From Candidatus Cottocaccamicrobium excrementipullorum (GTDB lineage Bacteria; Bacillota; Clostridia; Lachnospirales; Lachnospiraceae), in the NCBI GenBank assembly GCA_018713255.1, contig DVFL01000009.1, positions 124,001 through 188,000 of the forward strand: a stretch of 64,000 nt of DNA, read 5' to 3'. A model generated the notes under the pieces. The model was not told where the DNA came from. It was given only the letters and a program-made list of their open reading frames with translations, and made no database searches. Below, piece by piece: positions 1-64,000 of this stretch. Positions within the stretch are counted from its first letter, which is position 1. Each line of letters begins with the position of its first letter. The translations under genes were made by a program, and so were the position numbers.

Positions 1-654
1 TCTGCCTCTGGGGTCGGCCAGCGTACGGCATCCGAACCGAAGGGCAAGAATGGATCGGTGCACCATCCGGGCAGTGATTTGATAATTGTTTCGATAGCTT
101 AAAGGATAGTAGGTTTCATTAATACATTCTGCCAGAAAACGGGAAATGAACTGGGTTTCCTGGCCATTCAGGCAGATGGTGGCTGCCTGGTTGAACTGGG
201 ATGGCTTTTTTTTCTTGTACTTGTTTAACAGCAGGGCATCCAGGTCGTTTTCCAGCAGTGCATGAAGGCCGTGGGCCTGAATGGAGGGATTTTTTGGATC
301 GTAGTGAATCCTCCCGTAAACAAAAGGATGGCAGATGTAGTCGCCGATATAATGACAGAAAAATCCAGCCATATAGGCAATGCCTTGTTCCCTCTGCTGG
401 CGGGAGGGAATGGCAGCCAGGCGGTTTAAGCATACCGAAAAAAAGTCGTTGACGTGATGCTCGTGCATGTATGCGCCCACATTGCGGTAATCCCGGTGGC
501 GAAGAACAGGCAGATTGTAAAAAAACATATCTGGTCCCTGAAGGCCAAGCTGATAAAGCCAGCGGTATTTGGCGATAATAAACTTTAATTGATTGTTGGG
601 AAGGTCATTATAGGCCTTCATTCCTAAAATGTAATGGGTAGTAAAGCCCGGCAT
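1..654 (-). CDS. Zinc-dependent phospholipase C family protein, C-terminus missing (window edge)
   Basis: The reverse strand reads open from an ATG at 654 to the window edge (218 codons, no stop reached). The start follows a good AGAGGTGA ribosome binding site. The protein begins MPGFTTHYILGMKAY and carries early histidines (THYILG, MHEHHV, FFCHYIGDY, CHPFVYGRIHYD) spaced like the metal ligands of the zinc-dependent phospholipase C / S1-P1 nuclease fold found widely in Clostridia. No signal peptide is visible, unlike secreted alpha-toxin-type enzymes, so this is probably one of the cytoplasmic uncharacterised members. The substrate is unknown. The family call is by motif pattern. Confidence 0.7.
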   Translation of the reverse strand, partial: MPGFTTHYILGMKAYNDLPNNQLKFIIAKYRWLYQLGLQGPDMFFYNLPVLRHRDYRNVGAYMHEHHVNDFFSVCLNRLAAIPSRQQREQGIAYMAGFFCHYIGDYICHPFVYGRIHYDPKNPSIQAHGLHALLENDLDALLLNKYKKKKPSQFNQAATICLNGQETQFISRFLAECINETYYPLSYRNNYQITARMVHRSILALRFGCRTLADPRGR

Positions 655-820
655 GGAATCACCTCTTTCTTTGCTTCCATAGTATCATATTTGCCCGGGT
701 ATTTCATTAAGATACCTTTAATTTTTTTCGCAGAAGAAGAAAAGCCGCGTCCTCTTTGCCGCATATCTTTTAAGAGGAGAGAATAAATCTTAAACAGAAA
801 ACAGGATGGGAGGACGGCAC

Positions 821-2272
821 ATGCTGGAAATCATTCATCAGATTGTCTGGGGACCGTGGCTGATGGTGTTCTTTTTGGGAACAGGGGCATTGTTTACGGT
901 AAAATCCAGATTTTTTCCCGCCGCTGGTTTTCGGATATGGTGGAAGGCTACGGCGGGAAGTGTTAAGCAGGCGCCGAAAGCGCAGGTAAAAACCGCCTGC
1001 ACAGCATTGGCGGCTACTGTGGGGACGGGAAACATTGTGGGAGTGGCTACTGCGCTGGCTGCAGGGGGACCAGGCGCCCTGTTCTGGATGTGGGTATCCG
1101 CCTTAATGGGAATGATGACGGCTTACAGTGAAGTCTATCTGGGGGTTAAGACCCGGTTCCTGCTGGATGAGGGAGAAATGATCTGCGGGCCTTTCGTGTA
1201 TCTGGAAAAGCTGGCGGGGAAAAAAGGAATGGCTTTGTTGTATGCACTGCTCTGCCTTTTCGCCTCCCTTGGCATGGGTTCCATGGTGCAGGCCAATTCT
1301 TTGGCGGAGACTGCAGGATATTCTTTTCACCTTTCGCCGCCTGCTGCAGGGATTGTTCTCTGTGGCCTTGCGGCTGCTGTGATTTGCGGAGGAAGAAAAC
1401 GGATTGGAGAGGCGGCGGGGGCCCTGGTTCCCTTTTCTGCCGGAATTTATATGGGATTTTCCCTTCTGGTCCTCTTTTTCTGCCGCCAGAATCTTCTCTG
1501 GGCGCTGAAGGAAATTTTCAGAGAAGCCTTTAACGTTAGGGCGGCAGCTGGAGGGGCAGCAGGGGCCGGCATCAGCCGGGCGATGCGCTACGGTCTGGCC
1601 AGAGGGGTATTTTCCAACGAAGGGGGCCTGGGAAGTATGGCAGTGCTCCATGGAGATTCCCCGGGCCAGGATCCTAAGCTTCAGGGCATGTGGGCAATGT
1701 TTGAGGTGTTTTTTGATACGATTGTGGTATGCACCCTCACCGGACTGGTGATTCTTTGCTGTACCAGAGGAGGGGAGGGGAAGGAGCTTCAGGGGGCGGC
1801 CCTTGCTTCCTGGTGTTTTCAAAGCTGTCTGGGAAAGCCGGGAGGTTATGTTGTTTCCTTATCTATGATGCTGTTCGCCTTCGGCACCATTATTGCATGG
1901 CATTATCTGGGCAGCCAGGCTCTGGCTTATTTAACCTGCAGGATGGATGCGGATTATCGGAAGGGAGCTCTGAGAATTTACCGGGTGATCTATTTAACGG
2001 CGCTGTGGCTGGGCTCCATGGCAGCCATGGAGAAGGTCTGGATGTTTTCCGATATTGTAAATGGGCTGATGGCAGTTCCGAATCTGGCGGCCCTTATTCT
2101 GCTGTCCAGAGAAATTCAGTTTCCTGAAGAATGGGAGCAGCGAAGACGGAAAAGAAAAAGGCGGTTCTCAGACAGGGCTAAAGGGTATTTGGGAAGTTCA
2201 GGCGGAGTATGGGAAAACGGGGTGTTCTGGATAATCCTTGTTTTGGGCGTGCTCTTTACTGCAGCAATTTGA
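821..2272 (+). CDS. Sodium:alanine/glycine symporter (AGCS family)
   Basis: This integral membrane protein imports alanine or glycine with sodium. The 483-residue product has the family hallmark block around residues 62-115 (AATVGTGNIVGVATALAAGG, then GALFWMWVSALMGM and AYSEVYLGVKTR) and about ten hydrophobic segments. I place the start at 821 because GGGAGG at 808-813 sits at good spacing; an in-frame ATG at 806 would lie upstream of that site. It is a single gene between a divergent phospholipase-like gene and a downstream gene with its own promoter. The exact substrate cannot be read from sequence. Confidence 0.9.
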   Translation: MLEIIHQIVWGPWLMVFFLGTGALFTVKSRFFPAAGFRIWWKATAGSVKQAPKAQVKTACTALAATVGTGNIVGVATALAAGGPGALFWMWVSALMGMMTAYSEVYLGVKTRFLLDEGEMICGPFVYLEKLAGKKGMALLYALLCLFASLGMGSMVQANSLAETAGYSFHLSPPAAGIVLCGLAAAVICGGRKRIGEAAGALVPFSAGIYMGFSLLVLFFCRQNLLWALKEIFREAFNVRAAAGGAAGAGISRAMRYGLARGVFSNEGGLGSMAVLHGDSPGQDPKLQGMWAMFEVFFDTIVVCTLTGLVILCCTRGGEGKELQGAALASWCFQSCLGKPGGYVVSLSMMLFAFGTIIAWHYLGSQALAYLTCRMDADYRKGALRIYRVIYLTALWLGSMAAMEKVWMFSDIVNGLMAVPNLAALILLSREIQFPEEWEQRRRKRKRRFSDRAKGYLGSSGGVWENGVFWIILVLGVLFTAAI

Positions 2273-2297
2273 AAGAGCTGGGAGAGCATAGGAGGAA

Positions 2298-2326
2298 TTG
2301 CAATTTCCCTTGATTCCTCGTATAAT
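2298..2326 (+). promoter_or_regulatory. Sigma-A-type promoter for the P-loop kinase-like gene
   Basis: TTGCAA (2298-2303), a 17-bp spacer and a perfect TATAAT (2321-2326) lie about 60 bp upstream of the start codon at 2385. Confidence 0.7.
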
Positions 2327-2384
2327 GGTAAAATGCAGACAGAAAATGAAAGAATACAGGCATACATTGCGGGGAGGAAAAATC

Positions 2385-2951
2385 ATGGAAAAGAATAATT
2401 CCAGAGAACATAAGCTGCTGATTATTATTAATGGAAGAGGCGGAGTAGGGAAGGATACCTTGTGTGAATTTGCCGCATCAAGGTGGAAGGTGCGCAATGT
2501 ATCTTCGATTACTCCCATCAAGGAAATTGCTGCTGCCTATGGATGGAAGGGAGAGAAAACACCCCAGGCCAGGCGCTTTCTGGCAGATCTTAAAGAGGCG
2601 TTTACCCGTTATAACGACCTGCCTACCCATTATCTGCTTGAACAGTACAAGATATTCCTGGAGGGAGAGGAACAGCTGATGTTTGCCCACATCCGGGAAC
2701 CGGAAGAGATTAAAAAATTTAAGGAAAAAGCAGGGAAGAGCTGCGTTACTCTTTTGGTGAAGCGGGAAGGAGAAGGGCCGGCGGCCTGGGGAAATGCGGC
2801 GGATGACCAGACGGAAAATTACGTCTATGATTATGTTTACGATAATTCGCTCCCGTTGAAAGAGGCAGAGGGAGATTTCCTTATATTTTTGGAAAAGATT
2901 ATGCAGGAACAGTCATTGACAGGAGAGAAAATCCGCACAAAAGAAGTGTGA
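2385..2951 (+). CDS. P-loop NTPase, nucleoside/nucleotide kinase-like
   Basis: The 188-residue cytoplasmic protein opens with a beta strand and a Walker A motif GRGGVGKDT (residues 17-25), whose KD ending is typical of dephospho-CoA kinase and dNMP-kinase-like proteins. Basic residues follow (FAASRWKVR) and an acidic C-terminal half (ENYVYDYVYDNSLPLKE) resembles the tail of this group. The start at 2385 is chosen over an in-frame ATG at 2298 because GGGGAGGA (2371-2378) precedes it and because the -35 and -10 boxes lie inside the longer version. The substrate is not identifiable; a deoxynucleotide monophosphate kinase is one possibility. Confidence 0.65.
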   Translation: MEKNNSREHKLLIIINGRGGVGKDTLCEFAASRWKVRNVSSITPIKEIAAAYGWKGEKTPQARRFLADLKEAFTRYNDLPTHYLLEQYKIFLEGEEQLMFAHIREPEEIKKFKEKAGKSCVTLLVKREGEGPAAWGNAADDQTENYVYDYVYDNSLPLKEAEGDFLIFLEKIMQEQSLTGEKIRTKEV

Positions 2952-3056
2952 CAGATTGTGGATAAAACTTCTAAAAATAAAAAAACAAGAGAAAAACAAA
3001 CGAAAATAACAGATAAAAATCAGAAAGATTGTGCATCCTTTTTCTGCTGACGGGAT

Positions 3057-3062
3057 TATAAT
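3057..3062 (+). promoter_or_regulatory. -10 element upstream of L25
   Basis: A perfect TATAAT lies 85 bp before the L25 start. No convincing -35 is present at the expected distance, so only the -10 is claimed. A small CCTGC/GCAGG hairpin lies between it and the gene. Confidence 0.4.
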
Positions 3063-3146
3063 ATCTCCTGTAACAAGAAGAAATACTTAACCAACCTGCA
3101 AAGGGCAGGCGCCGCTAAGCATTCAGTTTAAGGAGGAAAAGATAAA

Positions 3147-3737
3147 ATGACTACTTTGAAAGCTGAAAAAAGAGACATGAAAACGAAAGCAAAAAAGCTT
3201 AGACGGGAAGGATTTGTTACTGGCAATGTGTTCGGAAAACAGATAAAAGAATCCATACCGATTCAGATTCCCCAGAGAGAGGCAGAGCGGTTCTTGAAAA
3301 CCAATGGAAAAGGCAGCCAGGTAATGCTTGAAGTAGACGGCCAGTCCATTGATGCACTGATTAAGGAAGTGGATTTTGATTCCATGAAGAATCAGATTCT
3401 GGAAATCGATTTCCAGGCTCTGGTGAAGGGCGAAAAGGTTCACTCTGTGGCGGAGGTTGTTCTGCTGAATCACGAGAAAGTGGTTACTGGCGTGGTAGAA
3501 CAGCTTCTTGAGGAAATTTCTTATCGTGCAGTTCCGGAAGAACTGGTAGAAAAGGTAGAAATTGATGTTGGAGAGCTGAGAGTAGGAGATACCATTAAGG
3601 TAAAAGATCTGCCGATCGCATCCAATACCCATATAGATTTGATGACTGATCCTGAGACTCCTGTTGTAACCGTATTTGAAGTGCATAATGCAGTAGAAGA
3701 AACGGATACAGAAGAAGGAGCCGAGGAGGCTAAGTAA
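3147..3737 (+). CDS. ctc: 50S ribosomal protein L25/general stress protein Ctc
   Basis: The 196-residue protein matches the long (TL5/Ctc) form of L25, which binds 5S rRNA in the central protuberance of the large subunit. An N-terminal L25 domain (about residues 5-95, KKLRREGFVTGNVFGK) is followed by the C-terminal beta domain (VEKVEIDVGELRVGDTIKV, PVVTVFEVHN) and an acidic tail rich in Glu. AAGGAGG at 3130 gives a strong ribosome binding site. It is monocistronic and ends in a bidirectional terminator that overlaps the 3' end of the convergent MATE gene. Some relatives are stress-induced; no sigma-B-like promoter is recognisable here. Confidence 0.92.
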   Translation: MTTLKAEKRDMKTKAKKLRREGFVTGNVFGKQIKESIPIQIPQREAERFLKTNGKGSQVMLEVDGQSIDALIKEVDFDSMKNQILEIDFQALVKGEKVHSVAEVVLLNHEKVVTGVVEQLLEEISYRAVPEELVEKVEIDVGELRVGDTIKVKDLPIASNTHIDLMTDPETPVVTVFEVHNAVEETDTEEGAEEAK

Positions 3738-3740
3738 AGA

Positions 3741-3778
3741 AAAAATAAGCCGGCTTACGATGCCGGCTTATTTTTTGT
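3741..3778. terminator. Bidirectional intrinsic terminator inside the end of the MATE gene
   Basis: AATAAGCCGGC (3744-3754) pairs perfectly with GCCGGCTTATT (3762-3772), with an A-rich flank on one side and T-rich flank on the other, so it can terminate both the L25 transcript and the convergent MATE transcript. The MATE stop codon (3755-3757) lies in the loop. Confidence 0.9.
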
Positions 3779-5137
3779 GATTTCCTGGATGATTCCCCGG
3801 ATGACTGCCGCTGCCAGAAGAAATGTGGCGGCGTCAGCAAGAGGCTGAGAGATCTCAAGACCCAGAATTCCCAGGGCAGGAGTGAGAATTAACAGCGCAG
3901 GAATCAGGAACAATCCCTGGCGTGCGGTAGATACCAGAGTTGCCCGCAGTCCATATCCGATGGACTGGGGGAACATATTTCCAATGGTAATAACGCCTTG
4001 AAGGGGCAGGGTGATCAGCTGAAAGCGAAGGGCGGCAGTGCCAATCTGGATTACTGCCGGGTCATCCCGGCGGAAGAGAGCGATGATTTCTCCTGAAGCC
4101 AGAAAGCCTAGAAGGCAGAAAACCACCAGCACAACCGTGCTGACCTTAATGCAGAACCAGCAGGCTTCTTTTACCCGGCTGTAAAGCTTGGCGCCGAAGC
4201 AGTAGCTGCACACCGGCTGAAATCCCTGACCGAAGCCGATAATGGCAGAGTTGATAAACTGCATAAACCGGTTCACAATGGACATAGCGGCAATGGCGGC
4301 ATCGCCGTAGGGATGAGCCATCACGTTCATGAGAATGGTGGCTACGCTGGTAATCCCTTGTCGTCCCAGAGAGGGAAAACCGCCGTAAAGGATCTGGCGG
4401 TAAATGGCAAGGGTAGGCTTGAAGTTCCGAAGGCGGATGGAAATACAATCCTTTCGGAAATTGCACATGAATAAAAGAATGCAGAAGCTGATGAATTGGG
4501 ATAGTCCTGTCGCCAGGGCCGCGCCGCCTGTCCCCATGCCAAGGGTAAAAATGAACAGAGGATCCAAGGCAATATTTAACAGGCCGCCTATGGTGATGCC
4601 GAACATGGCAAAGAAGGCCTTGCCTTGAAACCGGAGAAGATTATTCATAATAAAAGAACAGGTCATAAACGGAGCCGCCAGGAAAATATAGAAGGCATAG
4701 TCCTCTGCGTAAGGGGCGATGGTTTCTGTGGCGCCTAAAAACATGACAACGGCGTGGAGATTCAGCACGCCCAAGGCTGCGATGACAAGACCGATGAGCG
4801 CTCCGGTGAAAAAGGCGATGGAGACGATATGCTCTGCCAGTTTTCGCTTCCCTGCGCCGATGGACCGAGTCATGAAATTGCCGCTGCCCATTCCCACCAT
4901 GAAGGAGAGGGCCTGGATAATAGACATGGCAGAGAAGATGATTCCCACTGCGCCGGAAGCGCTGGTGCCGATCTGGCTGACAAAAAAGGTGTCGGCCATG
5001 TTGTAGATGGAGCTCACCAGCATGCTGATAATCGTGGGCACAGCCAGACGGGGAATAATTCGGTTAATTGGAGCGTTGGCCATCTCATAGTACTGGTCTT
5101 TTGTTGTCTTTTGTTCCTTTGGTTCCAATGGAAGCAC
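3755..5137 (-). CDS. MATE family multidrug/toxin efflux transporter
   Basis: The 460-residue inner-membrane protein has about twelve hydrophobic segments in two similar halves. It shows MATE features such as IIPRLAVPTIISMLVSSIYN followed by ADTFFVSQIG near residues 28-60, which place it in the DinF/NorM-like group that exchanges drugs or metabolites for sodium or protons. No ATG fits the start: GTG at 5137 opens the frame, but the GAGGTG at 5140-5135 would suit a TTG at 5128 better, so the first three residues are uncertain. It follows the rpiR-like regulator by about 20 bp and is probably cotranscribed with it. The final codons form the terminator stem. Confidence 0.9.
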   Translation of the reverse strand: MLPLEPKEQKTTKDQYYEMANAPINRIIPRLAVPTIISMLVSSIYNMADTFFVSQIGTSASGAVGIIFSAMSIIQALSFMVGMGSGNFMTRSIGAGKRKLAEHIVSIAFFTGALIGLVIAALGVLNLHAVVMFLGATETIAPYAEDYAFYIFLAAPFMTCSFIMNNLLRFQGKAFFAMFGITIGGLLNIALDPLFIFTLGMGTGGAALATGLSQFISFCILLFMCNFRKDCISIRLRNFKPTLAIYRQILYGGFPSLGRQGITSVATILMNVMAHPYGDAAIAAMSIVNRFMQFINSAIIGFGQGFQPVCSYCFGAKLYSRVKEACWFCIKVSTVVLVVFCLLGFLASGEIIALFRRDDPAVIQIGTAALRFQLITLPLQGVITIGNMFPQSIGYGLRATLVSTARQGLFLIPALLILTPALGILGLEISQPLADAATFLLAAAVIRGIIQEITKNKPAS

Positions 5138-5158
5138 CTCGATTCTGAAAAATTTAGA

Positions 5159-6016
5159 TTATAATAGTTTGCGGGCCGTAGCCTGAGCGGTGGCTGCCCG
5201 AGCTCCAGTGCAAATGTCGGAATTCTGCTGGCAATACACATGGAACAGGTAATCAATAATAAACAGCTGGCCGATTTTTGCAGCGATGGAGCCGGATTGC
5301 AGCGGATTTTCGCTGGGGCCGCACAGCAGGACCACATCAGCCAGCATAGCCGCCGGAGAATTGGGAAAATGCGTGATCAGGATGACAGAGGCTCCGTTGT
5401 TTTTTGCCGGCTTCAGCACATCCAGCATATCTTTCGTGGCTCCCGAGTAGGAGAAAAAGAGGATGGCGTCCTGGTCAGTACATAAGGAGGAAGCCATGGC
5501 CTGCATATGGGAGTCTGCAATGTGAATGAAATCTGAAGAAGCGGTGGAAAATCTGGCCCAAGCTTCCATGGCCGTTACATTGCTGCTTCCCTGACCAAAG
5601 CAGAAAATTCTGCGGGAGTTAGAAAGAAGCGCGGCGGCTTTTAATGCGCTGGCTTCATCCACCATGGCCAGGGTTTCATTGAGCGCAGAAACGTCGGTCT
5701 GGTACAGACGGCGGCATAAGGTTTCAAAACTGCTCTGGCCGGAGGCCTGGGTGGGATCTGCTCCAGGGTCCCGGGCTCCAAGTGTTGGATCTGCCTTTGC
5801 CAGGGCTAGTTTCAAATCATTGTAGCCTGCCAGTCCCAGCATTTTGCAGAACCGGGTAATGGTTGCTTCAGATACCCGGCTGGCTTCTGCCAGTGAAGTG
5901 ATAGACATATACTGGGTTTCAGATTTGTGAGACAAAATATAGTCGGCAAGCTTTTTCCCGGAGCGGGTAAGGGAATTGTAGCGGTCGGCAATGGAATCAA
6001 GAATATTGGACTGCAT
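5159..6016 (-). CDS. MurR/RpiR family transcriptional regulator (HTH + SIS)
   Basis: The 285-residue protein has an N-terminal RpiR-type helix-turn-helix (about residues 1-77, including SITSLAEASRVSEATITRFC) and a C-terminal SIS sugar-phosphate-binding domain (about 115-245, with FCFGQGSSNVTAMEAW and ILFFSYSGATKDMLDV). Such regulators sense phosphosugars. GGAGGTG precedes the ATG at 6016. The only partner in the operon is the MATE exporter about 20 bp downstream; no sugar gene is adjacent, so an effector cannot be named. The usual sugar-metabolism role is not supported by the neighbours. Confidence 0.88.
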   Translation of the reverse strand: MQSNILDSIADRYNSLTRSGKKLADYILSHKSETQYMSITSLAEASRVSEATITRFCKMLGLAGYNDLKLALAKADPTLGARDPGADPTQASGQSSFETLCRRLYQTDVSALNETLAMVDEASALKAAALLSNSRRIFCFGQGSSNVTAMEAWARFSTASSDFIHIADSHMQAMASSLCTDQDAILFFSYSGATKDMLDVLKPAKNNGASVILITHFPNSPAAMLADVVLLCGPSENPLQSGSIAAKIGQLFIIDYLFHVYCQQNSDICTGARAATAQATARKLL

Positions 6017-6072
6017 TCAAACACCTCCGTTTGCAAAGAAAGTCCGAGGCAGAAATTTCAGGCGTTTTTATC

Positions 6073-6101
6073 ATTATACAGAATTATTAATGATTTTGCC
6101 A
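6073..6101 (-). promoter_or_regulatory. Promoter of the rpiR-MATE operon
   Basis: Read on the minus strand, TGGCAA (6101-6096), a 17-bp spacer and a perfect TATAAT (6078-6073) lie about 55 bp upstream of the regulator's ATG. Confidence 0.65.
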
Positions 6102-6194
6102 GATAAAATCATGAGATCAATGAAAAGCGCAGGGGCAGAAGGGGAAAGGGGCAGAGAATCCTGTGAAAGTATGGATTTTCTGGCCTTTTTGATG

Positions 6195-6200
6195 TATACT
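6195..6200 (+). promoter_or_regulatory. Candidate -10 element for murC
   Basis: TATACT lies about 70 bp before the murC start. The -35 position (TGGATT at 6172-6177) is poor, so this is tentative. Confidence 0.35.
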
Positions 6201-6273
6201 AATCAAAACGAAAATGCTGCGGCGAAGGCTGGAAAAGAGGCTTTGCGCCGCTGGAAAATGGAGAGTAATGAGT

Positions 6274-7656
6274 ATGTATCAGATAGATTTTAATCGTCCC
6301 CAGAAGATTTATTTTATTGGGATTGGGGGAATCAGTATGAGCGGCCTGGCAGAGATCCTTTTTGACGAAGGATTTCAGGTAATGGGCTCAGATATGAAGA
6401 AAAGCGAGCTTACAGACAGGCTGGAGCAGAAGGGAATTAAGGTGGAGTATGGGCAGAGAGCTTCCAATATTCCGGCTGACACCCAGGTGGTGGTGTACAC
6501 TGCAGCCATTCACCCGGACAATCCAGAATTTGTGGCTGCCAAGGAGATGGGGATTCCTATGCTTGCAAGGGCGGAGCTTTTGGGAGAGCTGATGCGCAAT
6601 TACCATCATGCAGTGAACATTGCCGGAACCCACGGAAAAACGACTACCACTTCCATGCTGACGGAGATTCTTTTAGCAGGAGAGAAAGATCCTACGGTTA
6701 CGGTAGGCGGGATTTTGCCGGCGATCGGCGGAAATATCCGGGTGGGAGGTTCAGAACTTTTCGTGGCGGAAGCCTGCGAATATACGAATAGCTTCTTATC
6801 TTTCTTCCCTACTATGGAAATTATTCTGAATATTGAGGCGGACCATTTGGACTTCTTTAAAGATATAGAAGATATCCGTCATTCCTTCCGCCGTTTTGCC
6901 CAAAAACTGGATGAGAAGGGAATTCTGATTATTAACCGGGAGATTCCCCGGCTTGAGGAGATTACAGAGGGTCTTCCCTGCAAAGTGATTACCTTTGGCA
7001 GAAATCCGGAAACCAGCAATTACAGCGCGGCAGAGATCACGTATGACCAGTATGCCAGAGCTTCTTATACTTTGATGATTGACGGGAAGCCTGAGGGAAA
7101 GATTGTTTTAGGCGTTCCAGGGGAACATAATGTTTATAATTCGCTCTCTGTGGTTGCAGCAGGGAGGGAGCTGGGAATTACCCTGGAGCAGATACAGAAG
7201 GGACTTAAATGCTTTTCTGGAACCAACCGGCGGTTTGAGAAGAAGGGTGAGATCGGCGGCGTGACGGTAATTGACGACTATGCTCATCATCCCCAGGAAA
7301 TCCGGGCAACCTTGACGACGGCAAAGAATTATCCCCACCGAAAAATCTGGTGCGTGTTCCAGCCCCATACATACAGCAGGACGGCGGCTCTTTTAGATGA
7401 GTTTGCCCAGGCCCTCCTGCTGGCAGATGAGGTAATTCTTGCGGATATTTATGCAGCCAGAGAAGTAAATACAATCGGAATTACTTCCCAGGACCTGGCA
7501 GATAAAATTCGGGAAGCAGGAGGAAGGGTTCATTATATCCCCTCATTTGATGAGATTGAAACCTTTATTTTAGAAAATTGTGTTCCCGGCGATTTGTTGA
7601 TAACTATGGGGGCCGGAGATATCGTAAAAGTGGGCGAAAAGCTCCTTGGCATGTAA
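6274..7656 (+). CDS. murC: UDP-N-acetylmuramate-L-alanine ligase
   Basis: MurC attaches L-alanine to UDP-MurNAc using ATP, the first amino-acid step of peptidoglycan precursor synthesis in the cytoplasm. From the start used here the protein is 460 residues. It has the N-terminal UDP-binding Rossmann motif FIGIGGISMSGLAEIL, the central ATP loop AGTHGKTTTTSML, the Mur ligase motif EACEYTNSFLSF and the C-terminal DDYAHHPQEIRATL and FQPHTYSRTAAL blocks. The frame extends upstream to 6214, but the conserved start MYQIDF at 6274 lies 8 nt after GGAGAG (6260-6265). An alternative ATG two codons upstream is too close to that site. It is followed directly by the DnaA-box array. Confidence 0.96.
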   Translation: MYQIDFNRPQKIYFIGIGGISMSGLAEILFDEGFQVMGSDMKKSELTDRLEQKGIKVEYGQRASNIPADTQVVVYTAAIHPDNPEFVAAKEMGIPMLARAELLGELMRNYHHAVNIAGTHGKTTTTSMLTEILLAGEKDPTVTVGGILPAIGGNIRVGGSELFVAEACEYTNSFLSFFPTMEIILNIEADHLDFFKDIEDIRHSFRRFAQKLDEKGILIINREIPRLEEITEGLPCKVITFGRNPETSNYSAAEITYDQYARASYTLMIDGKPEGKIVLGVPGEHNVYNSLSVVAAGRELGITLEQIQKGLKCFSGTNRRFEKKGEIGGVTVIDDYAHHPQEIRATLTTAKNYPHRKIWCVFQPHTYSRTAALLDEFAQALLLADEVILADIYAAREVNTIGITSQDLADKIREAGGRVHYIPSFDEIETFILENCVPGDLLITMGAGDIVKVGEKLLGM

Positions 7657-7857
7657 GTTATCCACAATATCCACATAGTTTTCAACATTTTATGTAAAGA
7701 AGCTATGTGGATGTTTTTATTTACATAAAAAATTTGCTGACAATTTAAAAATGCCTTGATTTTGCTGGATTTCGACAGGTTTCGCTGCGGCCTGAGAAAA
7801 ATAATCCACCGGGTTATCCACAATATCCACATTATCCACAACAGAGACTGTGGACAA
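7657..7857 (+). repeat. Two clusters of DnaA-box-like repeats between murC and the dnaD-like gene
   Basis: Perfect TTATCCACA boxes occur at 7658-7666, 7814-7822 and 7832-7840. One-mismatch ATATCCACA boxes occur at 7667-7675 and 7823-7831, and an inverted TTGTCCACA at 7857-7849. Boxes inside each cluster are head to tail with exact 9-bp phasing. The 20-mer GTTATCCACAATATCCACAT is repeated exactly at 7657-7676 and 7813-7832. An AT-rich stretch (about 7712-7760) lies between the clusters. The sequence match to the DnaA consensus is direct; binding by DnaA is inferred. Confidence 0.85.
7669..7719 (+). terminator. murC terminator built from the box sequence
   Basis: ATCCACATAG (7669-7678) pairs with CTATGTGGAT (7703-7712), followed by GTTTTTATTT. 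The left arm overlaps a DnaA-box-like repeat, so terminator and repeat share bases. Confidence 0.7.
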
Positions 7858-7886
7858 AGGGCGCTATTTTCTTTTTTTCAGGGGTG

Positions 7887-7895
7887 TGTTATGAT
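7887..7895 (+). promoter_or_regulatory. Extended -10 promoter for the dnaD-like gene
   Basis: TGTTATGAT forms an extended -10. The -35 position (7867-7872) is poor, as is common for extended -10 promoters. The last DnaA-like box (7849-7857) ends just upstream of it, a position from which a bound protein could control transcription. The predicted leader would be only about 10-20 nt. Confidence 0.5.
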
Positions 7896-7909
7896 GAACT
7901 CCAGAAAGG

Positions 7910-8932
7910 ATGAAGGATATGAAGTGGGAAATGAACAGCGGCTTCCAGGTGGACGCCACTCTGGTGGCCAATCGGTTTATTGATGAATATATGGCAGGAG
8001 CCAGCGGAGAGTATGTAAAGATTTATCTTTATCTTCTCCGTCATCAGAACAGCCAGACGACTACCGCAGAAACGGCGGAGGCTCTTCATTGTACGGAGGG
8101 GGACGTAAAGCGGGCTGTGGCTTATTGGCAGAAGGCCGGAGTACTTAAGACAGCCGGACCGGAAAAACAGGGGGAAAGAGCGGGAAGGCAGGAGGGAGAG
8201 AGCTCCTTGGGAAAAGGACAGATGCCTTCCCAGGGCTTTTCCATGGAGCAGGTGAGCCGTCTTTCCAGAGATGAGGATTTTTCGCAGCTTCTGTATATTG
8301 CCCAGAAGTACATGAATAAGGCTTTTTCTCAGAGAGAATGTCAGGTGTTTGCATATTTATACGGAGAACTTAAACTTCCTGTGGAGCTTTTGGAGTACCT
8401 GGTGGAATACTGCGTGCAGAACGGACATACCAGTATCCGTTACATGGAAACGGTGGCGGTTAACTGGCACCAGAAAGGACTGGTAACGCTGGAAGCGGCC
8501 AAGGCCTACAGCGCCGGATTCAATAAGGATTATTTTGCAGTGATGAAGGCATTTGGACTGACTGACCGCCGGCCGGCGGAGGCGGAGCGAAAAATGATGG
8601 AAACCTGGTTTGGCGCTTATGGATTTACCAGAGAGGTGGTGCTGGAGGCATGCAACCGGACGATCGAAGCGACCCACTCTCCAAGTTTTAAGTATGCTGA
8701 TAAGATTCTTTCTCAATGGAAACAGGCTGGCGTGAAGAATCTTTCTGATGTGGAAGATTTGGATATGATTCGAAAAAGCCAGGAAAAGGAGAAGGATCAG
8801 GCAAAGGGAAGAGGACAAAACCTTTCTGCCCGGACGTCTAAGACTACGAACCGGTTCCACAATTTCCAGCAGAGCTCTACAGATTACGATTCGCTGATGA
8901 TGGAGAAGGTTCGGGCGCGGATGAAGGAGTAA
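7910..8932 (+). CDS. DnaD domain protein (replication initiation/primosome)
   Basis: The product (340 residues from 7910) resembles the DnaD/DnaB primosome proteins that remodel origin DNA and help load the helicase in Firmicutes. It has an N-terminal winged-helix region (about 25-85), a charged linker, then two DnaD (DnaB_2-type) domains at about 125-200 and 205-285. Each ends in the YxxxIxxxW-type motif: YMETVAVNW in the first and YADKILSQW in the second. The start is uncertain; ATGs at 7910, 7919 and 7928 are all in frame near AGAAAGG, and 7919 has the best spacing. It forms an operon with the dnaC-like gene 18 bp downstream. Confidence 0.85.
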   Translation: MKDMKWEMNSGFQVDATLVANRFIDEYMAGASGEYVKIYLYLLRHQNSQTTTAETAEALHCTEGDVKRAVAYWQKAGVLKTAGPEKQGERAGRQEGESSLGKGQMPSQGFSMEQVSRLSRDEDFSQLLYIAQKYMNKAFSQRECQVFAYLYGELKLPVELLEYLVEYCVQNGHTSIRYMETVAVNWHQKGLVTLEAAKAYSAGFNKDYFAVMKAFGLTDRRPAEAERKMMETWFGAYGFTREVVLEACNRTIEATHSPSFKYADKILSQWKQAGVKNLSDVEDLDMIRKSQEKEKDQAKGRGQNLSARTSKTTNRFHNFQQSSTDYDSLMMEKVRARMKE

Positions 8933-8946
8933 AGATGAAGGAGTAA
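8920..8946 (+). repeat. 14-bp tandem duplication at the dnaD/dnaC junction
   Basis: GATGAAGGAGTAA occurs at 8920-8932, where it encodes the last codons and stop of the dnaD-like gene, and again at 8934-8946. The second copy supplies AAGGAG (8938-8943) as the ribosome binding site for the dnaC-like gene at 8951. Confidence 0.85.
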
Positions 8947-8950
8947 GACC

Positions 8951-9931
8951 ATGGCGTTAAGCAATGCACAGTATCAGGAAATTATGAGGGACTATCAGGC
9001 GCAGCAGCTTAGAAACCGTCACCAGCAGGAAAAGCGGGTGAATGAAATTTACCAGGTTCTCCCGGCAATTAAAGAAATTGATCAGGCGGTGAGCACCAGA
9101 GCGGTGATGCGTGCCAAGGAGCTGTTAGGGGGAGACCAGGAGGCCCTCTCTCGTCTGCGGGAAGAGATTAAAGATCTTCGGGAGCAGAAGACGATTCTTC
9201 TGGCCTCGAAAGGCTATCCTGAGGATTATATGGAGATGCATTACCGCTGCCCGGAATGTCGGGATACAGGCTACACTTCAGATGGAAAAAAATGCCGCTG
9301 CTTCCGGCGGGCTCAGATCCGCCTTCTCTATGCCCAGTCCAATATGGAGGATGTTTTAGCGAGGGAAAATTTTGAACGGTTTTCTTATGAATATTTTGAC
9401 GATACCCGGATTGAACCGGCAGTGGGAACCACAGTGGCCGGCTATATGAGAAAGGTTTATGGCTGGTGCCGGGAGTTTGTGGATGAGTTTGATGAAAAGG
9501 GCGGAAATCTTCTGTTTACAGGAGCCACCGGCACGGGGAAAACTTTTTTGACCAACTGTATCGCCAAGGCCCTTTTGGATACTTACCATTCGGTGATTTA
9601 TCTGTCCGCTCATGATTTGTTCGAGATTTTTTCCCGCTACCGGTTTTCTCGTCAGTCAGATGAAGAGATGGGAGATATGGAGGAACATATCCTGGATTGT
9701 GATCTGCTGATTATTGATGACTTAGGGACGGAGATGAACAATACCTTTACCTCTTCACAGCTGTTTTTCTGTGTTAACCAGAGACTTCTTTCCCGCCGGT
9801 CCACCATTATTTCCACTAATCTTTCCTTAGACCGCCTGCGGGATGAATATACAGACCGGGTGGCGTCGCGGATGATGAGCCATTATACAGTAATCCCCCT
9901 TTATGGAGAGGATATTCGGCTGAAACTCTAG
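8951..9931 (+). CDS. dnaC: DnaC/DnaI-type helicase loader ATPase
   Basis: This 326-residue AAA+ ATPase belongs to the DnaC/DnaI family that loads the replicative helicase. An N-terminal helical region is followed by a cysteine cluster at about residues 98-115 (CPECRDTGYTSDGKKCRC), as in the zinc-binding part of DnaI. The ATPase core has Walker A GATGTGKT (about residues 194-201), Walker B LLIIDDLGTE (about 254-263) and the sensor stretch STIISTNLS. Length and domain order match DnaI. The ribosome binding site arises from a small tandem duplication of the preceding gene's end. A promoter for prs follows without an obvious terminator. Confidence 0.9.
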   Translation: MALSNAQYQEIMRDYQAQQLRNRHQQEKRVNEIYQVLPAIKEIDQAVSTRAVMRAKELLGGDQEALSRLREEIKDLREQKTILLASKGYPEDYMEMHYRCPECRDTGYTSDGKKCRCFRRAQIRLLYAQSNMEDVLARENFERFSYEYFDDTRIEPAVGTTVAGYMRKVYGWCREFVDEFDEKGGNLLFTGATGTGKTFLTNCIAKALLDTYHSVIYLSAHDLFEIFSRYRFSRQSDEEMGDMEEHILDCDLLIIDDLGTEMNNTFTSSQLFFCVNQRLLSRRSTIISTNLSLDRLRDEYTDRVASRMMSHYTVIPLYGEDIRLKL

Positions 9932-9971
9932 GGAAAATGGAGATAGAAAAAAGAGAATATTGATGATTAGC

Positions 9972-10000
9972 TTGACTAAACTAGGACAGAATGTTATAAA
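9972..10000 (+). promoter_or_regulatory. Promoter of prs
   Basis: TTGACT (9972-9977), a 17-bp spacer and TATAAA (9995-10000) give a strong promoter, leaving a leader of about 130 nt. The leader contains a small GCGGC/GCCGC hairpin near 10070-10085 but no riboswitch I recognise. Confidence 0.75.
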
Positions 10001-10140
10001 AGAAACGTCAAAAGACGCTGTTTGGGGCGGATGTTCCCCCTGTACACCGCGGTAAAAGGCTGTCTGGAGAGCGGCCCTTTGCCGCAGGAGACTGTGAGAA
10101 ACAAAAGCATTGAAAGCATTGAAAAAATTGGAGGAAAAAC

Positions 10141-11313
10141 ATGCTGTACGAAGAGAAGATTATTGAGACGATTCCCGTAGGACCTCTGGGGCTGATTCCC
10201 TTAAAAAGCTGTGCCGAGCTGGGAAAAAAGGTTGACCAGTATTTGGTAAGCTGGCGGAAGGAGCGGGAAAGCGAGCACAAATCTACCATTGCTTTTGCAG
10301 GCTATCAGCGGGACAGCTATATTGTGAAGGCGAGCACCCCGAGATTCGGTTCAGGCGAAGGAAAAGGAATGCTGGATGAATCCGTCAGGGGCGATGATTT
10401 GTATATTATGGTGGATGTATGCAATTATAATCTGACCTATTCTCTTTGCGGAATGACCAATCATATGTCCCCAGACGATCATTTTCAGGATTTAAAGCGG
10501 GTAATTGCAGCGGCTGCCGGAAAGGCCAGACGAATTAATGTGATTATGCCGTTTTTATATGAGAGCCGTCAGCATAAGCGTTCTGGGCGTGAGTCTCTTG
10601 ACTGTGCCCTTGGCCTGGAAGAACTGGTGCGCATGGGTGTGGAGAATATTATTACTTTTGATGCCCATGATCCCAGAGTTCAGAACGCCATTCCCTTAAA
10701 GGGATTTGAGACGGTGCAGCCCATTTACCAGTTTATCAAGCATCTGCTGAAGCATGAGACGGAGCTTCAGATCGACAGCGACCACATGATGGTGATCAGC
10801 CCAGATGAGGGCGGAATGAACCGGGCGGTATATTTTGCCAATGTACTGGGACTGGATATGGGTATGTTTTATAAGCGCCGGGACTATACTCGGATTGTAA
10901 ACGGAAGAAATCCCATTGTGGCTCATGAATTCCTGGGTTCTGAGGTGGCCGGAAAAGATGTGCTGATTATTGACGATATGATTTCTTCTGGAGAAAGCAT
11001 GCTGGACGTAGCCAAGGAGCTGAAGATGCGGAAAGCCAGAAAGGTCTTTATCTGCGCTACCTTCGGTCTGTTTACCAATGGACTGGCTAAGTTTGATGAA
11101 TACTATGACAACGGTTTGATTGACCGGATCCTTACCACGAATTTGGTTTATCAGACGCCTGAGCTTTTGTCCCGCCCTTATTACATTGATGTAGACATGA
11201 GCAAGTATATTGCTCTGATTATTGACAATTTGAATCATGATGCATCCTTAAGCGAGCTGCTGAATCCCACCAAGAGAATCAACCGCTGCCTGGATGCGTA
11301 CCGGAATCGTTAA
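10141..11313 (+). CDS. prs: Ribose-phosphate pyrophosphokinase (PRPP synthetase), long form
   Basis: Prs transfers pyrophosphate from ATP to ribose 5-phosphate, making PRPP for nucleotide, histidine and tryptophan synthesis. The PRPP-binding loop VLIIDDMISSGESM is at about residues 276-289. The ATP and metal region reads FDAHDPRVQNAIP at about 179-191, a variant of the usual FDLHxxQIQGFF. At 390 residues it exceeds the common 310-320; the excess lies mainly in the N-terminal half and at the end. GGAGG precedes the ATG at 10141. The large exported-protein gene follows after 23 bp and may be cotranscribed. I would call it prs, but the divergent metal motif leaves specificity unproven. Confidence 0.85.
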   Translation: MLYEEKIIETIPVGPLGLIPLKSCAELGKKVDQYLVSWRKERESEHKSTIAFAGYQRDSYIVKASTPRFGSGEGKGMLDESVRGDDLYIMVDVCNYNLTYSLCGMTNHMSPDDHFQDLKRVIAAAAGKARRINVIMPFLYESRQHKRSGRESLDCALGLEELVRMGVENIITFDAHDPRVQNAIPLKGFETVQPIYQFIKHLLKHETELQIDSDHMMVISPDEGGMNRAVYFANVLGLDMGMFYKRRDYTRIVNGRNPIVAHEFLGSEVAGKDVLIIDDMISSGESMLDVAKELKMRKARKVFICATFGLFTNGLAKFDEYYDNGLIDRILTTNLVYQTPELLSRPYYIDVDMSKYIALIIDNLNHDASLSELLNPTKRINRCLDAYRNR

Positions 11314-11336
11314 GGAAACAGAAAGCGGGTAGATAG

Positions 11337-13820
11337 ATGAAGCGATTGCTGCAGCGGATCGGCATCCTGTTTGTGATTTTTATCGCCGCAGGCGCCGGGT
11401 ATTTTTACTGGATGTTCAGCCAGACGCAGCCGGAGGGAACAGTATATACCTCCATGGAGGAATCAGAGCTTCCGGTTGTGTATATGAATGTGCTGGGGAG
11501 GGAGATGAACTGTCTGCACGGCTACGTGCAGGAGATGAATTCAGCTAAGCTGCGGGACAGTCTGACGGTGCTTCCTCAAAACAGAACACTGGATATCCGG
11601 ATTGGCCGCTGTCAGGGAAGGGTCACGGGAATTTACTATGAGATCCGTTCTCTGGATTTAAGCAGGCTCATCGAAAGAACCAGCGTGGAAAGCTGGAATG
11701 AAGGGGAAGGGGGGATAACAGCCTCCCTTCCCATTCAGAATCTTCTGGAAAAAGATCAGGAGTACCGTCTTACGCTGACGGTAGAAACCGATGTTAACGG
11801 CGCGGTGCGCTATTACACCAGGATTGTGTGGACGGACAATCAACAGGTACAGCAGATGGTTGATCTGGCGGCGAATTTTTCCGCCTGGGCGTTTTCTCAG
11901 GAGCAATGGGGAAATCTGTCTCCTTACCTGGAAAGCAGCAGCGGGGGAGACAACTCTAATCTTGGCCATGTAGATATTCATTCCAGCTTAAATCAGGTTA
12001 CCTGGGGCGGACTTGCCATGGAACCGGCGGGGGAAGTTTTTGTCACGCTGAAGGAACTGAATGGAGAAGTGGCTCAGGTAGCATTGGAATATCTGGCGGT
12101 TCTTCGAGATGAAGAGGACCCGGAGCAGGTGGAGTTTTACGAAGTTGAGGATAACTTTACCATGCGCTGGGGAGACCCCAGAATTTATCTGATGGATTTT
12201 GACCGGAACATGGACCAGGTATTTATGGGCAGCCAGAATGTATTTTCCGGCAGCCGGATTATTTTAGGAATCACTGATGACGATCAGGTTCAGGTTCTGA
12301 AAAGCCCTGACGGAAATACCGCAGCTTTTGTGGTGAATGGGGATTTGTGGAGTTATGACGGAAAAGACCGCCAGGCGGTGAACGTTTTCTCCTTCCGCAC
12401 CAGCAGCGAGGAGGGAATCAGGCCGGCTTACCGTCAGCATTCCATTAAGATTCTGAATACGGCAGATACGGGAGATGTGGATTTCCTGGTTTACGGCTAT
12501 ATGAACCGGGGCATGCATGAAGGGTGCATGGGAGTGGCCATGTACCATTTCAACCGGGAAGAGGATGCGCTGGAAGAACGCTTTTTCGCTCCGGTCTCCG
12601 AAAGCTATGAAGAATTAAAGCTGGATATGGAGACACTTTCCTATCTCAGTTCAGGAGGAATGCTGTACCTTAAGGTTGGGGCTGGATTTTATGGCGTGGA
12701 CTTATCCAGCGGAGAATATATGGTGCTGGCAGAAGGCCTGGCGGAAGAGGGATATGCAGTCAGCCAGGACCAGACCAGGATTGCCTGGCAGGAGGGCAAC
12801 CAGCTGTTCCAGGCGCAGACCATTCATTTGATGGATCTGGAAACTGGAGAGAGGAATGACGTCTCCTCCCAAAATGGAGATTGTTTGCGGACCCTGGGGT
12901 TTGTGGGGGATGATTTCATTTACGGCCTGGCCAGAGCAGGAAGCCGCTGGGTGATCAATGGCCGGGTGGAGGAGCTTCCCATGTATGCTCTGGAAATTCT
13001 GGGGCAGGAGATGGAGGTCCTGACTCGTTATGAGGAACCGGGCTATTATATTGCCGGAGTAACGGTGGGGGACAGCCGGATTCATCTTACGCGGATCGCC
13101 CAGGTTTCCGGAGATTCTTACGTACAGGTGGATGAAGACACCATTGTGTGCAACGAAGAGATCGCAGATCATACGCTGGAGGGAATCGGCTGGTATACCG
13201 ACAGCCAGCGTCAGAAGATATACTTTGTTCAGCTGGATAAGGAGATTGAAAGCGGAAGAACCATCCGAGTTCTCTCTCCCCAGAGGATTAACTATGCAGA
13301 TGGTTCCGTGATCAATCTGAATTCCTCAGTGATGACTCCTGGAATGTATTTTTATGCTTACGGTCAGGGGCATCTTTTAGGGATTACCCAGGAGTTTGGT
13401 CAGGCAGTTAATCTGGCTTATCAGGAGATGGGCCTGGTTACTGATGGGGACGGCAGGGTAATCTGGAACCGGGTAGATCGGCCGACTGCGACTTCCGTGG
13501 GGGATATGGTTCAGGCGGCCATGAAGATTTCCATCCATCTCCAGGAGTTTTCTGAAAGCCAGCAATTTGAGGATGGAGTGCTTCTGCTGGATGCCAGAGG
13601 ATGCACCTTGAGCCAGATTCTGTATTTTCTGGGAAAGGGATGCCCGGTTCTCGCCTATGGGCCGGGAGGAGAAACGTATATTCTCGTAGGTTACGATCAG
13701 TATAATGTGACTCTTTACAATCCAGATACAGCGGAAAGCTGGAAAATGGGCTTAAATGACAGCACTGCATTTTTCCAGTCGGCGGGAAATGATTTCATCT
13801 GTGCGCTTTACCGGCAGTAA
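11337..13820 (+). CDS. Large membrane-anchored extracytoplasmic protein, unknown function
   Basis: I do not recognise this 827-residue protein as a named family. Residues 1-27 form an uncleaved-looking signal anchor (MKRLLQRIGILFVIFIAAGA), so the rest should lie outside the membrane. The middle (about 250-640) is rich in short beta strands with repeated patterns such as DGNTAAFVVNGDLWSYDGK and QTRIAWQEGNQLFQ, suggesting a beta-propeller. The last 80 residues (LSQILYFLGKGCPVLAYG, then ETYILVGYDQYNVTLYNP) resemble the C-terminal half of C39-like peptidase domains, but the catalytic His position is Thr/Tyr and no CGP motif is present. It follows prs closely and ends at a terminator before murA. 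Confidence 0.6.
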   Translation: MKRLLQRIGILFVIFIAAGAGYFYWMFSQTQPEGTVYTSMEESELPVVYMNVLGREMNCLHGYVQEMNSAKLRDSLTVLPQNRTLDIRIGRCQGRVTGIYYEIRSLDLSRLIERTSVESWNEGEGGITASLPIQNLLEKDQEYRLTLTVETDVNGAVRYYTRIVWTDNQQVQQMVDLAANFSAWAFSQEQWGNLSPYLESSSGGDNSNLGHVDIHSSLNQVTWGGLAMEPAGEVFVTLKELNGEVAQVALEYLAVLRDEEDPEQVEFYEVEDNFTMRWGDPRIYLMDFDRNMDQVFMGSQNVFSGSRIILGITDDDQVQVLKSPDGNTAAFVVNGDLWSYDGKDRQAVNVFSFRTSSEEGIRPAYRQHSIKILNTADTGDVDFLVYGYMNRGMHEGCMGVAMYHFNREEDALEERFFAPVSESYEELKLDMETLSYLSSGGMLYLKVGAGFYGVDLSSGEYMVLAEGLAEEGYAVSQDQTRIAWQEGNQLFQAQTIHLMDLETGERNDVSSQNGDCLRTLGFVGDDFIYGLARAGSRWVINGRVEELPMYALEILGQEMEVLTRYEEPGYYIAGVTVGDSRIHLTRIAQVSGDSYVQVDEDTIVCNEEIADHTLEGIGWYTDSQRQKIYFVQLDKEIESGRTIRVLSPQRINYADGSVINLNSSVMTPGMYFYAYGQGHLLGITQEFGQAVNLAYQEMGLVTDGDGRVIWNRVDRPTATSVGDMVQAAMKISIHLQEFSESQQFEDGVLLLDARGCTLSQILYFLGKGCPVLAYGPGGETYILVGYDQYNVTLYNPDTAESWKMGLNDSTAFFQSAGNDFICALYRQ

Positions 13821-13857
13821 GATTTTTCCAGCAGCCTTGATTGGCCGGTTTCCGGCC

Positions 13858-13899
13858 CGCCTGTCCAAAAGGCTTTTGCAGTTTGGCAGGCGCTTTTTT
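13858..13899 (+). terminator. Terminator after the prs-associated gene
   Basis: CGCCTGTCCAAA pairs with TTTGGCAGGCG (one bulged T), followed by CTTTTTTC. Confidence 0.75.
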
Positions 13900-13908
13900 C
13901 ACAGAAGC

Positions 13909-13938
13909 TTTACAAATGAAGCGAATGTGTTATATAAT
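13909..13938 (+). promoter_or_regulatory. Promoter of murA
   Basis: TTTACA (13909-13914), an 18-bp spacer and a perfect TATAAT (13933-13938) lie about 90 bp before the murA start. Confidence 0.75.
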
Positions 13939-14025
13939 GATGTGAAAGCGTTTTGGTTAAGGAAAACAGACAGCCGGAAAAGACGTTGCAGGTCCTTTTC
14001 GGATTTGATCATATAGAGGTGCAAA

Positions 14026-15318
14026 ATGGAACAATATATCATGAAGGGCGGCAATCCGCTGGTGGGAGAAGTTAACATAAGCGGAGCTAAGAACGCGGCG
14101 CTGGGAATTCTGGCAGCGTCGGTGATGACGGATGAGACGGTGATCATTGAGAATCTGCCGGATGTGCGGGATATCAATGTAATGCTGGAGGCCATTCAGG
14201 AAATTGGCGCCAGAGTAGAACGACCGGATCGGCACACCGTTCGGATTAATGCGTCGGGCATCGGAGAGGTGTCTGTGGATGATGAGTATATCCGCCGGAT
14301 CCGCGCTTCTTATTATTTTATCGGCGCCCTGTTAGGCAAGTATAAAAGCGCCCAGGTTCCGCTGCCGGGAGGCTGCAACATCGGAAGCCGTCCCATTGAT
14401 CTGCATCTAAAGGGATTTCGCGCCCTTGGCGCGGAGATCACCGTGGAGCGGGGGGCGGTTATTGCCAATGCCCTTAAGCTGAAGGGCGCCCATATTTACC
14501 TGGACAAGGTTTCTGTAGGCGCCACGATTAATGTGATGATGGCGGCTACCCTGGCTGAAGGGCTGACGATTATTGAGAATTCAGCCAAGGAGCCTCATGT
14601 GGTAGATGTGGCGAACTTTTTAAACAGTATGGGAGCCAACATCAAGGGCGCTGGAACGGACATTATCCGGATCAGAGGAGTGGAGAAGCTTCACGGAACG
14701 GAATATTCCATTATTCCTGACCAGATTGAGGCGGGAACCTTCATGTGTGCAGCTGCGATTACCCGTGGAGATGTGATGGTCAAGAACGTAATCCCTAAGC
14801 ATCTGGAAGCCATATCGGCAAAGCTGATTGAGATTGGATGCGAAGTGATTGAATTCGACGATGCAGTAAGGGTGGTGGGAAAGCCTGTTCAGCATCATAC
14901 CAATATCAATACTCTGCCTTATCCTGGATTTCCCACAGATATGCAGCCGCAGATTACCGTTACCCTGGCATTGGCCAAGGGAACCAGTATTGTGACGGAA
15001 AGCATTTTTGAAAATCGGTTCAAGTATGTAGATGAACTGGCGCGGATGGGCGGAAATATTAAAGTGGAAGGCAATGTGGCCGTCATCGACGGGGTAAAGA
15101 GCTTTTCCGGCGCAGCGGTTAATGCACCGGATCTCCGGGCGGGAGCCGCTTTGGTGATTGCCGGATTAGCGGCAGAAGGCTATACTGTAGTGGATGAAAT
15201 CGGCTATATCCAGAGAGGATATGAGTGCTTCGAGGAGAAGCTTAGGGGCCTGGGGGCCATGATTGAGAAGGTGGATTCTGAAAAGGAAGCCTTGAAGTTT
15301 CGTCTCCGGGTAGGATAA
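14026..15318 (+). CDS. murA: UDP-N-acetylglucosamine 1-carboxyvinyltransferase
   Basis: MurA transfers enolpyruvate from PEP to UDP-GlcNAc, the first committed step of peptidoglycan synthesis. The 430-residue protein has K22 and N23 in SGAKNAALGIL and the catalytic, fosfomycin-target cysteine at residue 117 in LPGGCNIGSRPIDLHL. Cys rather than Asp at this site predicts fosfomycin sensitivity at the target level. The two pseudo-symmetric EPSP-synthase-like halves are full length. GAGGTG lies 4 nt before the ATG. It has its own promoter and is followed after 5 bp by the metK promoter, so any readthrough would enter the riboswitch. Confidence 0.96.
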   Translation: MEQYIMKGGNPLVGEVNISGAKNAALGILAASVMTDETVIIENLPDVRDINVMLEAIQEIGARVERPDRHTVRINASGIGEVSVDDEYIRRIRASYYFIGALLGKYKSAQVPLPGGCNIGSRPIDLHLKGFRALGAEITVERGAVIANALKLKGAHIYLDKVSVGATINVMMAATLAEGLTIIENSAKEPHVVDVANFLNSMGANIKGAGTDIIRIRGVEKLHGTEYSIIPDQIEAGTFMCAAAITRGDVMVKNVIPKHLEAISAKLIEIGCEVIEFDDAVRVVGKPVQHHTNINTLPYPGFPTDMQPQITVTLALAKGTSIVTESIFENRFKYVDELARMGGNIKVEGNVAVIDGVKSFSGAAVNAPDLRAGAALVIAGLAAEGYTVVDEIGYIQRGYECFEEKLRGLGAMIEKVDSEKEALKFRLRVG

Positions 15319-15323
15319 AATAC

Positions 15324-15352
15324 TTGACAGATTACATAAAATCGCTTACTAT
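15324..15352 (+). promoter_or_regulatory. Promoter of the metK riboswitch transcript
   Basis: A perfect TTGACA (15324-15329), a 17-bp spacer and TACTAT (15347-15352) lie immediately after the murA stop codon. Confidence 0.8.
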
Positions 15353-15416
15353 ATGTTTTGCAGTAAGGAAAGCTTTCCATAAAACGGAAAGCCGACAATT
15401 GAAAAGTTCGTAATAT

Positions 15417-15567
15417 CCCTTATTCAGAGTGATGGAGATTAAGGATCGGTGAAGTCACGGCAACCCCGGTTACGCGGTCTGAAAGCAGACAGAACTGCCA
15501 GGATCGGAAGGTGCCAGCCTGAGCGAGGGCAGCAGAGGTTCTGCTGCGCATCGAGCAATAAGAGGAT
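15417..15567 (+). promoter_or_regulatory. SAM-I (S-box) riboswitch controlling metK
   Basis: The aptamer shows the conserved S-box elements in order: the P1 left arm CCCTTATT, the AGAGTGATGGAG kink-turn region, GATCGGTGAAGTCACGGCAACC, the GGTGCCA block, and the P1 right arm AATAAGAGG. SAM binding should stabilise the aptamer and allow the terminator at 15582 to form, switching metK off when SAM is plentiful. The variable stem near 15520-15550 is larger than in compact examples. Confidence 0.95.
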
Positions 15568-15581
15568 TTGAAAGATACTTC

Positions 15582-15612
15582 AAGTCCGCTCGTATGCGGA
15601 CTTTTCTTTTTG
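15582..15612 (+). terminator. Riboswitch expression-platform terminator
   Basis: AAGTCCGC (15582-15589) pairs with GCGGACTT (15596-15603), followed by TTCTTTTT. Confidence 0.9.
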
Positions 15613-15653
15613 CATTATAAACTTGCAGAATACTTGAATGAAAAGGAGAAAAA

Positions 15654-16841
15654 ATGGAAAAACTGTTATTTACTTCTGAATCAGTAACAGAGGGTCATCC
15701 AGATAAGATGTGCGATCAGATTTCCGATGCGATCCTGGATGCTTTGCTGGAGAAAGATCCCATGAGCCGGGTGGCCTGTGAGACGGCAGTAACCACCGGA
15801 CTGGTAATGGTTATGGGTGAGATTACCACAAATGCATACGTTGATATTCAAAAGACTGTTCGGGAAACGATCCGTCAGATCGGATACGACCGGGCAAAAT
15901 ATGGATTTGACTGTGATACCTGCGGAGTGATTGTCGCCATCGATGAGCAGTCTTCGGACATTGCCATGGGAGTGAACAAGGCCCTGGAGGCAAAGGAAAA
16001 TAAGATGTCCGATGCGGAGCTGGATGCCATTGGCGCAGGCGATCAAGGAATGATGTTCGGATTTGCGTCCAACGAGACGCCGGAATATATGCCTTACCCC
16101 ATTGCTCTGGCCCATAAGATGGCGAGACGTCTGGCCCAGGTACGTAAGGACGGCACCCTTCCTTATCTTCGTCCCGACGGCAAAACCCAGGTGACGGTGG
16201 AGTATGACCAGGCAGGACATCCTATCCGGCTTGAGGCAGTAGTGCTTTCTACCCAGCATGATGAGAATGTAAGCCAGGAGCAGATTCATGAGGATATTAA
16301 GAAGCATGTTTTTGAGGCGGTAATTCCGGCAGATATGGTGGATGAAGACACCAAGTTCTTTATTAATCCCACCGGACGTTTCGTGATCGGAGGACCACAT
16401 GGAGACAGCGGACTCACCGGACGAAAGATCATTGTGGACAGCTACGGCGGATATGCCCGTCACGGCGGCGGAGCTTTTTCTGGAAAGGACTGCACTAAGG
16501 TAGACCGTTCCGCAGCTTACGCGGCGCGGTACGTGGCCAAGAACGTTGTGGCAGCCGGTCTTGCTGATAAGTGTGAGATTCAGCTTTCTTATGCCATCGG
16601 CGTAGCTCATCCCACCTCCATTTCCGTTGATACCTTCGGCACCGGCAAATTAACCAATGAGAAGCTGGTGGAAATTATTCGGGAGAACTTTGATCTTCGC
16701 CCTGCCGGCATCATTAAAATGCTGGATTTAAGACGTCCTATTTACAAGCAGACGGCAGCTTACGGTCATTTTGGAAGAAATGATCTGGATCTTCCTTGGG
16801 AGAAGCTGGACCGGGTGGAAACCCTGAAAAAGTATCTGTAA
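15654..16841 (+). CDS. metK: S-adenosylmethionine synthetase
   Basis: MetK makes SAM from methionine and ATP in the cytoplasm. The 395-residue protein is full length, with [20 protein letters not shown] at residues 5-24, the [12 protein letters not shown] loop and the [19 protein letters not shown] signature, all with expected charged residues. AAAGGAGAAAA precedes the ATG. The upstream S-box riboswitch gives feedback control by its own product. Together with luxS about 6 kb away it covers two steps of the activated methyl cycle, although the genes are not in one operon. Confidence 0.98.
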
Positions 16842-16847
16842 GGATGG

Positions 16848-16893
16848 AAAACCTTCAAACTGCAGCAAGGCGGTTTGAAGGTTTTTTCTTTTC
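16848..16893 (+). terminator. metK terminator
   Basis: AAACCTTCAAAC pairs with GTTTGAAGGTTT, followed by a T-rich run (TTTCTTTTCTTTT). Confidence 0.88.
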
Positions 16894-16908
16894 TTTTGAG
16901 AGGGAGAA

Positions 16909-16917
16909 TGTTATAAT
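16909..16917 (+). promoter_or_regulatory. Extended -10 promoter of the exoA operon
   Basis: TGTTATAAT is an extended -10 with a perfect hexamer (16912-16917). No good -35 is seen. It lies about 100 bp before the exoA start. Confidence 0.5.
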
Positions 16918-17018
16918 TGAATTGCTGGGGCAGAAAAATACCCGGTATATCAGAATAATCAGAAAATTATGGCCAGGTTCAGCGGCAGGCGGGACCTGGC
17001 CGGTTAAGGAGAAGATCC

Positions 17019-17795
17019 ATGAAGAAAATGATATCCTGGAATGTAAACGGTCTTCGGGCCTGCGTGGGAAAGGGATTTCTGGATTATGTAAAAGAGGCGG
17101 ATGCAGATATTTTCTGCATTCAGGAGAGTAAACTTCAGGAAGGCCAGATTGCGCTGGATCTTCCTGGGTATCATCAGTACTGGAATTATGCGGAAAAGAA
17201 GGGGTATTCCGGCACCGCCATGTTCACGAAGGAGGAGCCCATTTCCATTGCTTATGGAATGGGGATTGAAGAACATGACAAGGAAGGAAGAGTGATTACG
17301 GCAGAGTTTCCGGATTATTATGTGGTGACCTGCTACACGCCTAACTCTCAGGATGGATTGGCCAGACTTTCCTACCGCATGGAGTGGGAGGATGCTTTTC
17401 TGGCTTATTTAAAAGGACTGGAGAAGAACAAGCCGGTGATCTTCTGCGGCGATTTAAATGTGGCCCACAAGGAGATCGATCTGAAGAATCCCAAAACCAA
17501 TCGAAAAAATGCAGGATTTACGGATGAAGAGCGGCAGAAATTTACCGATCTGCTGAATGCAGGATTTATTGATACTTTCCGATACTTTTATCCTGATCAG
17601 CAGGGAATTTATTCCTGGTGGTCCTATCGATTCTCAGCCAGGGCAAAGAATGCAGGCTGGCGCATTGACTATTTCTGCGTCTCCCGGTGTCTGGAAGACA
17701 GGCTGGCAGGAGCCGCTATTCATACCCAGGTTATGGGATCGGATCACTGTCCGGTGGAGTTAGATATTTTGGATAAGGGAGAGGCGAAGCCATGA
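17019..17795 (+). CDS. exoA: Exodeoxyribonuclease III / AP endonuclease
   Basis: This 258-residue Mg-dependent nuclease of the ExoIII family cleaves at abasic sites and trims 3' ends in base excision repair. Conserved motifs are SWNVNGLRA (residues 6-14), the metal-binding FCIQESKL, the catalytic [33 protein letters not shown] and the C-terminal [11 protein letters not shown], so all active-site residues are present. GGAGAAGATCC precedes the ATG. Its stop overlaps the next gene's start by 4 bp (ATGA), indicating translational coupling. Confidence 0.95.
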
Positions 17796-19618
17796 ATCTG
17801 ATTACCATGGAGCACCTGACCAAGTCTTACACAGAGCGTCTATTGTTTGATGATGCATCTTTTTCGCTTAATGAAGGGGAAAAGGTCGGCTTGATTGGGA
17901 TTAACGGAACGGGAAAATCTACCCTTCTGCGGATTGCGGCAGGTCTGGAGGAGCCAGACGAGGGAACGGTAACAAGAAGCAGAGGGCTGAATATTCGGTT
18001 TCTCCCCCAGAATCCTGCCTTTGAGCCAGAGGAAACGGTTCTGGAAGCTGTCCTCAGAGAAAACCTTGGCGAGGATCACCAGGAAAGACAGGAGACAGAA
18101 GCTCAGGCAAAGGCCATGTTAAATCGCCTGGGGATTCAGGACCATCAGCAGAAGATGGGAGAGCTGTCCGGAGGGCAGAGAAAGCGGGCGGCCTTGGCTT
18201 CTGTGCTCCTTTCCCGGGCGGATGTGCTGATTTTAGATGAGCCCACCAACCATCTGGATACAGAGATGGCAGATTGGCTGGAGGATTATTTGAAGAAGTT
18301 TAAGGGAGCCTTGTTCATGGTCACCCATGACCGGTATTTTCTGGACAGTGTTGCTAATGGAATCGCGGAATTGGATCAGGGAAAGATTTATCGTTATCAG
18401 GCCAATTATGAAGGCTTCCTCAAATTGAAGGCAGAACGCCTGGATATAGCCCAGGCTTCGGAACGGAAGCGTCAGTCAATTCTCCGCACAGAACTGGCCT
18501 GGATGATGCGGGGGGCAAGAGCAAGATCCACTAAGCAGAAGGGGAGAATCAAGCGATTTGAAGAGCTGCAGGAGCAAAAAGGCCCCCAGTCGGAAGAACA
18601 GGTGCAGTTAGAGTCTTTGTCCAGCCGTCTGGGCCGTACCACAGTGGAGGTGGAAAACCTGTGCAAGGCCTACGGGGATAAACAGGTGGTGAAGGATTTC
18701 ACTTATATTTTCCTGAAGGATGACCGGATTGGCATTGTAGGGCCAAATGGAGCAGGAAAGTCCACTTTAATGAAAATGATTGCCGGCTGGGTTAAGCCGG
18801 ATTCCGGCACGGTTAAACTGGGACAGACGGTTAAGCTGGGTTATTTTTCCCAGGAAAACGAGGATATGGATTTGACCATGCGGGTCATCGATTATATCCG
18901 GGAGGCGGCGGAGTACGTGCGGACAAAAGACGGAAGCATCAGCGCCAGCCAAATGCTGGAGCGGTTCCTTTTCCCTTCTTCAATGCAGTACACCGTGGTG
19001 GAGAAGCTTTCTGGAGGGGAACGCAGAAGACTTTACCTTCTTCGAATCCTTATGGAGGCGCCGAATGTGCTGCTGTTGGACGAGCCCACCAATGACCTGG
19101 ATATTCGGACGCTGACTATTTTAGAAGATTATCTGGACAGTTTCCAGGGAATCGTTGTGGCGGTGTCCCATGACCGGTATTTCTTGGACAGAGTAGCCAG
19201 AAGGATTTTTGCCTTTGAGGGAAATGGACTGATTCGTCAATACGAGGGCGGTTATACAGATTATCAGGCGGCCAGACAGGAAGAAGAAGAGGAGCTGGCG
19301 GAAGCAGCTGAGGGGAAAAAGAAAGGCCAGGAGAAAAAAGCAGGAGAAAAACGGAATGCCTGGAAACAAGACGCTCCGAAAAAATTGAAATTTACTTATC
19401 AGGAACAAAAAGATTGGGAAACCATAGAGGATGATATTGCTGCCTTGGAAGATAAGGCCGGCCAGCTTGATACGGAAATTGAGGAAGCTGCCAGCAATTA
19501 TGCCCGGCTGGAGCAGCTGATGGCAGAAAAGGAAACAATAGAAGCAGAACTGGAAGCGAAAATGGAGCGCTGGGTTTATCTGAATAATCTGGCAGAAAGG
19601 ATTGCTTCTCAGAAATAG
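17792..19618 (+). CDS. ABC-F family ATPase (Uup-like)
   Basis: This soluble protein has two ABC domains and no membrane segments, as in ABC-F ribosome-associated factors. The first domain has Walker [10 protein letters not shown], signature [12 protein letters not shown] and Walker [12 protein letters not shown]. The second has [21 protein letters not shown] and [11 protein letters not shown], and [13 protein letters not shown] is characteristic of the Uup branch. A basic linker and a C-terminal coiled coil (about residues 520-608, rich in Glu and Lys) also match Uup, which acts on ribosomes and has been linked to DNA-junction binding. The start overlaps exoA by 4 bp. It is unlikely to be an antibiotic-resistance ABC-F because it lacks their distinctive linker. 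Confidence 0.88.
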
Positions 19619-19633
19619 AGAGGAGTTGACCGT

Positions 19634-21589
19634 ATGGAATTCAAGGCAATACACGATAAACGGCGCTGCATGCTGGGAGCCGTGCCTGTGGAGGGGGGCG
19701 TGCATTTTTCAGTGGTCTGCCAGGGAGAAGAGGTAAATCTTCTGCTGTTTCAGGACAATGGGAGGAAGCCGGCAGCCAGAATTCCTTTTTCTTCCCAAGA
19801 TAAAGTAGGAGATGTATGGAATCTTACTTTGCTGGGGGATTTTCAGAATTTCACCTACTGCTATGAAATGGATGGAAAGCTGGCGGAGGATCCTTATGGC
19901 CAGAGCTTCTGCGGACGGGAAACCTGGGGAAGCGTAAAAAATGCAGAAAAGATTCTCCGGGCAGGACTGAAGAAGGAAGAGTACGACTGGGAGGGGGATC
20001 AGGCGCCGGAAATTCCCTTTGAGGAATGTATTTTTTATCGGCTTCATCCCAGAGGATTCACCAGGCACAGCTCTTCCGGGGTAAAAAACAGAGGCACTTT
20101 TTCTGGAATTCAGGAAAAGATTCCTTACCTTCTGGAGCTGGGGGTTACAACCTTGGAAATCCTGCCGTCAGTGGAATTTCAGGAGGTGATGATGCCTCAT
20201 AAGGCAGATGTCTCTCCGTATGTGAAGGCGCAGGAAGAGAAACCTTCAGGAAAAGTAAATTACTGGGGATTTGTGCCGGGGCTTTATTTTGCGCCTAAGG
20301 CATCTTATTGTTCAGGCGGGGAGAATACGCCCGCTGCAGAATTTAAAGATCTGGTTAAGGCGCTTCATCGGGAAGGCCTTGAACTGGTTATGGATTTATT
20401 TTTTACCGGGGAGGAGACGGAAAGTTTTGTTTTGGACGTTCTCCGGTTTTGGGTTATGGAATACCATGTGGACGGATTTAATCTCATCGGCTTCGCTCCG
20501 GTGCGGACCCTGGGGAGAGATCCTTATTTGAGCCGGGTGAAGCTTTTAGCGCAGTCCTGGGACCAGGTCCCCGGAGGAAAGCACCGGCATTTAGCGGAAT
20601 ATAACGAAGGCTTTGCCATTGCCATGAAACGTTTCCTGAAAGGGGACGAGGGGATGATCAACAGCCTCATTCACTACACCAGAAGAAATCCCGGGGATTG
20701 CGCCGTCATTAATTATATGGCCAATGTCAACGGCTTTACGCTGATGGACAATGTGTCGTATGACCAGAAGCATAATGAGGCAAATGGAGAACATAACCAG
20801 GATGGAACGGACTATAATTATTCCTGGAACTGCGGCGTGGAAGGGCCTACCCGGAAAAAACGAGTGCTGGAGATGCGCCGGAAATTAATCAGGAATGCGG
20901 TCCTTTTAACCTTTTTAAGTCAGGGAACGCCTCTTTTGCTGGCAGGAGATGAGTTTGGAAATTCCCAGAGCGGGAATAACAATCCTTATTGCCAGGATAA
21001 TGAAATTTCCTGGTTAAACTGGAACCTGGTGAAGTCCAATGAAAAGCTTCTGGAATTTGTCAAGGCCGTCATTCGGTTCAGAAAGGATCATCCTGTTTTC
21101 CATTTTGCTAAAGAACCTCAAAATATGGATTACCGGTCTTTAGGCATGCCGGATGTATCTTATCATGGAGAAAAGGCCTGGAAGCCGGAATTTGAACAGT
21201 TTCGCCGGCAGCTGGGGATTCTCTACTGCGGACCGTACGGAAAGAAGAAAGACGGAAGCCCAGATGATTATTTCTTTGTGGCTTATAATATGCACTGGGA
21301 GCCTCATGAATTTGCCCTTCCCAACCTTCCGAAAACCATGCGGTGGTTTGTGGCGGTGAATACTGATGCCAAGGAAGTGAATGGAATTTATCCTCAGGGA
21401 GAGGAGCTTTTCCTGGAACGGCAGAAGCAGTTTATGGTTCCTCCCCGCTCTATTTTGGTGTTTATGGGCAAGGAGTGGACGGCGCCTGAGGAAGAAAAAA
21501 AGGTATCTTCTGCCGGGGCGCGGAGAAGAAAAGCTGAGGGAGGAAAAGCAGCAAAAGAACCTTCCAAGGAGACGGAGAAAGAAGCATGA
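19634..21589 (+). CDS. GH13/isoamylase-like protein with all catalytic carboxylates replaced (predicted pseudoenzyme)
   Basis: The 651-residue protein has the layout of a glycogen-debranching (isoamylase/pullulanase type) GH13 enzyme: a CBM48-like N-terminus (about 5-105), a barrel domain (about 135-510) and a C-terminal beta domain, then a Lys/Glu-rich tail. The signatures are recognisable but altered. Region I keeps D254 but lacks Asn and His (MDLFFTG). Region II GFRFDLA reads GFNLIGF, replacing Arg with N283 and the nucleophile with I285. Region III LIAEPWD reads LLAQSWD (Q307). Region IV HDGFTL reads VNGFTL (N366). Yet neighbouring conserved runs (DNVSYDQKHNEANGEHNQDG, LLAGDEFG) remain. 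I predict no hydrolysis. It is cotranscribed with the uup-like gene and xdhC. Confidence 0.85.
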   Translation: MEFKAIHDKRRCMLGAVPVEGGVHFSVVCQGEEVNLLLFQDNGRKPAARIPFSSQDKVGDVWNLTLLGDFQNFTYCYEMDGKLAEDPYGQSFCGRETWGSVKNAEKILRAGLKKEEYDWEGDQAPEIPFEECIFYRLHPRGFTRHSSSGVKNRGTFSGIQEKIPYLLELGVTTLEILPSVEFQEVMMPHKADVSPYVKAQEEKPSGKVNYWGFVPGLYFAPKASYCSGGENTPAAEFKDLVKALHREGLELVMDLFFTGEETESFVLDVLRFWVMEYHVDGFNLIGFAPVRTLGRDPYLSRVKLLAQSWDQVPGGKHRHLAEYNEGFAIAMKRFLKGDEGMINSLIHYTRRNPGDCAVINYMANVNGFTLMDNVSYDQKHNEANGEHNQDGTDYNYSWNCGVEGPTRKKRVLEMRRKLIRNAVLLTFLSQGTPLLLAGDEFGNSQSGNNNPYCQDNEISWLNWNLVKSNEKLLEFVKAVIRFRKDHPVFHFAKEPQNMDYRSLGMPDVSYHGEKAWKPEFEQFRRQLGILYCGPYGKKKDGSPDDYFFVAYNMHWEPHEFALPNLPKTMRWFVAVNTDAKEVNGIYPQGEELFLERQKQFMVPPRSILVFMGKEWTAPEEEKKVSSAGARRRKAEGGKAAKEPSKETEKEA

Positions 21590-22506
21590 AGCAGGAAGCA
21601 TTTGCCCAGGTGTTAAAGGCGGTGGAAGGAGGCGGCGCATCTTCCATTCTCTTTCAGGCGGAGGGAAAGGAGTACCTTCGAAAATGGCGGCCCAGAGAGC
21701 GGCTGATCATTTTAGGAGGAGGTCACATTGCGCTGCCTCTTTGTACCATAGGATCTCTTTTGGGATTTTCTGTTGTGGTGGCGGATGACCGGCCTTCTTT
21801 TGCAAATCGGATTCGCTTCCCTCAGGCAGATCAGGTTTGCTGCGGGGAGTTTTGCCAGATGATTAATAATCTTCAGGTGAAGAGGGAGGATTATGTCTGC
21901 ATTTTAACCAGGGGTCATCGGTATGATGGTCAATGTCTCCGCAGTCTGCTTAATGGGACGATGCCGGCTTATCTTGGGATGATCGGTTCCCGGCGCCGGA
22001 CAGAAGTGATGAAGAAAGAGCTGTGGGCAGAGGGATATGATCAGGAAAGGATTCAGCAGCTGTGCGCGCCCATCGGCCTTCCCATTGGAGCCAGAACTAC
22101 AGGCGAGATTGCGGTGGCGATAGGAGCTCAGCTGGTGGAATACCGGGAGAAAATCCGAAAAGCCCAGTCAGAGGAAGGCTGCCTCATCCAGACGGATACA
22201 GACCTGAAGCTGTTAGCGGCCTTGGCGGAAGGGGGAGGTCTTCTGGCGGCGGCGCTGGTGATTGAAACTCGAGGATCCTCGCCGGTGAAGACGGGCGCTC
22301 TTATGGCGGTGGATCAGCTGGGAATCTGTGCCGGGACGGTAGGCGGAGGTTGCGGAGAGGCCCAGGTGACAGCAGAGGCCAGGAAGGCGGCGGGAAAACC
22401 GGTGCAGAAGATAATAGAAATTTCCATGACCGGTGAAGAAGCAGAAGAAGAGGGCATGGTCTGCGGAGGAACCATGAAGGTATTGATTGAAGGCGTATTG
22501 CCGTAG
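21586..22506 (+). CDS. XdhC/CoxI family protein with apparently reversed domain order
   Basis: XdhC/CoxI proteins help insert or sulfurate molybdenum cofactor in xanthine-dehydrogenase-type enzymes. This 306-residue protein has a Rossmann domain first (about 35-190, starting LIILGGGHIALPL, with TRGHRYDGQCL and MIGSRRRTEVM) and the CoxI part last (about 200-306, VIETRGSSPVKTGALMAV, GTVGGGCGEAQV, VCGGTMKVLIEG). In the common form the CoxI part is N-terminal. The ATG overlaps the preceding stop (ATGA). No molybdenum hydroxylase genes are in the window, so its partner is elsewhere or it has another role. Confidence 0.8.
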   Translation: MKQEAFAQVLKAVEGGGASSILFQAEGKEYLRKWRPRERLIILGGGHIALPLCTIGSLLGFSVVVADDRPSFANRIRFPQADQVCCGEFCQMINNLQVKREDYVCILTRGHRYDGQCLRSLLNGTMPAYLGMIGSRRRTEVMKKELWAEGYDQERIQQLCAPIGLPIGARTTGEIAVAIGAQLVEYREKIRKAQSEEGCLIQTDTDLKLLAALAEGGGLLAAALVIETRGSSPVKTGALMAVDQLGICAGTVGGGCGEAQVTAEARKAAGKPVQKIIEISMTGEEAEEEGMVCGGTMKVLIEGVLP

Positions 22507-22532
22507 GAGCTTTTTGCAGGCGGTGTGTTATA

Positions 22533-22592
22533 AGCAAAAAAGACGGAACAGCATAGACGAAGGGAATTCCTTCCGGCTGTTCCGCCTTTTAT
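22533..22592. terminator. Bidirectional terminator between xdhC and luxS
   Basis: CGGAACAGC (22544-22552) pairs with GCTGTTCCG (22576-22584); an inner GAAGG/CCTTC extends the stem. CCTTTTATT follows on the plus side, and an A-run (22536-22541) gives the U-run for the minus strand. Confidence 0.85.
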
Positions 22593-23071
22593 TATTCTGG
22601 ATAAATCAGACGTTCTTCTGTAATATTGTCTAAAACCTCACGAAGAAAATGGTCTGCCAGATATTTAGCCATGGGAAGATTCATGTCCAGGTAGTTTCCG
22701 CAGTCTCTGGCGGCGGCTCCTGGAACCTGGCCTTCATAATCGCGGATGAAGGAAAACATTTCTTTCATCAGAGGAACAATATCCCGGGATTCGTAATCTC
22801 CCGCCAGGAGGAGATAAAAACCGGTACGGCAGCCCATGGGGCCGAAATACAGAACCTTCTCACCGAAGTGAGGGTGGTTCCGGAGAAAAGTAGCGCCGAG
22901 ATGTTCAATGGTGTGAACTTCGGCAGTGTTCATCACCGGCTGGAAATTAGGGCGGGTCATGCGGAGATCAAAGGTGGTGATCACGGCGTTTTCCGCCTTG
23001 TCCTTGCGGGATACATATATGCCTGGAAGCAGAGCCAGGTGATTAATGGTAAAACTGGTAATCTTTTCCAT
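22592..23071 (-). CDS. luxS: S-ribosylhomocysteine lyase (AI-2 synthase)
   Basis: LuxS cleaves S-ribosylhomocysteine to homocysteine and DPD, the AI-2 precursor, recycling the product of SAM-dependent methylation. The 159-residue protein has the iron/zinc ligands H53 and H57 (HTIEH) and C124 (RDCGNYLD) plus catalytic C81 (GPMGCRTGF). The reading frame runs about 180 codons further upstream, but MEKITSF at 23071 sits after GGAAGGAA and gives the normal family length, so the extension is rejected. A GCACCA/TGGTGC hairpin lies in the leader (23113-23135). It is monocistronic and convergent with xdhC. Confidence 0.97.
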   Translation of the reverse strand: MEKITSFTINHLALLPGIYVSRKDKAENAVITTFDLRMTRPNFQPVMNTAEVHTIEHLGATFLRNHPHFGEKVLYFGPMGCRTGFYLLLAGDYESRDIVPLMKEMFSFIRDYEGQVPGAAARDCGNYLDMNLPMAKYLADHFLREVLDNITEERLIYPE

Positions 23072-23112
23072 AAAATTCCTTCCTTTCTGTACTGAAACGT
23101 TTAAACTTCTTG

Positions 23113-23135
23113 GCACCAGGTGAAAACCATGGTGC
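23113..23135 (-). promoter_or_regulatory. Hairpin in the luxS leader
   Basis: GCACCA pairs with TGGTGC, with an inner GGT/ACC and a GAAA loop on the plus strand (TTTC on the luxS mRNA). On the plus strand it is followed by a T-rich run (TTTTCTTTTT), so it could also terminate plus-strand transcription. No known riboswitch is recognised. Confidence 0.45.
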
Positions 23136-23154
23136 AGTTTTCTTTTTGTCCTTA

Positions 23155-23163
23155 AGTATAGCA
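23155..23163 (-). promoter_or_regulatory. Extended -10 promoter of luxS
   Basis: On the minus strand TGCTATACT gives an extended -10 (TATACT at 23160-23155). The -35 match is poor. The leader would be about 75 nt and include the hairpin. Confidence 0.5.
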
Positions 23164-23314
23164 CAGTTTGAAGATGGGAGAAAGAAAAATTTCTCGATCT
23201 CTGGAAGGGGAAAAAGGGTTCTGGCTGTTCTGAATGAAAGATGGTGAAAATAGGATAGAAACATAGCGGGATGGATGACCTGCAGACAGCGTGTGAAAGA
23301 CAGGCGGGAAGGCG

Positions 23315-25960
23315 GTGGAGCAGATGGAATGGTTTCAGATGCCGGAGAACCAGGTGCTGGAGAAGGTAAACAGCAGAGAACAAGGAATTTCCAGCGAGGA
23401 AGCTGAGCGGAGGCTGAAAGAAAACGGCAGAAACGTGCTCTGGGAGAGGAAGCCTAAAAAATGGTTTCAGGTGTTTATTGAACAGTTTCAGGATCTGTTG
23501 GTTTGGATTCTCCTGGCGGCGGCAGTGGTTTCTGCCTTGACCGATAACGGTGAGAGCGCAGTGGTGATCGGGGCGGTATTGACCCTTAATGCAGCCCTTG
23601 GAACTATCGAGCATCAGCGGGCCCAGAAATCCTTAGACAGTCTGAGGGCCTTATCTGCACCAGAGGCCAGAGTGCTGCGGGATGGAGCGAAGGAGACGAT
23701 TCCTGCCCAGGAGGTGGTACAGGGAGACATTATCTTGCTGGAAACCGGGGATTTGGTTCCGGCGGATGGGCGGCTGCTGGAAAGCAGCTGTCTGGAAATG
23801 GATGAAAGCGCCCTTACGGGAGAATCAGCAGGTGCAGAAAAAAACAGCAGACCGTTGGCTGCTGAGGATATTCCTCTGGCTTCCAGAAAAAATATGGTGT
23901 ATTCTGGCTCGCTGGTGACAGCCGGGCGGGGAAAAGCTGTGGTGACGGCGGTGGGAATGGATACGGAGATCGGTAAAATTGCGGGGCTTATGGACCGGAC
24001 AGAGGAAAAAAGGACGCCTCTTGAGGTCAGCCTGGACCGGTTTTCTTTCCGTCTGGCCGCGGGAATTCTGGCGGTCTGTGTAGTGGTATTCTGGCTGGAT
24101 ATTTATCGGGGAGAGTCCCTTCTCGATGCGGTAATGTTTGCTGTGGCCTTGGCTGTGGCAGCGATTCCTGAGGCGCTGGGTTCCATCGTCACCATTGTTC
24201 AGGCCATGGGCACACAGAAAATGGCCAGAGAAAATGGAATTGTCAAGGATTTAAAGGCGGTAGAAAGTCTGGGCTGCGTATCGGTGATCTGTACAGATAA
24301 AACGGGAACCCTTACTCAGAACCGGATGGAGGCGGTGAAGGTGTTTACGGGATTTTCCGCCGGAGAAAAGCCCTTTTCATCTCCCGAAGAAAAAATTCTC
24401 TGGCTTACAGCCAGACTGGCCTCCAATGCTTCAAAAGAAGGAGGCTCTCCCACAGAGTTTGCTCTTTACCAGGGAGAAAAGGAGGCGGAAAAAGCAGGAA
24501 TAATTGTGCCGGGGGAAGTTAAGCAGTATGTGCGGAGAGGAGAAATCCCGTTTAATTCCGCCAGAAAGCGGATGAGCGTAGAATGCCGAGCCCCAGACGG
24601 GAGAAAACAGATTTTTGCCAAGGGCGCTTTGGAATCGCTTCTCCCCTGCTGCCGGTTTATGTTAGAAAAAGGAGAGAAAAAAGAAATTTCCGGCAGAGAC
24701 AAGGAAAAGCTTTTGAGGAGGGCGGAAGGATGGAGCCGCCAGGGGATGCGGGTGCTGGCCTTTGCCTGTTCACGGGAAGAAGGGGAGCAGGGAAAGGGAG
24801 AATCAAGAGAAAACTGGGAACGGGATTTAACTTTTGTTGGGATGATTGCATTGGCGGATCCTCTGCGGCCGGAAACGAAGGGAGCAGTTGCGGCTGCGAA
24901 GGAGGCCGGAATTCAGCCGGTGATGATTACGGGAGATCATCCTGCCACGGCAGAGGCCATTGCCAGAGAGGCTGGAATTTTGGAAGAGGGACAACTGACG
25001 GTAACAGGGCCGCAGCTGGAGACAATGGATGACAAGAAGCTGTCCGGGCTTCTGGAGCAAATCGCAGTTTATGCCAGGGTAACGCCGGAGCATAAGCTGC
25101 GGATTGTAGAGGCATGGCAGAAAAAAGGGCGGATTACCGCCATGACCGGGGATGGGGTAAATGACGGGCCGGCATTGAAAAAAGCAGACATTGGCATCGC
25201 CATGGGAATGTCCGGTACTGAGGTTTCGAAGGATGCTGCAGATTTGATTCTGGCTGATGATAACTTTGCCACCATTATCAAGGCGGTGGCTAACGGCAGA
25301 AACGTTTACCGGAATATTAAGAATGCCATCGGCTTCCTTCTTTCCGGAAATATGGCGGGAATTTTCTGCGTGCTTTACGCCTCGCTTTTCGCTCTGCCCA
25401 TGCCGTTCCTCCCTGTACATCTTTTGTTCATCAATTTGGTTACCGATTCCCTGCCGGCCCTTGCCATCGGCATGGAACCGGCCCAGGAGGATCTGCTGAA
25501 ACAGCCTCCCAGAAAGGGAAAAGAAGGAATCCTAACAGGAAATTTCGTGAAGGATATTCTCTTTCAGGGAGGACTGCTGGCAGTGAGCACCATGGCGGCC
25601 TATCATATGGGACTTCAGTCTCCAGGATCATCCTTCCTGCCGGCGGAGGCAGGGCAGGCGCCGGCTGCGGCCACCACCATGGCTTTTGCTGTTTTGACCC
25701 TGGGACGCCTTTTCCATGGATTTAACTGCCGAAGCGCTCATTCCATTCTTCATATCGGTTTAGGCACTAATCTTTACAGCATTATGGCCTTTGAGGCAGG
25801 CACCCTTCTTCTGGCGGCCGTGCTTTTTATTGACCGGCTGAAACCTTTTTTTGCAGTGGCTGATTTAAGCCTTTTGGAGCTGGGGGCCATTGTAGTTCTG
25901 GCTGCTCTTCCTACTGTGCTGATTCAGGCGCAGAAAATGTTCCGGGAAGGCCGGACCTAG
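23315..25960 (+). CDS. P-type cation-transporting ATPase (Ca2+-ATPase-like, P2 type)
   Basis: The 881-residue membrane pump has the P2-type layout: an N-terminal cation-ATPase domain (PENQVLEKVNSREQGISSEE), an actuator domain with LTGES, the phosphorylation motif ICTDKTGTLT (D328), the hinge MTGDGVNDGPALKKADIGIA, and a six-segment C-terminal membrane domain with NLVTDSLPALAIG. These match bacterial SERCA/PMCA-like Ca2+ exporters. The M4 motif reads AAIPEALGS where Ca2+ pumps usually have PEGLP, so the ion is not certain. The start may be GTG 23315 or ATG 23324. It ends 1 bp from the convergent FAH gene. Confidence 0.88.
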   Translation: MEQMEWFQMPENQVLEKVNSREQGISSEEAERRLKENGRNVLWERKPKKWFQVFIEQFQDLLVWILLAAAVVSALTDNGESAVVIGAVLTLNAALGTIEHQRAQKSLDSLRALSAPEARVLRDGAKETIPAQEVVQGDIILLETGDLVPADGRLLESSCLEMDESALTGESAGAEKNSRPLAAEDIPLASRKNMVYSGSLVTAGRGKAVVTAVGMDTEIGKIAGLMDRTEEKRTPLEVSLDRFSFRLAAGILAVCVVVFWLDIYRGESLLDAVMFAVALAVAAIPEALGSIVTIVQAMGTQKMARENGIVKDLKAVESLGCVSVICTDKTGTLTQNRMEAVKVFTGFSAGEKPFSSPEEKILWLTARLASNASKEGGSPTEFALYQGEKEAEKAGIIVPGEVKQYVRRGEIPFNSARKRMSVECRAPDGRKQIFAKGALESLLPCCRFMLEKGEKKEISGRDKEKLLRRAEGWSRQGMRVLAFACSREEGEQGKGESRENWERDLTFVGMIALADPLRPETKGAVAAAKEAGIQPVMITGDHPATAEAIAREAGILEEGQLTVTGPQLETMDDKKLSGLLEQIAVYARVTPEHKLRIVEAWQKKGRITAMTGDGVNDGPALKKADIGIAMGMSGTEVSKDAADLILADDNFATIIKAVANGRNVYRNIKNAIGFLLSGNMAGIFCVLYASLFALPMPFLPVHLLFINLVTDSLPALAIGMEPAQEDLLKQPPRKGKEGILTGNFVKDILFQGGLLAVSTMAAYHMGLQSPGSSFLPAEAGQAPAAATTMAFAVLTLGRLFHGFNCRSAHSILHIGLGTNLYSIMAFEAGTLLLAAVLFIDRLKPFFAVADLSLLELGAIVVLAALPTVLIQAQKMFREGRT

Positions 25961-25961
25961 A

Positions 25962-26858
25962 TTAAACAACAGGATTGATCAGCGAACCGATGCCTTCCAC
26001 CCGGCACTCCACCACATCTCCAGGTTTTAAGAATTTTGGCGGGGTAAAGCCCATGCCTGCGCCTGCCGGCGTTCCCATGGAGATAATGGTTCCTGCCTTC
26101 AGGGTCATGCCGGCAGAAAGCTCGCTGATGACATGGTCAATGCCGAAAATGAGAAGATCGGTATTGCTGTTTTGCCGAAGCTCTCCGTTGACGTAAGATT
26201 GGATGGAAAGCTTGGGAGGGTAGGAAACGCTGTCAGCAGTAAGAATGCAGGGCCCCATGGGAAGGAAGCCGTCCAGGCTCTTGGCAAAATACCATTGTTT
26301 ATGGCGGGTTTGAAGATTCCTGGCGCTGACGTCATTGATGATGGTGTAGCCAAAAACATAATCCTTGGCCTGGTGGGCAGGAACGTTTTTCGCATCTTTG
26401 CGGATGATCACCGCAAGCTCCGCTTCATAATCCAGGCTGTCTACCAGATCGCTGTGGCTGGGGATGGCCTGGCCGCAGGCTGAGGCTTCATTGGTCCGCT
26501 TGGAAAAATAAATGGCGTAGGGACGCTGACCGTTGAATTCTTCCTTTTTGTAGCGGGCCGATTCTTCTGCATGGGCCATGTAGTTAATGCCAAGACAGAT
26601 CACATCCTGAGTGGGATGAGGAATGGGAGCCAAAAGCTTTACTTCCTTAATCGGAGCAGCGCCGAAAACCTTGTCGGGGGTTTGGGCTGCGCCCCAGGCG
26701 ATCCGCTGCATTTCGCCTTCGCTGACTTCAGCGATCAGATGGAGCATATCCGGATAATCCACTTCAAAGGAACGGAGAGGATAGATCCAGCTCTCCTCCT
26801 GATTCATTACGCCCAGCATAGCCCGGGAACGTTCTACTTCATAAGTAACTAATTTCAT
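25962..26858 (-). CDS. Fumarylacetoacetate hydrolase family protein
   Basis: The 298-residue protein has the C-terminal FAH fold, with metal-binding and core motifs ICLGINYMAHAEES, LDYEAELAVIIRKDA, YTIINDVSARNLQ, AKSLDGFLPMGPCI and ISMGTPAGAGMGF. Members hydrolyse or decarboxylate beta-diketo or 2-keto acids in aromatic and sugar-acid breakdown; the substrate is not predictable. AGGAGGAG gives a strong ribosome binding site for the ATG at 26858. It is a single gene, divergent from the MBL-fold gene and convergent with the P-type ATPase with only 1 bp between the stop codons. Confidence 0.9.
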   Translation of the reverse strand: MKLVTYEVERSRAMLGVMNQEESWIYPLRSFEVDYPDMLHLIAEVSEGEMQRIAWGAAQTPDKVFGAAPIKEVKLLAPIPHPTQDVICLGINYMAHAEESARYKKEEFNGQRPYAIYFSKRTNEASACGQAIPSHSDLVDSLDYEAELAVIIRKDAKNVPAHQAKDYVFGYTIINDVSARNLQTRHKQWYFAKSLDGFLPMGPCILTADSVSYPPKLSIQSYVNGELRQNSNTDLLIFGIDHVISELSAGMTLKAGTIISMGTPAGAGMGFTPPKFLKPGDVVECRVEGIGSLINPVV

Positions 26859-26882
26859 ATGTATCTCCTCCTTGTATGTTTA

Positions 26883-26911
26883 ATCCTAGCACAAGAGAGG
26901 ATAATTTACAA
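26883..26911 (-). promoter_or_regulatory. Promoter of the FAH gene
   Basis: On the minus strand TTGTAA (26911-26906), a 17-bp spacer and TAGGAT (26888-26883) lie 25 bp before the start codon. Confidence 0.6.
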
Positions 26912-26963
26912 ATAGTACCTGCAGCACTTAAATTAATTAAGTATCGATATAAATATCTGTAAG

Positions 26964-26992
26964 TTGAAATGAGATCGGATAAAGAATATAAT
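26964..26992 (+). promoter_or_regulatory. Promoter of the MBL-fold gene
   Basis: TTGAAA (26964-26969), a 17-bp spacer and a perfect TATAAT (26987-26992) lie in an AT-rich region about 100 bp before the start. Confidence 0.75.
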
Positions 26993-27092
26993 TATTTTAT
27001 AAATAAAGCAGAAAAAAGAGAAGATTAGTTGTGAAAAATGCACTGAATTTCTCGCAGAATATGCAGAATGAAAAAGAAAAGGAGAGATGAAT

Positions 27093-27929
27093 ATGCCATT
27101 TCGTTGTACAAAACCCACCCCTCATCCAGTGGAAACGCTGGCCAGAAGACCTTGGGAGCTGGCGGTTAAGCCCTTTCAGGTATCCCCAAGAACTTGGTAT
27201 GTGGCAGGCCAGACCTGGGTTGGATGTTATTTGATTGATACAGGAGAAGGATTGATTCTTATTGACACGGCCATTGCAGAAAGCGTATATATGCTGGTGG
27301 ATTCCATCTACCGCATTGGCTATAAGCCGGAGGATATTAAGAAGATTCTTTTAAGCCATGCTCATTTTGATCATATTGCTGGCGCGGCGGCTATGAAGGC
27401 GTTGACGGGAGCACAGGTGTATATGTCCAGGGAGGATTATGAATTTTATCAGAAATGCCCGGAGGAAACCATGGAACTGGATCCCAATGCTCATGTTCAG
27501 AATTTTGAGGCAGATGCTTTTTATTCCGATGACGAGCCGGTGAAGCTGGGAGATATTGCCGTTAAAACCATGCTGACTCCAGGTCATACCATTGGGTGCA
27601 CCAGTTTCTTCTGGGAGGAGAAGAATCCGGTTAATGGACAGACTTATGTGGTTGCCATGCATGGAGGCGTAGGAGCCAATACCATGAATGATGATTATTA
27701 TGCCTCCAGCAAGTATCTGACTCCCGATTTGCGGGACCGTTTCCTGGCGGATGAGAAGAAGCTGGCAGCTATTCATGTGGATATTGCTCTTCCCAGCCAT
27801 CCAAATCAGATCGAGATTATGGACAGGGCGGGCCAGTATACTCATGAAAGCCAGCCTTATCTGGATGATACTGTATGGGCGGATTTCCTTCACGAAAGGG
27901 TTCGTCAGGTTAAGGCATTGATGAAATAA
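27093..27929 (+). CDS. MBL-fold metallohydrolase, subclass B3 beta-lactamase-like
   Basis: The 278-residue protein has the metallo-beta-lactamase zinc motif SHAHFDHIAGAA, a second ligand block LTPGHTIGCTSFFW and a late histidine in LPSHPNQIEIM, spaced as in the subclass B3 branch. No signal peptide is visible, unlike true B3 beta-lactamases, which are exported, so a cytoplasmic housekeeping hydrolase is more likely than antibiotic resistance. I set the start at 27093 because GGAGAG (27081-27086) is 6 nt upstream; the in-frame ATG at 27087 abuts that site. It is a single gene with its own promoter and terminator. Confidence 0.85.
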   Translation: MPFRCTKPTPHPVETLARRPWELAVKPFQVSPRTWYVAGQTWVGCYLIDTGEGLILIDTAIAESVYMLVDSIYRIGYKPEDIKKILLSHAHFDHIAGAAAMKALTGAQVYMSREDYEFYQKCPEETMELDPNAHVQNFEADAFYSDDEPVKLGDIAVKTMLTPGHTIGCTSFFWEEKNPVNGQTYVVAMHGGVGANTMNDDYYASSKYLTPDLRDRFLADEKKLAAIHVDIALPSHPNQIEIMDRAGQYTHESQPYLDDTVWADFLHERVRQVKALMK

Positions 27930-27936
27930 CAGTTAA

Positions 27937-27976
27937 GGGAAGAGGCGGCGCAAAAAGAGCCGTCTCTTCCCTGTTT
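27937..27976 (+). terminator. Terminator after the MBL-fold gene
   Basis: GGGAAGAGGCGGC pairs with GCCGTCTCTTCCC (one G-U pair). The following TGTTT is a short U-run, so strength is uncertain. Confidence 0.65.
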
Positions 27977-28010
27977 AAAGACCATCTGGATTAGAGGTCA
28001 GATCCCAATC

Positions 28011-28550
28011 TTAATAGTTCTCAACCTTGCGCTCGAAATAAGCTTTCGGGTGAGCGCAGCAAGGACAAATCTCAGGAGCTTCCTCGCCTTCATAAATGTA
28101 TCCGCAGTTGCGGCATTTCCAGCCTAAGGGAGCATCGCCTTTAAAGGTTTTATCTGCTTTCAGGCTTTCCAGCAGCTTTCTGTAGCGTCTTTCATGAGCG
28201 GCCTCAACCTTAGCGACCAGTTCAAATTTCAGGGCAAGTTCAGGGAAGCCTTCTTCTCTGGCTTCTCTGGCCATTCTGGCGTACATGTCGGTCCACTCAT
28301 AGTTTTCTCCTGCAGCTGCATCGGCAAGATTTTCATCAGGAGTGCCAATACCTCCGTGAAGTTCCTTAAACCACATTTTTGCATGTTCTTTTTCCTGGTC
28401 TGCAGTTTCAAGATAGAGGGCCGCCATCTGTTCGTACCCTGCTTTTTTTGCTGCGGAGGCGTAGAAGGTATATTTATTTCTGGCTTCAGATTCGCCGGCA
28501 AATGCAGCTTTTAGATTCTGCTCTGTTTTTGTTCCGCTGTATTTTGACAT
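28011..28550 (-). CDS. rbr: Rubrerythrin
   Basis: Rubrerythrin reduces hydrogen peroxide to water in anaerobes. The 179-residue protein has an N-terminal ferritin-like diiron domain (residues 1-140; [47 protein letters not shown] carry the Glu/His ligands) and a C-terminal rubredoxin-type iron site ([17 protein letters not shown]). AAGGAGG precedes the ATG. It lies downstream of the reverse rubrerythrin on the same strand but is separated by a terminator and a repeat-rich spacer. No PerR box is visible just upstream, unlike its neighbour. Confidence 0.95.
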
Positions 28551-28583
28551 AAAATCCTCCTTTTACAGATGAAATTGGCCGAA

Positions 28584-28777
28584 CCCGCTGCCTCCTGCTT
28601 TTGCGGGAATTAGCAGCGGGATAGTAAACCATCATGTGCCGCCTATTGGGCGGCGGATTTTCAGAGTAAACCTTCATGCGCCGGCGGGCGACGCGCCAGC
28701 GATTCCGCAAAAGTCTGGCGGCGCAATGGGCATCCCTGAATGCATGCCGCCTATTCGGCGGCGGATTTTAGAGTAAA
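28584..28777. repeat. Hairpin-rich intergenic repeat cluster (REP/MITE-like)
   Basis: Four hairpins lie in about 200 bp. Two direct repeats, 28638-28670 and 28746-28777, share a GCCGCC-TATT-GGCGGC stem-loop and the tail GGATTTT-AGAGTAAA. Between and beside them are an 8-bp hairpin CCCGCTGC/GCAGCGGG (28584-28620) and CGCCAG/CTGGCG (28694-28720), whose loops carry similar CTTTTGCGG sequence in opposite orientation. The arrangement is GC-rich, noncoding, and looks like nested dispersed repeat units rather than a single terminator. Confidence 0.75.
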
Positions 28778-28815
28778 AAGAAAGGGACTGCAGTTTGAAA
28801 TTTGCTGCAGTCCCC
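28773..28815 (-). terminator. Reverse rubrerythrin terminator
   Basis: GGGACTGCAG (28784-28793) pairs with CTGCAGTCCC (28805-28814); on the minus strand TTTCTTTTT follows. Confidence 0.88.
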
Positions 28816-28821
28816 GGAGAG

Positions 28822-29373
28822 TTAGCCGAAATATCTCTTTAATAAGCCCTGGAATGCACAGCCGTGACGAGCTTCGTCCTTAGCCATCTCATGAACGGTG
28901 TCATGGATTGCATCCAGATTTGCTTTCTTGGCACGAAGCGCCAGATCGAACTTGCCTGCGGTAGCGCCGTTCTCGGCAGCAACACGAAGCTCAAGGTTCT
29001 TCTTGGTGCTGGTGGTAACTACTTCGCCTAACAGTTCAGCAAATTTTGCAGCATGCTCAGCTTCCTCAAAAGCAGCGGTCTTATAATACTCGCCGATCTC
29101 AGGATAGCCTTCACGATATGCCTGACGGGACATTGCCAGATACATTCCTACCTCGGAGCACTCGCCCTCGAAGTTTGCACGTAAATCTTTGATGATATCT
29201 TCGCTGACGCCCTCAGCTTTTCCAACACCGATCTCATGCTGGCAAGCCCAGGTCATTTCCTCATCTTCCTGAAGTTTGAACTTGGAAGCAGGAGCCTTAC
29301 ATACTGGACAAGCCTCCGGCGCATTCTCGCCCTCATAGATATAGCCGCATACTGTACATACCCACTTTTTCAT
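28822..29373 (-). CDS. Reverse rubrerythrin (NADH peroxidase type)
   Basis: The 183-residue protein has the domains of rubrerythrin in reverse order: the rubredoxin site is N-terminal ([21 protein letters not shown]; residues 6-30) and the diiron domain follows (about 50-183, [53 protein letters not shown]). This matches the clostridial reverse rubrerythrins, which reduce peroxide with electrons from NADH via rubredoxin. A strong promoter with a PerR-type palindrome just downstream of its -10 indicates peroxide induction. It is followed by its own terminator. Confidence 0.93.
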
Positions 29374-29441
29374 GTCTGTCGTCTCCTTTTCTTTTTGATA
29401 TATAGTCTTTTAGGTTCATCAATATTTCTGGTAATCAAAAA

Positions 29442-29490
29442 CAGTAATGATTACTGAAATTAATGTATCATATCCCAGCCCTGATGTCAA
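29442..29490 (-). promoter_or_regulatory. Reverse rubrerythrin promoter with PerR box
   Basis: On the minus strand TTGACA (29490-29485), a 17-bp spacer and TACATT (29467-29462) are followed 5 bp later by the 7-1-7 palindrome CAGTAATGATTACTG (29442-29456), which fits a PerR/Fur-family operator overlapping the transcription start. Confidence 0.8.
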
Positions 29491-29504
29491 GTGGTTTGGG
29501 AAAA

Positions 29505-29954
29505 TTATTGAGGATTTTTCTCTTCTGCATCAGGGGACAGCAAAAGATCATAAGGCGAATCACTGTATCCTGCATCCATACAGGCGCTGCAGATGCCGAA
29601 GAAGGTGGTGGTGTGGCCTTCGATTTTTCCGCTGTAGGAGCGCTGGGCCAGAGAGTTGATCTCTTCTACGGGAAGCATGGGCAGATCACTTACCTGATGG
29701 CAGCATCGGCAGATAAAATGATAATGATTAGAAGTATTGCTGTCAAAATGATCGGCGCCGTCGCCGAAATTTAGTTTTTGGATCTCACCAAGCTCTACTA
29801 AAAGGTTTAAGTTCCGGTATACTGTGCCTAAGCTGATGTTGGGAAACTCTTCCCGAATGCTGGCGTAAAGGGCGTCAGCAGTGGGATGATCCGTGCGTCT
29901 GGCAAGAGCCAGTTTAATTGATTCACGCTGTCTGCTGTATTTTATGGTTTTCAT
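29505..29954 (-). CDS. perR: Peroxide-responsive repressor PerR (Fur family)
   Basis: The 149-residue protein aligns with Bacillus PerR at a constant offset. The regulatory metal ligands are H23, D71, H77, H79 and D90, and the structural zinc cysteines are C82, C85, C122 and C125. Asp at position 90, where Fur has Glu, and the HYH motif support PerR rather than Fur. The N-terminal winged helix spans about residues 5-75. Oxidation of the metal-site histidines by peroxide would release DNA. Operators upstream of both this gene and the reverse rubrerythrin imply autoregulation and direct control of peroxide defence. Confidence 0.92.
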   Translation of the reverse strand: MKTIKYSRQRESIKLALARRTDHPTADALYASIREEFPNISLGTVYRNLNLLVELGEIQKLNFGDGADHFDSNTSNHYHFICRCCHQVSDLPMLPVEEINSLAQRSYSGKIEGHTTTFFGICSACMDAGYSDSPYDLLLSPDAEEKNPQ

Positions 29955-29977
29955 AGGGCCTCCTTTCCACTATAATT

Positions 29978-30027
29978 ATAGTAATGATTACTATTAACAG
30001 TATACTGAAAAAAAGACCCTGTGTCAA
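29978..30027 (-). promoter_or_regulatory. perR promoter with PerR box
   Basis: On the minus strand TTGACA (30027-30022), a 17-bp spacer and TATACT (30004-29999) are followed 4 bp later by the 8-1-8 palindrome ATAGTAATGATTACTAT (29978-29994). The core is identical to the box before the reverse rubrerythrin. Confidence 0.85.
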
Positions 30028-30041
30028 TCCGGAAATTACGA

Positions 30042-30770
30042 TTAGAGAACTCGTTCAAGCGCTGGAATAAAGGAGAGGAGTTTTTCTAAGCTGGTGTTTA
30101 CCACCAGTTCTTCCGGGAAATTTATTTCTTCCATCAGTTCCAATGCCCGGCTGTGATTTCCCACATCAGATGAGATGTGGGCATCGCTTCCCAAGATGAC
30201 CGGGACCTCTTCTTCCATGCATAATTTCAGCATCTGGACATAGGCTTCTCTGGCCCCGGCACAGCGGACGCTTCTGGGATGGAGGGAGGAGCTGTTTACC
30301 TCAAGAAGTTTTTTGTATTTTTTCGCCCCTTTTACCAGCTCCGGGTAATGGATAGGGTAGCGTTTATCATCGGGATGACCGATGATTTGTACGTAGGGAT
30401 TTTTCATCACGTTTAAATAAGCCTGGGTATTTTCATCTGGAGTTCCGGGGCGGAAGCAGGGGGTGTGCAGGCTGGCGATGGAATAGTCGAGAAGTTTCAG
30501 GGTGGATTCCTCCAGATCCACTTTTCCAGAAACGTCTAAAATATTTAGTTCTGCGCCCATAAGTACCTTAACGCCGTAAACTTGGTCAGGGATTACCCGG
30601 AAATTAATAAAGTGAAAGGGGTGGGGACCGCCGGGCATTTTAGGGCCGTGGTCGGAGCAGCCGTAGAGAACCAGATTTTTGTCAGATGCCGCCTGAATCA
30701 TTTCATAGAGTGAGTTGTAAGCGTGGCCGCTGGCTGCGGTATGGGTATGAAGATCCAGAATATCGTTCAT
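30042..30770 (-). CDS. PHP-domain phosphoesterase (YcdX-like)
   Basis: The 242-residue protein has PHP-family metal motifs: DLHTHTA near the start, GCSDHGPKMPG, GAELNI, SLHTPC, IGHPDD and GSDAHISSDVG. This is the layout of the YcdX-like zinc phosphatases, whose natural substrate is unclear. The frame extends upstream to 30836, but MNDILDLHTHTA at 30770 follows GGAGG at acceptable spacing and matches family length. A good promoter lies 100 bp upstream. It runs toward perR, which has its own promoter, so cotranscription is possible but not needed. Confidence 0.88.
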   Translation of the reverse strand: MNDILDLHTHTAASGHAYNSLYEMIQAASDKNLVLYGCSDHGPKMPGGPHPFHFINFRVIPDQVYGVKVLMGAELNILDVSGKVDLEESTLKLLDYSIASLHTPCFRPGTPDENTQAYLNVMKNPYVQIIGHPDDKRYPIHYPELVKGAKKYKKLLEVNSSSLHPRSVRCAGAREAYVQMLKLCMEEEVPVILGSDAHISSDVGNHSRALELMEEINFPEELVVNTSLEKLLSFIPALERVL

Positions 30771-30868
30771 TGCGATTTTCCTCCATTCTATTGTAAGCCT
30801 TCCCGCCCCGAGATTCATGGTGCCGCTGCAGTCCATGCCTGGGGAACAAGAACGCTGTTGTTATCTTG

Positions 30869-30897
30869 AGTATAAAGTTTTGAGAAAAAAATGTCCA
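30869..30897 (-). promoter_or_regulatory. Promoter of the PHP gene
   Basis: On the minus strand TGGACA (30897-30892), a 17-bp spacer and TATACT (30874-30869). Confidence 0.7.
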
Positions 30898-30960
30898 GAA
30901 GACTTTCTTAAGGGAGGAGGAGAGTGGTGGTTTGGGCTTTTGTTTTAAGCGGGTTTGTGC

Positions 30961-30966
30961 TATGAT
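30961..30966 (+). promoter_or_regulatory. -10 element for the S1-domain gene
   Basis: TATGAT preceded by TGTGC (an extended -10 context) lies 31 bp before the start codon. The -35 region is weak. Confidence 0.45.
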
Positions 30967-30997
30967 AAAGAAAGTCAAAAAGGAAGGAGTGAAGGAC

Positions 30998-31936
30998 ATG
31001 AGTGAAGAGACGAAACTCGAAGAAACAGCTGCTCTTTTGCAGGAGAAGCAGGAGACCATGGCAGACTACGAGGCTGAGCTGGAAGCTTCGTTTAAATCCA
31101 TAAAGGAAGGGGATATCCTCACCGGTACGGTAATCAGCGTGGATGAGAATCAGGTGATTCTGGATCTGAAGTATTACGCGGAAGGCATTATTGCAAAAGA
31201 AGACCTTTCTAATGATCCGGACTTTGACCTTGTGGCGGAGATACATCCCGGAGATGAAATTCAGGCCACTGTGGTGAAGACGGATGACGGAGAAGGAAAT
31301 ATTGTTCTTTCCCGCAAGGAAGCCAATGATGTTCTGGCCTGGGAGCGGTTTAAGCAGATGCTGGAAGACCGCACCGTGGTGAACGTTAAAATTGCCGAGA
31401 TTGTAAAAGGCGGTGCTGTGGCTTACCTGGATGGCGTACGGGGATTTATCCCTGCTTCTAAGCTGGCAGCGGAGTATGTGGAAAATCTGGAGGAGTGGCT
31501 GGGAAAAACGATTCCCGTTACGGTTATTACAGCAGATGAGGAGAAGCATCGCCTGGTGCTTTCTGGCCGTGAGGTAGCCAGAGAAAAGCTGGCTGACGAA
31601 CGCCGCAAGAAGGTAGCAAAATGCCAGATAGGCGCTGTGGTAGAGGGAACGGTGGAAAGCCTTAAGGATTACGGCGCGTTCGTTACATTGGAAAACGGTT
31701 TAACCGGCCTTCTTCATATTTCGCAGATCAGCAATCAGCGGATTAAACATCCTGGGGTAGTGCTTAAGGAAGGACAGACGGTAAAAGTGAAGATTCTGTC
31801 TGCAGAGAACGGACGGATCAGCCTGTCCATGAAGGCGGTGGAGCCTGAGGATGAACCGGAAGAAGTATTTGACTACAAAGAAAGCGGGGAAGCTACCACA
31901 GGTCTTGGGGTCCTGCTGAAAGGATTAAAATTATAA
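30998..31936 (+). CDS. S1 RNA-binding domain protein (ribosomal protein S1-like)
   Basis: The 312-residue protein carries three S1 domains at about residues 36-105, 120-187 and 203-272; the last is most canonical (GAVVEGTVESLKDYGAFVTL, GLLHISQIS, VKVKILSAENGRISLS). This is the short S1-like form of Firmicutes, thought to bind mRNA or ribosomes, and shorter than the six-domain proteobacterial S1. I set the start at 30998, after AGGAAGGAG; a longer frame begins at 30932 but would overlap the -10. An acidic tail ends the protein. The alarmone synthetase gene follows after 19 bp. Confidence 0.88.
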   Translation: MSEETKLEETAALLQEKQETMADYEAELEASFKSIKEGDILTGTVISVDENQVILDLKYYAEGIIAKEDLSNDPDFDLVAEIHPGDEIQATVVKTDDGEGNIVLSRKEANDVLAWERFKQMLEDRTVVNVKIAEIVKGGAVAYLDGVRGFIPASKLAAEYVENLEEWLGKTIPVTVITADEEKHRLVLSGREVAREKLADERRKKVAKCQIGAVVEGTVESLKDYGAFVTLENGLTGLLHISQISNQRIKHPGVVLKEGQTVKVKILSAENGRISLSMKAVEPEDEPEEVFDYKESGEATTGLGVLLKGLKL

Positions 31937-31955
31937 GAATTAGCGAGGTACGGGA

Positions 31956-32627
31956 TTGGATAATATTCTGAAACTTAAGGAGCAGGCGGATGAATGGAGC
32001 GATACCATGTTCCTCTACGAATCCGCCCTGAAGCAGATGACCATGAAAGCAGAAATGCTGAATGACGAATTCCTTCACCGGTATCGGGACAATCCCATTG
32101 AACACATTAAGTCCAGGCTGAAAACTGCCGAAAGCATTGTCCGCAAACTGAAAAATGATGGATATGAAGTGACCATTGAGAACATGAAAAACCATCTAAG
32201 CGATATTGCGGGAGTGCGGATTATTTGCTCCTACACCTCGGATATTTACACCATCGCCGATATGCTGGGACGGCAGGAGGACGTTACCGTTCTCTATGTA
32301 AAGGATTATATCCGCCGCCCAAAGCCTAACGGCTATAAAAGCTATCATATGGTGGTATCGGTCCCTGTGTATTTGTCTGACGGACGAAGAGACGTAAGAG
32401 TAGAAGTGCAGATCCGTTCGGTAGCCATGGATTTCTGGGCCAGTCTTGAGCATAAAATCGCCTACAAGTTTGAAGGCGATGCGCCAGAGGCTTTGCTTAA
32501 GGATTTAAAAGCCTGCGCCGATATGGTAGACATGCTGGATAATAAAATGTACTCCTTGAACAAGGCGATTCTGGCTATTGCTGAGGAGCGGAAGCAGGAA
32601 AGAGGGGAGTCAACATCAGGCAGATAA
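31956..32627 (+). CDS. Small alarmone synthetase (RelQ/YjbM-like GTP pyrophosphokinase)
   Basis: The 223-residue single-domain protein makes (p)ppGpp from ATP and GDP/GTP, without the hydrolase and regulatory domains of long RelA/SpoT proteins. Diagnostic motifs are RLKTAESIVRKL, DIAGVRIICSYTSDIY, YIRRPKPNGYKSYHMVV, VEVQIRSVAMDFWASLEHK. A C-terminal helical region fits the tetramerising tail of RelQ. The start is a TTG at 31956, with GAGGT (31945-31949) 6 nt upstream and no better codon. It sits between the S1-like gene and the GDPD gene in a probable operon, linking translation and stress response. Confidence 0.92.
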   Translation: MDNILKLKEQADEWSDTMFLYESALKQMTMKAEMLNDEFLHRYRDNPIEHIKSRLKTAESIVRKLKNDGYEVTIENMKNHLSDIAGVRIICSYTSDIYTIADMLGRQEDVTVLYVKDYIRRPKPNGYKSYHMVVSVPVYLSDGRRDVRVEVQIRSVAMDFWASLEHKIAYKFEGDAPEALLKDLKACADMVDMLDNKMYSLNKAILAIAEERKQERGESTSGR

Positions 32628-32659
32628 AAGGAATCATTGAGACAATCCGGCTGAATTTT

Positions 32660-34396
32660 GTGGATACTCTGATTTTCGCCCTGCTGTATCAGCTCCTTTC
32701 TTTTCCTATTTTTCTTTTGGTTTTGGACAGAGGATTAAAGGCTGCTTTGGCAGCTTCTGGGTACAGTTATCTGACAGCGGAGAATCTGGCAGAATTTCTG
32801 CTGGAACCTTGGACGGCTGTTTTCTTGATTTTGCTGGTCCTTTTCGGGGTTCTCCTGATGAGTGTGGAGGCGGGAGCGTTTCTTACTGCATATCAGGGAA
32901 CGGCTTATTTTCGCCGGGTAACGCCTCTGGGAATGGGACTGGGCGGTTTGGAGAAGACTGCTGATGAAGGGAAAAAGCGGAATGGAAAGGTATTCCTTGT
33001 CATTGCGGCAGGGGGACTTTTTTTGAATTTTGTTCCTCTTTCTCTTCTGTTGAGCAGGATTAAACCAGTTAATTTTGTGCTGGAGGAACTTTGGGCGCTG
33101 CCCTGGGGGCCTGCTTTGCTGGGAGCGGCTGTGCTTCTCCTTTTTTTGTGGCTTTGGCCCAGAGCCTTCGTTCTCTGCTATTGCATGGTAGAGCAGAAGT
33201 CTTATGAAGACAGCTTATGGCACAGCCGTCAAATGATGAAACGGCGCGGCCTATGGATCACGGCAATGTTTTTGGGACTGAATCTTTTCCTGGGACTGGC
33301 AATGAGTGGGATTTATGCCCTGGGAAATCTTCTTGTTTTTCTGGCGGCGGAGATTGTGGTGGAGCCATCGCTGCGTCTGGCGGCCAGAAGCCTTGCCATG
33401 AGAGAAGTGGAGCTGGCTCTCCTTTTTCTTTACAGCATTCTTACTTCGGTGGTGAATCTGGGCTTTTTTGCCGGAGTGTACTACCAGGAGGAGAAAAAGG
33501 AACACAGGCTGTTTGCTCCGAAAAAGGCCCGAAAAGGCTGGGAAGATAAAGGAAAAATCAGAATTCTTCTGGCCGGGCTTTTTTGCCTGAGCTTTTTCCT
33601 GCTGTTTCAGCTGGGAGTAAATGGTTCCCGGCTGCGGGATGATGCTTTGATGGAGATCCAGATTACGGCTCACCGGGGAAGCTCACGCTCAGCGCCGGAG
33701 AATACGATGGCGGCCATTGAGGCAGCTGTGGAAGAGATGGCAGATTTTGCCGAGGTGGATGTGCAGGAGACGTTGGATGGAGTGCTGGTGCTCTGTCATG
33801 ACAGGACCTTAAAGCGGATTGCCGGCCTTAACCGGAAGATTACGGAGATGACTTTTCAGCAGCTTCAGGAGATCGATGCAGGAAGCTTTTTTTCTGACGC
33901 GTTTTCCGGAGAAAGGATTCCTGCGCTGGAGACGGTGATGGAATATGCCAAGGGAAGAATCAATCTGAATCTGGAACTGAAAAATATTGGAAGCAGCACC
34001 AGTCTGCCGGAAAAAACAGCGGCGATGATCCAGGAATGGGAAATGGAGGAGCAATGTGTGGTGTCTTCCACCAGTCTGGATTATTTAAAGCGGGTAAAGG
34101 CGGCTGATCCGGATATTCGTACCGGATATATTGTGGCGGCAGCGTATGGCAGCTATTATCTTGAAGACTGCCTGGACTTTATCAGCGTCCGGTCAAGCTT
34201 TGTCTCCCGGGCAATGGTGGAGAGAGTCCATGAAGCCGGAAAGGCAGTTCATGTCTGGACGGTAAACAGCGCTGCGGAAATGGAAGAAATGAAGGCGGCA
34301 GGGGTGGATAATCTGATTACCGATTATCCGGTGATGGCCAGAGAGATCTGCTTTTCTCCAGAGGAAGAAGGGATTTTGTTTTTCCCAGGAGACTAG
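32660..34396 (+). CDS. Membrane-anchored glycerophosphodiester phosphodiesterase
   Basis: Residues 1-325 hold about eight hydrophobic segments, and residues about 335-565 form a GDPD domain with ITAHRGSSRSAPENT, the metal-binding AEVDVQETLDGVLVLCHD and LNLELK, matching the GDPD proteins with an N-terminal membrane domain. The enzyme should release glycerol 3-phosphate from phosphodiesters, perhaps of lipoteichoic acid or lipids, at the outer face. The start is unclear. GTG at 32660 has no ribosome binding site, whereas AGGGGAG (32603-32609) points to an in-frame ATC at 32615; ATT at 32636 follows AAAGGA. The true protein is therefore probably 8-15 residues longer. The site overlaps the end of the alarmone synthetase gene. 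Confidence 0.87.
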   Translation: MDTLIFALLYQLLSFPIFLLVLDRGLKAALAASGYSYLTAENLAEFLLEPWTAVFLILLVLFGVLLMSVEAGAFLTAYQGTAYFRRVTPLGMGLGGLEKTADEGKKRNGKVFLVIAAGGLFLNFVPLSLLLSRIKPVNFVLEELWALPWGPALLGAAVLLLFLWLWPRAFVLCYCMVEQKSYEDSLWHSRQMMKRRGLWITAMFLGLNLFLGLAMSGIYALGNLLVFLAAEIVVEPSLRLAARSLAMREVELALLFLYSILTSVVNLGFFAGVYYQEEKKEHRLFAPKKARKGWEDKGKIRILLAGLFCLSFFLLFQLGVNGSRLRDDALMEIQITAHRGSSRSAPENTMAAIEAAVEEMADFAEVDVQETLDGVLVLCHDRTLKRIAGLNRKITEMTFQQLQEIDAGSFFSDAFSGERIPALETVMEYAKGRINLNLELKNIGSSTSLPEKTAAMIQEWEMEEQCVVSSTSLDYLKRVKAADPDIRTGYIVAAAYGSYYLEDCLDFISVRSSFVSRAMVERVHEAGKAVHVWTVNSAAEMEEMKAAGVDNLITDYPVMAREICFSPEEEGILFFPGD

Positions 34397-34518
34397 CATC
34401 GGTGCAGAACCGCGGGTCCCCCGGAATATCCATGCCAGGGCTGGCGTTTCCTCCTGAACACCAATGCTGAGGCGGGAAACAAAAAGAGGATATCAAAAGT
34501 ATAAGAAGGAAAGAAATC

Positions 34519-34971
34519 ATGAGAGTAGTGCTGCAGAGAGTCCTGGAAGCTGCCGTTTCGGCAGAGGGGCAGGAAGTGGGACGTATCGGCAGGGGGCTTG
34601 TGCTTCTTGTGGGCGTCTCCGATGAAGATGACGAAGAAACAGCAGACAGAATGACCGACAAGATTTGTCGTCTGCGGATTTTTGAAGACGATCAGGGAAA
34701 GACGAATCTTTCTCTGGGGGATGTAGGCGGTCAGGTGCTGGTGATCAGCCAGTTTACCCTTTACGCTGACTGCCGGAAGGGAAACCGGCCCAGTTTTACC
34801 GATGCAGGGAATCCTGATCATGCCAGAAGGCTGTATGAACGGATGGTCCATCGGTTTGCAGAAGCAGTGCCGGGCACTGCCCAGGGCCGTTTTGGGGCGG
34901 AGATGAAGGTGTCTCTGATCAATGACGGCCCATTTACCTTAAGTCTGGACAGCGATAAGCTGTTTAGATGA
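34519..34971 (+). CDS. dtd: D-aminoacyl-tRNA deacylase
   Basis: Dtd removes D-amino acids mischarged on tRNA. The 150-residue protein has both active-site signatures: [20 protein letters not shown] at about residues 77-96 and [11 protein letters not shown] near 134-144, and begins with the usual [19 protein letters not shown] precedes the ATG. The aminopeptidase gene follows after 89 bp with its own ribosome binding site, probably in the same transcript. The 122 bp upstream hold nothing recognisable. Confidence 0.95.
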
Positions 34972-35060
34972 AAGAGCAAAGGACTGCCGGAAGGCGGAGA
35001 AGAGGGCCGGGATATGTCCGCCGCCCGGAATTATGGAAAACAACACGGAGGAAAGTACAA

Positions 35061-36461
35061 ATGTCAAAGAAAACCAAGGGCCAGGAACTGGCTGAAAAGT
35101 TAACCTGGAGCGCGCCGAATATTGCCAAGGAGGCGCCGAAGCAGATTGAGAAGGCAAAAAAATTCTGTGAAGGATATAAGAAATTTCTGGATGAAGGAAA
35201 GACGGAGCGGGAGTGCGTCAATTATGCCGTAGAGCTTCTGGAGAAAAATGGATACCGCCCGTTTTCTGCAGATGAGAAGTATAAGCCGGGGGATAAGGTA
35301 TATCTGGTTAACCGGGGCAAGGCGCTGATTGCCACAACTTTTGGTCAGGAGCCGCTGGAAAAGGGCGTTCGGATTAACGGGGCCCATATTGATTCTCCCA
35401 GACTTGACTTAAAGCCCAATCCATTATATGAGAAGGATGAGATGGCATATTTTAAGACCCACTACTATGGGGGAATCCGCAAATATCAGTGGGGCACAGT
35501 ACCTCTGGCCATGCATGGCGTGGTGATAAAGAAAAATGGAGAAAAGGCCACGATCTGTATCGGAGAGAAGGAAGGAGAGCCGGTATTCTGCGTTACAGAT
35601 CTTCTTCCCCATCTGTCAGGGCAGCAGGATGCAAGGCCCTTAAGAGAAGGGCTCAAGGGCGAGGAGCTGAACGTAGTGGTAGGTTCTCTGCCCTATCAGG
35701 ATGAGGAAGTGAAGGAGCCGGTAAAGCTGCTGGCGCTGGATCTTCTTCATGAGCAGTTTGGAATGACGGAGGCTGATTTCTACCGGGCGGAGATCGAGAT
35801 GGTTCCAGCCGTAAAGGCCTGCGATGTGGGGCTTGACCGGAGCATGATCGGCGCTTATGGGCAGGACGATCGGATTTGCGCCTACACGGCGCTGATGGCG
35901 GAGATCGATGTAAAAGAACCAGTTTACACCACCGTGACGATTCTTACTGATAAAGAAGAAATCGGATCTGAGGGAAATACAGGTCTGGCTTCGGATTATG
36001 TGAAGAATTACATCGAAGATCTTGCTGATCTTTCAGGAATTCCGGTAAGACGGGTGCTGAGAAATTCCATCTGTCTGTCCTCTGACGTAAATGCGGCTTA
36101 CGATCCTGGTTTCTCCGATGTTTATGATCCGCGGAATTCCTGCTATCTGAACAAGGGCTGCGTGCTGACGAAGTATACTGGAGCCAGAGGAAAGTCCGGT
36201 TCGAATGACGCGGGTGCAGAATTAATGGCGAAAGTAATCGCCATCATGGAAGATGCAGGGGTGTATTGGCAGGCCGGCGAGCTGGGCAAGGTGGATGCCG
36301 GAGGCGGCGGAACCATTGCTAAACTGGTGGCTGCCCTGGATGTGGATACGGTGGATCTTGGAGTGCCGATTCTTTCTATGCATTCGCCCTTTGAGCTGTC
36401 TTCTAAGCTGGATGTGCTGAATACATACCGGGCCTTTAAAGCATTTTATCAGAGCAAATAA
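35061..36461 (+). CDS. M18 family aminopeptidase
   Basis: The 466-residue cytosolic zinc aminopeptidase has the M18 metal ligands in NGAHIDSPRLDLKP, LTDKEEIGSEGNTG, SSDVNAAYDP and SMHSPFELSSKLD. It should trim N-terminal residues from peptides, acidic ones in several relatives. The reading frame is open from 34968, but MSKKTKG at 35061 follows CGGAGGA at good spacing and matches the family start, so the first 31 codons are excluded. No terminator is seen after it. Confidence 0.92.
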   Translation: MSKKTKGQELAEKLTWSAPNIAKEAPKQIEKAKKFCEGYKKFLDEGKTERECVNYAVELLEKNGYRPFSADEKYKPGDKVYLVNRGKALIATTFGQEPLEKGVRINGAHIDSPRLDLKPNPLYEKDEMAYFKTHYYGGIRKYQWGTVPLAMHGVVIKKNGEKATICIGEKEGEPVFCVTDLLPHLSGQQDARPLREGLKGEELNVVVGSLPYQDEEVKEPVKLLALDLLHEQFGMTEADFYRAEIEMVPAVKACDVGLDRSMIGAYGQDDRICAYTALMAEIDVKEPVYTTVTILTDKEEIGSEGNTGLASDYVKNYIEDLADLSGIPVRRVLRNSICLSSDVNAAYDPGFSDVYDPRNSCYLNKGCVLTKYTGARGKSGSNDAGAELMAKVIAIMEDAGVYWQAGELGKVDAGGGGTIAKLVAALDVDTVDLGVPILSMHSPFELSSKLDVLNTYRAFKAFYQSK

Positions 36462-36602
36462 TTTTGACAGCTATCTTAAATTTATATGAATTTAGAGGAA
36501 ATGCTTTTTTTTGCAGCGGCGCTGTGATATAACTAATAAATCAGCGTTTCGCGGCTGCGAAAGTCTGCTGGTGAAATTCAGGAAAGAAAAGGACTTATTG
36601 AT

Positions 36603-37688
36603 ATGATGAAGAAGTTTGCAAAGTTGTGTTTATGTACTGCCGCTGCCGCTGTTTTAGCGACTGGATGTGGTTCTGGTGATGGAGGGGAAAAGGAGACGGA
36701 GTCTGCAGCGCAGTCCGGCCAGGAGGCCCAGATCCCCCAGGGAACCGTTACTTTGGGCAATTATATGGGACTTGAGATCACAGACCCGGATTCAGAAGTT
36801 ACGGATGAAGATGTGGAAAATCAGATTGAATATGTGCTGCAGAATAATCCGATTCAGATCCCGGTTACTGACCGTCCAGCCCAGGAGGGCGATATTGTAA
36901 ATATCGATTATGTGGGCTTGAAGGACGGGGAAGCTTTCGATGGAGGCTCTGCAGAAGGATATGACCTTACTCTTGGCTCAGGCACGTTTATTGACGGATT
37001 TGAGGATGGACTGATCGGCGCCGAGGTAGGAGAAGAGCGGGATCTTAATCTGACTTTCCCGGAAAATTACGGCAACGCTGATCTGGCGGGACAGGATGTA
37101 GTTTTTGAAGTGACGGTGAATTCAATCACAGAGGAGCAGGACGCTGTGCTGGATGACGATTTTGTTCAGCGGGTTTCCGATACCAGCAAGACGGTAGAAG
37201 AGTACCGTCAGGAGGTAAGAGAGTCCCTGGAGAAAATCGCTCAGCAGAGCGCTCAGGTTCAGCGTCAGAATGAGGCCATTGATCTGGCAGTGGAAAACAG
37301 CACCTTTGAAGGCCTGGATGAGCAGGTGGATGGAGAGTTTAATGATCAGTTAGACCAGATGGAGGCCGTTTTGGTGCAGAATGGCATGACCCTGGAAAAT
37401 TATGCGGCGATGTACGGTATGGATGAAGAGGGATTCAAGGACTATATGCGTTCCAGTATTGAGGACAGCATTAAGATCAATCTGGTGTGCCAGGCCATTG
37501 CTGAGAAAGAGGATCTTCAGGTAGAGGATGCAGACAGACTGGAAGTTGCCGCTTTATACGATCTGGACAGCCCCGATCAGCTGGTGGAGGCTTACGGACA
37601 GGATGCAGTGGACGAAGCTGCACGAAATGTAAAAGTAATGAATTTCCTGGTGGATCATGCGGTGCTGACCCCGGCGGAAACGGAATAG
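36603..37688 (+). CDS. Exported lipoprotein with trigger-factor-like FKBP and C-terminal chaperone domains
   Basis: The 361-residue protein starts with a lipoprotein signal (MMKKFAKLCLCTAAAAVLATGC, lipobox LATGC). A low-complexity linker leads to an FKBP-type peptidyl-prolyl isomerase domain (about 93-178, GDIVNIDYVGLKDGEAFDGG, TFIDGFEDGLIGAEVGE) and a helical region like the trigger factor C-terminal domain (about 180-340, VEEYRQEVRESLEK). The ribosome-binding N-terminal domain of true trigger factor is absent. I infer a folding factor for secreted proteins at the outer membrane face, analogous in role to PrsA. xpt follows after 61 bp with no terminator between. Confidence 0.88.
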   Translation: MMKKFAKLCLCTAAAAVLATGCGSGDGGEKETESAAQSGQEAQIPQGTVTLGNYMGLEITDPDSEVTDEDVENQIEYVLQNNPIQIPVTDRPAQEGDIVNIDYVGLKDGEAFDGGSAEGYDLTLGSGTFIDGFEDGLIGAEVGEERDLNLTFPENYGNADLAGQDVVFEVTVNSITEEQDAVLDDDFVQRVSDTSKTVEEYRQEVRESLEKIAQQSAQVQRQNEAIDLAVENSTFEGLDEQVDGEFNDQLDQMEAVLVQNGMTLENYAAMYGMDEEGFKDYMRSSIEDSIKINLVCQAIAEKEDLQVEDADRLEVAALYDLDSPDQLVEAYGQDAVDEAARNVKVMNFLVDHAVLTPAETE

Positions 37689-37749
37689 ACCAGACGGATG
37701 AGAATACGCCAAAGACACAAAAGAGAATGGGAATGGACGGGAGGACGCC

Positions 37750-38346
37750 ATGAAAGAGCTGAAAGACAGAATCCGCAGAGACGGAAAAATCAAGGCTGGA
37801 AATGTGCTGAAAGTTGACAGTTTTTTAAATCACCAGATGGATATTAAGCTGTTTGAGGCCATTGGAAGAGAGTTTAAACGTCGTTTTTCTGACGTTGAAG
37901 TAAATAAGATTCTCACCATCGAGGCCTCTGGCATTGGAATCGCCTGTGTGGCGGCGCAGAGTTTTCAGGTTCCTGTGGTTTTTGCCAAGAAGAGCCAGAC
38001 GAAAAACATTGCAGGTGAAGTGTATACTACGAAAGTAGAGTCTTATACCCATGGCAGGGTGTATGATATCATTGTTTCCAAGGAATTTCTGGGAAAGGGA
38101 GATAAGGTGCTTCTGATCGATGATTTCCTGGCAAATGGAAAGGCTCTGGAAGGCCTTGCCCAGCTGGTGAAGGATTCCGGAGCTGAGCTGGTAGGAGCCG
38201 GAATTGTAATTGAAAAAGGCTTCCAGGTAGGTGGGGAGATGCTGCGGAAGAAAGGAATCCGGGTGGAGTCGCTGGCCATTGTGGACAGTATGGATGAAGA
38301 GACAGGGACCATTGTTTTCCGGGAGGACGGAGATGATGAGCAGTAG
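37750..38346 (+). CDS. xpt: Xanthine phosphoribosyltransferase
   Basis: Xpt converts xanthine and PRPP to XMP in purine salvage. The 198-residue protein has the PRPP loop VLLIDDFLANGKALEGL at about residues 118-134 and the Xpt-typical N-terminus (KVDSFLNHQMDIKL) and IEASGIGIACV. GGGAGGA precedes the ATG. Unlike many Firmicute xpt genes it has no purine riboswitch: the upstream gap is only 61 bp and shows no aptamer motifs. Its last 14 bp overlap the HAD gene. Confidence 0.95.
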   Translation: MKELKDRIRRDGKIKAGNVLKVDSFLNHQMDIKLFEAIGREFKRRFSDVEVNKILTIEASGIGIACVAAQSFQVPVVFAKKSQTKNIAGEVYTTKVESYTHGRVYDIIVSKEFLGKGDKVLLIDDFLANGKALEGLAQLVKDSGAELVGAGIVIEKGFQVGGEMLRKKGIRVESLAIVDSMDEETGTIVFREDGDDEQ

Positions 38347-39127
38347 GAAAGCGCTGTTTTTCGACGTAGACGGAACGCTTTTGGATGAGAGAACCAAAAC
38401 GATTCCGGAAAGCGCCGTCAGGGCGGTACAGATGGCCCGGGCGAAAGGGCATCTGGCCTTTATCAATTCCGGCAGAGTGTATAAATTATTAGGCGGCGTC
38501 AGACAGATGATTGAGATGGACGGCTATCTCTGCGGCTGCGGCACTTATCTGCGCTTGGGGGATCGGGAAATCTATGCCCGCCATATTCCCCATGAGCGTG
38601 GGCTGGAGATTAAGGAACAGTTGAAACGCTGGAGAATTCAGGGAATTCTGGAAGGAAAGCAGGGATGTCATTTCCCCAGGGAAACGTCCTGGATGCCTCG
38701 GGTGGAGGAAATGCGCCGTTCCATAGAATCCCAGGGAGCTCTTTCTGAGCTGGCGCTGGAGGATGATGGATATGATTACGACAAATTTTGCTGTATAACG
38801 GATGAACACAGCCAGAAGGAAGCGTTTTTTGCCGGGCTGACAGATTTTGATGTGATTGACCGGGGAAATGATTTCTGGGAATGTGTGCCGAAGGGCCATT
38901 CCAAGGCCACAGCCATGGAAAAAGTCCTGACAGCATGCGGCATTGACCTTGAAGATGCCTGGGTGTTTGGAGACAGCACCAATGATTTGTCCATGTTTGA
39001 ATATGCCAGACACCGCGTGCTGATGGGCAGGCATGATCAGGAACTGGAGGCCTATGAAGCGTTTCTCACCAAGCCGGTGGAAGAAGATGGAATTGCTTAC
39101 GCTCTCAGCTCTCTCGGATTGATTTAA
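38333..39127 (+). CDS. HAD superfamily hydrolase (Cof-type, subclass IIB)
   Basis: The 264-residue protein has motif I FFDVDGTLLDE at its start, a threonine/serine motif II (FINSGR), a type IIB cap in the middle, and motifs III/IV KGHSKATAMEKV and VFGDSTNDLSMFEYA. Such enzymes dephosphorylate sugar phosphates, FMN or PLP; the substrate is not predictable. The frame is open further upstream inside xpt, but the ATGs at 38333 and 38336 follow GGAGGA (38322-38327). The start overlaps xpt, so the genes are translationally coupled. It is followed by a terminator. Confidence 0.9.
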   Translation: MMSSRKALFFDVDGTLLDERTKTIPESAVRAVQMARAKGHLAFINSGRVYKLLGGVRQMIEMDGYLCGCGTYLRLGDREIYARHIPHERGLEIKEQLKRWRIQGILEGKQGCHFPRETSWMPRVEEMRRSIESQGALSELALEDDGYDYDKFCCITDEHSQKEAFFAGLTDFDVIDRGNDFWECVPKGHSKATAMEKVLTACGIDLEDAWVFGDSTNDLSMFEYARHRVLMGRHDQELEAYEAFLTKPVEEDGIAYALSSLGLI

Positions 39128-39153
39128 GAGAAGGGTTTTTGGCGGAAGGAAAC

Positions 39154-39202
39154 ATAAAGCAGAGCAGAGATGGCAGAAAGCCGGGCTCTGCTTTATTTTT
39201 AT
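39154..39202 (+). terminator. Terminator of the xpt-HAD operon
   Basis: AAAGCAGAGC (39156-39165) pairs with GCTCTGCTTT (39185-39194), extended by an outer A-T pair, then ATTTTTAT. Confidence 0.85.
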
Positions 39203-39260
39203 GGGCAAAAGGACGAAAGATAAAGTTTAGAATACTTTTAGAAACAGAGAAGTGGATTTA

Positions 39261-39269
39261 TGCTATAAT
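39261..39269 (+). promoter_or_regulatory. Extended -10 promoter of the two-component operon
   Basis: TGCTATAAT contains a perfect -10 (39264-39269) with the extended TG. No good -35 is present at 17 bp. Confidence 0.55.
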
Positions 39270-39294
39270 ACATGTCAGAAGAAGGAAAAATGGC

Positions 39295-39334
39295 AACAGC
39301 CCAAAAGGGCTGTTTCTTTCTACGCGAAAACGCG
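39295..39334 (+). promoter_or_regulatory. Leader hairpins before the histidine kinase gene (possible attenuator)
   Basis: AACAGCCC-AAAA-GGGCTGTT (39295-39314) is followed by TCTTTCT, resembling a weak intrinsic terminator. A second hairpin CGCG-AAAA-CGCG (39323-39334) abuts the ribosome binding site GAGGAGG (39334-39340). Both lie between the candidate promoter and the start codon. Confidence 0.55.
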
Positions 39335-39348
39335 AGGAGGCGCGGCAC

Positions 39349-40845
39349 ATGAAGTTAAAAACACGTCTGACAATGGCGTTCTTTATCATTAGCGTTGCTC
39401 CTGTACTGTTGATTTGTGCTGTTGTATACGGACTTACCAATTATCAGGCCAATTCCTTTCGGGAGGCTTACGGCCTGAATGAACAGATTGATCTGATTTC
39501 GGGAAATTCCATGCAGATCTTTAATCGCCTTACCCAGAAATATCAGCAGACCATCCGTCAGAGCCTGGCGGAGGATCCGGAGAAATTCCAGGATCCGGAA
39601 TATTTATCTCAGCTAAACCAGCAGCTTTTAAATCATTATGCCTACCTCATTGTGCGGAAGGACGGGGCTCTGATCTTTATCGGAGATACCGATGACAACG
39701 ATGATGCCCAGCTGTACAGCATGCTGCCAGAATTCTCGATGCTGGGAAATAATGTGGAAGGCGGCATTTATTTAGACGGCGACAGCCAGCACCTGATTAA
39801 GCAGATCGATTTTCTCTATCCTGATCAGAGTCAGGGAACGGTATTTATTGTTTCCCGGGTGGATCAATTTGTACCGGAAGTGAAATCTCTTTTTATGGAA
39901 ATGTTCGTGATTGGAATCTGTATTCTGGTGGGAGCGGGCATTCTCCTCACTTACTGGATTTATCGTTCTATTCTCCGGCCTTTGGGGAAGCTTCAGGAGG
40001 CGACCAAGAAGATCAGGGACGGAAATCTGGATTTTACTCTGGAAGTGGAGGATGAGGATGAGATCGGCCAGCTGTGCCAGGATTTTGAGGAGATGCGGAT
40101 CCGCTTAAAGGAGTCAGGTGAAGAAAAGGTTCAGTATGACAGAGAGAGCAAGGAGCTGATCAGTAATATTGCCCATGATCTGAAGACGCCGATTACGGCC
40201 ATTAAAGGATATGCAGAAGGAATTATGGACGGCGTAGCTTCTTCGCCGGAACGTTTGGACAAGTATATCCGGACGATTTATAATAAAGCCAATGATATGG
40301 ACCGGCTGATTGATGAGCTGACCTTTTATTCGAAGATTGATACGAACCGGATTCCTTATACTTTTTCCCGGATCAATGTGGCGCAGTATTTTAAAGACTG
40401 TGTTGAGGAAGTCGGTCTGGATATGGAAACTAAGGGCATTGAGCTGGGATACTTTAATTACGTGGACGAGGATGTGATGATCATCGCTGATGCAGAACAG
40501 CTGAAGCGGGTGATGAACAATATTATCGGAAATTCTGAAAAATATATTGATAAGAAGAAAGGGATTATCAACATTCGAATTAAAGATGTGGGAGATTTTA
40601 TTGAAGTGGAGATTGAAGACAATGGACGAGGCATCGCTCAGAAGGATCTTCCCAATATTTTCGACCGTTTCTTCCGGGCGGATTCCTCTCGAAATTCTTC
40701 TAAGGGAGGAAGCGGAATCGGCCTTTCTATCGTAAGGAAAATCATTGAGGATCATGGAGGCAGGATCTGGGCCACCAGCAAGGAGGGAATCGGCACCGAA
40801 ATTCACTTTGTCCTCAGAAAATATCAGGAGGTAGTACAGGAATGA
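39349..40845 (+). CDS. Sensor histidine kinase
   Basis: The 498-residue membrane kinase has a first transmembrane segment at about 8-30, an extracellular sensor region (about 31-180), a second segment (about 185-208), a HAMP domain (about 210-260), a HisKA domain with the phosphoacceptor H276 in SNIAHDLKTPITAIKGY, and a HATPase domain with NNIIGNSEKYI, EDNGRGIAQKD and GGSGIGLSIVRKI. The frame is open from 39139, but the ATG at 39349 lies 8 nt after GAGGAGG. The sensor domain is not one I recognise, so the signal is unknown. The response regulator start overlaps its stop by 4 bp. Confidence 0.93.
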   Translation: MKLKTRLTMAFFIISVAPVLLICAVVYGLTNYQANSFREAYGLNEQIDLISGNSMQIFNRLTQKYQQTIRQSLAEDPEKFQDPEYLSQLNQQLLNHYAYLIVRKDGALIFIGDTDDNDDAQLYSMLPEFSMLGNNVEGGIYLDGDSQHLIKQIDFLYPDQSQGTVFIVSRVDQFVPEVKSLFMEMFVIGICILVGAGILLTYWIYRSILRPLGKLQEATKKIRDGNLDFTLEVEDEDEIGQLCQDFEEMRIRLKESGEEKVQYDRESKELISNIAHDLKTPITAIKGYAEGIMDGVASSPERLDKYIRTIYNKANDMDRLIDELTFYSKIDTNRIPYTFSRINVAQYFKDCVEEVGLDMETKGIELGYFNYVDEDVMIIADAEQLKRVMNNIIGNSEKYIDKKKGIINIRIKDVGDFIEVEIEDNGRGIAQKDLPNIFDRFFRADSSRNSSKGGSGIGLSIVRKIIEDHGGRIWATSKEGIGTEIHFVLRKYQEVVQE

Positions 40846-41531
40846 GCAGAATACTCATTATCGAAGATGAAGAGACCATCGCAGAGCTGGAGAAGGATTA
40901 TCTGGAGTTAAGCGGCTTTGAGGTGGAGATAGAAAATGATGGAACGGTGGGACTGGAACGGTCCTTAAAGGAGGATTTCGATCTGTTTATTTTGGATTTG
41001 ATGCTCCCGGGGACCGATGGATTTGAGATCTGCCGCCGGATACGGGAAGTAAAGAATACGCCGGTGCTGATGGTTTCAGCCAAGAAGGAGGATATTGATA
41101 AGATCAGAGGGTTAGGACTGGGAGCGGATGATTATATTACCAAACCCTTCAGTCCCAGCGAATTGGTGGCCAGAGTGAAGGCGCATTTGGCTCGGTATGA
41201 GCGGCTGATCAGCAGCGGCATGCCGGCCAATGATGTGATCGAGATCCGAGGGCTCAAGATCGATAAGACGGCGCGGCGGGTATGGGTGAATGGAGAGGAA
41301 AAGAATTTCACCACCAAGGAGTTTGATCTTTTAACGTTCCTGGCCCAAAATCCCAATCATGTGTTTACCAAGGAGGAATTATTTTCTAAAATCTGGGACA
41401 TGGAATCCATTGGAGATATTGCCACGGTAACGGTGCATATTAAGAAGATTCGGGAAAAAATTGAATACAACACAGCCAAGCCTCAGTATATTGAAACGAT
41501 CTGGGGCGTGGGATATCGGTTTAAGGTGTAA
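40842..41531 (+). CDS. OmpR/PhoB-family response regulator
   Basis: The 229-residue protein has a receiver domain with the acidic pair in IEDEE, phosphoacceptor D52 in FILDLMLPGTDG, and the conserved Lys in YITKPFSPSEL. A C-terminal winged helix (about 130-229, TTKEFDLLTFLAQNPNHVFTKEEL, VTVHIKKIREKIE) follows. It is coupled to the kinase by an ATGA overlap. The target genes are unknown; the lipoprotein and metalloprotease genes downstream are possible targets by position only. Confidence 0.94.
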   Translation: MSRILIIEDEETIAELEKDYLELSGFEVEIENDGTVGLERSLKEDFDLFILDLMLPGTDGFEICRRIREVKNTPVLMVSAKKEDIDKIRGLGLGADDYITKPFSPSELVARVKAHLARYERLISSGMPANDVIEIRGLKIDKTARRVWVNGEEKNFTTKEFDLLTFLAQNPNHVFTKEELFSKIWDMESIGDIATVTVHIKKIREKIEYNTAKPQYIETIWGVGYRFKV

Positions 41532-41540
41532 TATGAATCA

Positions 41541-41585
41541 AAAACGGGCGTTTTTTCAACAAAAAGCGCCCGTTTTCTCATTTTT
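41541..41585 (+). terminator. Terminator of the two-component operon
   Basis: AAAACGGGCG (41541-41550) pairs with CGCCCGTTTT (41567-41576), followed by CTCATTTTT. Confidence 0.88.
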
Positions 41586-41590
41586 CCCTG

Positions 41591-41599
41591 TGTTATCAT
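41591..41599 (+). promoter_or_regulatory. Extended -10 element for the lipoprotein gene
   Basis: TGTTATCAT lies 34 bp before the start; the -35 position falls in the terminator stem and does not match. Confidence 0.35.
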
Positions 41600-41632
41600 T
41601 ATGAAAAAGGATAACGAGAAGGGGGATGGAAA

Positions 41633-42349
41633 ATGGAAAGAAGCAGAAAACTTTGTTTAGCGGGAATGGTGACGGCGATTTCTCTGAGCTTAAGCGGATG
41701 CCTGGCTCCAGGGCTTACGCAGGAACATCTGCCAGAGGAAACCATAGAGCGGTATGAGGATGCCATTAATGCAATGGATGCAGAGGAAATGCTGGCCTGT
41801 ATGGATGAATCCACACGAAATGCCATGACGGCAGGGCTGGATGTTACCATGGGAATCGTGGGAGCAGTAACCGGGGTTGATCTGGGAATTGAGGCGGAAG
41901 ACCTGATTGATATGATGCCTTTGTTAACGGCCATTGCCGGAGAATACGGGACTTTGGAGAATCCCCAGGTTGATTTTCAGGTTACTAAAACCTTGATTAA
42001 GGGAGATAAAGCCACCGTTTATTTTACCGAAGTCTCGTCAGGTCAGGAGAGTGTAATCAATATGACGAAAGAGGGCGGACAGTGGTATATGACCATGGAC
42101 GTGGTTCTGTTGACTGATGAAGAGGCCGACCGGATTATTATTCCTGGTCAGGAGGAAATTGTTCAAGGAGAAGAAGGTGAAGGAGAAGCCGTCGGTTTGG
42201 GCGGGTTAAGTCTGGAAGATCTCATCAAGCTTCCCTTATCAGAAATCTTTGATTTTGAAAAAATCCAGGAATGGGTTGAGTCTCTCGGCGGGGGAGAGGA
42301 CGCAGAAGGGCTGACGCAAATACTTTTGGAGAAAGTACTTGGCCGGTAG
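41633..42349 (+). CDS. Lipoprotein of unknown function
   Basis: The 238-residue protein has a lipoprotein signal peptide with lipobox LSGC (cysteine at about residue 23). The body starts with an acidic helical segment (ETIERYEDAINAMDAEEMLACM) and a beta-rich part (VDFQVTKTLIKGDKATVYFTEV), which could be an NTF2-like fold, and ends in an acidic, Gly-rich tail. I do not recognise a named family. GGGGGA precedes the ATG. A GCCGGTA/TACCGGC hairpin covers its stop codon (42342-42364), with T residues in the loop rather than after it, so it is not a standard terminator. The metalloprotease gene follows after 70 bp. Confidence 0.7.
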   Translation: MERSRKLCLAGMVTAISLSLSGCLAPGLTQEHLPEETIERYEDAINAMDAEEMLACMDESTRNAMTAGLDVTMGIVGAVTGVDLGIEAEDLIDMMPLLTAIAGEYGTLENPQVDFQVTKTLIKGDKATVYFTEVSSGQESVINMTKEGGQWYMTMDVVLLTDEEADRIIIPGQEEIVQGEEGEGEAVGLGGLSLEDLIKLPLSEIFDFEKIQEWVESLGGGEDAEGLTQILLEKVLGR

Positions 42350-42419
42350 CTTTTTTGTACCGGCAGACGGTGCTTCGAAGCGCTCATAAGAGATCATTCA
42401 GCAAGGGGAAGAAGGGGAA

Positions 42420-45400
42420 ATGAAAAATAAAAGGTCAGGATGGATTTTGCTGCTGATCGTTGCTGCTTCCGTGGTTTGTTCCAGCTGTGGATTGACTGAA
42501 GGCAAGAGGATGCTGGACAAAGCGGCGGAAGAAATTCAAGAATTGGCGGACAGCTTGGAAGAATTGGTGATGAAATGGACGGACAGAGGGGACCAGAGAA
42601 CTGAGGGGCTGGGGCAGGTAATCGCAGTGGAAGAGGATGTGGAAGTTTCTGATTTTTCCCAGGCAAAAAAAGCGGCCGTTCAGCTGGGGCTTTGTGGAAA
42701 CGCCAAAGAGGCAGAGTCTGTGCTGGGGGAGCGTTATCAAGTTCAGGCTGGGGGAGTGACCTGCTATCGCATGGATCAGATCTATGAAGGAATTCCCGTA
42801 TACCGCCGGGGCGTGTCGGTGGTGACGGATGGCGATGGGAAGGTCGATCTGGTTTCTAGCAACTATGCAGAAATTCAAGAGGCGGAAACAGAACCACAGC
42901 TGGATGAGGAAGGTCTTCAAGATGCGCTGAAGGATTATGCGGCGGAGAAATATCCGGAATGGCGGGAGGAAGAGATAAGCTTTACCCGAGACGAGAGCAG
43001 CCCCCTTACGATTTACTGTGATGAGAGCGGCCAGGCGCATTTGGCTTATGTGGGGCAGTTAATGGCAGAAGGATGGGAACTGGAAGGCTGTGAGATTTTA
43101 ATTGATGCATCAGACGGAAAGGTGCTGCTGTCCGTCCCTCTTTATACTGAGGTAGAGAAGGCTGACTTTCGGTATACCTTTTCTCCAGAAGGACACAGGC
43201 TTAATTTTACTTATCCAGTTGCTCTGGAAAAGGCGCCGGAAGGAAAAGACTATTTGATTCAGGACAGCGAGAAGGGATTGTACCTGTATGAAGGAATGGG
43301 CGGAAAAAGTCTGAAGGATGGAGGAAAACTGGATGTGGCTCGATGCTCCGAGGAAGAATTTGTTCAAGTGATTTCGGAGAACCAAAAGCCGGAGGTAAGC
43401 GGAGCTTTGGCCTATATAATGGCGAATGTGGCCTATGATTTTTATGATCAGGTTCTGGAGCGGGAAGGCTATGACGGAATCAATGGCACTACCCGGATTT
43501 TGTATGATTCTTCCATGAACGGCACGCTGGCGGACCGGCTGAATCCCTGGAATGTGATTACCTTTCTGGAAGATGGGAAGAAATCTGCAGTGATCTGTGC
43601 AGGAAGCTGGGCTGATCTGGGGGACTGGAATTTGATTGGCCATGAATATACCCACACGGTAACCTTGCATTTCTTCGGAAATTATGGAAATAATGCGTTG
43701 ATGGAGGGTTACAGTGATGGAATGGCAGAAATGATGGAAGCGTATTTTCTGGAAGAGGACCCGGATTGGGTAAACACAGGAGTAAGCTTTGAGCGGAAGC
43801 TGAGACCAGAGAAGGGGAAGGGAAAGGAAGGAAGCCAGATTTATCAGTACCAATATTATACAGACAAAACGGAATGTCATGATGGAGGAACCATAGTAAC
43901 TTATGTGATGGCTCAGATTTGGGATTCCTGGAGACCGGAAATGGGCGTGAAGGCTGCAGCAGAGATGCTGTCAATGCTGATGTACCGCACTTTGTTTATT
44001 CTTCCTGATTCCTTGGAATATGAGAGTTTTGCCAAGGCGCTGGATGCAACGGCCCAGGCCATGGCGGAGCAGGGAAAGATTACCGTATCTCAGGCGGAAC
44101 ATGTGAGAACGGCTTTAGTGAAGGCCAATATTCCCTTTGAGTCAGCTGATTCAAAAGAGGTTCAGGAAGCGAAAGATGTAATTTCCCAGTACTGTGTTCA
44201 GGTGTTGGACAAGGAAACCGGGGAGCCGGTAGAAGGCGCAGAGGTACAGTTAATACGTACGATCTGGTTTCTCCCGCTGCCGTTTTCCTGGGGAAAAACA
44301 GACGAATATGGCCGCTGCGTTTTTGACCGCTTCCCGGGCAGAGACAAGGTAGAGGTACGAGTTAGGGCTGAGGGATACGAAGAATTGTTGGAGTCCGCGA
44401 CATGGATGGAAACGTATTTTCCCGTTGAGGAGCAAACTGGGGATATATATGAGGCGGTTAATGTGTTATTTATAACACCTGAGGATTATGAAGGAGAAGA
44501 AATTACCGCGCCTGCGGAATCTGAAAAAGAGACGGAGAGCATTCCAGACAAGGAGGAGCCGGCTGATTTGGAAGAAGCCCTGAACAGAAAGCTTGAGGAG
44601 CTTTTGGCGCAGTACGGCCGGATAAGTACGGAAGAAGATTATCTGGCTTCCGGAGAGCCGGGAATCATTACCCAGGTTGTTTCTTCAGAACGGCTCACCG
44701 GAATCCTTATGGATCAAATCGGGGATTATGATGGAGATGGAGCGCCGGAACTTTTGGTTTTCCGTGGAGATGGAGGGGGATATGCAGAAGGCGCCACGAA
44801 TCATTTGACCAGGGTGGAATTTTATTTGACCGTTTATGAAGCGGAAGGGCAGGCGGATGAGATAACGCTAAGAATGCCTGGACTTCCTGACAGCCAATGT
44901 GTGGCCTCACTGCAGCTGTTTCTGGGGGAGCGGCAGGGAAAACCGGTGATCTATCTGGACTATTTATTGAATATGAATGCTCAGTGTTACGGGATTGCCG
45001 GGTTTAAATATGAGAATGGGAGCCTTTCCTTAGTGGGAGGTGTAGAAAATACCGAGTGGCCTTCCTTTGCCGGCGCCTGCGTTTCTGACTCTCTAGAAGA
45101 AGAGACAGGACTTTTTACCCTTTGCGGCCGCCTTTGCCAGGATGAAACTGCAGATACTTCTGCAGGGACAGCAAATCGGCCAGGCTGGTCAACAGGAAAG
45201 GTTTATGATTGGTCCAGGGAAAACAGACAGGATTCTAAGCTGGATGAATATAGGAACCAGTGGAAGGGCGCTTTGGAGGAGATGGGCCTGCAGGTGGTTT
45301 GGTCCCGCTCTTATTTGGATCAGGCAAGGGCGGATGAAGCGTGGATAGAGCAAAGCTGCCGGCGAAGGCCGAAGGAAGGATATGCGTGCTTGGAAGGAGA

Positions 45401-45476
45401 GATGGAAGAGGGGTGCGGCATTTTTTCCAGCATTATGATGGGAGATGGAGTGGCCCTTACCTGCTACAGCAGCTGA
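42420..45476 (+). CDS. M4 (thermolysin-like) metalloprotease lipoprotein with C-terminal accessory domains
   Basis: The 1018-residue protein has a lipoprotein signal (cysteine near residue 23 in VCSSCGL), so it should be anchored outside. An FTP-type propeptide region (about 95-150, MDQIYEGIPVYRRGVSVVT) and a PepSY-like stretch precede the catalytic domain, which has the zinc motif HEYTH (408-412) and a downstream glutamate in LMEGYSDGMAEMM (E429), then CHDGGTIVTYVMAQIWDSW as the late M4 block. After it come a carboxypeptidase-regulatory-like beta domain (about 590-665, VQVLDKETGEPVEGAEVQL) and a C-terminal region with a calcium-type loop DYDGDGAPELLVF. It is likely an autoprocessed surface protease. 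Confidence 0.85.
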   Translation: MKNKRSGWILLLIVAASVVCSSCGLTEGKRMLDKAAEEIQELADSLEELVMKWTDRGDQRTEGLGQVIAVEEDVEVSDFSQAKKAAVQLGLCGNAKEAESVLGERYQVQAGGVTCYRMDQIYEGIPVYRRGVSVVTDGDGKVDLVSSNYAEIQEAETEPQLDEEGLQDALKDYAAEKYPEWREEEISFTRDESSPLTIYCDESGQAHLAYVGQLMAEGWELEGCEILIDASDGKVLLSVPLYTEVEKADFRYTFSPEGHRLNFTYPVALEKAPEGKDYLIQDSEKGLYLYEGMGGKSLKDGGKLDVARCSEEEFVQVISENQKPEVSGALAYIMANVAYDFYDQVLEREGYDGINGTTRILYDSSMNGTLADRLNPWNVITFLEDGKKSAVICAGSWADLGDWNLIGHEYTHTVTLHFFGNYGNNALMEGYSDGMAEMMEAYFLEEDPDWVNTGVSFERKLRPEKGKGKEGSQIYQYQYYTDKTECHDGGTIVTYVMAQIWDSWRPEMGVKAAAEMLSMLMYRTLFILPDSLEYESFAKALDATAQAMAEQGKITVSQAEHVRTALVKANIPFESADSKEVQEAKDVISQYCVQVLDKETGEPVEGAEVQLIRTIWFLPLPFSWGKTDEYGRCVFDRFPGRDKVEVRVRAEGYEELLESATWMETYFPVEEQTGDIYEAVNVLFITPEDYEGEEITAPAESEKETESIPDKEEPADLEEALNRKLEELLAQYGRISTEEDYLASGEPGIITQVVSSERLTGILMDQIGDYDGDGAPELLVFRGDGGGYAEGATNHLTRVEFYLTVYEAEGQADEITLRMPGLPDSQCVASLQLFLGERQGKPVIYLDYLLNMNAQCYGIAGFKYENGSLSLVGGVENTEWPSFAGACVSDSLEEETGLFTLCGRLCQDETADTSAGTANRPGWSTGKVYDWSRENRQDSKLDEYRNQWKGALEEMGLQVVWSRSYLDQARADEAWIEQSCRRRPKEGYACLEGEMEEGCGIFSSIMMGDGVALTCYSS

Positions 45477-45484
45477 GGTTCTTC

Positions 45485-45513
45485 TTGACATTTTGGCAAG
45501 TCTTTGCTAAACT
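45485..45513 (+). promoter_or_regulatory. Promoter of the DEAD-box helicase gene
   Basis: A perfect TTGACA (45485-45490), a 17-bp spacer ending in TGC, and TAAACT (45508-45513). A terminator hairpin lies about 20 bp downstream. Confidence 0.7.
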
Positions 45514-45535
45514 AGACAAGCTGTTTTGGATGTAA

Positions 45536-45581
45536 CGAGGGGATGAAAAGCCTTAGGCGGTTTCATCCTCTCGTTTTTGTG
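45536..45581 (+). terminator. Intrinsic terminator in the DEAD-box leader
   Basis: CGAGGGGATGAAA (45536-45548) pairs over 13 bp (one G-U) with TTTCATCCTCTCG (45561-45573), followed by TTTTTGTGT. It lies between the promoter at 45485 and the start codon at 45615, so it can act as an attenuator of the helicase gene as well as terminate the protease transcript. Confidence 0.85.
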
Positions 45582-45614
45582 TACACTATGGAAAAGAAAG
45601 GAATTTATTATCAT

Positions 45615-47327
45615 ATGGAAACAATTCGTTTTGAAGAACTGAACTTAAGTGATGCCATTCTCCGGGCAGTGACGGATATGGGATTCGAGGCGGCATCTCC
45701 GATTCAGGCCCAGGCGATTCCTGCTCAGTTAGAGGGAAGAGATATGATCGGTCAGGCCCAGACGGGAACGGGGAAAACGGCGGCCTTTGGCATTCCTCTT
45801 CTGCAGAAAATTGATCCGGAAAATAAGAAGATCCAGGCGATTGTGCTTCTTCCCACCAGGGAACTGGCGATTCAGGTGGCAGAGGAAGTGCGCCGGCTGG
45901 CGAAATTTATGCATGGAATTAAAGTCCTTCCTGTTTACGGAGGCCAGGATATTGTGCGTCAGATCCGTTCCTTAAAAGACGGGGTTCAGGTGGTGATCGG
46001 AACTCCAGGACGGGTGATGGACCATATGCGCCGGAAAACTATTCGGGTGGATCAGGTACACACGGTGGTGCTGGATGAGGCGGATGAGATGCTGAATATG
46101 GGATTTTTGGAGGATATGGAAACGATTTTAGGACAGCTTCCCCAGGAACGGCAGACCGTGATGTTTTCTGCTACCATGCCTCCGGCTATTGCAGAGATTG
46201 CCCGGAAATTTCAGACCGATCCAGTGATGGTTCGTGTAGTGAAAAAGGAACTTACGGTGCCTAAGGTGATCCAGTACTATTATGAAGTGAAGCCGAAGAA
46301 TAAGGTGGAGGTACTCTGCCGTCTGCTGGACCTTTATTCTCCTAAGCTTTCTGTAGTTTTCTGCAACACCAAAAAGGGAGTGGACGAGCTGGTGCTGGCC
46401 CTTCAGGGAAGAGGGTATTTTGCAGAAGGGCTTCATGGGGATTTAAAGCAGGAACAGAGGGACCGGGTAATGAATGGATTCCGGAACGGCCGTACGGAGA
46501 TTTTGGTAGCGACTGACGTGGCGGCCAGAGGAATTGATGTGGATGACGTGGAGGCGGTCTTTAACTACGATATTCCCCAGGACGACGAGTATTACGTTCA
46601 CCGAATCGGCCGCACCGGCCGGGCAGGAAGAGAAGGCAAAGCTTTCAGCCTGGTAGTGGGCAAGGAGGTTTATAAGCTTCGGGATATTCAGCGTTACTGC
46701 AAGACTAAAATTATTCCTCAGGCCATTCCTTCTCTGGATGATATTACAGACATCAAGGTAGAAAAAATCATGGATCAAGTCCGGGATATGCTGGAAGGCA
46801 GCGATTTAAGCCAGATGGTGAACGTGATTGAGCAGAAATTAATTGAGGAAGATTATACGGCTCTGGACCTGGCTGCGGCATTATTAAAAATGCAGATGGG
46901 TGAGGATAATGAAGACATTATTGATAACTTTGAGCCGGCCCGTTCTTTAGATGAGCTGGACCGCTACAGCCGGAGCGGACGCCGCTATGGAAGAGATGGA
47001 AGAGAAAACCTGAGGGGCGGCAGAAGCCGCAGAAGAGGCGCTGTGGACCGGGCGGCCATTGATTACGTGGTGGGAGACGATATGGCTCGTCTTTTTGTAA
47101 ACATCGGCCGGAATCAGAATGTAAGCCCGGGAGATATTCTGGGAGCTGTTGCAGGAGAGTCTGGGATTCCTGGACGGGTAGTGGGAAGTATTGATATGTA
47201 TGACGGCTATACCTTTGTGGAGGTGCCCAGAAAGTACTCAGATCAGGTGCTTAAGGCCATGGAAAATGCAAAAATCAAAGGAAAGAAAATCCGTATTGAG
47301 CGGGCTAACGGCAGAGACCGGAGATAG
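45615..47327 (+). CDS. DEAD-box ATP-dependent RNA helicase with DbpA-type RNA-binding domain
   Basis: The 570-residue helicase has the Q motif (PIQAQAIPAQL), motif I AQTGTGKT (48-55), motif II VLDEADEM, motif III SATMP, and motifs V/VI VATDVAARGIDVDDV and HRIGRTGRAGREG. After a basic Arg/Gly stretch (about 455-490) a DbpA-like RNA-binding domain (about 490-565, LFVNIGRNQNVSPGDIL) completes the CsdA/DeaD layout used in ribosome assembly and cold adaptation. The frame extends to 45543; METIRFEELNLSD at 45615 is the family-like start, though AAAGGA is about 12 nt upstream. The leader holds a terminator, suggesting regulated readthrough. Confidence 0.92.
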   Translation: METIRFEELNLSDAILRAVTDMGFEAASPIQAQAIPAQLEGRDMIGQAQTGTGKTAAFGIPLLQKIDPENKKIQAIVLLPTRELAIQVAEEVRRLAKFMHGIKVLPVYGGQDIVRQIRSLKDGVQVVIGTPGRVMDHMRRKTIRVDQVHTVVLDEADEMLNMGFLEDMETILGQLPQERQTVMFSATMPPAIAEIARKFQTDPVMVRVVKKELTVPKVIQYYYEVKPKNKVEVLCRLLDLYSPKLSVVFCNTKKGVDELVLALQGRGYFAEGLHGDLKQEQRDRVMNGFRNGRTEILVATDVAARGIDVDDVEAVFNYDIPQDDEYYVHRIGRTGRAGREGKAFSLVVGKEVYKLRDIQRYCKTKIIPQAIPSLDDITDIKVEKIMDQVRDMLEGSDLSQMVNVIEQKLIEEDYTALDLAAALLKMQMGEDNEDIIDNFEPARSLDELDRYSRSGRRYGRDGRENLRGGRSRRRGAVDRAAIDYVVGDDMARLFVNIGRNQNVSPGDILGAVAGESGIPGRVVGSIDMYDGYTFVEVPRKYSDQVLKAMENAKIKGKKIRIERANGRDRR

Positions 47328-47340
47328 ATGACTTCTCTTC

Positions 47341-47369
47341 TTGACGGCAGGAGACTGGCTGGGTATACT
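47341..47369 (+). promoter_or_regulatory. Promoter of nagA
   Basis: TTGACG (47341-47346), a 17-bp spacer and TATACT (47364-47369), about 30 bp before the start codon and just after the helicase stop. Confidence 0.78.
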
Positions 47370-47400
47370 TAAGCTAAATGCGTCAACAAGGAGGGAAATT

Positions 47401-48546
47401 ATGGTATTACAGAGCAAACGAGTGTGGATTGCCGGCCAGTTTATTCCGGCGCAGCTTCTAGTAGAGGGAGGAAAGATCATTCAGATTCTGCCTTATGGCA
47501 AAGAGAAGGCAGATATGGATTACGGCGAGCTGAGAATGGTTCCCGGATTCATTGACGTTCATACTCATGGAGCTTATGGATTTGATACGAATGACGGGGA
47601 GCCGGAGGGACTGAGAAACTGGATGAAGAGGATTCCAGAGGAAGGCGTTACGTCTATTCTTCCAACCACCGTTACCCAGATGCCGGATGTACTGACCAAA
47701 GCGGTAGCCAATGTGGCTAAGGTGGCAGAGGAAGGATACGAAGGCGCGGAGATTCTGGGCATTCATTTTGAAGGTCCCTATCTGGATATGGAGTATAAAG
47801 GAGCACAGCCTCCGGAAGCTATCGCCAAGGCTACAGTGGAACAGTTTAAACTGTATCAGAAAGCGGCTAAGGGGATGATCCGATACATTACGCTGGCTCC
47901 CGAGCACGATGAAGACTTTGCTCTTACCCGGTACTGCCGCGATACAGGAGTTGTGGTGAGCATGGGTCATTCCTCAGCTTCCTACGAGACTGCTCTGATG
48001 GGGATTGCCAACGGCGCAACGTCTATGACTCATGTATACAACGGTATGACGGGATATCATCACCGGAACCAGGGGCTGGTGAATGCAGCTTTCCGGGTGA
48101 GAGAGATTTTTGGAGAGATTATCTGCGATGGCTGCCATTCTGATGTAAATGCATTGAATGTATACTTTACGGCTAAAGGCAGGGACTTTGGCATCATGAT
48201 CAGTGATTCTCTCAGAGCGAAACATTGTCCTCCAGGAGGAGATTATACTCTGGGCGGTCATGCCATTGAAATCGGAGAGGATGGATTGGCCAGACTGAAG
48301 GGGACCTCCACCATTGCAGGAAGCACTTTATATATGAATCGCGGATTAAAGATTTTAGTAGAGCAGGCCCAGGTGCCTTTTGACGCCGCATTAAATTCCT
48401 GCACAGCGAACCCCGCAAGATGTCTTGGTGTGGATCGCCGAAAAGGTTATCTGCGGGCGGGATATGATGCAGATATTGTGGTGCTCAAGGATGATTATTC
48501 CGTGGTTCAGACGTACTGCCGGGGAAAAGCGATGGTTGAAGTTTAA
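47401..48546 (+). CDS. nagA: N-acetylglucosamine-6-phosphate deacetylase
   Basis: NagA removes acetate from GlcNAc-6-phosphate, feeding amino-sugar breakdown and cell-wall recycling. The 381-residue amidohydrolase has PGFIDVHTHGAYG, GIHFEGPYLD, VSMGHSSASYE, THVYNGM, ICDGCHSDV and the catalytic Asp in ISDSLRAKHCPPGG. The frame begins at 47341, but AAGGAGG just before the ATG at 47401 sets the start, and the longer version would cover the promoter. No nagB or PTS gene is adjacent. A strong terminator follows. Confidence 0.95.
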   Translation: MVLQSKRVWIAGQFIPAQLLVEGGKIIQILPYGKEKADMDYGELRMVPGFIDVHTHGAYGFDTNDGEPEGLRNWMKRIPEEGVTSILPTTVTQMPDVLTKAVANVAKVAEEGYEGAEILGIHFEGPYLDMEYKGAQPPEAIAKATVEQFKLYQKAAKGMIRYITLAPEHDEDFALTRYCRDTGVVVSMGHSSASYETALMGIANGATSMTHVYNGMTGYHHRNQGLVNAAFRVREIFGEIICDGCHSDVNALNVYFTAKGRDFGIMISDSLRAKHCPPGGDYTLGGHAIEIGEDGLARLKGTSTIAGSTLYMNRGLKILVEQAQVPFDAALNSCTANPARCLGVDRRKGYLRAGYDADIVVLKDDYSVVQTYCRGKAMVEV

Positions 48547-48559
48547 AGATGATTTTTAG

Positions 48560-48592
48560 AAAGGATGCAGAATTTCTGCATCCTTTTTTTGT
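48560..48592 (+). terminator. nagA terminator
   Basis: AAAGGATGCAGAA pairs with TTCTGCATCCTTT, followed by TTTTG. Confidence 0.92.
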
Positions 48593-48597
48593 GGGGA

Positions 48598-48663
48598 TTT
48601 ACCTGAACTTTACAAAAGCTATACATAAACCTGCTTTCACAACGGAAAAAAATTTCGTATACT
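48598..48663 (+). promoter_or_regulatory. pst promoter with Pho-box-like repeats
   Basis: TTTACC (48598-48603), TTTACA (48609-48614) and TATACA (48620-48625) repeat with exact 11-bp phasing, the pattern of PhoP binding sites in Firmicutes. They end just upstream of a promoter with TTTCAC (48635-48640), a 17-bp spacer and TATACT (48658-48663). This predicts induction by phosphate starvation. Confidence 0.8.
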
Positions 48664-48708
48664 CCAACATGTAAAGAAACGAGATACCAATAATCGGAGG
48701 AGAGAATT

Positions 48709-49623
48709 ATGAAAAAGAGATCATTAGCAATCGTCTGCTCTGCCATTCTGGCAATGGGCGCCTTAGCAGGATGCGGCAGCAATGCGCAGGAAACCACGGC
48801 GGCGTCGGCTGAGACGACTGCTGCTAAAGCGGCTGACGGTACTGCTGCCGCAGAGACGGAAACGCAGGAAGAAGCTGCTGAGGATTTAAGCGGTTCCATC
48901 AGCATGGTGGGTTCCACTTCTATGGAAAAGTTTGCAAACGCGTTAAGCGAAGTATTTATGGAAAAGTATCCGAACGTTACGGTTCAGGCAGAGTTCGTAG
49001 GTTCCGGCGCCGGCATTGAAGCGGTAAACAATGGAAGCGCAGATATTGGAAATTCCTCCCGTAACCTGACAGATGAGGAGAAGGCTGAAGGAATTGCGGA
49101 GAATATCGTAGCGATCGACGGAATCGCCGTTGTGGTTGATCCGGCGAACACCGCAGCAGACCTGACGAAACAGCAGTTAACCGACATTTACTCTGGGGCG
49201 GTGACCAACTGGAGCGAAGTCGGCGGTTCTGATTCTCCAATTGTTGTCGTAGGACGTGAGGCAGGTTCCGGCACCCGAAGCGCATTCGAGGAAATCTTAG
49301 GTCTGGAAGATGCCTGCGCATACAGCAGCGAGCTGGATTCCACCGGCGCGGTAATGGCAAGAGTTGCATCCACTCCTGGAGCCATTGGATACGTATCTCT
49401 GGATGTACTGGATGATACGGTAAAGGCCTTAAATCTGGAGGGAGTTGAACCCACCGCCGAGAATATTAAGTCTGGAAGTTATTTCTTAAGCCGTCCGTTC
49501 GTGATGGCCACCAAGGGCGAGATCAGCGAGCAGAATGAGCTGGTGCAGGCGTTGTTTGATTTTGTGTATTCTGATGAAGGCGATCAGGTTATTCAGGCCG
49601 TAGGCCTTATTTCTACCCGTTAG
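48709..49623 (+). CDS. pstS: Phosphate ABC transporter substrate-binding lipoprotein
   Basis: The 304-residue lipoprotein has signal MKKRSLAIVCSAILAMGALAGC split at C22, a Thr/Ala/Glu-rich linker (about 25-60), and a PstS-type binding domain with the phosphate-contacting GSTSMEKF, VGSGAGIEAV, ADIGNSSRNL and GREAGSGTRSAFEE segments. It captures phosphate outside the cell for PstCAB. GGAGGAG precedes the ATG. It is the first gene of pstSCAB-phoU. Confidence 0.96.
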   Translation: MKKRSLAIVCSAILAMGALAGCGSNAQETTAASAETTAAKAADGTAAAETETQEEAAEDLSGSISMVGSTSMEKFANALSEVFMEKYPNVTVQAEFVGSGAGIEAVNNGSADIGNSSRNLTDEEKAEGIAENIVAIDGIAVVVDPANTAADLTKQQLTDIYSGAVTNWSEVGGSDSPIVVVGREAGSGTRSAFEEILGLEDACAYSSELDSTGAVMARVASTPGAIGYVSLDVLDDTVKALNLEGVEPTAENIKSGSYFLSRPFVMATKGEISEQNELVQALFDFVYSDEGDQVIQAVGLISTR

Positions 49624-49650
49624 TTAGTTGTTCATTAAAAGGAGAAAGCC

Positions 49651-50586
49651 ATGAACGAATCATTTTCCATCTTTTCACATCATGGCAGCAAATCCGGCGT
49701 TGAAAGAGCTGCTGAGGTAATCTTTACCGTATGCGGCTTTTTCGCTGTATTGGCTGTTGCTTCTATTACGTTGTACATGATTATCAGCGGTGTGCCGGCT
49801 CTGTTCCAGGTTGGAATTCTGGATATTCTTTTTGGAACAGTATGGGCGCCTACTGCGGCGGATCCCAGCTATGGAATTTTATATGTTATTTTGACTTCTA
49901 TTGTGGGAACATTCTTAGCAATCCTCATTGGCGTGCCCATCGGAGTGCTGACGGCTGTATTTCTGGCAGAGGTTGCTCCGAAAAAGCTGGCTAATGTGGT
50001 TCGTCCGGCGGTAGAACTTCTGGCAGGCATTCCATCGGTAATTTATGGTCTGCTTGGCCTTTTGATTCTGAATCCTTTAATGTATAAGCTGGAATTAAAA
50101 ATTTTTGCCGGCAGTGAAACTCATCAGTTTACCGGCGGCGCCAATTTGATTTCCGCTGTTCTGGTTCTGGCGGTGATGATCCTGCCTACTGTAATTAATA
50201 TCAGCGAGTCTGCGCTCCGGTCAGTGCCTGCCCATTTAAAGAGCGCCTCTCTGGCCCTTGGGGCAACTCATATCCAGACGATTTTCAAGGTGATTATTCC
50301 GGCGGCAAGATCTGGTATTGTGACGGCCATTGTTCTTGGCATCGGCCGCGCCATTGGAGAAGCCATGGCGATCAGTCTTGTGTCTGGTTCTGCTGTGAGC
50401 CTTCCTCTGCCGTTTAATTCGGTTCGGTTTTTGACTACGGCTATTGTATCAGAGATGTCTTATTCCTCCGGTCTCCACCGGCAGGTGCTCTTTACCATCG
50501 GTTTGGTGCTGTTTGTGTTCATTATGATCATTAATTCCAGTCTGACCCGGTTATTAAAGAAGAGCAATGTGGAAGAGGATAAGTAG
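49651..50586 (+). CDS. pstC: Phosphate ABC transporter permease PstC
   Basis: The 311-residue membrane permease has about six transmembrane segments and the coupling-loop region ESALRSVPAHLKSASLALGAT that contacts PstB, followed by IIPAARSGIVTAIVLGIGRAIGEAMA. The gene starts 27 bp after pstS with AAAGGAG. It forms the channel with PstA. Confidence 0.95.
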   Translation: MNESFSIFSHHGSKSGVERAAEVIFTVCGFFAVLAVASITLYMIISGVPALFQVGILDILFGTVWAPTAADPSYGILYVILTSIVGTFLAILIGVPIGVLTAVFLAEVAPKKLANVVRPAVELLAGIPSVIYGLLGLLILNPLMYKLELKIFAGSETHQFTGGANLISAVLVLAVMILPTVINISESALRSVPAHLKSASLALGATHIQTIFKVIIPAARSGIVTAIVLGIGRAIGEAMAISLVSGSAVSLPLPFNSVRFLTTAIVSEMSYSSGLHRQVLFTIGLVLFVFIMIINSSLTRLLKKSNVEEDK

Positions 50587-50608
50587 GGAAAAGAAAGGTG
50601 AAGGAAAT

Positions 50609-51508
50609 ATGAACAACGAAGCTGCGATTGCAATCAATAAAGAATCGGTGGTTACAAACAGCATATATGGAAAAAAGGTGCGCACATCAGATTCCATTCT
50701 GCTGATGCTGATTTACCTTGCCGCCTCCGTTTCCATCCTGCTTCTCATCGGCATTATGGGGTATGTGTTTGTCCGGGGAATTCCTCAGGTAAATGTTGAA
50801 TTTCTCACCTCGGTGCCCAGCACCTTGAAAGGTACCTTCGGTATCCTGGGCAATATTGTAAATACATTATACATTGTGGTGATTACGCTGCTGATCGCCA
50901 CGCCCTTAGGAATCGGTGCGGCGATTTATCTTAACGAGTATGCAAAGCCGGGGAAAGTGGTTAGGTTAATTGAGTTTACCACAGAAACCCTTTCCGGCAT
51001 TCCGTCCATTATTTTTGGCCTCTTTGGAATGGTGTTTTTTGGAAATACCATTGGCTTAGGCTATTCTATCCTTACCGGCGCTTTAACCTTGACTTTGATG
51101 GTTCTGCCGCTCATTACCAGAACCACTCAGGAAGCGTTAAAAACCGTGCCGGACAGTTACAGAAGCGGCGCGCTGGGAATCGGTGCAACGAAATGGTATA
51201 TGATTCGTACGATTCTGCTGCCCAGCGCTATGCCCGGAATAATTACCGGCGTTATCCTGGCGATCGGACGTATGGTAGGAGAATCTGCTGCCCTTTTGTT
51301 TACAGCAGGAAGCGGATTTATTCTGCCTAAGAATTTCTTTGGCAAGATTTTTGAGTCCGGCGGCACGCTGACCATCCAGCTGTACTTATGCATGCAGAAG
51401 GCGCAGTATGACGAGGCCTTCGGAATCGCAGTTGTGCTTCTGGTGATTGTTTTGGCAATTAACGGTCTGGCCAAATACCTGGCCTTTCACTTTAATGTGG
51501 AGAAATAA
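50609..51508 (+). CDS. pstA: Phosphate ABC transporter permease PstA
   Basis: The 299-residue permease has a cytoplasmic N-terminus, about six transmembrane segments and the coupling motif [20 protein letters not shown] followed by [26 protein letters not shown]. The frame is open from 50567 within the end of pstC, but GAAGGA before the ATG at 50609 fixes the start. It pairs with PstC. Confidence 0.95.
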
Positions 51509-51519
51509 CGGAGGAAATC

Positions 51520-52299
51520 ATGGAGGAGAATAAGGGAATTATGCCGAAAACAAAGATTTCAACGCAGCATTTGGATCTGTATTACGGTCAGAACCATGCG
51601 TTAAAGGATATTAATCTGGATATTTATGAAAAGAAGATTACTGCATTTATTGGTCCTTCTGGATGTGGCAAGTCCACTTATTTAAAAACATTAAACCGGA
51701 TGAACGATCTGGTGGACGGAGTAAAAATCGAGGGCACCGTTCTTTTAGATGAGGAAGATATTTACAGCCCTCAGGTAGACACCACCCTGCTGAGAAAGAA
51801 AATCGGCATGGTATTTCAGCAGCCGAATCCTTTTCCCATGAGCATTTATGATAATGTAGCTTATGGCCCCAGAATTCACGGAATTAAGAGTAAATCCCAG
51901 CTGGATGAGATTGTAGAAAGAAGCCTTCGGGGAGCAGCGCTGTGGGAGGAGGTTCACGACCGGCTAAAGAAATCTGCGCTGGGACTTTCCGGCGGACAGC
52001 AGCAGAGATTATGTATTGCCAGAGCGCTGGCAGTGGAACCGGAGGTGATCCTGATGGATGAGCCCACTTCTGCCCTGGACCCGATTTCTACGCTGAAGAT
52101 TGAGGACCTGATGGATGAGCTGAAGCAGAAATATACGGTAGCCATCGTCACACATAACATGCAGCAGGCTACCCGTATTGCAGACTACACTGCTTTTTTC
52201 CTGGTAGGAGAGGTAGTGGAGTATGCACCTACGGATGAACTGTTCTCCAGGCCCAAGGACAAGCGCACGGAAGATTATATCACCGGACGTTTCGGCTGA
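51520..52299 (+). CDS. pstB: Phosphate ABC transporter ATP-binding protein PstB
   Basis: The 259-residue ATPase has Walker [10 protein letters not shown], the PstB-typical TLNRMNDL and [20 protein letters not shown]-loop, signature [16 protein letters not shown], Walker [13 protein letters not shown] and the H-loop THNMQQA. Its C-terminus DYITGRFG is the family ending. It starts 11 bp after pstA with CGGAGGAAA and energises phosphate import. Confidence 0.97.
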
Positions 52300-52327
52300 T
52301 GGAAATTTTGGAGAGGAGTGATGGATC

Positions 52328-52990
52328 ATGCGGATTACCTATGAGCACGAGCTTCAGGAATTAAAAAAAGAATTAAAGGAGATGGCCCGCCGGGTGGAGG
52401 CGGCCATTGACCAGACCTTTGTGGCCTTTGAAAGCGACAACCGGGCTATGGCGGAGGAGATTATCCGGGGAGACCGGAATATTAATGACATGGAGCGGGC
52501 CATTGAGTCACGTTGTCTGTCTCTGATTTTAAAACAGACTCCCGTTGCGGGAGATCTTCGGATGGTGTCTACTGCCCTTAAGGTGGTGACGGATCTGGAG
52601 CGGATTGGGGATCATGCCTCTGATATTGCGGAACTGATTCTTCGGATTCACGGCAAGGACACCTTTAAAATGCTGGATCATCTGCCCACCATGGCAGCGA
52701 AGGCCAATGATATGCTTCATGACGCGATTGAAGCCTTTATCGCCCAGGACGACGGGGCCTCAGACGAAATCATCCGGAAGGATGACGAGGTTGATGAGCT
52801 GTTTAACCAGACCAAGAAGGAAGTGGCAGAAATGTTAAAAGGAAGTTCAGAAGACGATAATATTGACAATGCCATTGATCTTTTGATGATTTCCAAATAT
52901 CTGGAGCGTATTGCCGACCATGCAGTAAATATCTGTGAGTGGACCCAGTTTTCTAAAACGGGAGCAGTAAAGAATGTGCGGATTCTGTAG
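52328..52990 (+). CDS. phoU: Phosphate transport regulator PhoU
   Basis: The 220-residue all-helical protein has the two PhoU repeats with metal-binding EXXXD-type motifs (VVTDLERIGDHASDIAEL and MISKYLERIADHAVNICEW). PhoU restrains Pst transport and Pho signalling. GGAGAGGAGTG precedes the ATG. It closes the operon, followed by a terminator. The two-component genes at 39.3-41.5 kb are not adjacent, so the phosphate sensor kinase is probably elsewhere. Confidence 0.96.
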   Translation: MRITYEHELQELKKELKEMARRVEAAIDQTFVAFESDNRAMAEEIIRGDRNINDMERAIESRCLSLILKQTPVAGDLRMVSTALKVVTDLERIGDHASDIAELILRIHGKDTFKMLDHLPTMAAKANDMLHDAIEAFIAQDDGASDEIIRKDDEVDELFNQTKKEVAEMLKGSSEDDNIDNAIDLLMISKYLERIADHAVNICEWTQFSKTGAVKNVRIL

Positions 52991-53025
52991 GAGACGGAAG
53001 GAAAGGGCCGTTTGACAGATGATAA

Positions 53026-53069
53026 AAACGCCTCGGGCTTAAACGATTAAGCGCCGGGGTGTTTTTTTG
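53026..53069 (+). terminator. pst operon terminator
   Basis: An imperfect stem (ACGCCTCGGGCTTAA with TTAAGCGCCGGGGTGT) is followed by a run of seven T. Confidence 0.85.
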
Positions 53070-53073
53070 TGGA

Positions 53074-54204
53074 TTAGGATTGCTCTTCCTCCTCCCAAAT
53101 GGGGAGATTTCCATATTTTCCAGATAAGTAATCCTTGGCAAAACTGGCATCAAACCGGATATGGATGTCTGCCAGCGTGTGGATGCGGGAACAGCCTTTA
53201 GAATCCAGATTGACCATGGCAGCTTCATCTCTTCGGAACTGCTTCCGGTTCAGGAGCGCGGTATCGTGAGTGGTAAAAATCAGCTGTCTGGAGTGGTTTT
53301 CCGGCCCTTGAAACAACCGGATTAAATACTGACTGATGTTCGGATGAAGAAAAGCTGTAAAATCATCGGAAAGCAGCACGCCTCCATGGGGGGGAAGGCG
53401 GAACAGGCAGTCCAGAAAGAGAATCGTCTTGTGCAGACCCGTGGCCGGGCTGGACGCAGAAAGAGCCTGAGAAGAGCAGGGAAGGTCCAGGGCCTTAAGG
53501 TGGCGGAAAATGAACCGTTTCTTCTCCTCCTGGGACAGCAGTTCTCTGATGGAGAAAGGGCCGGAAAAGGGCTGGGGAAGAAAAAGGATGCGGTTTGGAA
53601 AAAAGAGGATCCTGTTTTGGAAAAAGTCAGCGAAAGCAGATAAGGCTTCCTGGCAAGGCAGAAAACTCCAGCTGAATAAGAATGCCAGCCCTGACCCTGA
53701 CGTCTTAAAGAAAGTATTCTTCTTGAACAAATTGCGGACAGACTTTCCCGGCGTGAGGGTTTCGCCGCTTTTTTGAAACAGCAGGGTTCCGTCACAGAGA
53801 AAGTATTCTTCCGTTACGCTGCTGTGTTCAAGGGTAAACCCGTATTCGAACTGGAAGCCGCAGTGAGAAAAGGCCATGCTCATGGACAGAGGCGCCAAGG
53901 AGGTTTCTGGATAATGGAAGGCTTCCTGAATAAGAGAAAACTGAGGATTGAGGCAGTTCTCTGGGGGAAACGGAAAGAAAAAGCCAAGCTGCCGGCGGAT
54001 AAAACAGCAGAAAAATGCTATTGCCTCGATAAGCCTGGTTTTCCCGCTGGAATTCGGACCGTAGATAGCCAGGGTCTTTAACAGATTTCCTTTTGAATTC
54101 TTGGCTAGATGATCAGGATGTTCTTTATAGATTCCTGCCTGAAGGTTAATTAAGGTATTGTGACGAAAAGAATAGTAGTTTTGAAAACGAAAAAAGATAA
54201 TCAC
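53074..54204 (-). CDS. AAA-type ATPase (AAA_15/AAA_21-like), divergent; possible abortive-infection-type protein
   Basis: The 376-residue protein resembles SMC/RecF-like ATPases of the Abi/OLD-related kind: an N-terminal FRFQNYYSFRH strand motif, Walker A GPNSSGKT (49-56), a late Walker B region VLLSDDFTAFLHP where the usual DE is DD, and a switch histidine in FTTHDTALLNRK. The usual SDGT-type signature is replaced by SPATGLHKT. Starts with GTG at 54204, 8 nt after AAAGGAG, which is predicted to be sequestered in a hairpin. It stands alone, without a nuclease or toxin partner, beside a tyrosine recombinase. An anti-phage role is only a guess from the family; the ATPase may be impaired. Confidence 0.65.
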   Translation of the reverse strand: MIIFFRFQNYYSFRHNTLINLQAGIYKEHPDHLAKNSKGNLLKTLAIYGPNSSGKTRLIEAIAFFCCFIRRQLGFFFPFPPENCLNPQFSLIQEAFHYPETSLAPLSMSMAFSHCGFQFEYGFTLEHSSVTEEYFLCDGTLLFQKSGETLTPGKSVRNLFKKNTFFKTSGSGLAFLFSWSFLPCQEALSAFADFFQNRILFFPNRILFLPQPFSGPFSIRELLSQEEKKRFIFRHLKALDLPCSSQALSASSPATGLHKTILFLDCLFRLPPHGGVLLSDDFTAFLHPNISQYLIRLFQGPENHSRQLIFTTHDTALLNRKQFRRDEAAMVNLDSKGCSRIHTLADIHIRFDASFAKDYLSGKYGNLPIWEEEEQS

Positions 54205-54210
54205 AGTATC

Positions 54211-54267
54211 AGCTCCTTTATGATTAATGGCCTGCGGGCCATTATTTTTATGGTAATCAAAGGAGCT
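54211..54267 (-). promoter_or_regulatory. Hairpin sequestering the ribosome binding site of the AAA ATPase gene
   Basis: AGCTCCTTT (54211-54219) is the exact complement of AAAGGAGCT (54259-54267), with a second paired segment GATTA (54222-54226)/TAATC (54254-54258) and an inner hairpin AATGGCC/GGCCATT (54226-54243). On the mRNA the downstream arm contains the AAAGGAG ribosome binding site 8 nt before the GTG start. Confidence 0.75.
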
Positions 54268-54311
54268 TACAGAAGCCTAACAAATGAATAAAAAAAAGAT
54301 AAAGATCTTAG

Positions 54312-55169
54312 CTACCAAGTGACAATCCGGTCCAGCAGTGCTTTTTGCTCTTCACTGCTGCGGGTGAGATAAATTTTTGTGGTTTCAATGCTCTCATGCC
54401 CCAGAAGATCCGCCAGAAGGGAAATGTCATTAAATTTCAAAAGGAAATTCTTTGCGTACAGATGGCGGAAAGAATGGGCGTACATGGTGCTGGGATCAAT
54501 ATGATAACGGCGGGCGAAAACCTTCAGCTGACTGTTGATTCCCCGCGGCGTCACCGGCTTTCCGAAACGGGTCAGGAAAAGAAAACCAGAGGAAATTCCC
54601 CGGGAAGAGATCCAATCCATGGCTTCTTGACATAAAACGTCTGGAAAATAAATGCGCCGCATTTTTCCTCCTTTAGAATACAGATCCATATAGCCCAGTC
54701 TTAGATATTCTGCTTTAATCTGAATCAGTTCGCTGACTCTGGCACCGGTAGATCCTAGAAAGTGAACCACAAAATACCAGAAATAATTGCCGTCTTTTCG
54801 AAGTCCTTCTTTTAGTCTGCGGTAATCCTCGTTGGAGATGACATTATTTAAATAAGAGCTTTGCTGCCGCTTAATGGGCGGAACATGAAGTTTGGTGATG
54901 GAAGTTTCAGAAAGAAAGGATTCTCCAGGCTGCCGACGGAGAAACTGGATATATTTGCTGAAGCCGTAAATTCTGGCGTTTACCGTAGACGGCCGGTAGA
55001 GAGAGAGGAGAAACTGCTGGTAGCTTTTCAGATTTTCCGGGGTAATTTCGGAATATCGATTGAAAAACTGGCGGACGGCGCCCACGTAGGAAATTGCAGT
55101 ATTTTCAGAAAGTCCTTTTTTTCGAAGATACATCCGAAATGCTTCGATCTGTTCTTGTGATAATTCCAT
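54312..55169 (-). CDS. Tyrosine recombinase/integrase (XerC/D-like)
   Basis: The 285-residue protein has a SAM-like N-terminal DNA-binding domain (about 5-90) and a catalytic domain with a complete active site: R144 (GARVSEL), K169 (SKGGK), H232 and R235 (HSFRHLYA), H258 (LLGHESIETT) and nucleophile Y267. It is sized like XerC/XerD but occurs beside a lone ATPase gene and a surface protein gene, suggesting a resident or phase-variation type recombinase rather than the chromosome dimer-resolution enzyme. I found no clear invertible inverted repeats or att sites around it. GGGAGGAG precedes the ATG at 55169. Confidence 0.88.
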   Translation of the reverse strand: MELSQEQIEAFRMYLRKKGLSENTAISYVGAVRQFFNRYSEITPENLKSYQQFLLSLYRPSTVNARIYGFSKYIQFLRRQPGESFLSETSITKLHVPPIKRQQSSYLNNVISNEDYRRLKEGLRKDGNYFWYFVVHFLGSTGARVSELIQIKAEYLRLGYMDLYSKGGKMRRIYFPDVLCQEAMDWISSRGISSGFLFLTRFGKPVTPRGINSQLKVFARRYHIDPSTMYAHSFRHLYAKNFLLKFNDISLLADLLGHESIETTKIYLTRSSEEQKALLDRIVTW

Positions 55170-55375
55170 AATTCTCCTCCCTGGATCAGTTCCTCCTAAG
55201 CGCCCCCGCGGATATTCGCAGAACGTAAGAATGCCAGCACCAAACGTCTTTGACTATAAAAACTCTTTTGTAAAAAGTCAAGGAAAAAAACGGCAAAAAA
55301 TTGAAAAATTCAAAAATACAGCCGAAAATCTCAGATAAAATTTAAAATAATCATGATAATTTCAACTATTGGAAG

Positions 55376-55381
55376 TATAAT
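55376..55381 (+). promoter_or_regulatory. -10 element of the surface repeat protein gene
   Basis: A perfect TATAAT lies 53 bp before the start in an AT-rich region (55255-55380). No clear -35 at 17 bp. Confidence 0.5.
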
Positions 55382-55433
55382 ACCCTCGTAATGCAAAAAG
55401 GAATTTCAAAAAGAAAAAGGAGAGTGCATTCAC

Positions 55434-57014
55434 ATGAGAAAGCAGACAAAATTAGTTGCAGTTCTTTCTGCCGCTGCCTTAATGGCAATCGGCGCTTCTG
55501 CAACTGCATTTGCAGCTACAGCCGGATGGAGCCAGGAGGACGGCGAGTGGGTATACTTAGACCGCAACGGCGATCGGGTTACCGACGAGTGGAGAAGATC
55601 CAACGGTTACTGGTATTACCTGGACGAGGACGGCTATATGGCCAGAGATCAGGTAATCGAGGATGATGACGACAAGTATTACGTAGATTCCAACGGTGTC
55701 CGCGTTACCAACGCATGGGTTTCCATGGATAACGATGACCTGTTAGATGATGATGATCAGAGCGAGTCCATCGATACGGTTTGGATGTATTTCGATGGAA
55801 GCGGCAAGGCTTTAGGCTGCGACACCACCAACGGCGAGATCAAGAAGCTGACCTACGGCGATGGCTCTGCAACCGGTTACTTCATCTTCAATGAGGATGG
55901 ATATATGTTAAGCGGCTGGCAGCGCTGGAGCAAGTCCGGCAACAGCGAAAAGCTGTATTACTTAGGCGGCCAGAACGAAGGCTGGGCACGTACCGGCTGG
56001 CAGTATCTGACCATCGATCCTGATATTGATGCTTTCAGCGGCATTAATCAGGATGATGATAATTATAATGATGAAGAGTGGTTCTACTTCAAATCTGACG
56101 GCAAGGCAGTAGAGGATGATGACAGAACCATCAACGGCAGAACCTATATCTTTGATGAGTTCGGCAGAATGCTGGATCTGTGGGTATATGCAAGCGACTC
56201 CTCTTCCGCATACACCAATGAGGGCGGTTCCTCCACGGCAACCAACTCTGCTTATTACAACGAGGATAACGGCGACCGGGGACAGAACTGGATTTATGCA
56301 TATCCTCAGACGGATTATGATGATTACAGCGATGATCCTTACTGGTTCTACTTAGACAGCAACGGCAAGCCTTTCCGCGCTGTTGAGGGAAGCAGCAAGC
56401 TGACCGCCGTAGGCTCCGCATACCGCGTTGACGATGACAATGTAGTTGATGAGAGCGATCCTGAGTACAACGGCGAAGTAGGTGCAAGAAGCATCAAGAG
56501 CGAGACCTATCTGTTCAACAGCAAGGGCGTAATGCTGACTGGTCTGTACTGGTTAGGCGGCGAGGATGAAGGCGGCACCGATGCTCCGGTATATAAGGGA
56601 ACTTCCAGCGAGCCTCTGGATGCAGGCTACTATTTCTTCAGTACGGATGATGGTTCCGCAGAAGGCCAGATGGTAACCAATAAGAAAGTAACTATCGATA
56701 TTGATGGAGAAGATGAGGTTTATTACTTCAAGAAGAGCGGCGCAGCTTACACCGACACCATTATCAGCGGCACCGTATACGGCCATGACGGAAAGAGAAT
56801 GGACGATTTCGGCGATGGCTCTACTTATCAGATCGTAACTCTGGAGTATGACCTGTATGAGAAAGGCGATACCGAGCCTGCAGTAACTGCTGGTTCTCAG
56901 GTTCTGTTAAATGAAAACGGCAAGATTAAGAAGTCCGGTACCACCACAGACATCAACGATCAGAAGGTAAGAGTAAACAACTACGTTGTAGTAAGTGTAG
57001 AGGACGACGACTAA
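55434..57014 (+). CDS. Secreted cell-wall-binding repeat protein (choline-binding-like repeats)
   Basis: The 526-residue protein has a Sec signal peptide (MRKQTKLVAVLSAAALMAIG, cleaved near AFAATA) and then consists almost entirely of degenerate aromatic/Gly repeats of the cell-wall-binding type (WVYLDRNGDRVTDEW, GYWYYLDEDGYMARDQ, KYYVDSNGVRVTNAW, WFYLDSNGKPF, YYFFSTDDGSAEGQM). These repeats bind choline or teichoic acid on the wall in relatives. No enzymatic domain is seen. The protein is very acidic, with Asp/Glu-rich inserts (EDDDDK, DDDDQSES). Codons favour C-ending forms (GGC, AAC, TAC), unlike neighbours, suggesting high expression. A strong terminator follows. Confidence 0.88.
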   Translation: MRKQTKLVAVLSAAALMAIGASATAFAATAGWSQEDGEWVYLDRNGDRVTDEWRRSNGYWYYLDEDGYMARDQVIEDDDDKYYVDSNGVRVTNAWVSMDNDDLLDDDDQSESIDTVWMYFDGSGKALGCDTTNGEIKKLTYGDGSATGYFIFNEDGYMLSGWQRWSKSGNSEKLYYLGGQNEGWARTGWQYLTIDPDIDAFSGINQDDDNYNDEEWFYFKSDGKAVEDDDRTINGRTYIFDEFGRMLDLWVYASDSSSAYTNEGGSSTATNSAYYNEDNGDRGQNWIYAYPQTDYDDYSDDPYWFYLDSNGKPFRAVEGSSKLTAVGSAYRVDDDNVVDESDPEYNGEVGARSIKSETYLFNSKGVMLTGLYWLGGEDEGGTDAPVYKGTSSEPLDAGYYFFSTDDGSAEGQMVTNKKVTIDIDGEDEVYYFKKSGAAYTDTIISGTVYGHDGKRMDDFGDGSTYQIVTLEYDLYEKGDTEPAVTAGSQVLLNENGKIKKSGTTTDINDQKVRVNNYVVVSVEDDD

Positions 57015-57346
57015 TCTTGGTTATTTTTAATGCGCATGGCGCAAGGGTAAAACACAAGCAGTATTCTAATTGCCATCCAACTTTTCCTAAGTGACAACCA
57101 ACTGGAAAAGTGAGGAGCCGGATCTGCCTTAGGCAGGTCCGGCTCTTTTTTTAATTGCAAAATATTAGTATAGCGTTTGCCAGTATGCTGATATTAATAC
57201 AGGAGAACAAAAAATCAGTAGTTTAATGGAGAAGGAGAGGGAAAAATGGTGGCTGCTCTTCTTTTTTTGTTGTATGATTAAGACCGTTTCCTGATGTAAA
57301 CAAGGAATAAGACGGAATGCAAATGAAAAAGAAGGGATGAAAAAGA
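57015..57346. other. Intergenic region between the surface repeat protein and MATE genes
   Basis: It holds a hairpin ACTTTTCC/GGAAAAGT (about 57080-57111), the strong terminator at 57115-57152, and AT-rich sequence with a possible -10 TATGAT at about 57275 preceding the MATE gene. No convincing ORF or RNA gene is visible. Confidence 0.6.
57115..57152 (+). terminator. Terminator of the surface repeat protein gene
   Basis: GAGCCGGATCTGCC pairs perfectly with GGCAGGTCCGGCTC (one G-U), followed by seven T. Confidence 0.95.
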
Positions 57347-58729
57347 ATGAAGGCGGATTTATCCAAAAAAGATGAGCGTTTCCGAGAGTATGCGTTGAAT
57401 GCTCCGGTCATCAAGGTAGTATTTTCTGTGTGTTTGCCCCTGGCGCTGTACCAGAGCCTGAACCAGTTGTTTAAGATTATGGATACGATGATGGCCTCCC
57501 ATATCAGCGCGTCAGCGGTCTCTGCCGTTGCTTATTTGTCTCAGATTAATATTATGCTCTCGGCTCTTGGAGGAGGCTTGGCTGTTGGCGCCAGCATTAA
57601 GGTAAGTCAGGCTTATGGGGCAGGAGATTTTCAGCTGGTAAAGCGCCGGGTCAGCACAATGTTTGCCTTGTGCGCTGTTTTAGGAGGCGGACTTTTTCTT
57701 TTGCTGGCGCCGGTGACTCCGCAGTTTCTTCGGCTGATGAACACGCCGGAAGAGTTCATTGCTGAGGGAAGCACGTATTTTGTGTTGGAACTGTTCGGCC
57801 TGATGATTACCTTTTTTAATAATGTATATATTGCCATTGAGCGGGCCAGGGGGAACTCCCAGAGGATTCTTTTTCTGAATATGGCGGTAATTGCCATTAA
57901 GCTGAGTCTGACGGCCTTGTTTGTGTATCGGCTGAACGGGGGAATTAATATGATTTCCCTGGCGACTATTTTGTCCCAAGGCTTTCTTTTCCTGGCAGCA
58001 GTGCGCAATATGAATCAGAAGGGAAATGCCTTTGGCTTTTCTATCCGGGCGATCTCCTTTAACAGCCAGGTGATCAAACCCATGCTTTATTTATCTTTTC
58101 CTGTCATAATAGAAAAAATTGCCTTTTCCCTGGGCAAGGTGGTGGTGAATTCCATGAGCGCAGTTTATGGCTCCTGGACAGTGGGGGCCCTGGGAATTTC
58201 CAACAATATCGGCGGAATTACAACCATGCCGCAGAATGGGTTTCAGGAGGGCGGATCAGCAGTGATCAGCCAGAACCTGGGAGCAGGAAAGCCCAGGAGA
58301 GCTTTTGCGGCCTTCTGGTGGATTTTGGCCATCAATGCTTTCCTGGGCTTTTTCCTTATGGGGCTTTCCTTGCTGTTCCTGGATCAGCTGGCCCTGTTTT
58401 TTGCCGGAGACAATCTTCAGTTTGCAGAAATGATAAAGGATATTTACCGCTATGAAGCCATGGGAGCAGTGCCTTTGGGAATTAATTCCGCAGTGCTTGG
58501 CCTGCTTTACGGATTCGGCAAAACCAGAATAACCTTGTTGATGAACTTCTGCCGGGTATTCGTCTTTCGGATTCCCGTGCTGTGGTGGCTCCAGAATTTT
58601 ACGAATTTCGGACGGGAGAGCGCTGGAATCGTAATGGCAGTAAGCAATATTTTAAGCGGCCTTCTGGCGGCGGCAGTAGCTTTGATCGAGCTGTACCGGA
58701 TTTCCCAAACCATGAAAAAAGATCAGTAG
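57347..58729 (+). CDS. MATE family efflux transporter (second copy)
   Basis: The 460-residue membrane protein has about twelve transmembrane segments in two halves and MATE motifs (VCLPLALYQSLNQLFKIMDT, ALGGGLAVGASIKVSQAYG, NGFQEGGSAVISQNLGAGK). It differs clearly from the MATE protein at 3.8-5.1 kb, so they are paralogues from different branches rather than a recent duplication. AAGGGATGAAAAAGA precedes the ATG. Its last 7 bp overlap the 3' end of the convergent potCD gene. Confidence 0.9.
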   Translation: MKADLSKKDERFREYALNAPVIKVVFSVCLPLALYQSLNQLFKIMDTMMASHISASAVSAVAYLSQINIMLSALGGGLAVGASIKVSQAYGAGDFQLVKRRVSTMFALCAVLGGGLFLLLAPVTPQFLRLMNTPEEFIAEGSTYFVLELFGLMITFFNNVYIAIERARGNSQRILFLNMAVIAIKLSLTALFVYRLNGGINMISLATILSQGFLFLAAVRNMNQKGNAFGFSIRAISFNSQVIKPMLYLSFPVIIEKIAFSLGKVVVNSMSAVYGSWTVGALGISNNIGGITTMPQNGFQEGGSAVISQNLGAGKPRRAFAAFWWILAINAFLGFFLMGLSLLFLDQLALFFAGDNLQFAEMIKDIYRYEAMGAVPLGINSAVLGLLYGFGKTRITLLMNFCRVFVFRIPVLWWLQNFTNFGRESAGIVMAVSNILSGLLAAAVALIELYRISQTMKKDQ

Positions 58730-60675
58730 GATTTAACTTCTTTCCAGAGTTCGTTGTATACCTGGTCGTCCTCATCTCCCAGATAACGGTAAACTTCGCT
58801 GTTTGTCAAGCTCTTCATGTCAGGGAACACAGCCTTGTTCTCCTGAATCTCCGGATCAAGGAGATCAAAGGCGCCCTGATTTGGGGTAGAGTAGGTAATA
58901 TACTCAAAGTTTCGCAGGGCAATGTCGGGGCGGCAGAGGAAATTAATCCATTTTTCCGCATTTTCTTTGTTTTGAGCATTGGCGGGAATTACCCAGGAAT
59001 CAATCCACAGGTTAGTTCCTTCCTTGGGCACCACATACTCCAGGGAGTAGTCCAGTCCCAGATTTTTCACTTCTTCCTGGATGTAAAGCATTTCTCCAGA
59101 GTAGATGACTCCGACAGCAGCTTCTCCTCCGATCATTTTGTCCCGCACCTGGTCAATGACGTAAGCCTGTACTAGAGGCTTTTGGGCGATCAGCAGGTCC
59201 TTTGCCTGAGTCAGTTCGTCTAAATTGGTGGTGTTCATGGAATAACCTAATCCCTTTAGGGCTACCATAAAAGCGTCCCGCACGCTGTCCTGCATGAGAA
59301 TCTCTCCCTTCAGAGCAGGATCCCACAGATCCATCCAGCTGTCCGGAGGATCGACTCCCAGCTCTTCAAGGCGCTTCGTATTGTAGAGGATGCCTACCGT
59401 TCCCCAGCAGTAAGGTACAGAATATTTATTCTGGGGATCGAAAGAACGGGACATTTCCATATATTCCGGGCCGATCTGATCAATGTTTGGTACATTGTCA
59501 AAATTAATTTCCGCCAGCATATCGTTTTCAATCATCTTCTGAATCATATAGTCAGAGGGGCATACCACATCGTAGGTAACGGCCCCGGCTTCGATAACCG
59601 GATACATTTCTTCATTGGTCTCGAACATGTCATAGGTCACCTGAATGCCGGTTTCTTCTTCAAACAGTTCAATGACTTCTTGATCAATGTAATCTCCCCA
59701 GTTATAGACATAAAGCTTGTCGGAATGCTTTAAGGAATAGTTCTTAATGGAAACAAAGCCTACTGCTGCTACAATCAAAACCGCGGCAGCGCCCATGGCG
59801 GCCTTTTGCAGTTTGGAGTAAATCCCAGGGCCCTCTTTTTCCGGGCCGCTTCCTGCGGCAAGGGAAGAAGAATCTGCTCCGGGAAGGACTTTTTTCTGCT
59901 TCGGCCGGTAGTTGGTAATTAAAAGCAAAATCAGCACCGCAAGAAAGATTACGGTGGAGAGGGCATACATAGAAGGCTGGATTCCTCGGCGGACCTGGCT
60001 GTAAATCAGGGTAGACAGTGTGTTGATCCCGGCGCCTCTGGTGAAATGGGTGATGATGAAATCATCCAGAGACATGGTAAACGCCAGAAGGAAGCCAGAA
60101 AGCACTCCTGGAAGAATATCCGGGAATACCACTTTAAAAAAAGCGTAAATCGGCGAGGCGCCTAAATCCATGGCGGCTTCATAGGTGCTTTTGTCTGTCT
60201 GCTTAAGCTTAGGCATTACGCTTAAAATGACATACGGAATATTGAAGGTAATGTGGGCAATGAGAATCGTCTTAAAGCCCAGGGAAATACCGAAGGCGAT
60301 AAAGGCCAGCATCAAGGAGATGCCGGTAACAATGTCTGCGTTCAGCATGGGGATATTGGTGATTCCCATGACGATGGTCCGGCTTACGGGTTTCATGCTG
60401 TTAATGGCAATCGCCGCCGCAGTGCCTAAGATGCAGGCGATGAGGGCGGACACAAAAGCAATCAGCAGAGTGTTGTAAAGCGCAGACAGAATGTTGGGGT
60501 CAGAGAGCATCTGGCTGTACCAGCCTAAGGTAAATCCTCCCCATTGGGTTCTGGATTTTGAGGTGTTGAAGGACAGAACCATCATGGTGAAAATCGGCGC
60601 GTACAGAAAGATCAGGATGATAACCAGATAAAAATCCGACAGTATTTTTTTGAACAATGATAATTTCGTTTTCAT
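58723..60675 (-). CDS. potCD: Spermidine/putrescine ABC transporter, fused permease PotC and substrate-binding PotD
   Basis: The 650-residue protein joins a PotC permease (about 1-262, six transmembrane segments, coupling loop YEAAMDLGASPIYAFFKVVFP) to a PotD polyamine-binding domain (about 318-650, LYVYNWGDYIDQEVIELFEEETG, YDVVCPSDYMIQKM, CWGTVGILYNTKRL). An additional transmembrane segment (about 292-310) tethers the binding domain outside in place of a lipoprotein anchor. The start overlaps the potB stop (TGATG). The fusion removes the need for a free lipoprotein. Its stop lies inside the convergent MATE gene. Confidence 0.95.
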   Translation of the reverse strand: MKTKLSLFKKILSDFYLVIILIFLYAPIFTMMVLSFNTSKSRTQWGGFTLGWYSQMLSDPNILSALYNTLLIAFVSALIACILGTAAAIAINSMKPVSRTIVMGITNIPMLNADIVTGISLMLAFIAFGISLGFKTILIAHITFNIPYVILSVMPKLKQTDKSTYEAAMDLGASPIYAFFKVVFPDILPGVLSGFLLAFTMSLDDFIITHFTRGAGINTLSTLIYSQVRRGIQPSMYALSTVIFLAVLILLLITNYRPKQKKVLPGADSSSLAAGSGPEKEGPGIYSKLQKAAMGAAAVLIVAAVGFVSIKNYSLKHSDKLYVYNWGDYIDQEVIELFEEETGIQVTYDMFETNEEMYPVIEAGAVTYDVVCPSDYMIQKMIENDMLAEINFDNVPNIDQIGPEYMEMSRSFDPQNKYSVPYCWGTVGILYNTKRLEELGVDPPDSWMDLWDPALKGEILMQDSVRDAFMVALKGLGYSMNTTNLDELTQAKDLLIAQKPLVQAYVIDQVRDKMIGGEAAVGVIYSGEMLYIQEEVKNLGLDYSLEYVVPKEGTNLWIDSWVIPANAQNKENAEKWINFLCRPDIALRNFEYITYSTPNQGAFDLLDPEIQENKAVFPDMKSLTNSEVYRYLGDEDDQVYNELWKEVKSY

Positions 60676-61487
60676 CAGAAGGTACTTCCCTCCCCGTTTT
60701 TATCGTATTTAGCAAGCATGGCCATGCTGAGAAGAATGAAGACCATCATCACCAGCGAAAGGCCGGAGCCAAGATTCCAGTTGCTTCCCCGGGTAAATTC
60801 CTGTTCGATGACGTTTCCGATCAGCAGAATTTTGCTTCCTCCCAGCAGGCTGCTGATCACGAAGGTTGTAAGGGCCGGGACAAAAACCATGGTAATGCCG
60901 CTGATGATGCCAGGCACGCTCAGGGGAAGAAGTACGTACAGAAAGGTCTGCAGGGAATTGGCCCCCAGATCTCTGGCTGCATTGATGGTATTGTCATCGA
61001 TTTTGGACAGAACATTGTAAATCGGAAGAACCATAAAAGGCAGGAAATTATAAACCATGCCCAGAACAATGGCTCCAGGAGTGTTGATCAGATTCTGGGA
61101 GGGGAGATGGAGAGCGGAAAGGATTCCGTTGATCACTCCATTTTTCTCCAGAAGAGTCTGCCAGGCCAGGGTACGCAGCAGGAAATTCATCCACATGGGA
61201 AGAATGAAAATAAATACAATCACTCCTCCTGCGCCGCGGCCGCGGGAACGAAGAACCATGGCCAGAGGAAAGGCCAAAAGGAGACAGACTACGGTAGCGG
61301 TCAAGGACAATGCCAGAGAAAGCCATAAGGCTTTTGCATGTTCTGCCGTGGCAATGGCCAGAATGTTCTCCAACGTAAAGGCGCCGCTGCGGTCTGTAAA
61401 TCCATAATACACGATCAGCGCCAGGGGAATAATGGTGAATCCGATCATCCATAAAAGATAGGGACCGGCCAGTAATTTTTTACTCAT
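60675..61487 (-). CDS. potB: Spermidine/putrescine ABC transporter permease PotB
   Basis: The 270-residue permease has about six transmembrane segments and the coupling motif [26 protein letters not shown]. It pairs with the PotC part of the fused protein. It overlaps potA by 8 bp upstream and potCD by 1 bp downstream, so the operon is tightly coupled. Confidence 0.95.
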
Positions 61488-62556
61488 TGACTCCTATGGC
61501 CTCCTCATCCTCAGATGCAGGTTTATTCATGATTTGGATGTCAAAAGGATCCACATGAATATCCACCTTTTGGCCTACGGGAAACAAATCTGTAGAGTGT
61601 ACCAGCCACTCGAATCCATCGGGAGTAGTGACCTCCATTTCGTAATGTACTCCTTTAAAGATCAGATGAGTCACCACACCGGAAAGGGTTCCCTGGCCTG
61701 GTTCCACCAGATCAATGTCCTCAGGACGGATTACTACGTCCACCGGCGTATTGTTGCCGAAGCCTTTATCAACGCAGGCGAATTTTGCCCCGAAGATTTC
61801 CACCAGTTCATCCCGGATCATAATACCGGGAACGATGTTGCTGTCTCCGATAAAGTCTGCGACAAACGCGTTTTCTGGTTCATTGTAAATGCTTTCCGGA
61901 GTCCCCATCTGCTGAATATAGCCCTGGTTCATGACTACGATGGTATCGGACATGGTCAGCGCCTCTTCCTGGTCGTGGGTAACGTAGATAAAGGTGATGC
62001 CCAGTTCGTTTTTCAGCCGGATCAGCTCATACTGCATGTCCTGGCGAAGCTTTAAGTCCAGCGCGCCTAAAGGCTCGTCTAAAAGGAGGAGACGAGGTTC
62101 ATTAACAATCGCCCGGGCGATGGCAATTCGCTGCTGCTGGCCGCCGGAAAGAGAGTCCACCGACCGGTTTTCATATCCTTCCAGATTTACCAGTTTCAGG
62201 GCGTAACGGATTTTATCCTGAATATAACTTTTGGATTTATTCTTGATTTTTAAGCCGAAAGCAATGTTTTCGGCAATGGTCATGTGGGTAAACAGGGCAT
62301 ATTTCTGGAATACGGTATTCAGCTGCCGTTTATTCGGGGGAAGATGGGTAATATCCTGCCCGTCAAACAAAACTTTTCCCTGGTCTGGCGATTCGAAGCC
62401 TCCGATGATGCGCAGAGTAGTCGTTTTGCCGCAGCCGCTGGGGCCCAGGAGAGTGACGAAACTGTTTTCCTTGACCGTAAGGCAGAGGTCATCCAGCACC
62501 ATAGTGCCGTCAAAGCTTTTAGAAATATGCTGCAGATCGATAAGTGGCTGATTCAT
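61480..62556 (-). CDS. potA: Spermidine/putrescine ABC transporter ATP-binding protein PotA
   Basis: The 358-residue ATPase has Walker [11 protein letters not shown]-loop [11 protein letters not shown], signature [16 protein letters not shown], Walker [13 protein letters not shown] and H-loop THDQEEAL, followed by a C-terminal TOBE-type regulatory domain (about 240-345). GGAGGAACG precedes the ATG. It follows the cupin regulator by 38 bp and powers PotB/PotCD. Confidence 0.96.
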
Positions 62557-62594
62557 AGCCGTTCCTCCTTATGTGAATGGATTTGGCTGGATCC

Positions 62595-63128
62595 TCAGAA
62601 GCTTGGGGGAGCGCTGACCCAGATCAGTGTTGCACCGTTTTTGCTGGTGAGAAAATGCTTCTTGTCCGCCGTATAATAAAAGGATTCGCCTTTTTTTGCA
62701 GAATAAACCTTATTTCCTAGATGAATGGAGAGCGAGCCGGATATAATATAGCCGAATTCTTCTCCTTCATGAGGATTGTCCGGCCAGGTGGAGCCGCCGG
62801 GGGTTAAGGTGAGAAGAATGGGTTCCATGCCGTTTTTCTGGGCATTGGGAATAATCCACTTCACCAGGTTTCCGTATTCCGGATCCTCTTTTTCAAAGTA
62901 ATCATGCTGACCGAACACAATTTGCTCTTCTGGAGCCTCGTTAAAAAAATCTCCCGCTGTGGTGCCAAGACACTGAAGAATATCCATCAAGGTGGCAATG
63001 GAAGGGGACGTAAGATTTCGTTCCACCTGGGAGATAAATCCTTTGGTAAGTTCTGCCCGGTCGGCCAGTTCCTCCTGGGTGAGACCTTTCAGGTTTCTCA
63101 GTTCCCGGATTTTCCCGCCGATATCCAC
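62595..63128 (-). CDS. XRE-family regulator with C-terminal cupin domain (PuuR-like)
   Basis: The 177-residue protein has an N-terminal XRE helix-turn-helix (about 5-65, GLTQEELADRAELTKGFISQ, SPSIATLMDIL) and a C-terminal cupin domain (about 105-175, PHEGEEFGYIISGSLSIHLG). This architecture is typical of regulators of polyamine genes such as PuuR. As first gene of the pot operon it probably senses a polyamine and represses its own operon. GTG start at 63128 after GGAGGG. An inverted repeat GTTTA-N7-TAAAC lies just downstream of the -10. Confidence 0.92.
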   Translation of the reverse strand: MDIGGKIRELRNLKGLTQEELADRAELTKGFISQVERNLTSPSIATLMDILQCLGTTAGDFFNEAPEEQIVFGQHDYFEKEDPEYGNLVKWIIPNAQKNGMEPILLTLTPGGSTWPDNPHEGEEFGYIISGSLSIHLGNKVYSAKKGESFYYTADKKHFLTSKNGATLIWVSAPPSF

Positions 63129-63160
63129 AGACCTCCCTCCTTTCTTTTTCTTTACAAAAA

Positions 63161-63215
63161 GTTTAGTAATTTTAAACAGCTTCCCTTATTATACAGGATA
63201 TGATGGGGGAGTCAA
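63161..63215 (-). promoter_or_regulatory. pot operon promoter with candidate operator
   Basis: On the minus strand TTGACT (63215-63210), a 16-bp spacer and TATAAT (63193-63188) form the promoter. The inverted repeat GTTTA (63161-63165)/TAAAC (63173-63177) starts about 10 bp downstream of the -10 and is a candidate site for the cupin regulator. Confidence 0.7.
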
Positions 63216-63264
63216 GCGGTTTTTGAAGAGATTTAGGAAAAGACTGCCGGGACAAACTTTCTTG

Positions 63265-63293
63265 TTAACAAATTAGCAAATCTGTGTTATGAT
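63265..63293 (+). promoter_or_regulatory. Promoter of the lactonase-like gene
   Basis: TTAACA (63265-63270), a 17-bp spacer and TATGAT (63288-63293). Confidence 0.7.
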
Positions 63294-63331
63294 AGGCTTA
63301 ACTTGTGAATACGGCCATCGAGGAGGATTTT

Positions 63332-64000
63332 ATGATGAAAGGGAAGTACATGGCTTATGTAGGATCTTATTCTTACACAGGAAAAGCCAAGGGGATTACC
63401 GTATATGATGTAGACGTGGAGAAAGGCCTGTTTAAGGAAAGATGCGAGATTGAAGTAGATAATTCTTCTTATGTTACCGTGTCCCATAATGGAAGGAATC
63501 TTTACTCCATTGCGGATGAAGGCGTGGTTTCTTTCCGAATCCTGGAAAACGGCAGTCTTTCCCGATTAAACAGCGCCAAGATCAACGGCATGCGCGGATG
63601 TCATCTGTCGACAGATGAAGATGACCGGTATATTTTCGTGTCAGGTTATCATGACGGCAAAGCTACGATTCTCCGGCTGAACAAAGACGGTTCAGTAGGT
63701 TCTATTGTGGACGGAGTATTTCATAAAGGATATGGTTCAGTGGCAGAGCGGAATTTCCGTCCCCATGTCAGCTGTACCCGGATGACTCCGGACAAGCGTT
63801 TTGTGATGGCAGCGGATTTGGGAATCGATCAGGTGCGGATTTACCGCTTCGATGAGGAAAAGCTGGTGCAGGTGGATGCGATCCGCTGCGAAAGAGAGTC
63901 AGCTCCCCGGCATTTCCGGTTCAGTAACGACGGCCGTTTCATGTATTTGATGTATGAGCTGAAAAACGTAATTGATGTGTACAGTTATCAGACGGGAGAG
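63332..64000 (+). CDS. Lactonase-type seven-bladed beta-propeller protein (6-phosphogluconolactonase-like), C-terminus missing
   Basis: The frame is open from an ATG at 63332 (second ATG at 63335), after AGGAGG (63321-63326), to the window edge (223 codons). The start MKGKYMAYVGSYSYTGKAKGI and repeating blades (SSYVTVSHNGRNLYSIAD, GCHLSTDEDDRYIFVSGYHDG, PHVSCTRMTPDKRFVMAADLG, PRHFRFSNDGRFMYLMYEL) are typical of the YbhE/Pgl-type lactonase family. The true substrate of most members is not known; 6-phosphogluconolactone is one. About 120-130 residues are missing. Confidence 0.88.
   Translation, partial: MMKGKYMAYVGSYSYTGKAKGITVYDVDVEKGLFKERCEIEVDNSSYVTVSHNGRNLYSIADEGVVSFRILENGSLSRLNSAKINGMRGCHLSTDEDDRYIFVSGYHDGKATILRLNKDGSVGSIVDGVFHKGYGSVAERNFRPHVSCTRMTPDKRFVMAADLGIDQVRIYRFDEEKLVQVDAIRCERESAPRHFRFSNDGRFMYLMYELKNVIDVYSYQTGE

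Follow-up and report, generated by a model that had tools for sequence, protein, structure and literature searches.

The murC–dnaD intergenic region

The DnaA-box arrays described here lie in a window (the whole 64,000-nucleotide stretch that was analysed, in the positions of which coordinates are given) between murC (6214–7656, + strand; TIGR01082, E = 1.9e-145) and two helicase-loading genes. The first of these is dnaD-like (7910–8932, + strand; Pfam DnaB_2, E = 5.3e-36, and TIGR01446), with a start that may be at 7910 or 7919, and the second encodes a DnaC/DnaI-like AAA+ ATPase (8951–9931, + strand; NF005304, E = 1.1e-113, and IstB_IS21), a probable helicase loader. These profile matches agree with the placement given in a previous sequence-only reading of this DNA. 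A single nucleotide separates the murC stop codon (TAA, 7654–7656) from the DnaA box that comes first. Forward boxes have the sequence TTATCCACA (starting at 7658, 7814 and 7832) or ATATCCACA (starting at 7667 and 7823), and follow each other in steps of 9 bp inside either cluster, which defines array 1 (7658–7675, + strand), a tandem of TTATCCACA and ATATCCACA, and array 2 (7814–7840, + strand), made of three contiguous boxes and located at −88 to −62 from a predicted transcription start at 7902. A reverse box, TTGTCCACA, occupies 7849–7857 on the − strand (−53 to −45 from the same start), and at least two good DnaA boxes are thus within reach of a promoter, as in DnaA-regulated promoters. 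Two copies of the 20-mer GTTATCCACAATATCCACAT, one beginning at 7657 and the other at 7813, are exactly 156 bp apart, and the spacer between the arrays (7676–7813) is AT-rich, with 34% G+C against 49% for the whole window. The six boxes, their 9-bp stepping, the 156-bp duplication and the AT-rich stretch had all been picked out by the earlier reading, at positions that are borne out here.

That reading was also right that such clustering is not due to chance, since the densest 201 bp of the window contain six boxes (at most one mismatch) and the maximum in 300 dinucleotide shuffles was three, but its expectation of about one perfect 9-mer per 130 kb was too low for this genome, in which there are 62 exact copies in 3.37 Mb of assembly (versus eight of the reversed pattern). 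The contiguous tandem pair TATCCACAWTATCCACA is found five times in the genome, three times at murC–dnaD and twice between secA and hpf, and its reversed control has no copy genome-wide. The latter locus, between divergent secA and hpf (Pfam; L022:7756-7870, or G000:C6:16755-16869), is a second dnaA-distal double tandem array, in which two perfect pairs lie at a distance of 97 bp. With one mismatch allowed, all 10 same-genus hpf loci fetched likewise have a couple of tandem pairs between these genes, at a distance of 96–97 bp. Another group of boxes, four perfect and one near-perfect, is within an RNA pseudouridylate synthase gene (L023:7700-7986, or G000:C33:60199-60485).

Arrays away from the origin

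Two tandem arrays separated by an AT-rich spacer resemble a bipartite origin, and an 'unusual origin element' was among the options of the sequence-only reading, which GC skew contradicts. Skew is positive in all 30 bins (range 0.10 to 0.25) of contig C30, which carries the window (291,741 bp, divided into 29 bins of 10 kb plus a shorter terminal bin), and does not invert at the array. The sign flips instead on the contig carrying dnaA (C25), where skew is negative in the first eight bins (to 80 kb) and positive in the final one (6 kb), changing near dnaA. That dnaA is on a different contig from the arrays (the assembly consists of 42 contigs and is 96.1% complete) is in keeping with the earlier remark that this gene is outside the window. 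The array thus has neither of two hallmarks of oriC, a skew inversion and a neighbouring dnaA, and the region upstream of dnaA contains eight boxes (at most one mismatch), with no contiguous tandem among them. A DnaA-trio beside array 1, as defined in the available part of PMC7561715, was ruled out as well: the bases that follow the array covary as hairpin arms (see below) and do not show DnaA-trio repetition. The origin hypothesis is rejected on GC skew, and the probability that we leave to a second or alternative replication origin, or to an unwinding element, is very small. Elsewhere in the family, 25 boxes (at most one mismatch) are packed into ~430 bp (L254:896-1329, on contig C132 of genome G026), a dense region that is possibly the oriC of that genome.

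Conservation in the genus and the family

Eleven genomes of the genus were compared, the own genome among them. From first tandem to first tandem, the arrays are exactly 156 bp apart in all 10 genomes that have both of them complete, and the 11th (G005), in which a contig end cuts array 1, fits the same value. Close relatives, in which the sequence-only reading had proposed to look for conservation, hence keep the register of the two arrays. A search of 250 family genomes for the double-tandem pattern (with a gap of 125–155 bp) identified it in 31, and the reversed pattern in none.

Of 150 family genomes, 148 have a DnaD match, and the region upstream of dnaD was read in 131, that is, 130 of the 148 (the 30 best scoring, 60 mostly odd-ranked and 40 even-ranked genomes, these last 40 constituting the second set) and one from a class search. 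murC precedes dnaD in 129 of these 131, and a forward tandem pair follows murC in 99, nearly all of which are from different genera, with two tandem arrays in 60 and a single one in 39. In 76 of the 131 genomes, the first tandem and the murC stop are at most 3 nt apart (−3 to +3), and reverse tandems were found in none of the 131. The element is not indispensable, since at the thresholds used a forward tandem is missing from 30 of the 129 genomes in which murC precedes dnaD, and in eight of these 30 (L094, L100, L101, L128, L131, L159, L204 and L228) the 450 nt next to murC contain no box at all. Outside the family, where 39 genomes from 38 other families (about one per family) were sampled from 146 non-family genomes with a DnaD match, a tandem pair is present in only one of 39 dnaD upstream regions (L192) and murC is upstream of dnaD in none. 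As judged from the genomes sampled, the element accompanies the juxtaposition of murC and dnaD in this family and can be lost. The proposed DnaA-box control region is probably old in Lachnospiraceae.

The predicted dnaD promoter and its helical phasing

The promoter of dnaD was called as the best extended −10, searched for 15 to 170 bp past the last tandem array, with TG and TATAAT counted in the score. In the window, this predicts an extended −10 TGTGTTATGAT at 7885–7895 (+ strand; hexamer 7890–7895), preceded after a 17-bp spacer by a −35-like element, TTTTCT, at 7867–7872 (+ strand). A standard promoter/terminator scan of 7400–8200 returned one promoter-like site, which is within murC, and no terminator. 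In 64 first-set calls scoring at least 11, the −35 position (17-bp spacer) reads TT and then mostly T, and in the 82 calls kept from both sets, TT occupies the first two −35 positions in 77 and G the third in 2. Since this TT is outside the −10 scoring, it supports the promoter calls. The commonest −35 hexamers in the 82 calls are TTCTCA, TTCTCT, TTTTCA and TTTCTT, the −35 region of these family dnaD promoters being mostly TTYTCW- or TTTNNN-like, not TTGACA. As many as 38 of the 82 match TTGACA at four or five of six positions (best of three spacers), so that the −35s are not very poor and make a weak argument for a needed activator.

Phasing is the strongest of the new lines of evidence: distances from the promoter-proximal array to the extended −10 form a ladder at ~66, 76, 86 and 97 bp, with a period of 10.2 bp (R 0.71, n 82, both sets). 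Of the 99 genomes with a tandem, 17 were dropped from this analysis (−10 score under 11, or distance of 130 bp or more), and R is 0.56 when none is dropped. In the first set, distances counted to the −10 from where the last array begins cluster at 64–67, 73–78, 83–88 and 95–97 bp, with few larger ones, and the best period is 10.1–10.3 bp (R 0.75, n 61). When the period is fixed at 10.2 bp, the second set gives R 0.62 (n 21, p 0.0002 against a ±10 bp jitter null), while in the pooled data the 10.2-bp phasing holds for distinct distances (p < 0.0001) and for disjoint closest pairs (p 0.0003; 26 of 41 pairs differing by at least 5 bp). Phylogeny does not enter into these jitter nulls, and the second set, a sister sample of the first, does not represent an independent clade. 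On the antisense strand of these regions, used as a control, there is no phasing (R 0.17, n 57, no score cut). The 9-bp stepping of the boxes was rejected as the cause of the ladder, since R at 9.0 bp is 0.50 versus 0.75 in the first set and distinct values have no 9-bp period (p 0.39); closest pairs retain a weak 9.0-bp signal (p 0.034). The boxes are thus conserved in position and phase relative to the called promoter, as in promoters regulated by DnaA.

These results bear on an alternative in which the nearness of dnaD is incidental and the arrays are a reservoir, or a site of inactivation or reactivation, where DnaA would be titrated or its nucleotide state altered (as at datA/DARS, or at DnaA-box clusters of B. 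subtilis). Tandem boxes distant from dnaA fit this alternative, and so does the second double tandem array at secA–hpf, found in the own genome and in all 10 same-genus relatives fetched, but titration predicts neither placement upstream of dnaD, nor strict orientation, nor a 10.2-bp promoter ladder. We therefore regard a reservoir as rather improbable, with the proviso that titration may occur as a side effect. The option of a DnaA-responsive promoter, one of several in the sequence-only reading, comes out strengthened by conservation in the family, fixed orientation and promoter phasing, all of which are evidence from sequence.

A predicted terminator that shares a DnaA box

Immediately downstream of murC, a predicted terminator hairpin (7666–7722, + strand) has arms at 7666–7682 and 7699–7715, followed by a T-rich tail, and folds as RNA at −21.9 kcal/mol (z −6.6) in the window. 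A stable hairpin and a T-run right after murC are what is expected of an intrinsic terminator, which the simple terminator scan missed because it allows loops of 3–8 nt only. The Rfam search gave four matches at E 0.12–0.82, all far under gathering scores. The second box of array 1 makes up most of the lower left arm of the hairpin and pairs with the downstream TGTGG arm before the T-run, by which it would double as an arm of the murC terminator.

Covariation was assessed in the 68 first-set genomes whose array 1 is no more than 120 nt from murC, 51 of which have a reachable TGTGG arm. At least five of six upper-stem pairs form in 31 of these 51 (best arm taken), compared with 6.3 genomes on average, and never more than 13, in 1000 rounds of shuffled partners, which ignore relatedness. 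Left arms of the 31 paired genomes start with 18 different four-base words. That the second box belongs to the hairpin is the one point in favour of array 1 being nothing else than terminator arms, with boxes that are not DnaA sites. Against this, the first box is mostly outside the hairpin in the window, array 2 has no part in it, and 17 of the 68 genomes keep the tandem even though no TGTGG arm is within reach, which makes this alternative very improbable.

Two other motifs were noticed in the spacer. The first is TTTACATAA (7720–7728, + strand), conserved in 29 of the 60 two-array genomes versus 0.2 expected, mostly 42–45 or 54–56 nt after array 1. It has no genome-wide enrichment (60 versus 61 for the reversed pattern), and an inverted copy sits in the hairpin loop in the window (7690–7698). 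The second, TTCGACA (7771–7777, + strand), is in 13 of 60 spacers versus 0.5 expected, and resembles a Spo0A box.

Spacing of the two arrays

The spacing between arrays 1 and 2 is also periodic, at ~11.2 bp (R 0.68, n 43), a period that was picked on the first set and, once fixed, holds in the second (R 0.64, n 16, p 0.0006). Pooling the sets gives p < 0.0001 for distinct values and p 0.008 for closest pairs (23 of 30). According to the available part of PMC8501960, lac loops in E. coli have an in vivo repeat of ~11 bp per turn, with optima near 133 and 144 bp, and the commonest array spacings (155–156 and 165–167 bp) are about one and two 11-bp turns beyond these. The periodicity is suggestive of looping, which it does not prove.

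A possible DnaA-controlled helicase-loader operon

Taken together, these features are best explained, and we think quite probably so, by a bipartite DnaA-binding control region of the dnaD–dnaC (helicase loader) promoter. In vivo, DnaA would fill the promoter-proximal array 2, upstream of the extended −10 and non-consensus −35, and would act on RNA polymerase from a single side of the double helix. Direct action on polymerase fits with the orientation and helical face that are kept and with a distance of 23 bp or more between array end and −35 in the 82 confident calls. This minimum applies to the confident calls only, five dropped weak calls being 23–38 bp after the array and the search for a −10 having begun 15 bp past it. 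DnaA on array 1 would probably join DnaA on array 2 via a DNA loop and stabilise or tune the complex, while the murC terminator, with the second box of array 1 as an arm, would insulate dnaD from murC transcription. The net effect would be that the supply of helicase loader tracks the level of active DnaA.

As for the sign of this regulation, activation of dnaD–dnaC is somewhat more likely than repression, and its odds were lowered slightly because the −35s are not very poor. The main rival to activation is that DnaA represses the operon through a loop between arrays 1 and 2, which would shut it when DnaA is abundant. The ~11 bp period of array spacing is reminiscent of lac repression loops, and most of the direct DnaA targets listed for B. 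subtilis in the accessible part of PMC4447404 are repressed. Two facts speak against it, the location of the arrays 23 bp or more upstream of the −35 in all confident calls and the finding that 39 of the 99 genomes with a tandem have one array only, and we consider repression possible but on the unlikely side. It overlaps with the preferred reading of a bipartite control region, so that the confidence placed in each is not meant to sum.

A broader proposal, which we put forward tentatively and with somewhat less than even confidence, is that the helicase-loader operon is widely controlled in Lachnospiraceae by a DnaA switch that forms a loop. Its two arrays would be phased to one another with the repeat of in vivo loops and to the promoter with that of B-DNA, loader supply would be a direct readout of active DnaA, and array 1 would also be a terminator arm. 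If true, a transcriptional circuit would lead from initiator to loader and couple initiation to helicase loading, which is not described in the portions of the literature consulted.

Significance and comparison with known systems

To our knowledge, how bacteria adjust the amount of helicase loader to the activity of the initiator has received little attention outside model species. A DnaA element that is conserved and phased on dnaD–dnaC would offer a simple testable circuit in a major family of gut bacteria. The array–promoter and array–array spacings, which vary naturally, can serve as a helical-phasing experiment made by evolution, which is one of the few ways of inferring RNA polymerase contact or looping from sequence alone. 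The B. subtilis dnaB–dnaI operon may be listed somewhere as being under DnaA control, which would reduce the novelty of the target and leave the layout unusual. A word search of the B. subtilis literature checked, in the parts accessible, did not find DnaA control of dnaB–dnaI. Among the matches listed, from mostly non-subscription literature and as far as titles, starts of abstracts and word counts tell, none deals with DnaA boxes in Lachnospiraceae or ahead of dnaD, the sole match listed with both 'DnaA box' and 'Lachnospiraceae' being about a plasmid. Nor does any match listed from this mostly non-subscription literature, as far as its indexed text goes, concern a helicase-loader operon as target, a double tandem layout, a box as terminator arm or phasing.

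There are several known systems with which the murC–dnaD arrays invite comparison. In E. coli, the datA and DARS loci likewise act on DnaA apart from oriC (PMC4585315, in the part available). They differ in that they act on the nucleotide state of DnaA, through hydrolysis of DnaA-ATP or exchange of ADP. We know of no promoter phasing for either. DnaA itself is both an activator and a repressor in E. coli, according to the available sections of PMC8203912, and stabilises an RNA polymerase complex at nrdAB, which likewise has DnaA boxes in its promoter region and can be activated or repressed, although target and layout are different. In B. subtilis, the sda promoter, ywlC, yqeG, trmE, ywcI and yydA similarly have intergenic DnaA-box clusters away from oriC at which DnaA is a transcription factor, but the direct targets listed in the accessible parts of PMC4447404 and PMC8203912 include neither dnaD nor a helicase-loader operon, and a helix-phased double tandem array like that at murC–dnaD is not described there. 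In Caulobacter, the DnaA regulon includes dnaB and dnaQ, and predicted DnaA boxes likewise lie upstream of the replicative helicase gene, although this is the helicase itself rather than its loader, in another phylum, with no double tandem array described in the sections of PMC8203912 at hand. Finally, the lac repression loop has the same dependence on operator spacing in vivo, at ~11 bp per turn (PMC8501960, available part), albeit with another protein, and looping at murC–dnaD is suggested by the spacing. DnaA-regulated promoters are already known, and it is this target, the helicase-loader operon, and this layout, two tandem arrays in helical register, that appear new.
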